43,803 bases of DNA, taken from NCBI GenBank assembly GCA_003554525.1, contig PWGO01000051.1, positions 1-43,803 of the forward strand, written 5' to 3'. This document shows, in pieces, positions 1 through 43,803 of this stretch (the stretch's first letter is position 1; every line of letters begins with the position of its first letter). Source of the DNA: Syntrophomonadaceae bacterium. Its GTDB lineage: Bacteria; Bacillota; Dethiobacteria; DTU022; PWGO01. The translations under genes were made by a program, and so were the position numbers. The notes beneath the pieces were generated by a model that was not told the DNA's origin, searched no databases, and was given only the letters and a program-made list of their open reading frames with translations.

Positions 1-68
1 ATTAAAAGTTTAAAATAAAATATTAACTTTTTATTATAAACTTTTAATCCTGATAAAACCATACCCGG

Positions 69-308
69 CTATCTAAGTTTGCGCTTACCCAACGTATGCG
101 AAGATATGGGTGATAAAAACACATCATCAGTAGTTACTACAAATGATTTATAATAATTGTAATCTTCTTTGTTAAGCGTATTATTAGAGGAAGCATATTC
201 CAAAAACTGCTTGTTTACTTCCTTTTCCTTGTTTTTTAAATTAAAAATACCTACTATGTCTTTTACCGGAACTATCTGTGAATCTCCAATGTGTAAAAAC
301 AAAAACAA
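69..308 (-). CDS. remB: RemB/YaaB-like extracellular matrix regulator (DUF370-type), downstream of recF
   Basis: ORF MFLFLHIGDSQIVPVKDIVGIFNL...; motif and position after recF match the YaaB/RemB family. Confidence 0.75.
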   Translation of the reverse strand: MFLFLHIGDSQIVPVKDIVGIFNLKNKEKEVNKQFLEYASSNNTLNKEDYNYYKSFVVTTDDVFLSPISSHTLGKRKLR

Positions 309-404
309 TCTCTCCTCTCTTAAAATTGATCATCTCAGTATATCATACCATACATGCCTGCCGTTTAAATAACTAAATTTAAATAATTTAATTAAACTTT
401 CCTG

Positions 405-866
405 TTACCAGTAATTGTACCTCTTATACAGAAGCGATTTAATCTTTTCTCTTACCTCAGGTTGTTTATTCGATACATTTTTGATTAATCCTTCAATTTC
501 TTTTGGATCCAGCCTGTTATCTGGCTCCTTGTAATCAAGCCTGTTTCTATAAATGCCTTTTTTGTTCTCATATTCTTCATCCACATTCCCCTGGAAAAAA
601 TATATATCTCTAATACTATTGTAACCGGTATATTCGTTTATTTTCCACATTATCTGTTTTTTTAACATGCTCAGGTGTTGCAGCCATACTGAATTCCTTA
701 CTTTAACCCACAACACACCAGATTCTACTTTTACCGCCCTTGAATTCTCGGCAATTTTTTTTCCTACCACCTCGGACCAGCACTCCACAGCCTGCCGGTA
801 TTTATAACTCTTATAAATACCTTTCTTTTTCATCCATTCTTCAATTAAATTTCCCGCTATTTTCAT
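405..866 (-). CDS. DUF721 / DciA-like protein
   Basis: AVECWSEVVGKKIAENSRAVKVESGVLWVKVRNSVWLQHLSMLKKQI matches the DUF721 pattern; overlaps the recF 3' end. Confidence 0.75.
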   Translation of the reverse strand: MKIAGNLIEEWMKKKGIYKSYKYRQAVECWSEVVGKKIAENSRAVKVESGVLWVKVRNSVWLQHLSMLKKQIMWKINEYTGYNSIRDIYFFQGNVDEEYENKKGIYRNRLDYKEPDNRLDPKEIEGLIKNVSNKQPEVREKIKSLLYKRYNYW

Positions 867-1989
867 TTACCAAACCCCCCCCGTCTAATTTATAAACGGC
901 AAAAGAATTTTTTTCAGCGGGTATTACTTTTTTCTCATAACTGGTTATAAAACATTGCAATCCTTTGTCCTCTACAAAATCCAATACCGCCCTCTTCCTT
1001 TTTTCATCCAGCTCAGAAAATACATCATCTAAAAGCAGTATGGAAAACTTGTTGTTTTCCTCTAAAAAATTAAAAAGGGCTATTTTTAAGGACAATACTG
1101 CAGTACGCTGTTGCCCTTGTGAAGCATACTTTTTAATGTTTTTATTGTTTATATAAACATTAAAATCCTCTACCTGGGGACCTATCATAGTATACCTCTT
1201 TTTTATTTCCTCCTCTTGTTTATCTTTTAATAAATTAAAAAATTGATTATATATCTCTTTTTCCGTAATTTTATCTTTTCCTGTTTTATCCACTTGAGTT
1301 ACCTCTTCTAAATTTACGCAACTTTTATAATACAGCCGAACATCTTCTTTATTATTAGTAAAAGTTCCATGAATTTCTTTAAAATACTTATCCAGCTTAT
1401 TTAAAAATTTCATTCTTAAATATACTACCTTGCTTCCGTAAAAACACAATATTTCATCCCAGGACTCCAGATCCTTTCTTTTCACTGCCTGATCTTTTAA
1501 AAGGCTATTCCTCTGTCTCAATACTCTATAATATTGTTGAAGATACTTCCAGTAACGGGTATACATCCTGGTTATTTCCCGGTTTAAAAACTTCCTGCGC
1601 AACAACGGGCCTTCCTTAATCATTAAAAGATCTTCAGGATGAAATATAACTACCGGGAACATGGAAAAAAAACTATCCCTTTTTACCTCTTTACCATTAA
1701 CCAGTATTTTTTTTTCTTTATTGTTGGAAAAATATATATTAATATTACTAATATCACCTTTCACCCATACCTTTCCCTTTATTCTAAGGTAAGAACCACC
1801 CCATTTAACCAATTCATATTCGTTTTTGGTTTTAAAGGAATGAGCCGTAAGAAGGTAATATATTGATTCTAATAAATTGGTTTTTCCCTGTGCATTTTCT
1901 CCGTAAATATAATTTATATTTGGAGAAGGTGTAAAATTTATATCCCCGTAATTGCGGTAATTATGCAGTATAATGTTTTCCAGATACAA
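841..1989 (-). CDS. recF: DNA replication/repair protein RecF
   Basis: MYLENIILHNYRNY..., Walker A GENAQGKTNLLE, signature YASQGQQRTAVLSLKIA, LLLDDVFSELD. Confidence 0.97.
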   Translation of the reverse strand: MYLENIILHNYRNYGDINFTPSPNINYIYGENAQGKTNLLESIYYLLTAHSFKTKNEYELVKWGGSYLRIKGKVWVKGDISNINIYFSNNKEKKILVNGKEVKRDSFFSMFPVVIFHPEDLLMIKEGPLLRRKFLNREITRMYTRYWKYLQQYYRVLRQRNSLLKDQAVKRKDLESWDEILCFYGSKVVYLRMKFLNKLDKYFKEIHGTFTNNKEDVRLYYKSCVNLEEVTQVDKTGKDKITEKEIYNQFFNLLKDKQEEEIKKRYTMIGPQVEDFNVYINNKNIKKYASQGQQRTAVLSLKIALFNFLEENNKFSILLLDDVFSELDEKRKRAVLDFVEDKGLQCFITSYEKKVIPAEKNSFAVYKLDGGGLVNENSGKFN

Positions 1990-2002
1990 GTATATCCTCC
2001 CG

Positions 2003-3112
2003 TTATTCTATTTTTATCGGTAGCACCAGATAAAGAAAGCTTTCGTCTTCTTCAGGCTTTATAATACATGGAGCTTCTTTTCCACTGAAAACTATTAAAA
2101 TGTTTTCTTTATCAATAACCCTTAATACCTCCAAAATAAACCTTACATTTACGTATATTTCTAACTCTTCCCCTTCCTTACTGTTTAATGATAGCTGCTC
2201 TTCCATTATTCCTATATTAGAAGAGGCTTTTATTTCCATATTTTCTTCGTTTACTACAATGTTTGCCGCCTGGGTAGAATGATCTACCAGTAAAGAAGCA
2301 CGGTTAAGAGTATTTTCCAGTATCTCTTTATTTACCAGGCACCTGGTTACACTTTTTTGAGGAATCACCCCTTTTACTTCCGGATATTTTTCATCTATCA
2401 AACGAGAATAAAAATAAATATTATCAAATGAAAAAGCCAGCTGGTTATCCTGTGGAAAAACTGCTACCCGGGAATCATCTTTTAACAGTTTATAAAGTTC
2501 TCTTAAAGATTTACCAGGGATTATATAACTACCGTCTCCATAACCCCATCCGGACAGTGGTTTTTCCTGCATTACCAGGCGGTAGGTATCGGAACTGATA
2601 ACACTTAAAGTATTGTTTTCTATAGAAAACAATACCCCGGTAAACACGGGTCTGCTTTCGTCTTTAGATACCGCAAAAATTGTTTTTCTTATTATATCTT
2701 TTAGTTCGCTGCCGGTAAACAGAACAGGGTCCTCTTCCGGCTCCTTTTCAAAAAATACAGGATATTCTTCCGTGCCCATTCCTGTAAGATTAAATTTTGA
2801 ACTCCCCGATTCTATTTCGATTTTTTTGTTTTCAATATTAATATCTATACTTACTTCTTCCTGGGGAAGGCTTTTAATTACATCAATAAAGCGGGGGGGA
2901 AGCAATACTTTCCCATCTTCCTCTACTTCTACCTCTTTTCCATAAGTAGTTTTAATTCCCATTTCCAAATTTGTCGTTAAAAAAGTTATTTCTTCCGGTT
3001 TTATTTCCAAAAATATATGGTTTAAAACATGCATAGTAGTTTTTGAAGGCAAGGCTTTTTCTACTATATCCAGGTGATTGCAGATATTTTCTTTCTTGTC
3101 TTTGATTAACAT
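2003..3112 (-). CDS. dnaN: DNA polymerase III beta sliding clamp
   Basis: Full-length clamp ORF ending ...SFLYLVLPIKIE (canonical PMR variant), located between recF and dnaA. Confidence 0.96.
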   Translation of the reverse strand: MLIKDKKENICNHLDIVEKALPSKTTMHVLNHIFLEIKPEEITFLTTNLEMGIKTTYGKEVEVEEDGKVLLPPRFIDVIKSLPQEEVSIDINIENKKIEIESGSSKFNLTGMGTEEYPVFFEKEPEEDPVLFTGSELKDIIRKTIFAVSKDESRPVFTGVLFSIENNTLSVISSDTYRLVMQEKPLSGWGYGDGSYIIPGKSLRELYKLLKDDSRVAVFPQDNQLAFSFDNIYFYSRLIDEKYPEVKGVIPQKSVTRCLVNKEILENTLNRASLLVDHSTQAANIVVNEENMEIKASSNIGIMEEQLSLNSKEGEELEIYVNVRFILEVLRVIDKENILIVFSGKEAPCIIKPEEDESFLYLVLPIKIE

Positions 3113-3256
3113 AATTTATTTCCCCTTTTTGTTTATTAACAGTAATACATTATTATCAGGAATCATATATATAAATAGTAAAAGAAATAGAGCCTGTTAA
3201 AATGTTTATAAGTATTTTCAGCGTTTAGTTTACCTGTTTTCTTTAAATGAATAATC

Positions 3257-3314
3257 TGTGGAAAAAAAGAAGTCATTATCCACAGAAGCATTCTTATAAT
3301 ATTATTGTGGACAA
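3257..3314. promoter_or_regulatory. DnaA-box cluster between dnaA and dnaN (oriC part 1)
   Basis: TGTGGAAAA (3257-3265), TTATCCACA (3276-3284), TGTGGACAA (3306-3314, one mismatch) in an AT-rich spacer. Confidence 0.75.
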
Positions 3315-3345
3315 TAAAACACTATTATCAACATGCATATGTTAA

Positions 3346-4818
3346 CTAACCGTTTTGCACGGATTTTTCCAGGTGATCTATAATATCCCTTATTTTAGGG
3401 TCGTTGGTTAGCTCCTGGTTTATTTTTTTGTGAGCGTGGATAACTGTAGTATGATCTTTCCCCCCGAACTTTTCCCCAATTTTGGGCAGCGAATTTTCTG
3501 TTAGCTCCCTGGACAGGTACATGGCTATCTGCCTGGGAAAAGCCACATTTTTGCTCCTTTTTTTTGCCTGGATATCTTCGGCAGAGATACCAAAATACTG
3601 GGCTGTTATTTTAATTATACGGTCTACAGTAACACTTTTTTTATTTTCTACTATAATATTTTTTAAAGCCTCGTTGGTTATCTCCAGGTCAATAGGGGAA
3701 TTGTTTAAAGACGAAAAAGCCATTACCCTTACCAGGGCTCCTTCCAGTTCTCTGATATTAGTTTCTATCTTGGTGGCAATGTAATTTATTACTTCGTTGG
3801 GTAAGTTTACCCCTTCCAAAAAAGCTTTTTTCTTTAAAATAGCAATCCTGGTTTCCAGGTCGGGTGGATGGAGGTCGGTAATTAAACCCCATTCAAACCT
3901 GGAACGCAACCTGTCCTCCAGGGTGGGAATATCTTTGGGAGGCCGGTCACTGGATATCACTATCTGCTTGTTGTTTTCGTGAAGTGCATTAAAAGTATGG
4001 AAGAATTCTTCCTGTGTCTGTTCTTTTCCCGCTAAAAACTGAATATCGTCTATAAGTAGTACATCTATATTTCGGTATTTATTGCGGAAATCCACGGTTT
4101 TGTTGTCCCGGATGGCGTTTATAAATTCATTGGTAAACTTTTCAGAAGAAAGATAAAAGACGTTGGTTTGCTGGTGAATTTTGCGGACAAAATGCCCTAT
4201 GGCATGCATCAGGTGAGTTTTACCCAGCCCCACTCCTCCGTAAATAAACAAGGGATTGTAAGCTCTGGCCGGGGCTTCGGAAACAGCCAGAGAAGCAGCA
4301 TGGGCCAGTTTGTTACAGCCTCCCACTACAAAAGATTCGAAGGTATACTTGGGGTTAAGCGTATGTAAAGTTTTGCTAACTTTTACCGCAGAAGTTGAAT
4401 TTTGTTCTGAATTTTTTTCTGCAAGATTATCTTTTTCCTGTTCTCTATTCCCCGTGGAATTTTCACCCCCCGCAACGCGGGTTGTTTTTAAATTTTCTTT
4501 CTTGTTTCCGATTTCACTATTTTCAGAAAAATCAGCTACCCCTTCTTCCTCTACCGCACTGTGAACCGAAGGTGTAGATACAAAATTAATAGAATAGGGC
4601 TGATCGGAGACCTTTTTAATAACCTCCAAAAGAAGATCTTTATACCTTGTTTCCAGCCAGTCCTTGGTAAAATCGTTAGGAACTTCAACCACAATGGTGT
4701 TTTCTTTAAACGCTACCGGTTTAGTTGACTTTAACCAGGTTTCAAAACTGGGCTTGCTGAGCATTTTTTCTGCTTCTCCCAGAGCCTTTTCCCAGAGATA
4801 AGAAAGCTCGGCGGTCAT
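3346..4818 (-). CDS. dnaA: Chromosomal replication initiator DnaA
   Basis: [46 protein letters not shown]-terminal [21 protein letters not shown]. Confidence 0.99.
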
Positions 4819-5348
4819 TTTTGACCCTCCTACCTTGTTTTATTATTTTAAAAATTGGTAGCTACTCAAGCCGGCCTTTGTTTGTTTTTTGTTTACGATT
4901 TCGGTGTTTGGTATGGATCTTGCAACGGCTAATTTTGGATACCGGGTGGTTTGTACAAATTAAATATTGCTGTTTAAAAGCGTATTAACCAAAACCCGGC
5001 TGCTTCTAGTGGCTAAAGATTCTATATTATAGAAGCCTGAGTAGTTCAAAAATTAGAACAAATCTTGTGGTTATCCACAAACAATCCACGGTTATCCACA
5101 GATGTTGTGGATAACCGCCTAGTTTTTTCCCTATTGCAATGAAATATTAACAGATGTATTACCTACCTGCAATCTTCAAAAGCGTGGATAATTACTCTCA
5201 AACAAAAATAAAATAGAGTAAATCAAATGGATTAATAGATTTCGGAAATCTTGCAGCGTTGACTTTTATGTGATATTATCAACATGTTCCTTCCTGCTCC
5301 TGTTTAAGGAATAGGGGCCATTTAGACCAAAGGAGGTGAGAGAAAAAA
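4819..5348. other. oriC-type intergenic region between divergent dnaA and rpsF
   Basis: TTATCCACA at 5071-5079 and 5092-5100, TGTGGATAA at 5106-5114, near-match CGTGGATAA 5183-5191; AT-rich flanks; strand switch of flanking genes. Confidence 0.85.
5251..5279 (+). promoter_or_regulatory. Putative vegetative promoter for the rpsF-ssb-rpsR operon
   Basis: TTGCAG (5251-5256) - 17 nt - TATTAT (5274-5279). Confidence 0.5.
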
Positions 5349-5645
5349 GTGAGATTTTACGAAAGCGTGTGTATAATTGATTCAGAGCTGGGAGAAGAAG
5401 AAAAAGAAAATTTTTTGCAGAGTGTTAAAGAAGCTATAGAAAACAACGAAGGAAGTGTATCTGAAATTAAAGACTGGGGAAATCGAAAACTGGCCTACCC
5501 AATAAAAGACCAGCAGGAGGGACACTATTATATAATTTATTTTTCCGGGAACAGTGTTACTACCAGTGAGCTGGAGCGTTTCTTCAAGTTTTCGGAAGAA
5601 GTGCTCCGCTACATGTTTATACGCCTGGAAGAAGAAGCGATTTAA
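5349..5645 (+). CDS. rpsF: 30S ribosomal protein S6
   Basis: [18 protein letters not shown]...[26 protein letters not shown] start after aaaggaggtgag. Confidence 0.97.
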
Positions 5646-5659
5646 AGGGGGTAAGAAAA

Positions 5660-6061
5660 GTGCTTAACCGGATTGTTCTTATCGGGCGCCTGGTCAGGGA
5701 CCCGGAGCTGCGTTATACGCCCAATGCGGGAGTAGCAGTAACCAATTTTACCCTGGCCGTAGAAAGGCCTTTTACCAACCAGCAGGGAGAAAGGGAAGCT
5801 GATTTTATTAATATTGTGGCCTGGCGCAAACAAGCGGAAAACAGCGCCAACTATTTGAAAAAAGGGAGCCTGGCCGGTGTAGACGGGCGCCTTCAAATAA
5901 GATCTTTCGATGATTCCCAGGGAATACGGCGGAAGGCTGCAGAGGTAGTGGCTGACAATGTTAAATTTTTGGACAGACCTCCTTCTTCCGGGAGCAGTGA
6001 AAGTGGAGAAGACCTGTCCGGCCAGGAAATGAGCATAGAAGAAGATGACATACCATTTTAA
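5660..6061 (+). CDS. ssb: Single-stranded DNA-binding protein
   Basis: [34 protein letters not shown]..., acidic C-terminal tail EEDDIPF. Confidence 0.98.
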
Positions 6062-6109
6062 ATAGTTTTTTACTATATTGAGCCATATTTGCCAAGAGAG
6101 GTGATAATA

Positions 6110-6343
6110 TTGCCAAGGGATAGAGGACGTAAACCAAGAAAAAAGGTTTGCAGCTTTTGTCAGGAAAACATAAAAAAAATAGATTACAAACAGTACGATA
6201 AATTAAGCAAGTATATAACAGAGAGGGGTAAAATACTGCCTCGCAGGATAACCGGTAACTGTGCCAATCACCAGAGACAGTTGACACGGGCCATTAAAAG
6301 GGCCCGTATTCTGGCACTATTGCCTTTTACCTCGGATTCCTGA
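6110..6343 (+). CDS. rpsR: 30S ribosomal protein S18
   Basis: [60 protein letters not shown]; likely TTG start at 6110 after gagaggtgat (ORF track begins 6089). Confidence 0.95.
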
Positions 6344-6421
6344 AATTTCGCTGTTGTTCCCAGCTGTTGCCCTTATGGAAATAGAAGGTAATTAAAACAT
6401 ATCGGTGCTGGAAATGTATTT

Positions 6422-6562
6422 TTGGCACCTTTTTTCTATGTAGTGGACTGTACCACCGGCCTGGACCAGGAAATAAAGCAATTTATTACCTGGTTGTTTC
6501 AGGCTGGACGTTTCAGGCTGGACCAGGTATTTATTTTATGCATCAATAACGGGGGGGGCTAG
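6422..6562 (+). pseudogene. Possible small/decayed ORF between rpsR and the next gene
   Basis: Open frame VFLAPFFYVVDCTTGLDQEIKQFITWLFQAGRFRLDQVFILCINNGGG*, no ATG start, contains a 14-bp tandem duplication. Confidence 0.3.
6496..6523 (+). repeat. 14-bp perfect tandem duplication GTTTCAGGCTGGAC x2
   Basis: 6496-6509 and 6510-6523 identical. Confidence 0.95.
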
Positions 6563-6563
6563 T

Positions 6564-6884
6564 ATGCTTTTTTACGGGGATCGAGAAGAGAGCCTGGCCA
6601 AGAGTTTAAACGTGGTGGAAAACCTTAAAAACAGGCTGCTCACCCTGCTGGCCCGGTTGTTTGATCTCATTTCGCAGGGAAAACAAGATCTGGTTAAAAA
6701 AACGCTGGGCGAGGTAATACTTAACAGCTATCTCCTGGGGAGAAGGCTGGGAATTAGCTACCAGGCAATGGATAAAGAGCTGGTAAAGCAAGCGCAGGAT
6801 TACGTGGAAAAAAAAGACGAGGTAGAAGAGTATTTTGGTGATATTACGGATTTGTTGCAGTATTACCGGGTACAGAAGAAATAA
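6564..6884 (+). CDS. Hypothetical protein, MazG-like family of clostridial rpsR-rplI loci
   Basis: 106-aa helical ORF with start after a G-rich SD; conserved position; lacks obvious MazG metal motifs. Confidence 0.6.
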   Translation: MLFYGDREESLAKSLNVVENLKNRLLTLLARLFDLISQGKQDLVKKTLGEVILNSYLLGRRLGISYQAMDKELVKQAQDYVEKKDEVEEYFGDITDLLQYYRVQKK

Positions 6885-6909
6885 AGTAGAAGGGAGGCAT
6901 TAAATTAAA

Positions 6910-7356
6910 ATGAAAGTTATATTAAAGGAAAATATATCTAATCTCGGCACTAAAGGAGAGGTTAAGAATGTAAGTGATGGCTATGCCCGAAACTACTTGA
7001 TTCCCAAGGGTATGGCGGAGGAAGCTACCCCGGCAAGGTTAAAGGAATGGGAAAAACAGAAAAAGATAATAGAGAAGAAAGAACAAAAGGAAGAAGAAAA
7101 GGCACGGGAAATTGCGGAAAAATTAGAGGGGCAAAAAATTAATTTTAAGTTAAAAGCAGGTGAAGAAGGCAGGCTGTTTGGTTCCGCAACTTCGGCGGAC
7201 ATATCGGAGGCGCTTAAAGAGAAGGGGTACGAGATAGATAAACGCAAAATTGAACTGGAAGATCCCATTAAAAACACAGGAAATCATGAAATTGAAATAA
7301 AACTTATGCCAGGCATTACTACCCGTATTCAGGTGGAGATTGAAGGCACGAAATAA
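6910..7356 (+). CDS. rplI: 50S ribosomal protein L9
   Basis: MKVILKENISNLGTKGEVKNVSDGYARNYLIPKGMA. Confidence 0.98.
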   Translation: MKVILKENISNLGTKGEVKNVSDGYARNYLIPKGMAEEATPARLKEWEKQKKIIEKKEQKEEEKAREIAEKLEGQKINFKLKAGEEGRLFGSATSADISEALKEKGYEIDKRKIELEDPIKNTGNHEIEIKLMPGITTRIQVEIEGTK

Positions 7357-7403
7357 GTTGTTTTAAAATAATGGTAGCGCAAAAATTCAGGGAGTGGGTT
7401 TAA

Positions 7404-8747
7404 GTGATAGAAGAAAAGATACCTCCCCAGAACCTAGAAGCCGAGCAGTCAGTGCTGGGTTCCATGATTATTGAAAAAGATGCCATATTTGCCGCTACAG
7501 AGGTATTATCAGAAGAGGATTTTTATAGAACGTCACACCAGAAAATTTTTAATGCAATAGTAAAACTCACAGAAAAGAATGAGCCTGTCGACCTGGTTAC
7601 CCTCTCCGAAGAACTTAGCAGCCTGGGTGTGCTGGAGGAAGTGGGGGGTAATTCTTACCTTACCTCCCTGGCCAACGCGGTACCTACTGCCGCCAATGTA
7701 AAATATTACGCCACTATAGTATGGGAAAAAGCTTTGCTTAGAAGAATGATAAGAACCTCTACAGAAATAGTTACCCGCGGATATGAGCCCCCGGAAGATG
7801 TGGTGGAATTTTTAGATGAAGCTGAACAGATGATTTTCCAGGTATCCCGCGAATTGAGCGGAAAAGGCTTTGTTCCGCTGAAAGATGTATTAATGAGTAC
7901 ATTCGACCGCATAGAGCGGATTTACGAAGAAAAAAAGGGGGTAACCGGGCTTCCCACGGGATTTATTGACCTGGATCAAATGCTTTCCGGGCTGCAGGAA
8001 TCTGACCTGGTTATAGTAGCGGCAAGGCCCAGCATGGGAAAAACCACTTTTGCGCTAAACATGGCACAGCACCTGGCTGTATCCGAAAATTTGCCGGTAG
8101 CATTTTTTAGCCTGGAAATGTCTAAAGAGCAGCTGGCCCAGCGCCTTTTGTGTGCCCAGGCTGACCTGGATGCTCAGAGGCTGCGGCGCGGTTACTTGAG
8201 TGAAGAAGAATGGCCGCGCTTGACCAGGGCGGTAGGGCCGTTAAGTGAAGCCCCGCTGTACATAGATGACACTGCAGCCCCGTCGGTTATGGAAATGAGA
8301 GCCAAGGCGCGGCGGTTAAAAGCGGAAAAAGGGCTGGGGGCCATTTTTGTTGATTACCTGCAGTTAATGAACATGCACGGAAAATCAGAAAACCGCCAGC
8401 AGGAACTTTCAGACATATCCCGTTCATTAAAATCCCTGGCCAAAGAATTAAATATACCCGTGATAGCCCTGTCTCAGTTGAGTCGGGCTGTAGAAAAAAG
8501 GGACAAAAAAAGGCCTATTTTAAGCGATTTAATGGAATCCGGGGGTATTGAAGCCAACGCGGATGTAGTTTTGTTTATTTACCGTGAAAATTACTACTTT
8601 AATGATTCGGAGAAAAAAAATATTGCCGAAATAATTGTAGCCAAACAGAGAAACGGCCCCGTTGGAGAAGTAGAGCTGTTGTTTATGAATAATTTTAACA
8701 AATTTCAAAATATGGCGCCTCAACATCTTTCAGAAGAAACGTCATAA
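7404..8747 (+). CDS. dnaB: Replicative DNA helicase
   Basis: IPPQNLEAEQSVLGSM, Walker A ARPSMGKTTFALNMA, VDYLQLM, ALSQLSRAVEKR. Confidence 0.98.
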   Translation: MIEEKIPPQNLEAEQSVLGSMIIEKDAIFAATEVLSEEDFYRTSHQKIFNAIVKLTEKNEPVDLVTLSEELSSLGVLEEVGGNSYLTSLANAVPTAANVKYYATIVWEKALLRRMIRTSTEIVTRGYEPPEDVVEFLDEAEQMIFQVSRELSGKGFVPLKDVLMSTFDRIERIYEEKKGVTGLPTGFIDLDQMLSGLQESDLVIVAARPSMGKTTFALNMAQHLAVSENLPVAFFSLEMSKEQLAQRLLCAQADLDAQRLRRGYLSEEEWPRLTRAVGPLSEAPLYIDDTAAPSVMEMRAKARRLKAEKGLGAIFVDYLQLMNMHGKSENRQQELSDISRSLKSLAKELNIPVIALSQLSRAVEKRDKKRPILSDLMESGGIEANADVVLFIYRENYYFNDSEKKNIAEIIVAKQRNGPVGEVELLFMNNFNKFQNMAPQHLSEETS

Positions 8748-8783
8748 AAATAAGGGATAATAACCCGTAAAGAGGTGTAGCTG

Positions 8784-10172
8784 TTGCCTGAACACAAGTA
8801 TGATGTGATAATCGTAGGTGCCGGCCCGGCGGGCATTTTTGCCGCCCTGGAGTTATGTCGTCAAAAAAAAGCTCCCAGAATATTGATTCTGGAGAAGGGG
8901 CCGGATATTTACAAGAGAAACTGTCCCTCTACCAGCCGCAACTCCTCCTGCCTGCGTTGTGAGCCGTGCGATATTTTATCCGGGTGGGGAGGAGCCGGCG
9001 CTTTCAGTGATGGAAAGTTAACCCTTACTTCTGAATTCGGCGGGGTTTTAAATGAGTATCTGGAACCCTCCCGGGTGAATAACCTGATTCATCATGTAGA
9101 CGAAGTCTACCTTTCTTATGGGGCTTCTCCCCATGTTTACGGCGGAGAAAATGAAAAAATCAAGGAGCTGCAGCGCCTGGCGGCTACGGCTGACTTAAAC
9201 CTGATCCCCGCCTCCATAAGACACCTGGGAACAGAAAACTGTTACAAAATTTTATCCCGGCTTTATAGCGAATTGCAGGAGAAGGTGCAGATCAATACCG
9301 GCGAAGAAGTAAAAGAAGCAGTAGTGGAAAACAACCGCGTCAGGGGCGTGCTAACTAAAGATAATACTTACTACCAGGCTGATCATGTGGTATATGCGCC
9401 TGGCAGGAGTGGTTCACGCTGGATGCTCGAAGAGGCTCGCCGCCTGGGATTGAGGGGCATCAACAATCCTGTAGATATTGGGCTGAGGGTAGAAGTTCCA
9501 GCGGTGATAATGGAGCATATTACTTCCAGTGTATACGAATCCAAGCTAATATACTATTCTCCTTCTTTTGATGACCGGGTTCGCACTTTCTGTATGAACC
9601 CGTATGGAGAAGTAGTGACGGAAAACAACGAGGGTTTAATTACTGTCAACGGACACAGTTACGCGGACCAAAAAACGGGAAACACCAATTTTGCCCTGCT
9701 GGTTAGCAAAACTTTTACCGAGCCCTTTAAAGAGCCCATAACTTACGGGAAAAATATTGCCAGCCTGGCCAACCTGCTGGGTGATGGTGCAATAATCCAG
9801 AGGCTGGGCGACCTCCTGGTGGGGCGCCGTTCCACTGAAGAAAGAATTAAAAGGGGTCTGGTTTCTCCTACTTTGACCAGGGCTACCCCCGGGGATTTAA
9901 GCCTGGTTCTGCCTTACCGGCATTTGCTGTCAATACTGGAGATGCTGGAGGCGCTGGATAAACTTGCCCCGGGAATCAACTCGAGGCATACCCTGCTATA
10001 CGGGGTAGAAGTAAAATTTTATTCCTTCCGGCTTCAATTAAATAACCACCTGGAGAGCAGGGTAGAAAACCTCTTTGCTATTGGTGACGGTGCAGGGGTG
10101 ACCCGGGGGTTGCTGCAGGCCTCGGCTTCAGGTGTAGTAGTGGGGCAAGAAATCGGAAGCAGGCTGCAGTAA
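8784..10172 (+). CDS. NAD(P)/FAD-dependent oxidoreductase of the COG2509-type family
   Basis: VIIVGAGPAGIFAALEL, GWGGAGAFSDGKLTL, C-terminal FAIGDGAGVTRGLLQASASGVVVGQEI. Confidence 0.9.
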   Translation: MPEHKYDVIIVGAGPAGIFAALELCRQKKAPRILILEKGPDIYKRNCPSTSRNSSCLRCEPCDILSGWGGAGAFSDGKLTLTSEFGGVLNEYLEPSRVNNLIHHVDEVYLSYGASPHVYGGENEKIKELQRLAATADLNLIPASIRHLGTENCYKILSRLYSELQEKVQINTGEEVKEAVVENNRVRGVLTKDNTYYQADHVVYAPGRSGSRWMLEEARRLGLRGINNPVDIGLRVEVPAVIMEHITSSVYESKLIYYSPSFDDRVRTFCMNPYGEVVTENNEGLITVNGHSYADQKTGNTNFALLVSKTFTEPFKEPITYGKNIASLANLLGDGAIIQRLGDLLVGRRSTEERIKRGLVSPTLTRATPGDLSLVLPYRHLLSILEMLEALDKLAPGINSRHTLLYGVEVKFYSFRLQLNNHLESRVENLFAIGDGAGVTRGLLQASASGVVVGQEIGSRLQ

Positions 10173-10212
10173 AACAAAGAATAAATTTTTAAGCCAGTGG
10201 TTAATAATATAT

Positions 10213-10247
10213 ATTTATCAGAGCCCTTTCCAGGGGAAGGGATAAAT
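10213..10247. repeat. 35-bp quasi-palindrome
   Basis: ATTTATC-agagc-CCTTTCC-AG-GGGAAGG-GATAAAT. Confidence 0.7.
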
Positions 10248-10395
10248 TACTATTTAATGTTAATATTAATGCTAAAGCTTGTTTGGCTTAGAAATTTCAC
10301 TTTAGGGTGCTAATTTTAATTTACGGAAGGGATTTTATTATAAGAGTAGAAGTAATTGTAATGTAATATTATGGTTTGACGGAGGTGGTGTATAC

Positions 10396-11850
10396 ATGCA
10401 GTTGAAGACCAGCAAAAACAAAAACATGGAAGCAGAAGGCAGCGAAAAAGACAAGCCAAACCCGGTCTTATCTCTAATTACAGCCGTTTTAAACCGGGCG
10501 AGGAAGTTGTTTTCTCCAAATATATCTGTTTTTTCTTACATATTTTTATCTTCTGTAATGATGTTGAGCATTTTCGGGGCAACCCTCTACCTGGAAAGCA
10601 TTTATCATGTGGTTAGTGTAGACGGCCGCGAAATAGGGGTGGTTGACAGCAAGGCAGAAATCCTGGAATACATTGAGGAGCTCAAAGAAACCTGCCGCGC
10701 CAGGAAGGGCATGGAAGTAGAGCTGCAGGAGCAAGTATCGTTTGAACAAGAAGTGCGCTTTGGCGAAGATGAAAACCCAGGAGCTGTCAGGCAGAAATTG
10801 GAAAGTTTAAGCTTTAAAAGCGTGGCCTATTCGGTTGAGGTAAACGGTGAGCCATTAATGCTGGTAAAAAACAGGGAAAGCTTAAATAAAGCGTTAAAGG
10901 ATCTTAAAGAAGAGTATTCTGGCAGCGGAAACCTGGAGCACGTTGACATCCGGGAAGATATAAATTTAATTAAGACAAAAGCCGAACCCGGTGAAGTCAA
11001 GTCGGCGGAAGAAGCTTCTCAAAAACTGCTGGGTGGAAAAGACCGCAAGGAAGTACACCGTATATCCCGCGGGGACACTCTTTCCCGTATATCGCGCCAG
11101 TACGAGGTGCCCGAAGAAGAAATAAACCAGGCTAACCCTGGTGTAGACGAGTATAACTTGAGAGAAGGAGAAGAGCTGGAGTTAGTGTACGAAGAACCTC
11201 TTCTGACAGTGGAAACCGTGGAAAAAGTTAAAGAAAAAGAAAGCGTACCTTTCCCTGTGGAAACTGTAACCAGCAGCGACATGCTTGCAATGCAGCGGGA
11301 AATAAAGCAAAGCGGCGAGCAAGGGGTAAAAGAAGTTAAATATGAAGTTAAATACGAAAACGGCAGAGAAGTTCACAGGAAAAAAATCGCAGAAAGCGTG
11401 CTGGAAGAACCGCGGAAGCAGGTAGAAAAAACAGGTACAGCCACCCATCCCTCTCAGTCAAAGGGGCCGTTTAAATGGCCGGTAGAAGGCGGGGGCAGGA
11501 TAACCCAGCCTTTTGGAGGGGCACACCGGGGGGTAGACATAGCCTCCAGCAGGGGAACTCCCATACTGGCAGCGTATGACGGAGTAGTATCTTCAGTAAG
11601 AGAACACTTTGGAAGTGCAGGCCACGTAGTAACCCTCCGGCACAATATTGAAGCAAGCACTTATTATACTGTATACATGCATAACGATGTAAACCTGGTA
11701 AGCGAAGGAGAGAAGGTTAGCCGGGGGCAGACTATAGCCAGAATGGGGGATACCGGAAGAGCTACCGGAGTACACCTTCATTTTGAGATACGCAAAGGTT
11801 TGGATAACCGCAACGCTTCTGTAGATCCTCTAAATTATTTTTCCCCTTGA
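10396..11850 (+). CDS. Membrane-anchored murein hydrolase with LysM, G5 and M23 peptidase domains
   Basis: N-terminal TM; LysM HRISRGDTLSRISRQYEVPEEEINQANP; G5-like VETVTSSD...KYEVKYENGREVHRKKIAESVL; M23 HRGVDIASSRGTPILAAYDG / VHLHFEIR. Confidence 0.92.
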   Translation: MQLKTSKNKNMEAEGSEKDKPNPVLSLITAVLNRARKLFSPNISVFSYIFLSSVMMLSIFGATLYLESIYHVVSVDGREIGVVDSKAEILEYIEELKETCRARKGMEVELQEQVSFEQEVRFGEDENPGAVRQKLESLSFKSVAYSVEVNGEPLMLVKNRESLNKALKDLKEEYSGSGNLEHVDIREDINLIKTKAEPGEVKSAEEASQKLLGGKDRKEVHRISRGDTLSRISRQYEVPEEEINQANPGVDEYNLREGEELELVYEEPLLTVETVEKVKEKESVPFPVETVTSSDMLAMQREIKQSGEQGVKEVKYEVKYENGREVHRKKIAESVLEEPRKQVEKTGTATHPSQSKGPFKWPVEGGGRITQPFGGAHRGVDIASSRGTPILAAYDGVVSSVREHFGSAGHVVTLRHNIEASTYYTVYMHNDVNLVSEGEKVSRGQTIARMGDTGRATGVHLHFEIRKGLDNRNASVDPLNYFSP

Positions 11851-12020
11851 GCGAAACCCCCTTCGTGAGCTTGCCCTGGTGGTAGAAGAAAAAAGAGTCC
11901 GTAGCAGAGCAAACGCCACCTAAGCAAATGGGAATGCGGGGAAGAAGGGAAACACCTCCCTGGCATAGAATAAAAACTATAAAACAGGGCAAGTGTAATT
12001 TGCTGCAAGGCAGGTTAATT

Positions 12021-12716
12021 ATGGCCTTTTTAAAAATACTGGTAGTTGATGATGAGCAGTCTATAGCGGAAATAATAAAATACAATCTGGAAAAAGAAGG
12101 TTTTCAGGTTATTCTTGCTTTTAACGGAGTGGAAGCGGAGGAAAAAGCGCTGCAGGAAGAGCCTGATTTGATAATACTCGATATTATGCTTCCTTACAAG
12201 GACGGTTTGCAGGTTTGCAAAGAGATCCGCTCCCGGGGAAGCGCTGTGCCGATTATCATGCTTACGGCCAGGGAAGCGGAGGTGGACAGGGTTGTAGGCC
12301 TGGAGCTGGGGGCGGATGACTATGTGACCAAGCCTTTTAGCGCCAGGGAGGTTACCGCACGGGTAAAAGCCATTTTAAGGCGTGCTGCCGGCGGAGAAAT
12401 GCAGGAGAAGAAATTTATAAAACAGGGGGAACTGGAGATAAACTCGGAGTTAATGGAGGTTTATATAAAAGGGAAACAGGTGGAGCTTACCACTAAAGAA
12501 TTTTCACTGCTTTATTTTTTGATGAACCACAGCGGCCAGGTTTTCAGCAGGGAAAAGCTGTTGGACAGGGTATGGGGTTACCAGTATGCCGGGGAAGCAA
12601 GAACGGTTGATGTTACGGTCAGGAGGGTAAGGGAAAAGATTGAAAAAGATCCAGGAAATCCGGAATATATATGTACTAAAAGAGGCGTAGGTTATTATTT
12701 CCGGAGGCAGCCCTGA
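12021..12716 (+). CDS. walR: Response regulator WalR (YycF), OmpR family
   Basis: MAFLKILVVDDEQSIAEIIKYNLEKEGFQV...; internal ATG at 12021 preferred over ORF start 11928; adjacent walK. Confidence 0.93.
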   Translation: MAFLKILVVDDEQSIAEIIKYNLEKEGFQVILAFNGVEAEEKALQEEPDLIILDIMLPYKDGLQVCKEIRSRGSAVPIIMLTAREAEVDRVVGLELGADDYVTKPFSAREVTARVKAILRRAAGGEMQEKKFIKQGELEINSELMEVYIKGKQVELTTKEFSLLYFLMNHSGQVFSREKLLDRVWGYQYAGEARTVDVTVRRVREKIEKDPGNPEYICTKRGVGYYFRRQP

Positions 12717-14482
12717 TGTTTAAAGGCTTACAGTGGAAAATAGTACTTGTGTATACATTGCTTTTGTTTTTTGCTCTCCAGGTGATTGGTGTTTACCTGG
12801 TTCAGTCCCTGCAGCAGTATTATTTTAGTAATTTTGTTGTGGGTATAGAAAACCAGGCCAAGCTGCTCTCTACTCTTTTAGACGCACGAATTTTAGAAGG
12901 TGAAGAAGATGATGTCGCCGAACTTATTGAAGAATTCCGGGGTTACGAGGAGACCGATATAATTGTTTTGGACCGTTATTCCAGGGTAATAGGCACTTCC
13001 GGCTTTACAGAAGAGATTAAAGGTCAACGCTTGATCAAAGAAGAAGTAACCAGGGCACTGGGAGGAAGCCCGGGTGACGAAGTACGGATTAACCCGGAAA
13101 ACGGGGAAAGGCATTACTACCTGGCTCACCCCGTTAAGGAAGAAGGGATAGTAAACGGGGTGGTATATTTAAGCAGCTCTTTAAAAGATATTGACCGGAC
13201 GCTGGCGGAAATAAAGGGTATATTAATTTCTGGCTCGGCAGTGGTCCTTATGGTCAGCTTGACTGCAGGTATTATGCTGGCTCGCACTATTACCAGCCCG
13301 GTTGCGGAAGTAACCAGGAAAGCTGCTGAACTGGCCCGCGGAGATTTTTCCCAACGCATAAAAGTGCACTCGGAGGACGAAATAGGCCGGCTTTCACAGA
13401 TGTTTAATTATCTTGCCCAACGCCTGAAATCAACTTTAAACGAGATGTCGCTGGAAAAGAGCAAGGTAGAAGCCATCTTAAATTATATGAGCGACGGTAT
13501 TATAGCCTTTGATGGAAACGGGACCCTGATTCACATTAACCCGGCGGCCCGACAGATGCTGGACAGGGTAATTTCTTTTTCGCTGGAACAGGAAAGTTCC
13601 GGGCTGCAGCTTTTAAAAAACCTGGTTGGAGAACAGAAAGTAGAGGAGTTTAATAAAAGCGGGAAGCCGTTTTCCGTAGAAGTTTCCTGGAACAGCCCTT
13701 CAGCAACCATACAGGTTGGTGTGGCCCCGTTTAGAGAAGAAAAGGGACAGCTAAAAGGAGTGCTGGTAGTTTTGCACGATGTAACTCGCGAGAGAGAAAT
13801 GAGCCGGCGCCAGAGGGAGTTTGTGGCCAATGTATCCCATGAATTAAAAACCCCCTTGACTTCTATCAAGAGCTATACGGAGGCTCTCCTGGAAGGTGCG
13901 GCGGAAGACAGAGAAGTCAGGGACAGGTTTTTAGGCGTGGTAGACAAAGAAACGGAGCGCATGGTTTCCATGGTAAAGGATTTGTTGGAACTTTCCCGGC
14001 TTGACGACCAGGCTACTGTTTTAAACCGCGAGAAAAAATACCTGGTAACCATGGTTGAAGATGCTATAGAGACAGTGAAATACAAGTATTATCCCGGCCC
14101 TTCTATAAGTGTAGAAGTGGACCCGGACCTGATGGTTATGGTAGATAAAGAAAGGATAAAACAGGTATTTATTAACCTTCTCGGCAACGCTTTTAAATTT
14201 ACCCCGCAGGAAGGCCGGGTTGAAATAGTAGCACACCGCGAAGACGGGTGGGTGTTAGTAGGCATAAAAGACAGCGGCAGCGGGATACCTGTCGAAGAGG
14301 TAACGCGGGTGTTTGAACGGTTTTACCGGGTGGAAAAAACGCGGTCCAGGGATTTTGGCGGCACCGGCCTGGGCCTTTCTATATGCAAACAGGTGCTGGA
14401 AGCACACGGGGGCAGGATATGGATAGAAAGTCAGCCGGGAGAAGGCACTTGTGCGTGGTTTACCCTGCCTGCTGTGCCATAA
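12716..14482 (+). CDS. walK: Sensor histidine kinase WalK (YycG)
   Basis: TM, HAMP, PAS, FVANVSHELKTPLTSIKSYTEALLEGA, GGTGLGLSICKQVLEAHGG. Confidence 0.94.
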   Translation: MFKGLQWKIVLVYTLLLFFALQVIGVYLVQSLQQYYFSNFVVGIENQAKLLSTLLDARILEGEEDDVAELIEEFRGYEETDIIVLDRYSRVIGTSGFTEEIKGQRLIKEEVTRALGGSPGDEVRINPENGERHYYLAHPVKEEGIVNGVVYLSSSLKDIDRTLAEIKGILISGSAVVLMVSLTAGIMLARTITSPVAEVTRKAAELARGDFSQRIKVHSEDEIGRLSQMFNYLAQRLKSTLNEMSLEKSKVEAILNYMSDGIIAFDGNGTLIHINPAARQMLDRVISFSLEQESSGLQLLKNLVGEQKVEEFNKSGKPFSVEVSWNSPSATIQVGVAPFREEKGQLKGVLVVLHDVTREREMSRRQREFVANVSHELKTPLTSIKSYTEALLEGAAEDREVRDRFLGVVDKETERMVSMVKDLLELSRLDDQATVLNREKKYLVTMVEDAIETVKYKYYPGPSISVEVDPDLMVMVDKERIKQVFINLLGNAFKFTPQEGRVEIVAHREDGWVLVGIKDSGSGIPVEEVTRVFERFYRVEKTRSRDFGGTGLGLSICKQVLEAHGGRIWIESQPGEGTCAWFTLPAVP

Positions 14483-14510
14483 ATAACCGGGAGCGGATAA
14501 AGGGCCGCGG

Positions 14511-14551
14511 AAAAGATAAAAATGGAAAAGATAAAAATGGAAAAGATAAAA
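14511..14551 (+). repeat. 15-bp tandem repeat AAAAGATAAAAATGG x ~2.7 spanning the yycH start codon
   Basis: 14511-14525, 14526-14540, partial 14541-14551; encodes repeated MEKIK. Confidence 0.95.
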
Positions 14552-15949
14552 TTTATTATACTGTTTTACCTGGTTATCCAGAGCATGGTGTTTACGTATA
14601 TACTGTGGTTTGGGTCCCCGGATTACGAAGAGATAGAATACACGGTTAAAGAACCTTACGTATTTCAAGAAAGGCTGGATATTGAAGAAGCGGTCACCCC
14701 TTCCGCAGTAGTAATGCCCCGCGACGGGGAAGGGGTTTATTTTTTGCAGCCGGGGATGCCCGCCTGTGATACCATATGGGAAAAATCCCGGGAGTTGTTA
14801 AGAGACTCCCGCCGGGAAGAAACAGAGGCTCTACAAGCTGCAGGAGTTGAAGAACCTGAAGCAGTTTTTTATTTTGACCCGCCTTTTCCTTTAACGGGAG
14901 GAATATTGCGGGCAGAGGAAGAAAATATCCAGGTAACCGGACTGGAAATATATGAACTCCCGGAAGATGATGGAATTCGGGAGGTGTTTTGGAAAGTCCA
15001 TGGCTATAAAGAAAAAGGTGAAGAAGAAAAAGTGTTGGCAGGGAGTAGCGGCAGCGAAACCTGGAAAGACATAAAAACTGAGATGGAAAAAGCACGTGAA
15101 AAAGAAGCAAGGGTGTACATTAAAGTAAAAGAAGAAGAGATAGAAGAACAGTTGCCGGAAGGAATGAATGCTGCCCTCCAGGGAGATGCAGGTTATATCT
15201 ATTTGCCAGGGGAAAACGTGGAGCTTTCTTCTTTGTTTTTGGAGAAAGAAAATTTTTCTGCAGAAAAACTGATAAAAGCTATTTTCCTGGATCCTAACCT
15301 GGTAAGGAAAATTGAAGAAAGGGACCAGGATGTAATTTATACTGACGGGGAAAAGTTCCTTAATTTCTCCGGCAGCAGTTTTAAATATTCTGCTCCCCCG
15401 GTAGAAGGGGGAGAAATTTCACCGGATTATAACCAGGCCCTTAAGAAAGCGGGGGAGTACTTGTGTCATTTTGGAGGGTGGCCGCCAGCGCTGCGCCTGG
15501 AGAAGGTTTCTTATTATGCCGGAGACTCGCATTTCCGTGAAGAACGGCAGCGATACCGGGCCAGGTGGAATTATTACCACCGGGGTTTTCCTTTACTGGG
15601 TGAAGGAAAAGGTGTCTGGATGGAATTCAACGACCGGGGCCTGGCCAGCTACCACCGGGAAGTATGGGGTTTTTCACGGAAAGAAGGCGTAGAAAAAGAA
15701 ATTGCTACCGCCAGCGAAGTAATGGAGAAGATTGGCGGTATTTATTCAGGGGAAGACGAAGAAAACAAGGCCATGCCTCAGACTCTTAAACAGCTGCGCC
15801 TGGTTTATTTCGCAAAAGAGGAAAACGAATCCCTGGCTGAACCGTGCTGGGCGGCTGTATTTGACCGCGAAATGCTGATCCTGCAGGCACACGACCTGGA
15901 AATACTATACAAAGGAGAAGTAGAAGATGAATTTTTCCCGGGCACTTAA
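14522..15949 (+). CDS. yycH: YycH/WalH-like two-component regulatory protein
   Basis: Position after walK; single N-terminal TM followed by extracytoplasmic region; overlaps yycI. Confidence 0.75.
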   Translation: MEKIKMEKIKFIILFYLVIQSMVFTYILWFGSPDYEEIEYTVKEPYVFQERLDIEEAVTPSAVVMPRDGEGVYFLQPGMPACDTIWEKSRELLRDSRREETEALQAAGVEEPEAVFYFDPPFPLTGGILRAEEENIQVTGLEIYELPEDDGIREVFWKVHGYKEKGEEEKVLAGSSGSETWKDIKTEMEKAREKEARVYIKVKEEEIEEQLPEGMNAALQGDAGYIYLPGENVELSSLFLEKENFSAEKLIKAIFLDPNLVRKIEERDQDVIYTDGEKFLNFSGSSFKYSAPPVEGGEISPDYNQALKKAGEYLCHFGGWPPALRLEKVSYYAGDSHFREERQRYRARWNYYHRGFPLLGEGKGVWMEFNDRGLASYHREVWGFSRKEGVEKEIATASEVMEKIGGIYSGEDEENKAMPQTLKQLRLVYFAKEENESLAEPCWAAVFDREMLILQAHDLEILYKGEVEDEFFPGT

Positions 15950-16868
15950 TGTTTTAATATTGGCTTTTTTAGGGCTTAATCTTTTCCTGGTCTACCATAT
16001 TTATTTACCCGATCTCAGGTTGTTTGCAGGTTCTGTTACCAGGGAAGAGAAGCAGCGGTTGGAAAACAATTTGCAAGAATATAATTACGAGTTAAATACG
16101 GAACTACCGTCTCAAACGTTAAAAAGCTCTTTTTTAACGGTAAAACCCCTGCATTTAGATCCTTCCAGGTTAAAGCAGAAATATTTTCGGGAAACTGAAG
16201 GGGTGGAAGCCCTGCACCGTGAGGAAGCCAACCGGGTGGTCTACCGCTGTGAACAAGAAGGAGAGCTAATCATATATGAAAACGGCTTTTACCGGTTTTT
16301 AGTGGAAAACAAAGAAGGCAAGGAAGACACAGAAGAAGGCAGCAAGGAAACTACAGTTCCTGAAGAGGAAATGCACCGGGAGAAAGCCAGGGAGATAGCG
16401 GAGAACTTTCTTAAAGAAAGGGGGGTTAAGCCGCAAGACGCCAAATATGATATAGTAAAAGAATACGGGCCTGGCAATTACGGCGTGGTTTACTATCAGA
16501 AAATGCCTGAAACAAATATACCCGTATACAGCCAGTTTATAGTAGAAATAAAAGGGCAGCGGGTTACTAAAATAGAAAGTTACTGGTTAAACAAGCTGGA
16601 GTATCAAAAGGACCGGGAAATGGAAGTGATACCGGTGACGGCGGCCCTGGTGCGGCTGTTGGAAGAACTCGGACCCGGCAGCCGCACCAGGAGTATTGAA
16701 AGAGTGGGCCTGGGATACTACAACCCGGTATACGATTCCCGGCAGGAATACCGTGTAGAAAAGTGGGAAATACCCCCGGTATGGAGGGTAGTAATGGAAA
16801 ATGGAGAAGTTTATTATTTAAATGCCTTTACAGGAAACCTGGAAGAAGGGATAATGAGAAAAGAATAG
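15927..16868 (+). CDS. yycI: YycI/WalI-like two-component regulatory protein
   Basis: MNFSRALNVLILAFLGLNLFLVYHIYLP..., C-terminal ...PPVWRVVMENGEVYYLNAFTGNLEE typical of YycI. Confidence 0.82.
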   Translation: MNFSRALNVLILAFLGLNLFLVYHIYLPDLRLFAGSVTREEKQRLENNLQEYNYELNTELPSQTLKSSFLTVKPLHLDPSRLKQKYFRETEGVEALHREEANRVVYRCEQEGELIIYENGFYRFLVENKEGKEDTEEGSKETTVPEEEMHREKAREIAENFLKERGVKPQDAKYDIVKEYGPGNYGVVYYQKMPETNIPVYSQFIVEIKGQRVTKIESYWLNKLEYQKDREMEVIPVTAALVRLLEELGPGSRTRSIERVGLGYYNPVYDSRQEYRVEKWEIPPVWRVVMENGEVYYLNAFTGNLEEGIMRKE

Positions 16869-16972
16869 TAACTGTGTGGGTCATGTACAAGAAGGAAGGG
16901 GCAGGCTGTGGCTGTGTGGGAAGGATTCGAGCTTCCCCCCGGCGAAAAGAAAGATTAAGGAAGGGAAATGAA

Positions 16973-17025
16973 GGGTGAATATTTGAAGGTAAAGCAATGG
17001 GGTTTATTCACCCGGCATAAATGCC
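16973..17025 (+). promoter_or_regulatory. Two adjacent stem-loops upstream of murA
   Basis: GGGTGAATA (16973-16981)/TATTCACCC (17005-17013), then GGCAT-aa-ATGCC. Confidence 0.55.
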
Positions 17026-17103
17026 TGAGCAGTTACAGGTAATAAAAGCTTAAAGAAGCAATGGGGTTCCATATACGCAATAAAAATAAAGGTGGGCTGT
17101 GCA

Positions 17104-18393
17104 TTGACAAAATTAATTGTACCGGGCAAGCAGGAATTAAGGGGAAATGTAAAAGTTGCAGGTTCCAAAAATGCCGCAGTGGCAATTTTAGCCGCTTCAG
17201 TTATATGTGGAAAAAAGGTTTTTATTGAAAACATCCCGGATATAACGGATGTAGGAACCCTGCTGGAAATACTTCAGAACATGGGTGGAGAAGTGCGACG
17301 CCGTGGGAGAAATGCTGTAGAAATTGATACCTCAAATGTGCGAAGTTCTACGGTTTCTCCGTATGACCTGGTTAAGAAGTTAAGGGCCTCGGCTTATTTC
17401 ATGGGAAGCATGCTGGCCCGCCAGGGAAAAGCCGAAGTTCCGGTGCCCGGCGGATGCAAGCTGGGCCCCCGGCCAATTGACCAGCATTTAAAGGGTTTTT
17501 CAGCCCTGGGGGCGGAAGTGGAAGTGGAACACGGCCTGGTAAAACTTAAAGCTTCCCGGCTGGTAGGCACGCATATTTACCTTGACGTGGTAAGCGTGGG
17601 AGCGACTATCAACTTGATGCTGGCTGCTTCCACTGCAGAAGGGCGTACAGTTTTAGAAAACGTGGCCAAAGAACCCGAGGTGGTAGACGTGGCCAACTTT
17701 TTAAATGCCATGGGTGCATCCGTGCGCGGCGCAGGGACGGATATAATTAAAATAAAAGGGGAGCCGGAGTTAAAAGAAGCCTCGCATAGTATAATTCCCG
17801 ACCGCATAGAAGCCGGAACATTTTTAATTGCCGGGGCAGTATCTGGCGGACAGGTATGCCTCAGGGAAGTAATACCGCAGCACCTTGACGCGGCCATGGC
17901 CAAGCTGAGAGAAGCAGGAGTAGAGGTCAGCGCCTCGGAGGATACTATCTGGGTAAATGGGGCTTCCCGGGTACAGCCCGCAGATATAAAGACTTTCCCT
18001 TACCCCGGGTTTCCAACCGACCTTCAGCCACTGGCCATGGTGCTTTTAACCAGGGCTGAGGGGACCAGTGTAGTAACGGAGAATATTTTCGAGGGAAGGT
18101 TTAATCATGTAGATGAGTTAAAAAGAATGGGAGCAAACATTAAAGTAGAAGGGAGAACCGCCGTGGTGGATGGAGGCAGCTCGCTTACCGGGGCTCCCGT
18201 AAAGGCGACTGATTTACGGGCCGGTGCCGCCCTGATAGTAGCGGGGCTGTCCGCGGAAGGGAAAACGGTTTTAAAAGGGGTGGAACATGTGTACCGCGGC
18301 TATGAAAAGCTGGAAGAAAAGCTGGCCGGGCTGGGCGCAGAAATTATCTTCTCCGAGCGGGATGAAGATTTAAGGAATGCAGAAAAAAATTAA
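17104..18393 (+). CDS. murA: UDP-N-acetylglucosamine 1-carboxyvinyltransferase
   Basis: TKLIVPGKQELRGNVKVAGSKNAAVAILAA..., catalytic Cys motif VPGGCKLGPRPIDQH; likely TTG start at 17104. Confidence 0.96.
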   Translation: MTKLIVPGKQELRGNVKVAGSKNAAVAILAASVICGKKVFIENIPDITDVGTLLEILQNMGGEVRRRGRNAVEIDTSNVRSSTVSPYDLVKKLRASAYFMGSMLARQGKAEVPVPGGCKLGPRPIDQHLKGFSALGAEVEVEHGLVKLKASRLVGTHIYLDVVSVGATINLMLAASTAEGRTVLENVAKEPEVVDVANFLNAMGASVRGAGTDIIKIKGEPELKEASHSIIPDRIEAGTFLIAGAVSGGQVCLREVIPQHLDAAMAKLREAGVEVSASEDTIWVNGASRVQPADIKTFPYPGFPTDLQPLAMVLLTRAEGTSVVTENIFEGRFNHVDELKRMGANIKVEGRTAVVDGGSSLTGAPVKATDLRAGAALIVAGLSAEGKTVLKGVEHVYRGYEKLEEKLAGLGAEIIFSERDEDLRNAEKN

Positions 18394-19018
18394 ACCGGTA
18401 GAAATCTGGCTGGTACGACATGGAACCACCCGGTCCAACCTGGAAGGCAGAATTCAGGGAAAGCAAGATGTCCCCCTGTGCGAGCAGGGAAAACAAGAAG
18501 CCCGCCGATTGGCTGCTTACTTGAAAAATACCGGGTTTGCGGCAGTATTTTCCAGCCCACTGCTCAGAGCAAAAGAAACCGCGGAAACGGTGTTGGAAGA
18601 AAACCTTTACCGCAGCAGTACGGAAATTATCTTTCTGGAGGAATTAAAGGAGTACGGGTGGGGTGCCCTGGAAGGGTACACCTGGAAGGAAATAAAAGAA
18701 GCCTGGCCCTGTTTTTACCGGGACCTCCAGCAAAATTTTTGGGGAATCGCGGTTAACGGGAGGGAAAGCAGGGAAACCTTCCTGGAAAGGGTAAAAGTAG
18801 CACTGGATCATACAATATACAGACCAAGTTTCTACGGAAGGTTACTGGTAATTTCGCACGGCAGGTTAATCAATGCTTTTATTACTTATTCCCTGGGGCT
18901 TGATATAAATGGCAGGTGGCCTTTTTCACCCGCTTGTGCCTCCCTTTCTGTCCTCAAAATAGATTCTTCGTTAAACAATGGCAAGCTGCACCTGTTTAAC
19001 AAACACTGTTACCTGTAG
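18377..19018 (+). CDS. Histidine phosphatase superfamily protein
   Basis: LVRHGTTRSNLEGRIQGKQDVPL...FSSPLLRAKETAE...ISHG. Confidence 0.92.
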   Translation: MQKKIKPVEIWLVRHGTTRSNLEGRIQGKQDVPLCEQGKQEARRLAAYLKNTGFAAVFSSPLLRAKETAETVLEENLYRSSTEIIFLEELKEYGWGALEGYTWKEIKEAWPCFYRDLQQNFWGIAVNGRESRETFLERVKVALDHTIYRPSFYGRLLVISHGRLINAFITYSLGLDINGRWPFSPACASLSVLKIDSSLNNGKLHLFNKHCYL

Positions 19019-19099
19019 GGCAAAATATAACCCCTTTACTTATGGTTGCGGGATGATTTACACTGTATTCAGACAATAATGGTGGCAAGGAGGGCAAAG

Positions 19100-20293
19100 A
19101 TGGGTTTCTACGATGGTTTTGACAGGCATTTTAAAAATGATACCAGGAGTGCGCCTGTCTGGCACTATATACTCGTGAGTATGCTGGGAGTTATTTGCGG
19201 CGGAATTCTTATTTTCCTGATGGTTTTTTTCGTGTTCCCGGAGGAGCTTCTGGCAGAGCCACTTGAGAATCAGCAAAACCAGCAAAACCAGCAAAACGAA
19301 AACGGGGAAGCCAATAACCGGGAGCCATCCGGGGAAGAAGAAAAAAACGACTCCGAGCTTTTAAAACCCAGGGATGAAGCGGTAGTTAGCGCGGTGGAGA
19401 AAGTGTCTCCCGCCGTAGTAGGCATAATTAATCACCGGCAGGTTAGTGACTTCTGGGGCAGGGAAATCATTCAAGAAGGCGTAGGTTCTGGTGTGGTTAT
19501 CAATGAGGATGGATTAATAGTAACCAACTACCATGTGGTGGAAGGGGCCAGGGAGATAGAAGTTATATTTAAAGACAGAACGGCTGAAGATGCGGCGATA
19601 GTGGGAACAGATCCCGAAACGGACCTGGCGATTTTGGAAGTAGAAGGGAGACAGGATCTGGACCATGTGGAAATAACCGATGCTTCCAAAAAAGTGCGGC
19701 CGGGAGAAACAGCCATAGCTATAGGGAACCCCCTGGGGATGGAGCTGGAGCAGACTGTAACCGTGGGGGTAGTAAGCGCCCTGGAAAGGCAAGTTGCCAT
19801 GCCGGGCAGCGAATTTACTTACAGCTATATACAAACCGATGCAGCTATAAATCAAGGCAACAGCGGTGGGCCTTTAATTAACCGGAGAGGGGAAGTTATT
19901 GGCATAAATTCCGCCAAGCTTGGCGGCCTGGATATTGAAGGCATAGGATTTGCCATCCCCGCAACTACCGTGAACCGGGTGGCCGGCGATATCGTAGAAG
20001 AAGGAAGGGTATTGCGCCCCCACATGGGAATAATTATAACTGACTACTCGGAAATAACCGGAGAACGGACGGACAGGGGTGTTTACATTGACCGGGTGGA
20101 GGCGGGAAGCCCGGCTGATGAAGCCGGCCTGGAAAGACAAGATGTAATAGTTGGAATTAATGGACGCCAGATAGATTATTACGCCCAGCTGTTTGATGAG
20201 CTGCTAAACTATTACCCTGGAGACCGTATAGAAGTAACCGTGGTCAGGGATGATGAAAAGATTACTAACGAGGTTAGCCTGGGGAACAATTAA
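19100..20293 (+). CDS. htrA: HtrA/DegP-family S1C serine protease with PDZ domain
   Basis: GSGVVINEDGLIVTNYHVVEGA, QTDAAINQGNSGGPLINRRGEVIGIN, PDZ region; RBS aaggagg before ATG 19100. Confidence 0.95.
   Translation: MGFYDGFDRHFKNDTRSAPVWHYILVSMLGVICGGILIFLMVFFVFPEELLAEPLENQQNQQNQQNENGEANNREPSGEEEKNDSELLKPRDEAVVSAVEKVSPAVVGIINHRQVSDFWGREIIQEGVGSGVVINEDGLIVTNYHVVEGAREIEVIFKDRTAEDAAIVGTDPETDLAILEVEGRQDLDHVEITDASKKVRPGETAIAIGNPLGMELEQTVTVGVVSALERQVAMPGSEFTYSYIQTDAAINQGNSGGPLINRRGEVIGINSAKLGGLDIEGIGFAIPATTVNRVAGDIVEEGRVLRPHMGIIITDYSEITGERTDRGVYIDRVEAGSPADEAGLERQDVIVGINGRQIDYYAQLFDELLNYYPGDRIEVTVVRDDEKITNEVSLGNN
19268..19295 (+). repeat. 9-bp coding tandem repeat (x3) encoding NQQNQQNQQ in the HtrA linker
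   Basis: aatcagcaaaaccagcaaaaccagcaaaac. Confidence 0.9.
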
Positions 20294-20316
20294 AGCCAGA
20301 GTATGGAGACGGGAAC

Positions 20317-21240
20317 TTGAAAGATAAAAAAGTATTAATGCTGTTTGTTGACGGGCTGGGGCTGGGCAGCCAGGATGAAAACAACCCCCTTGTGTATACC
20401 TCCACCCCCGGCCTTTCCAGCGTACTGTTGGGGAAAAAGTTGGTCCGGCGGAACGCAGGAACTCACGGTGATGAAGTGTCTTTACTGGAGCTGGACAGCA
20501 CTCTTGGAGTTTCCGGCCTGCCTCAGAGTGCTTCGGGGCAGGCCGCGTTGTTTACGGGAGAAAATGCTCCCTGCCTGCTGGGATACCACCTCAGGGGGAT
20601 GCCGGGGAAGATTTTAACCGGCCTGTTAAAAGAGCACGGCATACTGGGCAAATTAAAACAGAAAGGTTTCCGGGTAGCTTTTTTAAACGCATACCGGCCC
20701 GAATTTTTTCAAGACCTGCGTCAGGGGCTGCGGTTCCGCTACTCCTGTTCTACGCTTATGACCTACCATGCCGGGTCCAGGTTCCGCTCCCTGGAAGAGT
20801 TGAGAGCAGGTAAGGCAGTTTATATGGATATAACCAATGAAATTTTAAAAAATATGGGTTATCAGGTGGAAGCAATAAGCCCGGAAGAGGCAGCAAGAAG
20901 GGTAGTGGAGCTTTCAGAGGAACATGACTTTTCCCTGTACGAATATTTTTTATCGGACATCATCGGTCACGAGGCGGATAAAGAAAAAGCAAAAGATACG
21001 GTCGAGCTTTTGGACAAATTTATAAGCAGCGTAATAAAAAACCTGGATTTGCATAACACCCTGTTTGTCCTGGTTAGCGATCATGGCAACCTGGAAGAAA
21101 TAAATCATTCTCGCCATACTGCAAATCCCGTGCCTTTTCTGGTGGGAGGCACAAAAAAATGGAGGCAGATCGCCCAAAACGAAACCAGCCAGATAACAGA
21201 TGTAGTTCCTTTTATAATAAAATACCTGGCCGGGAATTGA
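20317..21240 (+). CDS. Alkaline phosphatase/phosphoglycerate mutase-like metalloenzyme family protein
   Basis: VLMLFVDGLGLG, QSASGQAALFTGENAP, FVLVSDHGNLEEINHSRHTANPVPFLV. Confidence 0.85.
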   Translation: MKDKKVLMLFVDGLGLGSQDENNPLVYTSTPGLSSVLLGKKLVRRNAGTHGDEVSLLELDSTLGVSGLPQSASGQAALFTGENAPCLLGYHLRGMPGKILTGLLKEHGILGKLKQKGFRVAFLNAYRPEFFQDLRQGLRFRYSCSTLMTYHAGSRFRSLEELRAGKAVYMDITNEILKNMGYQVEAISPEEAARRVVELSEEHDFSLYEYFLSDIIGHEADKEKAKDTVELLDKFISSVIKNLDLHNTLFVLVSDHGNLEEINHSRHTANPVPFLVGGTKKWRQIAQNETSQITDVVPFIIKYLAGN

Positions 21241-21262
21241 GGCGGGTAATGAGGCAGGAAAA

Positions 21263-21721
21263 ATGCGGATACGAATTGTTGCAGTTGGCAAAATCAAAGA
21301 AGACTATATACAAAAGGGAATAGAAGACTACCTGGGTAGAATCCGCCGCTATTTCACCGTGGAAGAGGTAGAAGTCAAGGGTAGTAAAAAAGCCCCGGCT
21401 GCTGCTATAGAAGAGGAGGGCGGGCAGCTATTAAGAAAGTTAGAAGGAAGCACCTGTACAGTAGTATTGACCCCCGAAGGCAGGGAGTTAACCACCGAAG
21501 CGCTGGCCGGGGAGATAGAAAACTTGATGCACCGCGGGCACAGGCGACTGGATTTTGTCATCGGGGGGCACGAAGGGATTTCTATCGAAGTAAAAAACAG
21601 GGCGGATTTACTGCTTTCTATTTCCCGGCTCACCTTCCCTTACCAGTTAACCCGGCTTTTACTGGCGGAGCAGCTTTACCGCTGCACCAAGATAATCCGG
21701 GGGGAAAAATACCACCGCTAA
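21263..21721 (+). CDS. rlmH: 23S rRNA pseudouridine(1915)-N3 methyltransferase RlmH
   Basis: MRIRIVAVGKIKEDY...FVIGGHEGIS...LTFPYQLTRLLLAEQLYRCTKIIRGEKYHR. Confidence 0.96.
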   Translation: MRIRIVAVGKIKEDYIQKGIEDYLGRIRRYFTVEEVEVKGSKKAPAAAIEEEGGQLLRKLEGSTCTVVLTPEGRELTTEALAGEIENLMHRGHRRLDFVIGGHEGISIEVKNRADLLLSISRLTFPYQLTRLLLAEQLYRCTKIIRGEKYHR

Positions 21722-21738
21722 ATATTATTGTGCTACCT

Positions 21739-21784
21739 CCGGCGTTAAGCTTATAACCGGATAAGCCAACGGCGATGGTTTTTT
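21739..21784 (+). terminator. Intrinsic terminator-like hairpin after rlmH
   Basis: cggcgttaaGCTTAT-aaccgg-ATAAGCcaacggcg followed by TTTTTT. Confidence 0.65.
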
Positions 21785-21837
21785 AATCAAATCTTTGGCT
21801 GGAGCACTATCTTATTAATGCAGGGAGTGAGCAAGTA

Positions 21838-22470
21838 ATGATTGGTGTAGAAACGCTGACTGTAGGAATATTTGGTTCTAACAGCTATCTGGTGAGTTGC
21901 CCTGAAACCCGGGAGGCGGTAGTGCTGGATCCTGGCGCCGAAGGGGGCAAGATTGCGGAACGGATTAGAGATCTGGGCCTGAAAGTAACGGCCATAGTTA
22001 ATACGCACGGCCACATTGACCACGTATTGGCTAATTTACATATAAAAAATGCAACGGGGGCTTCACTTATAATGCATCCGGAGGAGGTTCCCCTTTATCG
22101 AAAACCCGGTTTTATACTTTCTTTTTTTACCCGGAAACTCCCCTCCCCGGACAGGGAAATAAAAGAGGGAGATAAAGTTAATTTTGGCAAATGCCGGGCC
22201 GAAGTCCTGCATACCCCCGGGCATACACCCGGGGGGATTACCCTTTATATATGCGGCTGTCTTTTTACAGGGGACACACTTTTTGCCGGGTCGGTAGGAA
22301 GGACTGATATGTGGGGAGGCTCCATGAACCGGTTGCTGGAAAGTATAAACAAAAAAATAGTTCCCTTGCCGGAAGATACAGTAGTGTATCCGGGCCACGG
22401 TCCCCCTACTACTGTGGGGGAGGAAAAGAAACAGAATCCCTTTATAAAAAATGCAATTCCCCAGGGCTAA
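21838..22470 (+). CDS. MBL-fold metallohydrolase (glyoxalase II/YcbL-like)
   Basis: NTHGHIDHVLANLH, HTPGHTPGGITLY, FTGDTLFAGSVGRTD, VYPGHGPPTTVGEEK. Confidence 0.93.
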   Translation: MIGVETLTVGIFGSNSYLVSCPETREAVVLDPGAEGGKIAERIRDLGLKVTAIVNTHGHIDHVLANLHIKNATGASLIMHPEEVPLYRKPGFILSFFTRKLPSPDREIKEGDKVNFGKCRAEVLHTPGHTPGGITLYICGCLFTGDTLFAGSVGRTDMWGGSMNRLLESINKKIVPLPEDTVVYPGHGPPTTVGEEKKQNPFIKNAIPQG

Positions 22471-22484
22471 TCTTTTATTTGGCT

Positions 22485-22612
22485 GTAACTACTTACGGTG
22501 TGAAAGCTTAGAGAATAAAAAGCCCCCTACCTTCCGGTGTCAAGTGTGTAACTGGGTTAGCCCACCAAGGGGAGGAAGATGTCATGGCACCAACGCAACG
22601 AGTAGTAGTTAC
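22485..22612. mobile_element. 128-bp MITE-like non-autonomous element
   Basis: TIRs GTAACTACT (22485-22493)/AGTAGTTAC (22604-22612) immediately flanked by direct repeats ATTTGGCT (22477-22484 and 22613-22620); no convincing ORF. Confidence 0.7.
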
Positions 22613-22619
22613 ATTTGGC

Positions 22620-24614
22620 TTAACGGAACCAATGCCAGGGCCACTGGAATATTTCTACCTTGGGGCAGTCAGCCTCCCTGCAGTCTTTTTCCGGTTCCGT
22701 ACCTTCCAGGAAAAGCTCTTTTTCTCCTGAAGCGCTGCATAGAGGGTGTTGAATTTTGCCGGTTTCCGGGCAGATAGTTTTATCCACCAGGCCGGGCGGC
22801 TTGCTGAAACTGGAAGCAGGAGTATCCTGCAGGGCTCTTTCAGTAAATTCAGCCCATATTGGTGCGGCTATTTCTCCCCCTGTTTTCCATATGGGATCAC
22901 CGTGGTCGTCTCCCACATACACACCAACTATCAGGTCAGGGGTATAGCCGACCATATACGCGTCTTTATAGTCCTGCGAGGTTCCAGTTTTTCCTGCTGC
23001 CGGCCTGTCTATCAAGTGTGATACCGGGGCGGTTCCTTCTTCGCTTAAAACACCTTTCATTATATCCGTCAAAATATAGGCCACCCTTTTGTCAAGCACT
23101 TTGTTTTTTTCAGGCTGATTTTCGGACAAAACTTCTCCCCCCGGCCCGTGAGCCTTCTTATATAGAAAAGGCTCTACCCGGTAGCCCCCGTTGGCAAACG
23201 GAGCAAAAGAAGCAGTCATTTCGACAAGCTTGACTTCGGAAGTTCCCAGCGGCAGGGAGAGGTTTTTCCCCAGGTGGCTGGTTATACCCAGCTCCTCTGC
23301 CATTTCTATGCTGTTTTCCACACCCATTTCCTGGTTGAGTTTAACCGCCGTTACATTGCACGATTGTACCAGGGCTTTTCTCAAGGTAAGATGTTCGTGG
23401 TGGTATCCTCCCCCGAAGTCGGTGGGCTGGTAATCACCTCCATTGGAAGGAAGGGAAACGGGCTCACATTTAAAAGTAGAGGCGGCAGTATAACCGTTTT
23501 CCAGGGCTGCGGCGTACACAACCGGTTTAAATGCAGACCCGGGTGAACGCAGGCTGTAAGCACGGTTGAGCATGGTTTCGCGGTAGTCTTTCCCCCCGGC
23601 CAGGGCTTTAATATGGCCGGTTTCCGGTTCCATGGCCACCAGTGCCCCCTGCGGCTGGGCAACTCCCCGGTGGTCCCGGTCTAAATCGGGGAGGTTGTTT
23701 TCCAGCACTTTTTTGGCGATCTCCTGCATTTCCGGATCTATAGTGGTGTGAATCTCCAGGCCTCCGTTTTTCAGAAGATTTTCCTCTTCCTCTTGTAAAC
23801 AGTTTAGCTTGTGGTGAACCAGGTGGTCCACCACATAGTTGTTTTCCCGCGGCAGGGAAGGATTCGGGTTGAGTTCCAGCTCCTGTTGCAGGGCTTTTTC
23901 TTTTTCTTTTTTGCTTATAAAATCTTCTTCCACCATGGTCCTTAACACGGCATGAGCACGTTTTTCGGCAATTTCCTGGTTTACCAGGGGGGAATAGTGG
24001 GAAGGGCTCCTGGTTAGCCCGGCCAGCAATGCGGCTTCCTGCAGGTATAGCCTGGAAGCCGGTTTATCAAAATAGAGTTCGGAAGCAGCTTCAATGCCGT
24101 AAGTCCCGTGCCCGTAAAAAACGGTATTGAGGTATTTTTCCATTATTTCTTCCTTGGAATAATTACGCTCCAGCTGCAGGGTAAGGATTGCCTCCTCAAT
24201 TTTCCTTTCCCAGGTACGATCTTGCTCTAAATAAAGATTCTTGGCCAGCTGCTGGGTGATAGAGCTTCCCCCCTGTACCACGCTTCTTTCCTGCAAGTTG
24301 CGGTAAGCAGCACGTATAATTCCCTTTATATCGAAGCCGCTGTGTTCTTCAAATCTGCGGTCTTCTGCGGCTATAGTAGCCCAGATCGCTTCTTCTGCCA
24401 CTTCCTCTAAAGCAACCTTGCTCCGGTTTTCTACAAACCGGGCGGTCATAAGCTCTCCATTGCTGTAAAAAAAACGCGAGGTTTGCGGTTGGGTTATCTC
24501 TGGAAGTTCGCCCATGCTTTTTACAGCGAAATAGGTAAAAATTAACCCCGCTGAAATAATTAATAATGCACAGGCTGCCAGCGAATTAATCAGTAACAGC
24601 TTTTTTTTAGACAT
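22620..24614 (-). CDS. Penicillin-binding protein 1A family (transglycosylase/transpeptidase)
   Basis: AAEDRRFEEHSGFDIKGIIRAAYRNL, QGGSSITQQLAKNL, SPGSAFKPVVYAAAL, KTGTSQDYKDAYMVGYTPDL. Confidence 0.97.
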   Translation of the reverse strand: MSKKKLLLINSLAACALLIISAGLIFTYFAVKSMGELPEITQPQTSRFFYSNGELMTARFVENRSKVALEEVAEEAIWATIAAEDRRFEEHSGFDIKGIIRAAYRNLQERSVVQGGSSITQQLAKNLYLEQDRTWERKIEEAILTLQLERNYSKEEIMEKYLNTVFYGHGTYGIEAASELYFDKPASRLYLQEAALLAGLTRSPSHYSPLVNQEIAEKRAHAVLRTMVEEDFISKKEKEKALQQELELNPNPSLPRENNYVVDHLVHHKLNCLQEEEENLLKNGGLEIHTTIDPEMQEIAKKVLENNLPDLDRDHRGVAQPQGALVAMEPETGHIKALAGGKDYRETMLNRAYSLRSPGSAFKPVVYAAALENGYTAASTFKCEPVSLPSNGGDYQPTDFGGGYHHEHLTLRKALVQSCNVTAVKLNQEMGVENSIEMAEELGITSHLGKNLSLPLGTSEVKLVEMTASFAPFANGGYRVEPFLYKKAHGPGGEVLSENQPEKNKVLDKRVAYILTDIMKGVLSEEGTAPVSHLIDRPAAGKTGTSQDYKDAYMVGYTPDLIVGVYVGDDHGDPIWKTGGEIAAPIWAEFTERALQDTPASSFSKPPGLVDKTICPETGKIQHPLCSASGEKELFLEGTEPEKDCREADCPKVEIFQWPWHWFR

Positions 24615-24797
24615 TTAAATCCCCCCTGCTTCAACCGGTAAAAATTATTGTAAAAATAATTACACAACTTGGCTTCTCCCATCATTTATTATTAGTATAA
24701 CACCATTACCGGTGAAAAATAAGTTTATTTTTATTAACGTTTTTGGTATAATCGTGAAAGTGTTGAGCTGTATTAATTAAAGAATGAGGGAAGAACC

Positions 24798-25265
24798 ATG
24801 CTGCCTATTCCAGACAGGTACAGGTTTGCCCTGGGAGCAAGTGAAGGGGAGCACACCCTTACTGCATTTGATAATGCGCTCCTGGAGGCGGGCATTGGTA
24901 ATGTAAATTTAGTCAGGATAACCAGCATTTTGCCTCCCCGGGCCAGCGAAGACGGCAGCCTGGAACCCCCTTACGGGGCGCTGGTACCTGCAGCATACGG
25001 GGTCTGCACTTCGCAGGAACCGGGGGAGATCATATCTGCGGCAGTAGGCGTAGGGCTTTCCGGGGGTTCCATGGGGGTTATCATGGAAGCAGCCGGCAGA
25101 TGTTCCAGGCAGGAATCTGAAAAAAAAGTAGCCGGCATGCTTGAAGAAGCATTTGCCACCAGGGGGATGCTCCTGGAAGAGGTTGTAGTTAAAGGTGTGG
25201 AGCACAGGGTAATCACGGCGGGAGCAGCTTTGGCTTCTGTAATCCTGTGGTACCGTGATGGATAA
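24798..25265 (+). CDS. Pyruvoyl-dependent arginine decarboxylase
   Basis: GASEGEHTLTAFDNALLEAGIGNVNLVRITSILPPRA (predicted Thr-Ser self-cleavage context), adjacent to speE/speB. Confidence 0.9.
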   Translation: MLPIPDRYRFALGASEGEHTLTAFDNALLEAGIGNVNLVRITSILPPRASEDGSLEPPYGALVPAAYGVCTSQEPGEIISAAVGVGLSGGSMGVIMEAAGRCSRQESEKKVAGMLEEAFATRGMLLEEVVVKGVEHRVITAGAALASVILWYRDG

Positions 25266-25325
25266 ATTGAAGACCGCCTTAACCGGGCTGAAACCAGAAA
25301 ACTAGTATACGAGGGATTTGGGGAA

Positions 25326-26165
25326 ATGGAACTCTGGTTTACAGAAATGCAGACGCCTTACCTTAAATTAAGCTTTCAGGTAAAAGAAATTCTTGCTCAA
25401 ACAAAATCAACCTGCCAGGAAATAGTTGTGCTGGATACTGAAGTGTTTGGCAGGGTGTTGGTGCTGGATGGCTTTATTCAAGTGACTCAGATGGACGAAT
25501 ATATTTATCACGAAATGATTTCGCATGTTCCCCTGGTTACCCACGGCAGCCCCGGGGAAGTGCTGGTGATTGGGGGAGGGGATGGTGGTACCGTAAGGGA
25601 AGTTTTGAAACACCCGGAAATAAAAAAAATAACCCTGGTAGAGATAGATGCTGAGGTTGTAGAAGTTTGCCGCAGATACTTGCCGGAAACCGGCAGTTAT
25701 TTAGACGACCGCCGGGTACATATACAGATTGAAGACGGGTTAGAGTTTTTAAAAAACAACCCGGAACAGTTTGACGTTATAATTGTAGATTCTACAGAAC
25801 CGGTAGGGCCGGCCAAAACTCTTTTTAGCCGAGAGTTTTTCCGCAGCTGTTGGAATGCGCTGAAAGAGGATGGAGTTATGGTATCTCAAACCGAATCCCC
25901 TTTTTACAACCGGGACATACTGGAGCGTTCTTTTCAATTAACCCGGGAGCTTTTCCCGCGCTGCGGGACTTATTTTGCTCCCGTACCTTCTTACCCGGGT
26001 GGTATATGGAGTTTTACTATTGGCTCCGGCCGTAGAAACCCTTGTAAAATAGAGGCTAAAGAAAAAGCACAAAGTATAAATACAAGATGCCGCTATTATT
26101 CACCACATATTCATGAGAGTTCGTTTTCGCTGTTTCCCCTTTATCCCGGTAAGGGGGAGGGATAG
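25326..26165 (+). CDS. speE: Spermidine synthase (polyamine aminopropyltransferase)
   Basis: ELWFTEMQTP..., VLVIGGGDGGTVREVLKHPEIKKITLVEID, VDSTEPVGPA. Confidence 0.96.
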   Translation: MELWFTEMQTPYLKLSFQVKEILAQTKSTCQEIVVLDTEVFGRVLVLDGFIQVTQMDEYIYHEMISHVPLVTHGSPGEVLVIGGGDGGTVREVLKHPEIKKITLVEIDAEVVEVCRRYLPETGSYLDDRRVHIQIEDGLEFLKNNPEQFDVIIVDSTEPVGPAKTLFSREFFRSCWNALKEDGVMVSQTESPFYNRDILERSFQLTRELFPRCGTYFAPVPSYPGGIWSFTIGSGRRNPCKIEAKEKAQSINTRCRYYSPHIHESSFSLFPLYPGKGEG

Positions 26166-26170
26166 GAGAT

Positions 26171-27037
26171 ATGGAGCCTGTACTGGAGATAGAAAGGAAA
26201 ATAACCCTGGAAGGGGTTTGTGAGAGCTGGGATGATGCCCGGTCGGTCCTTTTGGGAGTTCCGCTGGATACTACTTCCAGCTACCGTGCGGGATCCCGTT
26301 TCGCCCCGGAGACTATAAGGGGCGTATTTTGGGAAAGCATGGAAGATTACAGCCTCCGCCTTGGCAGCCACTTTACAGAAGCCCGCCTGTTTGACTGGGG
26401 GAATGTGGTTTTGCCCCGGGGAAATATCACCCGGGAAATAGAGGTGGTTAAAAAGGCGGTAGACAGGATCGTGGGCAGCGAAAAGAAACCCCTGCTGCTG
26501 GGGGGAGAGCACGCGGTAACTGTTGCCGCGGCAAAAAGTGTGAGGGAGCGTTATCCTGACTTGCAGTTAATTCACCTGGATGCACACGCGGACCTCCGGG
26601 AGAGCTATATGGGGGAAGAGTTATCGCATGCATCTGTGATTTACTATCTGCTGGAGCAGGGATTAGCTTCTATTTACCAGGTGGGAATCCGTTCTTGCAC
26701 TGTAGATGAAGCAGGGCTGGCCCGGCAGAAAACCGGCTTCTATCCTTACAACCTTTACGGTTCCTTGCAAGAGGTAGTATCTGCGGTGGGGCAAAAACCG
26801 GTATACGTTTCCCTGGATATTGACGTGGTAGACCCTGCTTATGCTCCAGGGACGGGCACACCTGAACCGGGGGGAGCTACTTCCAGTGAATTGCTGGAGG
26901 CTCTGGTGTTATTAAAAGGGCTTAACCTGGTGGGTTTTGACCTGGTAGAAGTGTCTCCTCCCTACGACTGCAGCAATATTACTTCCATACTGGCGGCCAA
27001 GATATTACGTGAAGTTGCCGTATTACTGGATATTTAA
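26171..27037 (+). CDS. speB: Agmatinase
   Basis: LLGGEHAVTVAA, IHLDAHADLRESY, YVSLDIDVVDPAYAPGTGTPEPGG. Confidence 0.96.
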   Translation: MEPVLEIERKITLEGVCESWDDARSVLLGVPLDTTSSYRAGSRFAPETIRGVFWESMEDYSLRLGSHFTEARLFDWGNVVLPRGNITREIEVVKKAVDRIVGSEKKPLLLGGEHAVTVAAAKSVRERYPDLQLIHLDAHADLRESYMGEELSHASVIYYLLEQGLASIYQVGIRSCTVDEAGLARQKTGFYPYNLYGSLQEVVSAVGQKPVYVSLDIDVVDPAYAPGTGTPEPGGATSSELLEALVLLKGLNLVGFDLVEVSPPYDCSNITSILAAKILREVAVLLDI

Positions 27038-27081
27038 CTGGGAAAGCAATAATATACTTGCCTAAAGTAAGGAGGAAAAGC

Positions 27082-28713
27082 ATGAGTAAGTACATATTTG
27101 TGACCGGCGGCGTGGTATCATCCCTGGGTAAAGGTATTACTGCAGCTTCTTTGGGGTGCCTGTTAAAAAGCAGGGGTTTTAAAGTCAGCATTCAAAAACT
27201 GGACCCGTATATTAACTACAACCCCGGGAACATGAGTCCTTTTCAGCACGGGGAGGTGTTTGTAACTGAAGATGGCGCCGAAACCGATCTGGATCTTGGC
27301 CATTATGAAAGGTTTATTGACGAAAATCTTACAGAAAAAAACAACTACACCGCGGGTAAGATATACTGGTCAATTATTAGAAAAGAAAGTGAAGGGGAAT
27401 ATGAAGGGGTTACGGTTCAGGTTATACCTCACGTTACCAACGAAATAAAAAAGCGGATAAAAGAAGTAAACCACGAAAATCAGCTGGATGTTTTAATATG
27501 CGAGGTAGGAGGTACGGTTGGGGATATAGAAAGCCTGCCTTTTCTGGAGGCTATAAGGCAAATGAAGACAGATGTAGGGAAAGAAAATGTAATCTATATC
27601 CATGTCACGTTAATGCCTTTCTTGCCCTCTACCGAAGAACTAAAAACCAAACCCACCCAACACAGCGTAAAAGAATTGAGAAGCATAGGCATTCAACCTG
27701 ATATAATTGTGTGCCGGAGTGAACATGCCCTTTCCCAGGGCATAAAAGATAAAATAGCCCTCTTTTGTGACATCCAGCCCCATGATGTGATAGTTAATTT
27801 CAATGCAGACAGCACTTATGAAGTCCCGCTGCTTTTGCAGAAGGAAGGCATTGATGAAATAGTTGCTGGGAAACTGATGCTGGAGGGAAAAGACAGTACT
27901 GGGAAACAGCTGGAAAAATGGCAGCAAACGGTAGAAAAGCTCAGGAACCTGGAAGAAGAAGTTAAAATAGCGCTGATAGGTAAATATGTATCCCTGAAAG
28001 ATGCTTACCTTAGTATTTCTGAGGCCCTGGATCATGCTGGCACTCACCGTGAATGCAGGGTTTCCATATCCTGGATAGAAGATGAATTGCTGGAAAAAGA
28101 GGAGCCGGAAAAAATACTAAAGGGTATGCATGGAGTAATTATCCCGGGGGGCATAAATGAAGGCGCATCCGGCCTGGAAGCCAAGATAAAAGCAGTAAAC
28201 TGGGCGAGGCTAAATGAAGTCCCGTTTATGGGAATAAATGTGGGGATGCACAGCGCAGTAGTAGAGTTTGTTCGCAATGAATGCGGCTGGAAAGGGGTCA
28301 ACAGTGTGCAGGTAGACCCGGAAACTCCCCACCCGGTTATTGTTCACCTGGAGCAGCCTGGCCTGAACGGCGGACACGGCATCCCCCTCAAGGGAGCATT
28401 TGACTGTGAGTTGAATGAAGGCGGCGTGGCTTATACCATATACGGAAAAGATTGCATTAAAGAACGATGCCACCACTCTTACGTGCTAAACCCGGAATAT
28501 GTTTCCACCCTGGGAAGCAGAGGAATGGTGGTAAGCGGATCTCTGGCAGCAGATAACCGGATACCCTTAATTGTAGAACTCCTCTCTCACCCGTGGTTTG
28601 TCTCTACTCAGTTCCACCCGGAGTTCAAATCGCGCCCTCTTTCTCCACATCCGCTGTTATGTGATTTTATTGAAGCTTCCAGGCGGAAAAACAAAGGAAA
28701 AATAAAAAAATAA
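27082..28713 (+). CDS. pyrG: CTP synthase with normal synthetase domain but degenerate class-I glutaminase domain
   Basis: [23 protein letters not shown]..., [37 protein letters not shown], but GINVGMH replaces GICLGMQ; ATG at 27082. Confidence 0.95.
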
Positions 28714-28804
28714 TTGGTCGATTAAAGAAGGAAAAGCAGGTGCTTGTAGAGAATAGATCATCTGCGGCTTTTGCTTCAGAAAGTTAACGTGCTAACGTGT
28801 TTAA

Positions 28805-28833
28805 TTTCCTTACTTAAGTAAAAAGTAAGGAAA
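28805..28833. repeat. 11-bp perfect inverted repeat downstream of pyrG
   Basis: TTTCCTTACTT-aagtaaa-AAGTAAGGAAA; no adjoining T-run. Confidence 0.8.
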
Positions 28834-29088
28834 AGGAATAACCCGGGTTTTTCCGGGGAACTATAAAAAAAGGCTTTGCTCTTAAGCAGGTTTTCGGAGA
28901 TAGCCCCAAATAAATATACCGGTGGACCGGGCAGATAGGGGATAAAAAAGAATAAATGATAACTGCTCAGGTATCTTCTGCTGTGCCAGGGGGTAAATTT
29001 ATGCTCATCTCCCTGAATATCTGCTTCTTTCAGTAATGGTTCGACCCGTGACCGTTGGCACACAAGGCTCATAGCATCTTCCATCTTT

Positions 29089-29108
29089 ATTGACCTGGAT
29101 TGACCTGG
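29089..29108 (+). repeat. 10-bp tandem duplication ATTGACCTGG x2
   Basis: 29089-29098 and 29099-29108. Confidence 0.95.
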
Positions 29109-29166
29109 GTAGTTGCGGAAGTAAAGATTGTTTTGCGCGACCCGCCGGATACAAGAACCGGGAGGT

Positions 29167-29556
29167 ATGAAAGTGGAGAAGCCGAACCAAGAAGCAGGAG
29201 TGCTGGTTGTAGACGATCGGGTAGAAATAAGAGAGCTGGTAAAGGAAGTTCTTGGCCAGGCAGGAGTGAGCGTGGTAGATACGGCAGGCAGCGGCGAAGA
29301 GGCCCTGACAAAAATTGCTAACAACGATTATATTATGGTGCTGCTGGATTTAAAACTAACGGACATGGATGGATTGGAATTGCTCCCGGTCATTAAAGAG
29401 AAAAAGCCCGGGACCAGGGTAATAGTTATGTCGGGCCAGGAAGATGAGCTAATAAACCGGGGCTTACAGTTGGGGGCAAACGGATATTTAACCAAACCCT
29501 TTAATGTCAACCAGATATTACATGTTCTGGAAGCAAGCCGGGAAAATGCAGTTTAG
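29167..29556 (+). CDS. spo0F: Single-domain response regulator, Spo0F-like
   Basis: VLVVDDRVEIRELVKEVL, VLLDLKLTDMDGLE, VMSGQ, GYLTKPF; located between pyrG and fba; start 29167 after gggaggt. Confidence 0.8.
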   Translation: MKVEKPNQEAGVLVVDDRVEIRELVKEVLGQAGVSVVDTAGSGEEALTKIANNDYIMVLLDLKLTDMDGLELLPVIKEKKPGTRVIVMSGQEDELINRGLQLGANGYLTKPFNVNQILHVLEASRENAV

Positions 29557-29622
29557 AGTAATTTTAACCCTGCTAAAAATGAAATACCTGAACACACAAA
29601 ACATCACAAGGAGAATGGCTTA

Positions 29623-30498
29623 ATGGGATTATACACCTTGACAGAAGTGCTTAGAGATGCAAAAGAGAAGGGATACGCGGTAGGGGCTTTTAATGCCAAT
29701 AATATGGAGATAGTTCAGGCGGTTATAGACGCGGCGGAAGAAGAAAAAGCGCCGGTTATTCTCCAGGCCAGCCAGGGGGCTTTAAAATATGCAGGTATAG
29801 AACTTGTGGTTGCAATGGTAAAAGCAAAAGCGGAAAGAGCAAGAGTACCCATAGCGTTGCACCTGGACCACGGCACCTCAAGAACCCAGGTTATGCAGTG
29901 TATCCGCGAAGGTTTTACCTCGGTCATGTTTGACGGTTCTGCCTATACTTTAGAAGAAAACATCCACCTTACCAGGGAGATAGTAGAACTGTCCCGTTCC
30001 GTAGGGGTTTCGGTAGAAGGCGAACTGGGTCGTATTGGTGGGACCGAAGATGATATAACTGTAGACCAGAGGGAAGCTTTATTTACTGACCCCCGGGAAG
30101 CCAAAACCTTTGTAAAGAATACTTCCGTGGATGCGCTGGCGGTGGCCATTGGAACTGCGCATGGCCCCTACAAGGGAGAACCTGCGTTGGATTTTGACCG
30201 CCTGCGGAGCATTCAAAAAGAGGTGGATATGCCCCTTGTTTTGCACGGTGCTTCGGGGCTTTCCGATGAAAGTATTTCCAATGCAGTGGGTATGGGAGTA
30301 TGCAAGGTTAACATCGACACGGATTTAAGGCAGGTTTTTACCGGTACAGTCAGGGAGTTTTTACAAAACAACCCCCGCGAATACGATCCGCGCAAATTCT
30401 TAAAACCGGCAAGAGAGCAAACCAAAAACAAGGTACAGGAAAAAATAAGGGTTTTTGGCAGCTCCAACCGCATAGCCCGTAATTTAACCATGGTATAG
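29623..30498 (+). CDS. fba: Class II fructose-1,6-bisphosphate aldolase
   Basis: AVGAFNANNMEIVQAVIDAAEEEKAPVILQ, LHLDHGTS, VEGELGRIGGTED, LVLHGASGL. Confidence 0.97.
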   Translation: MGLYTLTEVLRDAKEKGYAVGAFNANNMEIVQAVIDAAEEEKAPVILQASQGALKYAGIELVVAMVKAKAERARVPIALHLDHGTSRTQVMQCIREGFTSVMFDGSAYTLEENIHLTREIVELSRSVGVSVEGELGRIGGTEDDITVDQREALFTDPREAKTFVKNTSVDALAVAIGTAHGPYKGEPALDFDRLRSIQKEVDMPLVLHGASGLSDESISNAVGMGVCKVNIDTDLRQVFTGTVREFLQNNPREYDPRKFLKPAREQTKNKVQEKIRVFGSSNRIARNLTMV

Positions 30499-30513
30499 TC
30501 AGGAGTGAGTTAT

Positions 30514-31164
30514 ATGCAAATATTTTTAGACACGGCCAACCTGGAGGAAATTAGAAAGGCGAAAGAGTGGGGTGCTATAGACGGGGTGACCACCAACCCT
30601 TCCCTGGTGTCCAAGGAGAACGAGGATTTCCATAGCCTTGTGGGCAAAATTTGTGAAATGGTGGAAGGCCCGGTAAGTGCTGAAGTAATTAGCCTGGAAA
30701 GTGAAGGAATGATAAAAGAAGCCCAGGAGCTCTCCAAGATCGCTCCCAACGTGGTGGTAAAGCTTCCCATTACCCTGGACGGCCTCAAGGCAGTAAACAC
30801 CCTGGAGAAGCAGGGAATAAGCACCAACGTCACCCTGGTTTTTTCGGTAAACCAGGCGCTGCTGGCTGCCAATGCAGGAGCTTCATATGTGAGTCCATTT
30901 CTGGGAAGGTTGGACGATATAGGAGAAAGCGGGGTAGCTTTAGTAGAGGACCTGGTAGAAGTATTTGACAATTACAGTTTTAGCACACAAATTATTTCCG
31001 CCAGCATAAGGCATCCCCAGCACATGGTAGAAGTAGCTCGCGTGGGCTCCCATGTGGCTACCATACCTTTTAAAGTGCTGCAGCAGATGGTTTCTCACCC
31101 CCTCACAGATATAGGAATTAAGCGGTTCCTGGAGGACTGGGAAAAGAGCAAGTCTTCCTCGTAA
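30514..31164 (+). CDS. fsa: Fructose-6-phosphate aldolase/transaldolase
   Basis: [48 protein letters not shown]. Confidence 0.95.
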
Positions 31165-31209
31165 AGTAAAAAAGTGCATAACATTCTGGATTACCTGAAT
31201 AACTGCTAA

Positions 31210-31254
31210 TGCCCGGGCAGGGCACCGGGTAATGTACCGGGCAGCAGTCTTTTT
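31210..31254 (+). terminator. Putative terminator hairpin after fsa
   Basis: TGCCCGG (31210-31216) / CCGGGCA (31237-31243) then gcagtcTTTTT. Confidence 0.45.
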
Positions 31255-31722
31255 AACCTGGCCTGATCTGATCTGTAGTAGCGTTTATCGACCTGGTTCA
31301 AGGCAGGGGAGCACTGCTTGCCAGGGCGGACTTGAAACAAGTAATGACCGCATCGCTGGTGAGATTATCTTTTTAAGTATTGTGGCATTCTCCATTAGTT
31401 CTCCTCTGGTGATATCTGTGGGCTGGGTAGGCCTGGATACCATAATAGTCCTGGCGATGTACCTGGCGGGTTCGTATTTAATCTCGCTGTATGAAAGAAA
31501 AGATGTCCTGGACAAGAAAGAAAAAGCAAACCGTGAAAAGACGGTTTTATCTTCCCCAAAAGGCTTTTATGTTTCTATGTTTTTTATTGCCGGTATTACC
31601 GCCATGGCAGTATTCAGTTTAATATACAGAACCAAAAAAGAGATAGCCAACCTGGGTTACGACACCGTAATACCGTAATTATCCTGGCCGCGTTTGTCCT
31701 GGCTTATATATACCTGTTTTAA
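31232..31722 (+). pseudogene. Small multi-TM membrane protein gene disrupted by an 8-bp tandem duplication
   Basis: Frame ...KKEIANLGYDTVIP*; removing one ACCGTAAT copy restores ...DTVIILAAFVLAYIYLF* ending at 31722; no well-placed start codon. Confidence 0.6.
31664..31679 (+). repeat. 8-bp perfect tandem duplication ACCGTAAT x2
   Basis: 31664-31671 and 31672-31679. Confidence 0.95.
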
Positions 31723-31891
31723 TTTTGAGGCTTAAAAATAACTGCCCGATCCGCGGCAGCGTGCTTGATACTGTATGCAGCACCGCGGCAAGCGCCAACA
31801 CGGGTAACAAGTATTTGCCTGAGCAGTACCATTAAATATATAAGGGAAAGGAGGCGGGAAGGTTTTATTTTAAAACAAGGAGGTGGTTCCA

Positions 31892-33253
31892 ATGGAAACA
31901 GAAAGACTGGAAAAAAAGACTCTTGCCGAGCTACAGAGGATGGCCAGGGAACTGCGCATTAAAGGCTATTCCACCATGCGCAAGAAAGAACTGGTAGAAA
32001 CCCTGGCCCAAAACAGGCAGGAACATGGCCCGGAAAAAGCAGAGAAAAAACAGCCGTATCCAAGGGAAACTTATAGCCAGAGGGGACCGCGAAGGGAATT
32101 AAAAGAGGAGGAGGTCCAGGGGGAGAAAAAAGAAGACGACCAGGAAAGTCAACCGGCTGCAGAAGGGCTTCTGGAGATAATGCCGGACGGTTTTGGTTTT
32201 CTGCGACGCAAGAAATTTTCTGTTTCGGATAATGATATTTATATTTCTGCTTCCCAGATAAGACGTTTTAATATCCGGACCGGAGATGTGGTTGCGGGAA
32301 AGATAAGGCCTCCAAAAGATAACGAAAGGTATTATGCTCTCCTACATGTGGAATCAATCAACAAAGAAGACCCGGAAAAAGCAGCCAGAAGACGGCTTTT
32401 TAATTCTCTTACCCCGGTTCATCCCCGGGAACAGATCAAACTGGAGACTCACCCCTCCGTATTATCCACCCGGATTATGGACCTGCTTATTCCTACTGGA
32501 AAAGGGCAGAGGGGCCTTATTGTTTCTCCTCCCAAAGCGGGAAAGACGGTTTTTCTAAAAGAAATAGCCAACAGCATTTCTACCAATCATCCCTATATAG
32601 AATTGATTGTCCTGTTAATTGATGAACGCCCCGAGGAAGTAACGGACATGCAAAGAAGCGTAGACGGAGAGGTAGTAAGTTCTACCTTTGATGAAAAACC
32701 GGAAAATCACATCCGGATGGCCGAACTGGTATGGGAAAGGGCGCAAAGGCTGGTGGAGCAGGGAGTGGATGTAGTAATCCTGCTGGATAGCATTACCCGC
32801 CTGGCCAGGGCTTACAACCTGGTTATACCTCCCAGCGGACGTACTCTTTCAGGGGGTATAGACCCGGGAGCATTTTACAAGCCCAAGCGCTTTTTTGGTG
32901 CGGCCCGGAAAATTGAAGAAGGCGGTAGCCTGACTATTATGGCAACTGCGCTGGTTGAGACGGGCAGCCGCATGGATGACGTGATTTACGAAGAGTTTAA
33001 AGGAACAGGAAACATGGAGCTTCACCTGGACAGGCGTCTATCCGATCGCCGGGTATTTCCCGCTATTGATATATCGCGTTCGGGAACCCGCCGCGAGGAA
33101 CTGCTGCTTGATGAAGAAAAGCTGGAACTAATGTGGGCATTAAGAAGGGCCATGGGCAACTCATCTAATGCAGAATTTTTAGACCTCTTGATTAACAAGC
33201 TAAAACAGACAAATAATAACGAAGAATTTCTAAAAAATATGCACAACCTGTAA
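31892..33253 (+). CDS. rho: Transcription termination factor Rho
   Basis: [57 protein letters not shown] at 31892 after aaggaggtgg. Confidence 0.98.
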
Positions 33254-33353
33254 AACGGTAATGTTTCTTTCCGCTATGTAGTTGGTATGATAATTAATTA
33301 AAAAGCAAACAATAAACACAGGTTAAAAATCAGTTGCAGCGGGGAGGAACAAT

Positions 33354-34292
33354 ATGCTGGCTTCAGGGAAGAAATTAATTATATTAATGGTTATAGCAAT
33401 CCTGGTACCGTTAAATGTGCTTTACGCGGAAGAAGTAGGGGAAAAGACGGAAAAAAAACCCTGGGAAGACACTTTGCCCTCTTACTACGGGCAGCTGGAA
33501 ACGCTGGACCCGGAAACCATAAAAGAATACAGGCAAACAGGCAGGGTGGAAACAAAGATATATACCGTGCAGAGAGGAGATACTCTTAGCGGTATAGCTA
33601 AAAATTATAACAGCGATGTTTCAACCCTGGCCCGGCTCAATAATTTAGACAGGGATGATCTCCTTATGGTAGGAGAAAAATTAAAAGTAGTCCCTGCTTC
33701 AGGAGTAATTCATGAAGTAAACCGCAAAGAAAAATGGTCGCATATAGCTTCCCTTTACCGGACTTCCCTGGAAAACATTAAACGACTGGGAAGCAACCAG
33801 GAAACAGCCCCGGTAAAAGGGGAAAAACTCCTGGTCCTGGAGGGGGAAAAGCAGCATGAACAGCAGCAGCACAGAAACAGCAGAGAAGTTATGTCCCGCT
33901 CTTCTAAATCAGCCCCTGCTTCTGCACCCTCTTTTGACTGGCCCCTGGAAGGACCGATCACCTCTTCTTTTGGTTGGAGAAACAGAGGTTTCCACGGGGG
34001 GATAGACATAGCTGCATCTGAAGGAACCCCGGTTAAGGCTTCTGCCCCCGGTACGGTTTCACATGCTTCTTACTTGCATAGTTATGGCCTTTTGGTGGAA
34101 ATAGAGCACACAGAAGACTGGAAAACCGTATACGCCCACAATAGTAAAGTAAAAGTAGAAGTGGGAGAGAGGGTAGCCCGGGGAGAGGCTGTAGCCAAAG
34201 TGGGCGCTACGGGTAACGCCACCGGGCCTCACCTGCATTTTGAGATCCGGGAGAAGGGCCAAAGGTTGAATCCAAAAAAATTCCTGCCGTAA
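33354..34292 (+). CDS. Secreted LysM-M23 peptidoglycan endopeptidase
   Basis: Signal peptide, Lys[29 protein letters not shown], second LysM-like repeat, M23 [17 protein letters not shown] / PHLHFEIRE. Confidence 0.93.
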
Positions 34293-34341
34293 AGCAGACA
34301 GTGGGGTTACTTTTTTCTGTAAATTAATTAAGCCTGGTTAC

Positions 34342-34370
34342 TTGCGTGCACAGCGGCTTTGTGTTATTAT
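34342..34370 (+). promoter_or_regulatory. Putative vegetative promoter for rpmE
   Basis: TTGCGT (34342-34347) - 17 nt - TATTAT (34365-34370). Confidence 0.5.
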
Positions 34371-34421
34371 ACTTTTGATTAATTTTGATATTCGAAATCA
34401 TAAAAAGGAGGCATAATAACC

Positions 34422-34622
34422 ATGAAAGAATCTATACAACCCAAATACTACCGGGCCTCTGTAACCTGTGCATGCGGGGAAGCATTTGAAACCGGCTCTA
34501 CTAAAGAAAGCCTGAAAGTAGAGATTTGCTCCAGGTGCCACCCGTTTTTTACCGGTAAACAGAAATTTGTAGACAGCGGGGGAAGGGTAGACAGATTCAA
34601 GCGGAAATACGGCAGGAGTTAA
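34422..34622 (+). CDS. rpmE: 50S ribosomal protein L31 (zinc-binding type)
   Basis: [64 protein letters not shown]. Confidence 0.97.
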
Positions 34623-34654
34623 ACTGAGCGCGCCATATCAAGCTTTAGTTTGTA

Positions 34655-34681
34655 GAGATAGGTGTATCCTACTCTTTTTTT
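34655..34681 (+). terminator. Intrinsic terminator after rpmE
   Basis: GAGaTAGG-tgtat-CCTACTC followed by T7. Confidence 0.8.
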
Positions 34682-34728
34682 ATTTGATTATGAAGGCGCG
34701 GTAGACAAAACAAGGAGTGAGATAAAGG

Positions 34729-35649
34729 TTGAATTCTCAACAGTGGGTGGGCGGCCAGGCCGTAATGGAAGGGGTAATGATGCGCAATCGCCAGGAAATG
34801 GTGATTGCCTGCCGTAGATCCGGAGGGGATATTACCACTCACCGCGAAGAGGTCTCTACCCTGGCGCAGCGTTATCCCTTTTTACGGTGGCCCTTTATCA
34901 GGGGTATAGTTGCATTTATAGAAGCGCTGACCCTGGGAGTTAAAGTTCTTAACATATCTACCGAAAAAGTACTGGAAGAGGAAGGCGAAACCCTCTCTCC
35001 AGTGCAGACTTTTTTCACCGTGAGCACGGCCATAGTTTTGGCTGTAGCGCTGTTTTTCCTGCTGCCTACTTTTATATCGAACTTTATACCCTCAACCGGG
35101 GCGGTAGTTTCCAACCTGGTAGAAGGATTATTGCGAATATTTATATTTGTTTCTTACGTTGTTGCTATAAGCCAGTGGGGTGAAATAAAGCGTTTTTTTG
35201 AATATCACGGGGCGGAACACAAAGCCATATTTTGTTATGAAGCGGGGCAAGAATTAAGTGTGGAAAATGCCGCAGGTTTTAGCTGCAGGCATCCCCGCTG
35301 TGGTACCAGTTTTATTTTAATTGTTCTGCTGGTTAGCATACTGCTATTTTCTTTTTTCGGCTGGCCCAGTTTATGGGAAAGACTGCTGATACGGATTTTA
35401 ATGCTGCCCCTGGTTGCCGCGTTGGCGTACGAGTTAATCCGGCTGACAGCCCAATCCTCTTTTAAACCGCTGAAGGCCCTGGCCCTGCCCGGTTTGTGGT
35501 TGCAGCGGCTCACTACCCGCGAACCGGATCATTTGCAACTTGAAGTAGCCCTGAAGGCGCTAAAGAACCTGTTGGGAGAAGAAGACCCCCGGAGAGAAAA
35601 AGTTGAAGAACCGGACAATTTGTGTGTTAATAAGCGGGCAGAGGCTTAA
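34729..35649 (+). CDS. DUF1385 conserved membrane protein
   Basis: VGGQAVMEGVMMRN, FEYHGAEHKAIFCYEAG, CRHPRCGTSFILIV; TTG start. Confidence 0.93.
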   Translation: MNSQQWVGGQAVMEGVMMRNRQEMVIACRRSGGDITTHREEVSTLAQRYPFLRWPFIRGIVAFIEALTLGVKVLNISTEKVLEEEGETLSPVQTFFTVSTAIVLAVALFFLLPTFISNFIPSTGAVVSNLVEGLLRIFIFVSYVVAISQWGEIKRFFEYHGAEHKAIFCYEAGQELSVENAAGFSCRHPRCGTSFILIVLLVSILLFSFFGWPSLWERLLIRILMLPLVAALAYELIRLTAQSSFKPLKALALPGLWLQRLTTREPDHLQLEVALKALKNLLGEEDPRREKVEEPDNLCVNKRAEA

Positions 35650-35765
35650 TTTCCATCCAATAAGCAAGGAACAGGCTGAATGGTTTGTTTTGCCGGTGGG
35701 TCTTATACAATTAATTTTAATATATCGGCAGCAGTTATTTTGTAGGAACCGGGAGGTGAAACTCC

Positions 35766-36836
35766 GTGTGGGATAAACTGGAATCAATAGAAAAAAGATA
35801 TGAAGAGCTGGAAAACAAGTTGAGCTCCCCGGAAATTGTATCTCAAAAAGACAAACTGCAGGAGTATTCCCGGGAACATGCCCGCATATCGGATACAGTT
35901 AAAGCTTACAGGGAGTATAAAAAGGCTTGCCAGGACCTGGAACAGGCCCGGGAGTTATTACAGGAAGAAAGCGACAGCGAAATGCTGGATTTCCTTAAAG
36001 AAGAGATTAAAAACCAGCAGCAGCGCAGCCAGCAGCTGGAGCAGGAGTTGAAAAGGCTCCTTCTGCCGCGTGACCCCGGAGACGAAAAAAACGTTATTAT
36101 GGAAATAAGGGCGGGAACCGGCGGAGAAGAAGCTGCCTTATTTGCTGCTGATTTGCTGAGGATGTATACCCGCTATGCAGAACACCAGGGCTATAAACTG
36201 GAAATAATGGATATGCACCCCACGGATATGGGAGGCGTAAAAGAAGTTACTTTTGCCATTGAAGGGGAAAAAGTATACAGCCGTCTTAAATTTGAAAGCG
36301 GAGTGCACCGGGTGCAAAGGGTTCCCGTTACCGAGTCCGGGGGGCGTGTTCATACTTCTGCGGCCACAGTAGCGGTTCTGCCTGAAGTGGAAGATATTGA
36401 AGTAGAAGTTAATTCCCAGGACTTACGTGTAGACACTTTTTGCTCTACAGGGCCGGGAGGACAGAGTGTAAATACCACCCAGTCTGCGGTTCGTATAACG
36501 CACCTTCCTACGGGTATTGTAGCTTCTTGTCAGGATGAAAAATCGCAGCATAAGAACAAGGACAAGGCCATGCGCGTTTTAAGGTCCCGCCTTTACGAAA
36601 AATTTAAGGAAGAACAGGAGCAGGAAGTAGATGAAGCAAGAAAACACCAGGTAGGCTCGGGAGATAGAAGTGAAAGGATCAGGACATACAATTTTCCACA
36701 GAACCGGGTTACCGATCACCGGATAAACCTCACCCTGCACAAGCTGGAACAGGTTATGGACGGGAACTTGGATGAGTTTATAGAGCCCCTTGTAGCTTAT
36801 CAACAATCATTGCAGTTAGCCAACATGGAAGAATAA
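35766..36836 (+). CDS. prfA: Peptide chain release factor 1
   Basis: [47 protein letters not shown]. Confidence 0.98.
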
Positions 36837-37742
36837 ATGGAGTTCAAGAGGGAAAAAACATTGTTTACAGGAAAATCTGTTGGAGAGCTATTACAGGAAG
36901 CAACAGGATTGCTTAAACATGTAAGCAATGAAGGCCGTCATGAAGTGGAAATCTTGCTTTCGCACTACCTGGGAAAAGAACGCTGGTACCTTTATTCCCA
37001 CCGCGAAGAGGAAGTGCCCCCGGAAGTTGAAAAAAATTTTTGGAGAGCCGTGAAGCTCAGGGAGAAATACTGCCCCCTGGCTTATATAACCGGTATCAAA
37101 GAATTTTACGGTCTTGAGTTTTATGTAGATAACCGCGTTTTAATTCCCCGTCCCGAAACAGAACTGCTGGTGGAGGTAGTGGAAAGCTGGCTGCAGGAGT
37201 ATGGGAAGCCCGGCTGCAGCTTTCTGCAAGCGGCTGACCTGGGGACGGGCTGCGGCGCCCTTGCTGTAACTATGGCCCGGCTCTTTCCAGGCATGCAACT
37301 GTGGGCCACGGATATTGATAAAGGCGCCTTAAAAGTAGCAGCGAAAAATATAAACTTGCACCGGATAGAACACCGGGTTTGTTTGTGCCGGGGTGATTAC
37401 TGGGAGGCAGTAAAAAACGTCGAAACCGGATTTGATATAGTAGTTTCCAACCCCCCTTATCTTACTTCAACCGAAATGGAGCAACTTACCCCGGAAATTA
37501 AATATTATGAGCCGGTCCGCGCTCTCTGGGGAGGAAAAGATGGGCTTGAGGCATACCGCACCATTGTAGAAAAACTCCCTGAATACTTAAATTCCCCCGG
37601 GATTGCAGTCCTGGAGATTAGCCCCACCACCGCCGGCGGGGCCTGCAACCTGGTCCAGGAAAGAGCAGGTGATGCTTCTTTATGCCTGCAAACCGTTTTA
37701 GATTACAGCGGTAGAGAAAGGCTGTTAAAAATAACGCGGTAG
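36837..37742 (+). CDS. prmC: Release factor glutamine N5-methyltransferase
   Basis: LIPRPETELLVE, DLGTGCGALAVTMA, VVSNPPYL; follows prfA directly. Confidence 0.97.
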   Translation: MEFKREKTLFTGKSVGELLQEATGLLKHVSNEGRHEVEILLSHYLGKERWYLYSHREEEVPPEVEKNFWRAVKLREKYCPLAYITGIKEFYGLEFYVDNRVLIPRPETELLVEVVESWLQEYGKPGCSFLQAADLGTGCGALAVTMARLFPGMQLWATDIDKGALKVAAKNINLHRIEHRVCLCRGDYWEAVKNVETGFDIVVSNPPYLTSTEMEQLTPEIKYYEPVRALWGGKDGLEAYRTIVEKLPEYLNSPGIAVLEISPTTAGGACNLVQERAGDASLCLQTVLDYSGRERLLKITR

Positions 37743-37827
37743 TTGCACTGGTAGGGTATGGTAATATTTGGGTTTGAGGTGCACTTAAGCCCGGCAATTA
37801 CAGCTTATTTTATATATTTTTAACCGG

Positions 37828-38247
37828 TTATTTTAGTTTTTTACCGGTGGAAGTTACAGAAAGCTTGCCGTGCAGGACTCCCTTAACCCCTAAAATCCGG
37901 TCTGCCACTTCCCTGGTTTCCTTAGCTTTGCCTTTTAAAACCAGAACTTCAAGGCAGTTGTGCTCATCCAGGTGGACGTGCATGGTGGAAAGTATTATGT
38001 GGTGATAGGAATGCTGCAGTTCCGTAAGCAAGTCGGTAAGTCCCCTTACATGGTGATCGTACACCAGGGTAAGAGTGCCGGCCACCTCTTCTTTTTCCTC
38101 TTTCCAGTCTTCTTCAACCAGGTTGTCCCGTATAAGATCCCTTATAGCTTCTGAACGATTGGCGTATCCTTTCTGCACTATTTCCCGGTCAAAACGTTCA
38201 AGGAGTTCTTCGCTAATAGAAATTCCAAAGCGTACCAACTGGTTCAA
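37828..38247 (-). CDS. nikR: Nickel-responsive transcriptional regulator NikR
   Basis: N-terminal ribbon-helix-helix [15 protein letters not shown]; metal motif [17 protein letters not shown]. Confidence 0.94.
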
Positions 38248-38480
38248 AGCAGCTCCAGGCCCCCTTTAATATTTATTGGCTGAGAGGTTATTTTTAACCG
38301 TTATTAATTATATCATAATTTAAATTCAGTATTATAGAAAGAATAATTCCCCGGGCACAATTAAAAAAACCAATAAAAAGCCTGAAAAGTTACAAAAAGT
38401 TGGCCTGCAGGTGTCTAAACCATGAATAAAATGGCAATAATAGTAATAGAAACCATTAACAACGAGGTGGAGGGATAACC

Positions 38481-39293
38481 ATGCAGGACCGGAAAGTTCA
38501 AATTAGCGGTGTAAACACGTTTAAGTTGCCCACATTAAGCAATCAAAATATTATGGAACTATTTAAAAGATTACATAATGGTGACAGCTCTGCGCGGGAA
38601 GAACTAGTACAGGGCAATTTGCGTCTGGTATTGAGTATATTGCAGCGGTTTAAAAACCGGGGAGAAGTAATGGACGACCTTTTTCAGGTGGGTTGTATAG
38701 GGCTTATGAAAGCAATTGACAACTTTAAAATGGAACAGCAGGTCAATTTCTCTACCTACGCCGTTCCCATGATAGCCGGTGAAATTAAAAGATACCTGCG
38801 TGATAACAACAGTATACACGTTAGCCGCTCGGTCAAAAATACAGCTCACCGTATACAGCAAACCAGGGAGCGTTTAACGGGGGAAAGGCAGCAGGAACCA
38901 ACCCTGAAAGAAATTGCGGAAGAAATGGACCTCTTGGAAGAAGAAGTAGTTTTTGCTCTGAATTCGGTAAATGACCCGGTATCTATTTACGACCCTGTTT
39001 TTAATGACAGCACGGACCCGGTATACGTGATGGACTTGATTAGCGACCAGAAAGAAACCACGGAAAGCTGGCTGGAGAACTTGACGGTTAAAGAAGCCCT
39101 GAAACGCTTGAGCCGGAGAGAAAAGCAAATAATAGAAGCACGGTTTTTCCAGGGGAAAACACAGCTGGAAATTGCAGAAGAGCTGGGTATATCCCAGGCC
39201 CAGGTTTCCAGGCTGGAAAAAGGAGCCCTTCAGTTTATCCGGCGGAACTATTTTAAAGGGGAGAGCAGTAGTGGTGTTAAGGCGGGTATTTAA
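38481..39293 (+). CDS. sigG: Sporulation sigma factor SigG (SigG-like)
   Basis: VQISGVNTFKLPTLSNQNIMELFKRLHNGDSSAREELVQGNLRLVLSILQRF...LFQVGCIGLMKAIDNF...ISQAQVSRLEKGAL. Confidence 0.9.
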   Translation: MQDRKVQISGVNTFKLPTLSNQNIMELFKRLHNGDSSAREELVQGNLRLVLSILQRFKNRGEVMDDLFQVGCIGLMKAIDNFKMEQQVNFSTYAVPMIAGEIKRYLRDNNSIHVSRSVKNTAHRIQQTRERLTGERQQEPTLKEIAEEMDLLEEEVVFALNSVNDPVSIYDPVFNDSTDPVYVMDLISDQKETTESWLENLTVKEALKRLSRREKQIIEARFFQGKTQLEIAEELGISQAQVSRLEKGALQFIRRNYFKGESSSGVKAGI

Positions 39294-39939
39294 GGTAAAC
39301 ATAAAATATTTTTGCGGCAGGGCGGCTGTTTTTCTTTTAACTATAGCCGTGGTCCTGGCCCTTCTCTTTCCGCCCGAAGCGTGTTCCGGTTCTTTAGAAT
39401 ACTGGGAAGTTTATAATTTCTCAGAGCCGGTGTTGCGGATGCATGTAAAGGCTCATAACCTGGAAACGGAAGAAGAAAAATTAAAGAACAGGGTCTGGCG
39501 GGAAATACATACCGGCATACTCAAGGAGCTGGAGGAACCATCCGGCCGGGCAGATACGGTATCACAATTAAAGAAAAGAATCCCGGAAATAAAAAATACG
39601 GCCCGCGGTGTTATAGAAAGCCGGGGACTGGACCACCCGGTAAAAGTTGAAATAAAAAGAAAAGAATTTCCTCTGCGTAGCTACCAAAACCGGGTTTATC
39701 CGCCCGGGAAATACCTTTCTTTGAATGTTTTTATCGGGGAAGGAAAAGGTAAGAACTGGTGGTGCATGATTTATCCCTCCTTTTGCACCCCTCCCGCCGA
39801 AACAAAAAACCGTGAGGACGCTGCCGATACCCCCTCTTCAAAAAATGAGCCATCGTCAAGAAAAGAAAATTCCGGGCAAAAAGATACCGGGTCATGGTGG
39901 GAAAGGTGGCGATTAATAATTAAAGAATCCTGGAACTGA
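39271..39939 (+). CDS. spoIIR: Stage II sporulation protein R
   Basis: VLRMHVKAHNLETEEEKLKNRVWREI..., NWWCMIYPSFC; GTG start 39271 overlapping sigG. Confidence 0.92.
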   Translation: MVLRRVFKVNIKYFCGRAAVFLLTIAVVLALLFPPEACSGSLEYWEVYNFSEPVLRMHVKAHNLETEEEKLKNRVWREIHTGILKELEEPSGRADTVSQLKKRIPEIKNTARGVIESRGLDHPVKVEIKRKEFPLRSYQNRVYPPGKYLSLNVFIGEGKGKNWWCMIYPSFCTPPAETKNREDAADTPSSKNEPSSRKENSGQKDTGSWWERWRLIIKESWN

Positions 39940-40059
39940 TAAGAGACAAAGTGAGCGGTTAAAAAAAGAAATTGAAAAAGCCCGGGGTTTGAATTATAAT
40001 GAACACGGAAAAACAATAAGCAATAGGTGCCCGGTATTCAAGCTCCTGGAGGCTGACCT

Positions 40060-41682
40060 ATGTACATTGGTTTAATAGCAGAATTTATTGGGGGATTGGG
40101 GCTTTTTCTTTTTGGCATGCAGACGATGGCCTCGGGTATGCAGAAAGCTGCGGGGGACAGTCTTCGCCGTATCCTGGAAGCCCTAACTTCCAGACCCTGG
40201 CTGGCAGTTATAACCGGAGCTATTATTACTGTACTCTTGCAGAGTAGTTCTACTACTACGGTCATGATTGTAGGCTTTGCCAATGCCGGGATTGTCAGCC
40301 TGCTTCAGGCTGCGGGCGTCATTATAGGGGCAAACATAGGAACTACTATAACCGCTCAGGTTATTTCTCAGGTTATTTCTTTTGACATTGTTGTCATTGC
40401 CCTTCCGGCTACCGGAATAGGTGCGTTGGTAAATTTTTTTGGAAAGCGCCGCCTTTACAAATATTTTGGACAGGCACTGCTGGGCTTCGGGCTTCTCCTG
40501 TACGGGATGAACGTCATGTCGGATCGCATGAGCCCGTTGAAAGACGTAGAATTTTTTGAAAACATGCTGGTAACTTTCAGTGATGTTCCTTTACTGGGAG
40601 TGCTGGGAGGGGCCATTATTACCGCTCTCCTGCAGAGCAGCAGTGCGGCAACCGGGGTTATAATAGCTCTTTCCAGTGTGGAAGGCCTGATTGATATAAA
40701 AGCAGCATTCCCTTTAGTAGTGGGAACCAACCTGGGCACATGTATCACTGCTTATTTGGCCAGCCTGGGCACCAATATAGCCGCTAAAAGGGTGGCTGTG
40801 GCACACATTTTATTTAATTTCTTTGGCGCAATTATTGTACTTTTTGTTTTATCTCCTTTTACCGCTCTGGTCATGGCAATACCAGGTGATGTGACCCGCC
40901 AGGTAGCCAACGCACATACCATATTTAATGTACTAAACACCCTGCTGGTATTTCCTTTCTTTTATTATTTTGTTAAACTGGTAGAAAAACTGGTTCCGGG
41001 AGAAGAAATGAGCTACAAGCCCGGAGCCAGGCACCTGGACCGCCTTATGCTTAAAACCCCGGCGGCGGCTATCAGCGCAGCGCGCCAGGAAGTAATCCGT
41101 ATGGCCAATATAACCCGCGACATGGTAAATGAAGCTACTAAAGCGTTCTTAAATAACGAGGGTAAAAAAATTGCCCACGTCAACCAGATGGAAGAAATGG
41201 TGGACGGCCTGGAAAAAGAGATCACGGTGTATTTATCGGAGCTTTCCCAGCATTCCATGACCCGCCACCAGTCCAACACGGTTTCCCGGCTGGCGCACGC
41301 CGCTAACGATATTGAGCGTATAGGGGACCATGCCCAGAACATACTTCAACTTTCGGAATTAAAAATAGAAGACAAGCTTCCCTTTACCGAGGAAGCCCTG
41401 GAAGAGTTAAAGCAGCTTTATAGCCAGGTGGACGATATGCTGGAAAGGGCCATACGGTCTTTTGAAACCGAAGATATAAAACTGGCCCGCGAGGTTATAA
41501 CTGACGACAAGTATATAGATGATATGGAAAAAGAGCTTCGCCAGCACCATATAGACCGGATAAATACCAAGAAGTGTTATCCTCCTTCCGGGGTAATTTA
41601 CCTGGACATATTGAGCAATTTTGAAAGGATCGCAGACCACGCTACTAACATTTCGGAGGTAGTGGTAGAATCAATAGATTAA
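40060..41682 (+). CDS. Na/Pi cotransporter family protein with PhoU-like C-terminal domain
   Basis: GLGLFLFGMQTMASGMQ, LLQSSSTTTVMIVGFANAG, LLQSSSAATGVIIALSS; helical PhoU-like region. Confidence 0.95.
   Translation: MYIGLIAEFIGGLGLFLFGMQTMASGMQKAAGDSLRRILEALTSRPWLAVITGAIITVLLQSSSTTTVMIVGFANAGIVSLLQAAGVIIGANIGTTITAQVISQVISFDIVVIALPATGIGALVNFFGKRRLYKYFGQALLGFGLLLYGMNVMSDRMSPLKDVEFFENMLVTFSDVPLLGVLGGAIITALLQSSSAATGVIIALSSVEGLIDIKAAFPLVVGTNLGTCITAYLASLGTNIAAKRVAVAHILFNFFGAIIVLFVLSPFTALVMAIPGDVTRQVANAHTIFNVLNTLLVFPFFYYFVKLVEKLVPGEEMSYKPGARHLDRLMLKTPAAAISAARQEVIRMANITRDMVNEATKAFLNNEGKKIAHVNQMEEMVDGLEKEITVYLSELSQHSMTRHQSNTVSRLAHAANDIERIGDHAQNILQLSELKIEDKLPFTEEALEELKQLYSQVDDMLERAIRSFETEDIKLAREVITDDKYIDDMEKELRQHHIDRINTKKCYPPSGVIYLDILSNFERIADHATNISEVVVESID
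40355..40378 (+). repeat. 12-bp in-frame tandem duplication CTCAGGTTATTT x2 in the Na/Pi gene
   Basis: 40355-40366 and 40367-40378; encodes AQVISQVIS. Confidence 0.95.
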
Positions 41683-41737
41683 CAGTAAATCCGGCAAACG
41701 GGCGGTTAAAATATAATTTTAAACCGGGGTGGAAATA

Positions 41738-42787
41738 TTGAAGCAGGTCAATACCAGGTATATCACTTGCGCCGGGGATGCTGCCGGCAGGGAAGCCCTG
41801 AAAGAAGCAGCCGGCCTGCTGAGAAGCGGTGCCCTGGTAGCTTTCCCTACGGAAACTGTTTACGGCCTGGGAGCCAACATTTTCAAGGAAGAAGCGCTGG
41901 AAAGGATTTTTGAAGTAAAGGGAAGGCCGCAGGACAATCCTTTAATAGTTCACCTCCCGGATATACAGGCAGTAAAGGAAGTTGCCGGGGACCTCCCCCG
42001 CGAAGCTCAATTGTTGGCAGAACGTTTTTGGCCGGGGCCCCTGACCCTGGTTTTAAAGAAGAAAGAAAAGGTGCCGGCACGGGTAAGCTGTGGGTTGCCT
42101 ACAGTAGCGGTAAGGGTTCCTTCTCACCCCATGGCCCGGGAGCTGCTGGTAGAAGCGGGAGTGCCTGTGGCGGCACCCAGTGCAAATATTTCCGGTTCTC
42201 CCAGCCCTACCAGGGCGGAACACGTGTGGAAAGACCTTTCGGGAAAAATAGAAGCTGTAGTAGACGGGGGCAGCTGTGAAATAGGGCTAGAATCTACTGT
42301 TCTTGATTTAACCCGGTCGCCCCCGGTATTGTTACGTCCAGGGGGCATTACCGTAGAGCAGGTTGAGGAATGTTTGGGGATAAAGGTGGTTATATCCGGC
42401 AGCGAAAAGAACAAAGCCCCGGCTTCCCCCGGGGTAAAGTACCGTCACTACTCTCCGGAAGCCCCCCTTTATCTTTTTGTGGGGCCTGGTGGAACAGTGG
42501 AAGAAAAGATGAGGGAGCACTTGCATTACTGGTTGAACAAAGGTTACCAGGCAGGTATTATATGTTCTGAAGAAAACCCGCTGCAGTACGCGGAAGCGGT
42601 GGTAGAAAAACTGGGTTCCCGGAGGGACCATAAGCAAATGGCAGCCACCTTGTATAATTCTTTAAGAAACATGGAAGCCCGCGGGGTGGAAATAATACTG
42701 GTAGAAGGCATTCCCGAAGAAGGCCTGGGCCTGGCCCTTATGAACCGGCTAAAAAAAGCGTCCAAGGAAATAATAAGGGGGAAATAA
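41738..42787 (+). CDS. tsaC: L-threonylcarbamoyladenylate synthase (Sua5/YrdC/YwlC)
   Basis: LLRSGALVAFPTETVYGLGANIF, KGRPQDNPLIVHL, SPGVKYRHYSP; likely TTG start at 41738. Confidence 0.95.
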   Translation: MKQVNTRYITCAGDAAGREALKEAAGLLRSGALVAFPTETVYGLGANIFKEEALERIFEVKGRPQDNPLIVHLPDIQAVKEVAGDLPREAQLLAERFWPGPLTLVLKKKEKVPARVSCGLPTVAVRVPSHPMARELLVEAGVPVAAPSANISGSPSPTRAEHVWKDLSGKIEAVVDGGSCEIGLESTVLDLTRSPPVLLRPGGITVEQVEECLGIKVVISGSEKNKAPASPGVKYRHYSPEAPLYLFVGPGGTVEEKMREHLHYWLNKGYQAGIICSEENPLQYAEAVVEKLGSRRDHKQMAATLYNSLRNMEARGVEIILVEGIPEEGLGLALMNRLKKASKEIIRGK

Positions 42788-42807
42788 TAAAGGGGAAATA
42801 ATAAGGG
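42768..42807 (+). repeat. 14-bp period tandem repeat AAATAATAA(G/A)GGGG x3 across the tsaC stop codon
   Basis: AAATAATAA at 42768, 42782 and 42796. Confidence 0.9.
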
Positions 42808-42845
42808 TTCCGAAAAAATAAGGTGAAAAGCAGGGGTGATAAACT

Positions 42846-43340
42846 ATCAGTAAAGTTTTATTTGTCTGCACGGGAAATACCTGCAGGAGTGTTATGGCAG
42901 AAGCATTATTGAAATACTACCTTGCCCTGGAGTACGGTGAGCTGCCGCTGGAAGTTAAATCGGCGGGGATATCGGCTGTAGAGGGAATGGAGGCCACGAC
43001 GGAAACCCGAAGGGTGCTGCAACAGGAAAAAGGCATAGATGTGAGCGATCACCGCTCCCGGGAGATCACCTGCGAACTGGTTTCTGCGGCAAATTTAATA
43101 GTGGTGATGACCGAAAGACATAAAAATAATCTGTTGCGGAAATACCCGGAAGCCGGGGGGAAAATCAGGCTTCTAAAAGAATTTAAAAAAGCCCCGGAAA
43201 CAGGTTCACCCATCCGTGACGTAGAGGATCCTTTCGGGCAGGATTTACAAAAATACCGGCAAACATTAGAGGAAATTAGCGGGTATATAGAGAACATGGT
43301 TTTAGATCTGGAAAATATCCTTCCGGAAAATTTTAAGTGA
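42846..43340 (+). CDS. ywlE: Low-molecular-weight protein (arginine) phosphatase, YwlE-like; start codon non-canonical/uncertain
   Basis: In-frame codons upstream of the called ATG (42894) encode ISKVLFVCTGNTCRSVMAEALL, the catalytic P-loop; stop TAA at 42840-42842. Confidence 0.85.
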   Translation: MSKVLFVCTGNTCRSVMAEALLKYYLALEYGELPLEVKSAGISAVEGMEATTETRRVLQQEKGIDVSDHRSREITCELVSAANLIVVMTERHKNNLLRKYPEAGGKIRLLKEFKKAPETGSPIRDVEDPFGQDLQKYRQTLEEISGYIENMVLDLENILPENFK

Positions 43341-43381
43341 CTGCTGGGACTTTAAAACTTTAAAAACAGGGGAGAATAACC

Positions 43382-43803
43382 ATGAAAATTGCTCTGGGTT
43401 CAGATCACGCCGGCTTTTTCTTAAAAGAATCTTTAAAGCAGCACCTTGAAGAATCAAGAAACTGCGGAATTTATGATTTTGGCATATTCGACCGTAATCC
43501 TATTGATTATCCGGAGATTGCTCTTACTTTATCGGAAAGCGTGGTGCAGGGCCATTTTTCCCTGGGGGTAATAGTCTGCGGCACCGGTATAGGAGTAGCT
43601 ATTTCCGCCAACAAAATTCCCGGCATAAGGGCAGCCCCCTGCAGTGAACCATTTACTGCCCGCATGTCCCGCGAGCACAACGACGCCAATATTTTAACTT
43701 TAGGTTCCCGTTCTGTTGGCGAGGGACTGGCAAGGGATATTGTGGATGCTTTTATTGATGCTTCTTTTAAAGGTGAACGCCACCAGCGCAGGGTGGGTAA
43801 AAT
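43382..43803 (+). CDS. rpiB: Ribose-5-phosphate isomerase B (truncated by the window end)
   Basis: MKIALGSDHAGFFLKESLKQHLEES...GVIVCGTGIGVAISANKIPGIRAA; frame open to end. Confidence 0.96.
   Translation, partial: MKIALGSDHAGFFLKESLKQHLEESRNCGIYDFGIFDRNPIDYPEIALTLSESVVQGHFSLGVIVCGTGIGVAISANKIPGIRAAPCSEPFTARMSREHNDANILTLGSRSVGEGLARDIVDAFIDASFKGERHQRRVGK

Follow-up and report, generated by a model that had tools for sequence, protein, structure and literature searches.

How a CTP synthase could obtain nitrogen when its glutaminase domain lacks the catalytic cysteine is the question raised by one gene in the 43,803-nucleotide stretch of DNA analyzed here (the window). The pyrG-like frame starts with an ATG and is free of stops throughout, and its 543-aa product matches CTP_synth_N (PF06418) with 425 bits. 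The initial annotation, made from the sequence alone, had described a CTP synthase with a dead glutaminase domain in which Asn replaces the nucleophilic Cys, and translation, Pfam, and motif alignment bear this out (Table 1). Against NCBIfam TIGR00337, the protein scores 700 bits, far over the curated cut-off of 462.75, and is thereby labeled a glutamine-hydrolyzing CTP synthase. Because a protein without the Cys passes it, this cut-off is no test of catalysis, and automatic annotation, which assumes a glutamine-dependent CTP synthase, can be expected to misstate the nitrogen donor. More generally, family-level amidotransferase labels can misname it.

Table 1. Features of the pyrG locus (window coordinates; residue changes in E. 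coli PyrG numbering).
Feature	Coordinates	Strand	Reading	Basis
Pyruvoyl-type arginine decarboxylase (pdaD-like)	24798..25265	+	Start of the inherited neighborhood	
speE	25326..26165	+	Spermidine synthase-like	
speB	26171..27037	+	Agmatinase-like; 44 nt 5' of pyrG	
Ribosome-binding site	27070..27075	+	AGGAGG, 6 nt upstream of the pyrG ATG	Read directly
pyrG-like gene	27082..28713	+	Encodes a 543-aa CTP synthase, glutaminase domain inactive	Translation, Pfam, NCBIfam
Synthase domain (CTP_synth_N)	27088..27879	+	Residues 3-266; canonical ATP/UTP/Mg residues; P54/H57/V60 tunnel-gate equivalents kept	Pfam, residue mapping
Codon for N50	27229..27231	+	Equivalent to E. coli T51, linked to GTP activation (PMC9138612); canonical PyrG has Thr in 99%, G001 has Ala	
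Degenerate class I GATase (glutaminase) domain	27994..28671	+	Residues 305-530; predicted fold intact	Pfam, conservation counts, structure prediction
Oxyanion loop/L11 lid	28144..28173	+	Ile at 353, 2-residue insert, R356S; insert also in G001	Alignment, residue mapping
Nucleophile codon	28237..28239	+	AAT, Asn386 (E. coli Cys379)	Translation, residue mapping
Wing/GTP motif	28369..28395	+	GGTxRLG to GHGIPLKG (T438I, R440L, L441K); adjoins a low-confidence model stretch	Alignment, model, mapping
ERHRHRYE motif	28462..28485	+	ERCHHSYV (H467C, R468H, R470S, E472V)	Alignment, residue mapping
FHPEF motif	28612..28626	+	His512/Glu514 kept from the former triad (E. coli H515/E517)	Alignment, residue mapping

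Mapping on E. coli PyrG shows that the Cys-His-Glu triad of the window protein is incomplete: Cys379 is replaced by Asn, and the His and Glu are present. The further changes include E403Q, at what we take to be a glutamine-binding residue, and R356S, G360A, T438I, R440L, R468H, R470S, and T51N. A review of CTPS implicates T51, R356, G360, T438, R440, R468, and R470 in GTP activation (PMC9138612), and all seven of these positions are altered in the window protein, as is the R104 position in the L4 loop (S103). Translation and alignment reproduced the motif readings of the initial annotation, including the retained synthase motifs. For the oxyanion loop, which reads PGGINEG, the substitution it had reported stands, but the loop is also two residues longer, an insertion that it had not mentioned. 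The loss of the GTP site likewise goes beyond that annotation, as does the lineage-wide loss of other glutaminases described below.

The nucleophilic Cys is present in 121 of the 124 PyrG sequences surveyed, the exceptions being the window protein (Asn), the PyrG of G001, a genome from the same family (Ser), and one Oscillospiraceae MAG (Gly). The last of these, from Oscillospiraceae bacterium SIG439 (SVJQ01000003.1; L083:6001-7605), is near-canonical in its other motifs; either a sequence error or a further natural case of a glutaminase-dead CTP synthase could account for it. When we scanned 98 genomes of the class for a GATase motif without Cys, only the window matched; the pattern demanded His or Gln after GM and G001 was therefore invisible to it.

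The synthase half presents a different picture. The equivalents of E. coli K18, K40, D72, E140, D147, E149, K187, K189, and K223 are unchanged, the tunnel-gate residues P54, H57, and V60 are intact, and among all checked synthase-site residues only the variable D240 position deviates. Taking 77 outside PyrGs as a reference and counting a position as conserved if it is the same in at least 93% of them, we found 20 of 63 conserved positions altered in the glutaminase half. The synthase half differs at only 4 of 94, and two of these four (T50 and L108) are implicated in GTP activation. At 70-75% identity of the synthase halves, the GATase halves of live PyrG pairs are 58.7 +/- 4.1% identical, compared to a mean of 45.4% and a maximum of 49.4% for the window copy. 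The AlphaFold2 model of the protein (pLDDT 91, pTM 0.90) superimposes on E. coli CTPS with a TM of about 0.94 and is lowest in confidence at residues 426-432, a stretch of the wing close to the former GTP site. According to this model, the GATase domain retains the glutaminase fold with its nucleophile replaced. The confident fold together with the residue losses suggests a domain that is folded, yet has not been preserved as a glutaminase under GTP control.

The gene order pdaD-speE-speB-pyrG-...-rho is common to the window, G001, and the sister family f5 (40 relatives compared), and the f5 PyrG in this arrangement is canonical, with the Cys present. In a tree of the synthase domains, the window and G001 copies are joined (SH-aLRT 95 and 94) and lie near f5. 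Both its position and its placement in the tree make the window pyrG the counterpart of the f5 PyrG, passed on vertically at this locus, and the polyamine genes beside it represent inherited synteny, since the sister family has a normal PyrG in the same neighborhood. This affects the proposal that the enzyme is a neofunctionalised paralog that joins UTP to a different amine, e.g., the agmatine or putrescine made by the adjacent genes. The adjacency to pdaD-speE-speB speaks for such an acceptor, but it is shared with the fully canonical PyrG of f5, and the tunnel gate and the checked UTP/ATP-site residues (except D240) are unchanged, making a new substrate extremely unlikely. A polyamine function, about which the initial annotation had speculated, was rejected because the synteny is ancestral.

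The PyrG of G001 has lost a set of residues that overlaps the set lost in the window protein. Both genomes belong to family f1 and were assembled separately, so that chance or a single read error is ruled out; against a sequencing error, the initial annotation had already argued from the coordination of the losses. Whether relatives share the Asn has a two-part answer: G001 shares the loss of the nucleophile but carries Ser at this position, in the only PyrG that it has. The dead PyrGs of both genomes contain the loop insert and a Val after the nucleophile position, for which a single loss in a common ancestor, followed by further drift (Asn versus Ser), is the simplest reading. Scanning for named public relatives brought up sister-family PyrGs and those of other phyla, but no close relative of the window species; a phage collection yielded 16 PyrG matches, and among the matches listed the records were unannotated.

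The initial annotation had raised the possibility of a second, canonical pyrG in the window genome (190 contigs totaling 2.3 Mb; completeness 96.6%, contamination 3.1%; the genomes of the order compared here are probably all MAGs). Such a gene lies on contig C73. Its product is fully canonical, is 58% identical to the window copy, and groups with G002 and family f3 in the synthase-domain tree (SH-aLRT 97). The tetranucleotide profile of C73 matches that of the window at 0.96, and several of its neighboring genes have 50-65% orthologs in G001, as the window genes do. By these two measures C73 seems not to be foreign DNA from binning, and contamination as the source of the second copy was rejected.

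The coexistence of a dead and a canonical PyrG in one genome would suit a regulatory or structural partner of the C73 enzyme, which would join it in mixed tetramers or filaments and modulate CTP production without contributing to it; it is established that CTPS is oligomeric and forms filaments (see also PMC9138612). We consider this role unlikely because G001 has the dead type alone and because both dead PyrGs keep the synthase site, which a mere scaffold would not need. The canonical copy could also have made the window gene redundant, leaving it in decay and on its way out, and the fast evolution of the glutaminase half agrees with this. The near-live conservation of the synthase half, the intact frame and ribosome-binding site, and the presence of the dead type as sole PyrG in G001 render decay quite improbable.

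We favor, with a probability of roughly 0.8, an ammonia-dependent CTP synthase as the product of the window gene, with a GATase domain of purely structural function. Glutaminase activity would have disappeared in the ancestor shared with G001, within a move of the whole lineage from glutamine to free ammonia as nitrogen donor. The synthase domain would phosphorylate UTP with ATP, as in the standard CTP synthase reaction, and would then aminate the product with free NH3 that probably enters at the cleft between synthase and GATase domain. That this NH3 would come from solution is suggested by a GATase domain devoid of the nucleophile, of likely glutamine-binding residues, and of the GTP switch. 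An enzyme unable to use glutamine had already been proposed in the initial annotation, with ammonia-only synthesis among its options, and the latter appears to be the best reading of the multiple coordinated losses in the glutaminase site, as judged from sequence.

Parallel losses affect other enzymes of G001 (96% complete, 1% contamination). One CarA, on contig C10, shows Cys to Gly and HPE to HPR exchanges; in the other, on C27, the Cys is replaced by Ser and the His/Glu are lost. GuaA has Gly for Cys and has lost the His, and a PabA/TrpG-like protein has Gly for Cys and HPA for HPE. The NadE protein carries a nitrilase-type domain, an unrelated fold, without the Cys and Lys motifs that are kept in G008 and G009. 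In AsnB, Cys1 is changed to Ser; AsnB-like proteins that lack Cys1 are also known from unrelated biosynthetic roles, which weakens the AsnB evidence. The his operon (hisD-hisB-hisA-hisF, C8:153718-157141) does not contain hisH, the gap between hisB and hisA being almost nil, and HisH was not found in G001. Neither PurQ nor GlmS was found in G001, and NagB is present. A family search of the whole genome did not detect glutamine synthetase, and GOGAT, AmtB, and PII were not found in the 1.85 of 2.1 Mb (88% of the genome) that were read; GDH is present. The PurF Cys and the GatA amidase motif are intact, indicating that the switch from glutamine is not total and that G001 is not strictly glutamine-free. 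The genes for both CarA proteins, the PabA/TrpG-like protein, NadE, and GuaA, all glutaminase-dead, are distributed over contigs C10, C53, C27, C10, and C6 (L158, L164, L169, L332, L259).

These losses also bear on a trans-acting amidase, which the initial annotation had listed as an option: a separate glutaminase would deliver NH3 to the window PyrG, and such arrangements are known for other amidotransferases (PMC3376133 Table 1). Nothing that we found favors this option. Given that neither the window nor G001 encodes a glutaminase beside pyrG and that most glutaminases are lost in G001, supply in trans is very unlikely.

The window genome itself encodes glutamine synthetase and live CarA, HisH, GlmS, PurF, PurQ, GuaA, and PyrG and, as a whole, is therefore not ammonia-only. 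It has two GuaA proteins, a dead one on its contig C10 (L327:271-1782) and a live one on C147 (L162:526-2148). The dead GuaA groups with the dead GuaA of G001 beside f5 and is encoded in the same guaA-purE-purF order, and the live GuaA groups with G002 and f3. GuaA thus repeats both the dead/live pairing and the tree pattern of PyrG. Furthermore, NadE is of the short ammonia type (254 aa), and three AsnB-like proteins (C8, C76, C61; L193, L194, L195) do not have the N-terminal catalytic Cys.

Two histories fit these data: an ammonia-dependent ancestor, with live copies regained later in the window genome, or an ancestor with both sets, of which the live ones were lost in G001. Under our preferred reading of the window gene, the canonical glutamine-using PyrG and GuaA that now also occur in its genome are possibly such regained copies. 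We give even odds to a broader scenario in which family f1, both in G001 and in the ancestral line of the window genome, dropped glutamine as donor for most amidations and ran on free ammonia before the window genome regained live copies. The chances are similarly balanced that glutaminases of non-homologous classes (class I triad, N-terminal Cys, and nitrilase-type) were lost or inactivated in this way in the synthesis of CTP, GMP, carbamoyl phosphate, NAD, Asn, His, and folate-type compounds.

The window protein shares its predicted two-domain architecture with canonical bacterial PyrG (TIGR00337; E. coli, T. thermophilus). Structure alignment with solved bacterial PyrGs gives 45-48% identity, and the checked synthase-site residues are the same except for one variable position; it differs from them in lacking the nucleophilic Cys and the likely glutamine-binding and GTP-activation residues. 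A comparable case is mammalian mitochondrial CPS1, which is ammonia-dependent and whose ancestral class I glutaminase domain is inactive, Ser294 standing in place of Cys (PMC4655335). Both proteins keep a vestigial class I glutaminase whose nucleophile is replaced, but CPS1 is a eukaryotic ATP-grasp enzyme that requires N-acetylglutamate, and its use of ammonia is proven, whereas that of the window PyrG is inferred. Single-domain NadE is an ammonia-only form in a family with glutamine-using members as well (PMC3376133), as we propose for the window PyrG; such a NadE, however, has no glutaminase domain, and its ammonia form is regarded as ancestral, whereas the window PyrG has the domain in an inactivated state. 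The E. coli CTPS variant G352P has no glutamine activity and is almost fully active with NH4Cl (PMC9138612). This is a laboratory mutant with in vitro NH4Cl activity, of which the window gene would be a natural, lineage-stable version.

Across the roughly 800 genomes of one survey, pyrG always occurred fused to a glutaminase, and ammonia-only forms were recorded for NadE alone among the tabulated families (PMC3376133 Table 1). Our search of the open-access literature did not turn up a CTP synthase that is glutaminase-dead in nature. If the window gene does encode a natural ammonia-only CTP synthase, it would offer a clean system for studying roles of the glutaminase domain beyond hydrolysis, such as assembly, NH3 gating, and filaments. 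With glutaminases of unrelated folds lost in parallel within one lineage, one can test when and why cells are able to forgo glutamine channeling, e.g., in ammonia-rich anoxic habitats.

A match to glutamine synthetase (GS) is absent from 24 of 71 genomes of the order, several of which are more than 95% complete and encode a normal PyrG. GS loss is thus not sufficient for inactivation, since several GS-less genomes keep a canonical PyrG. With the window genome and G001 excluded and phylogeny ignored, the mean number of changes at conserved PyrG glutaminase positions was 4.8 in GS-less versus 2.0 in GS-bearing genomes (p=0.007), and the synthase half showed no difference (p=0.36). In a comparison that took relatedness into account, two to three independent pairs agreed and about none disagreed (p 0.25). 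The link between GS absence and decay of the PyrG glutaminase across the order is therefore suggestive only. One sister-family PyrG, from G035 (C220; L150), keeps the Cys and is altered at 16 of the 63 conserved glutaminase-half positions in a genome without glutamine synthetase, perhaps representing an independent decay in progress.
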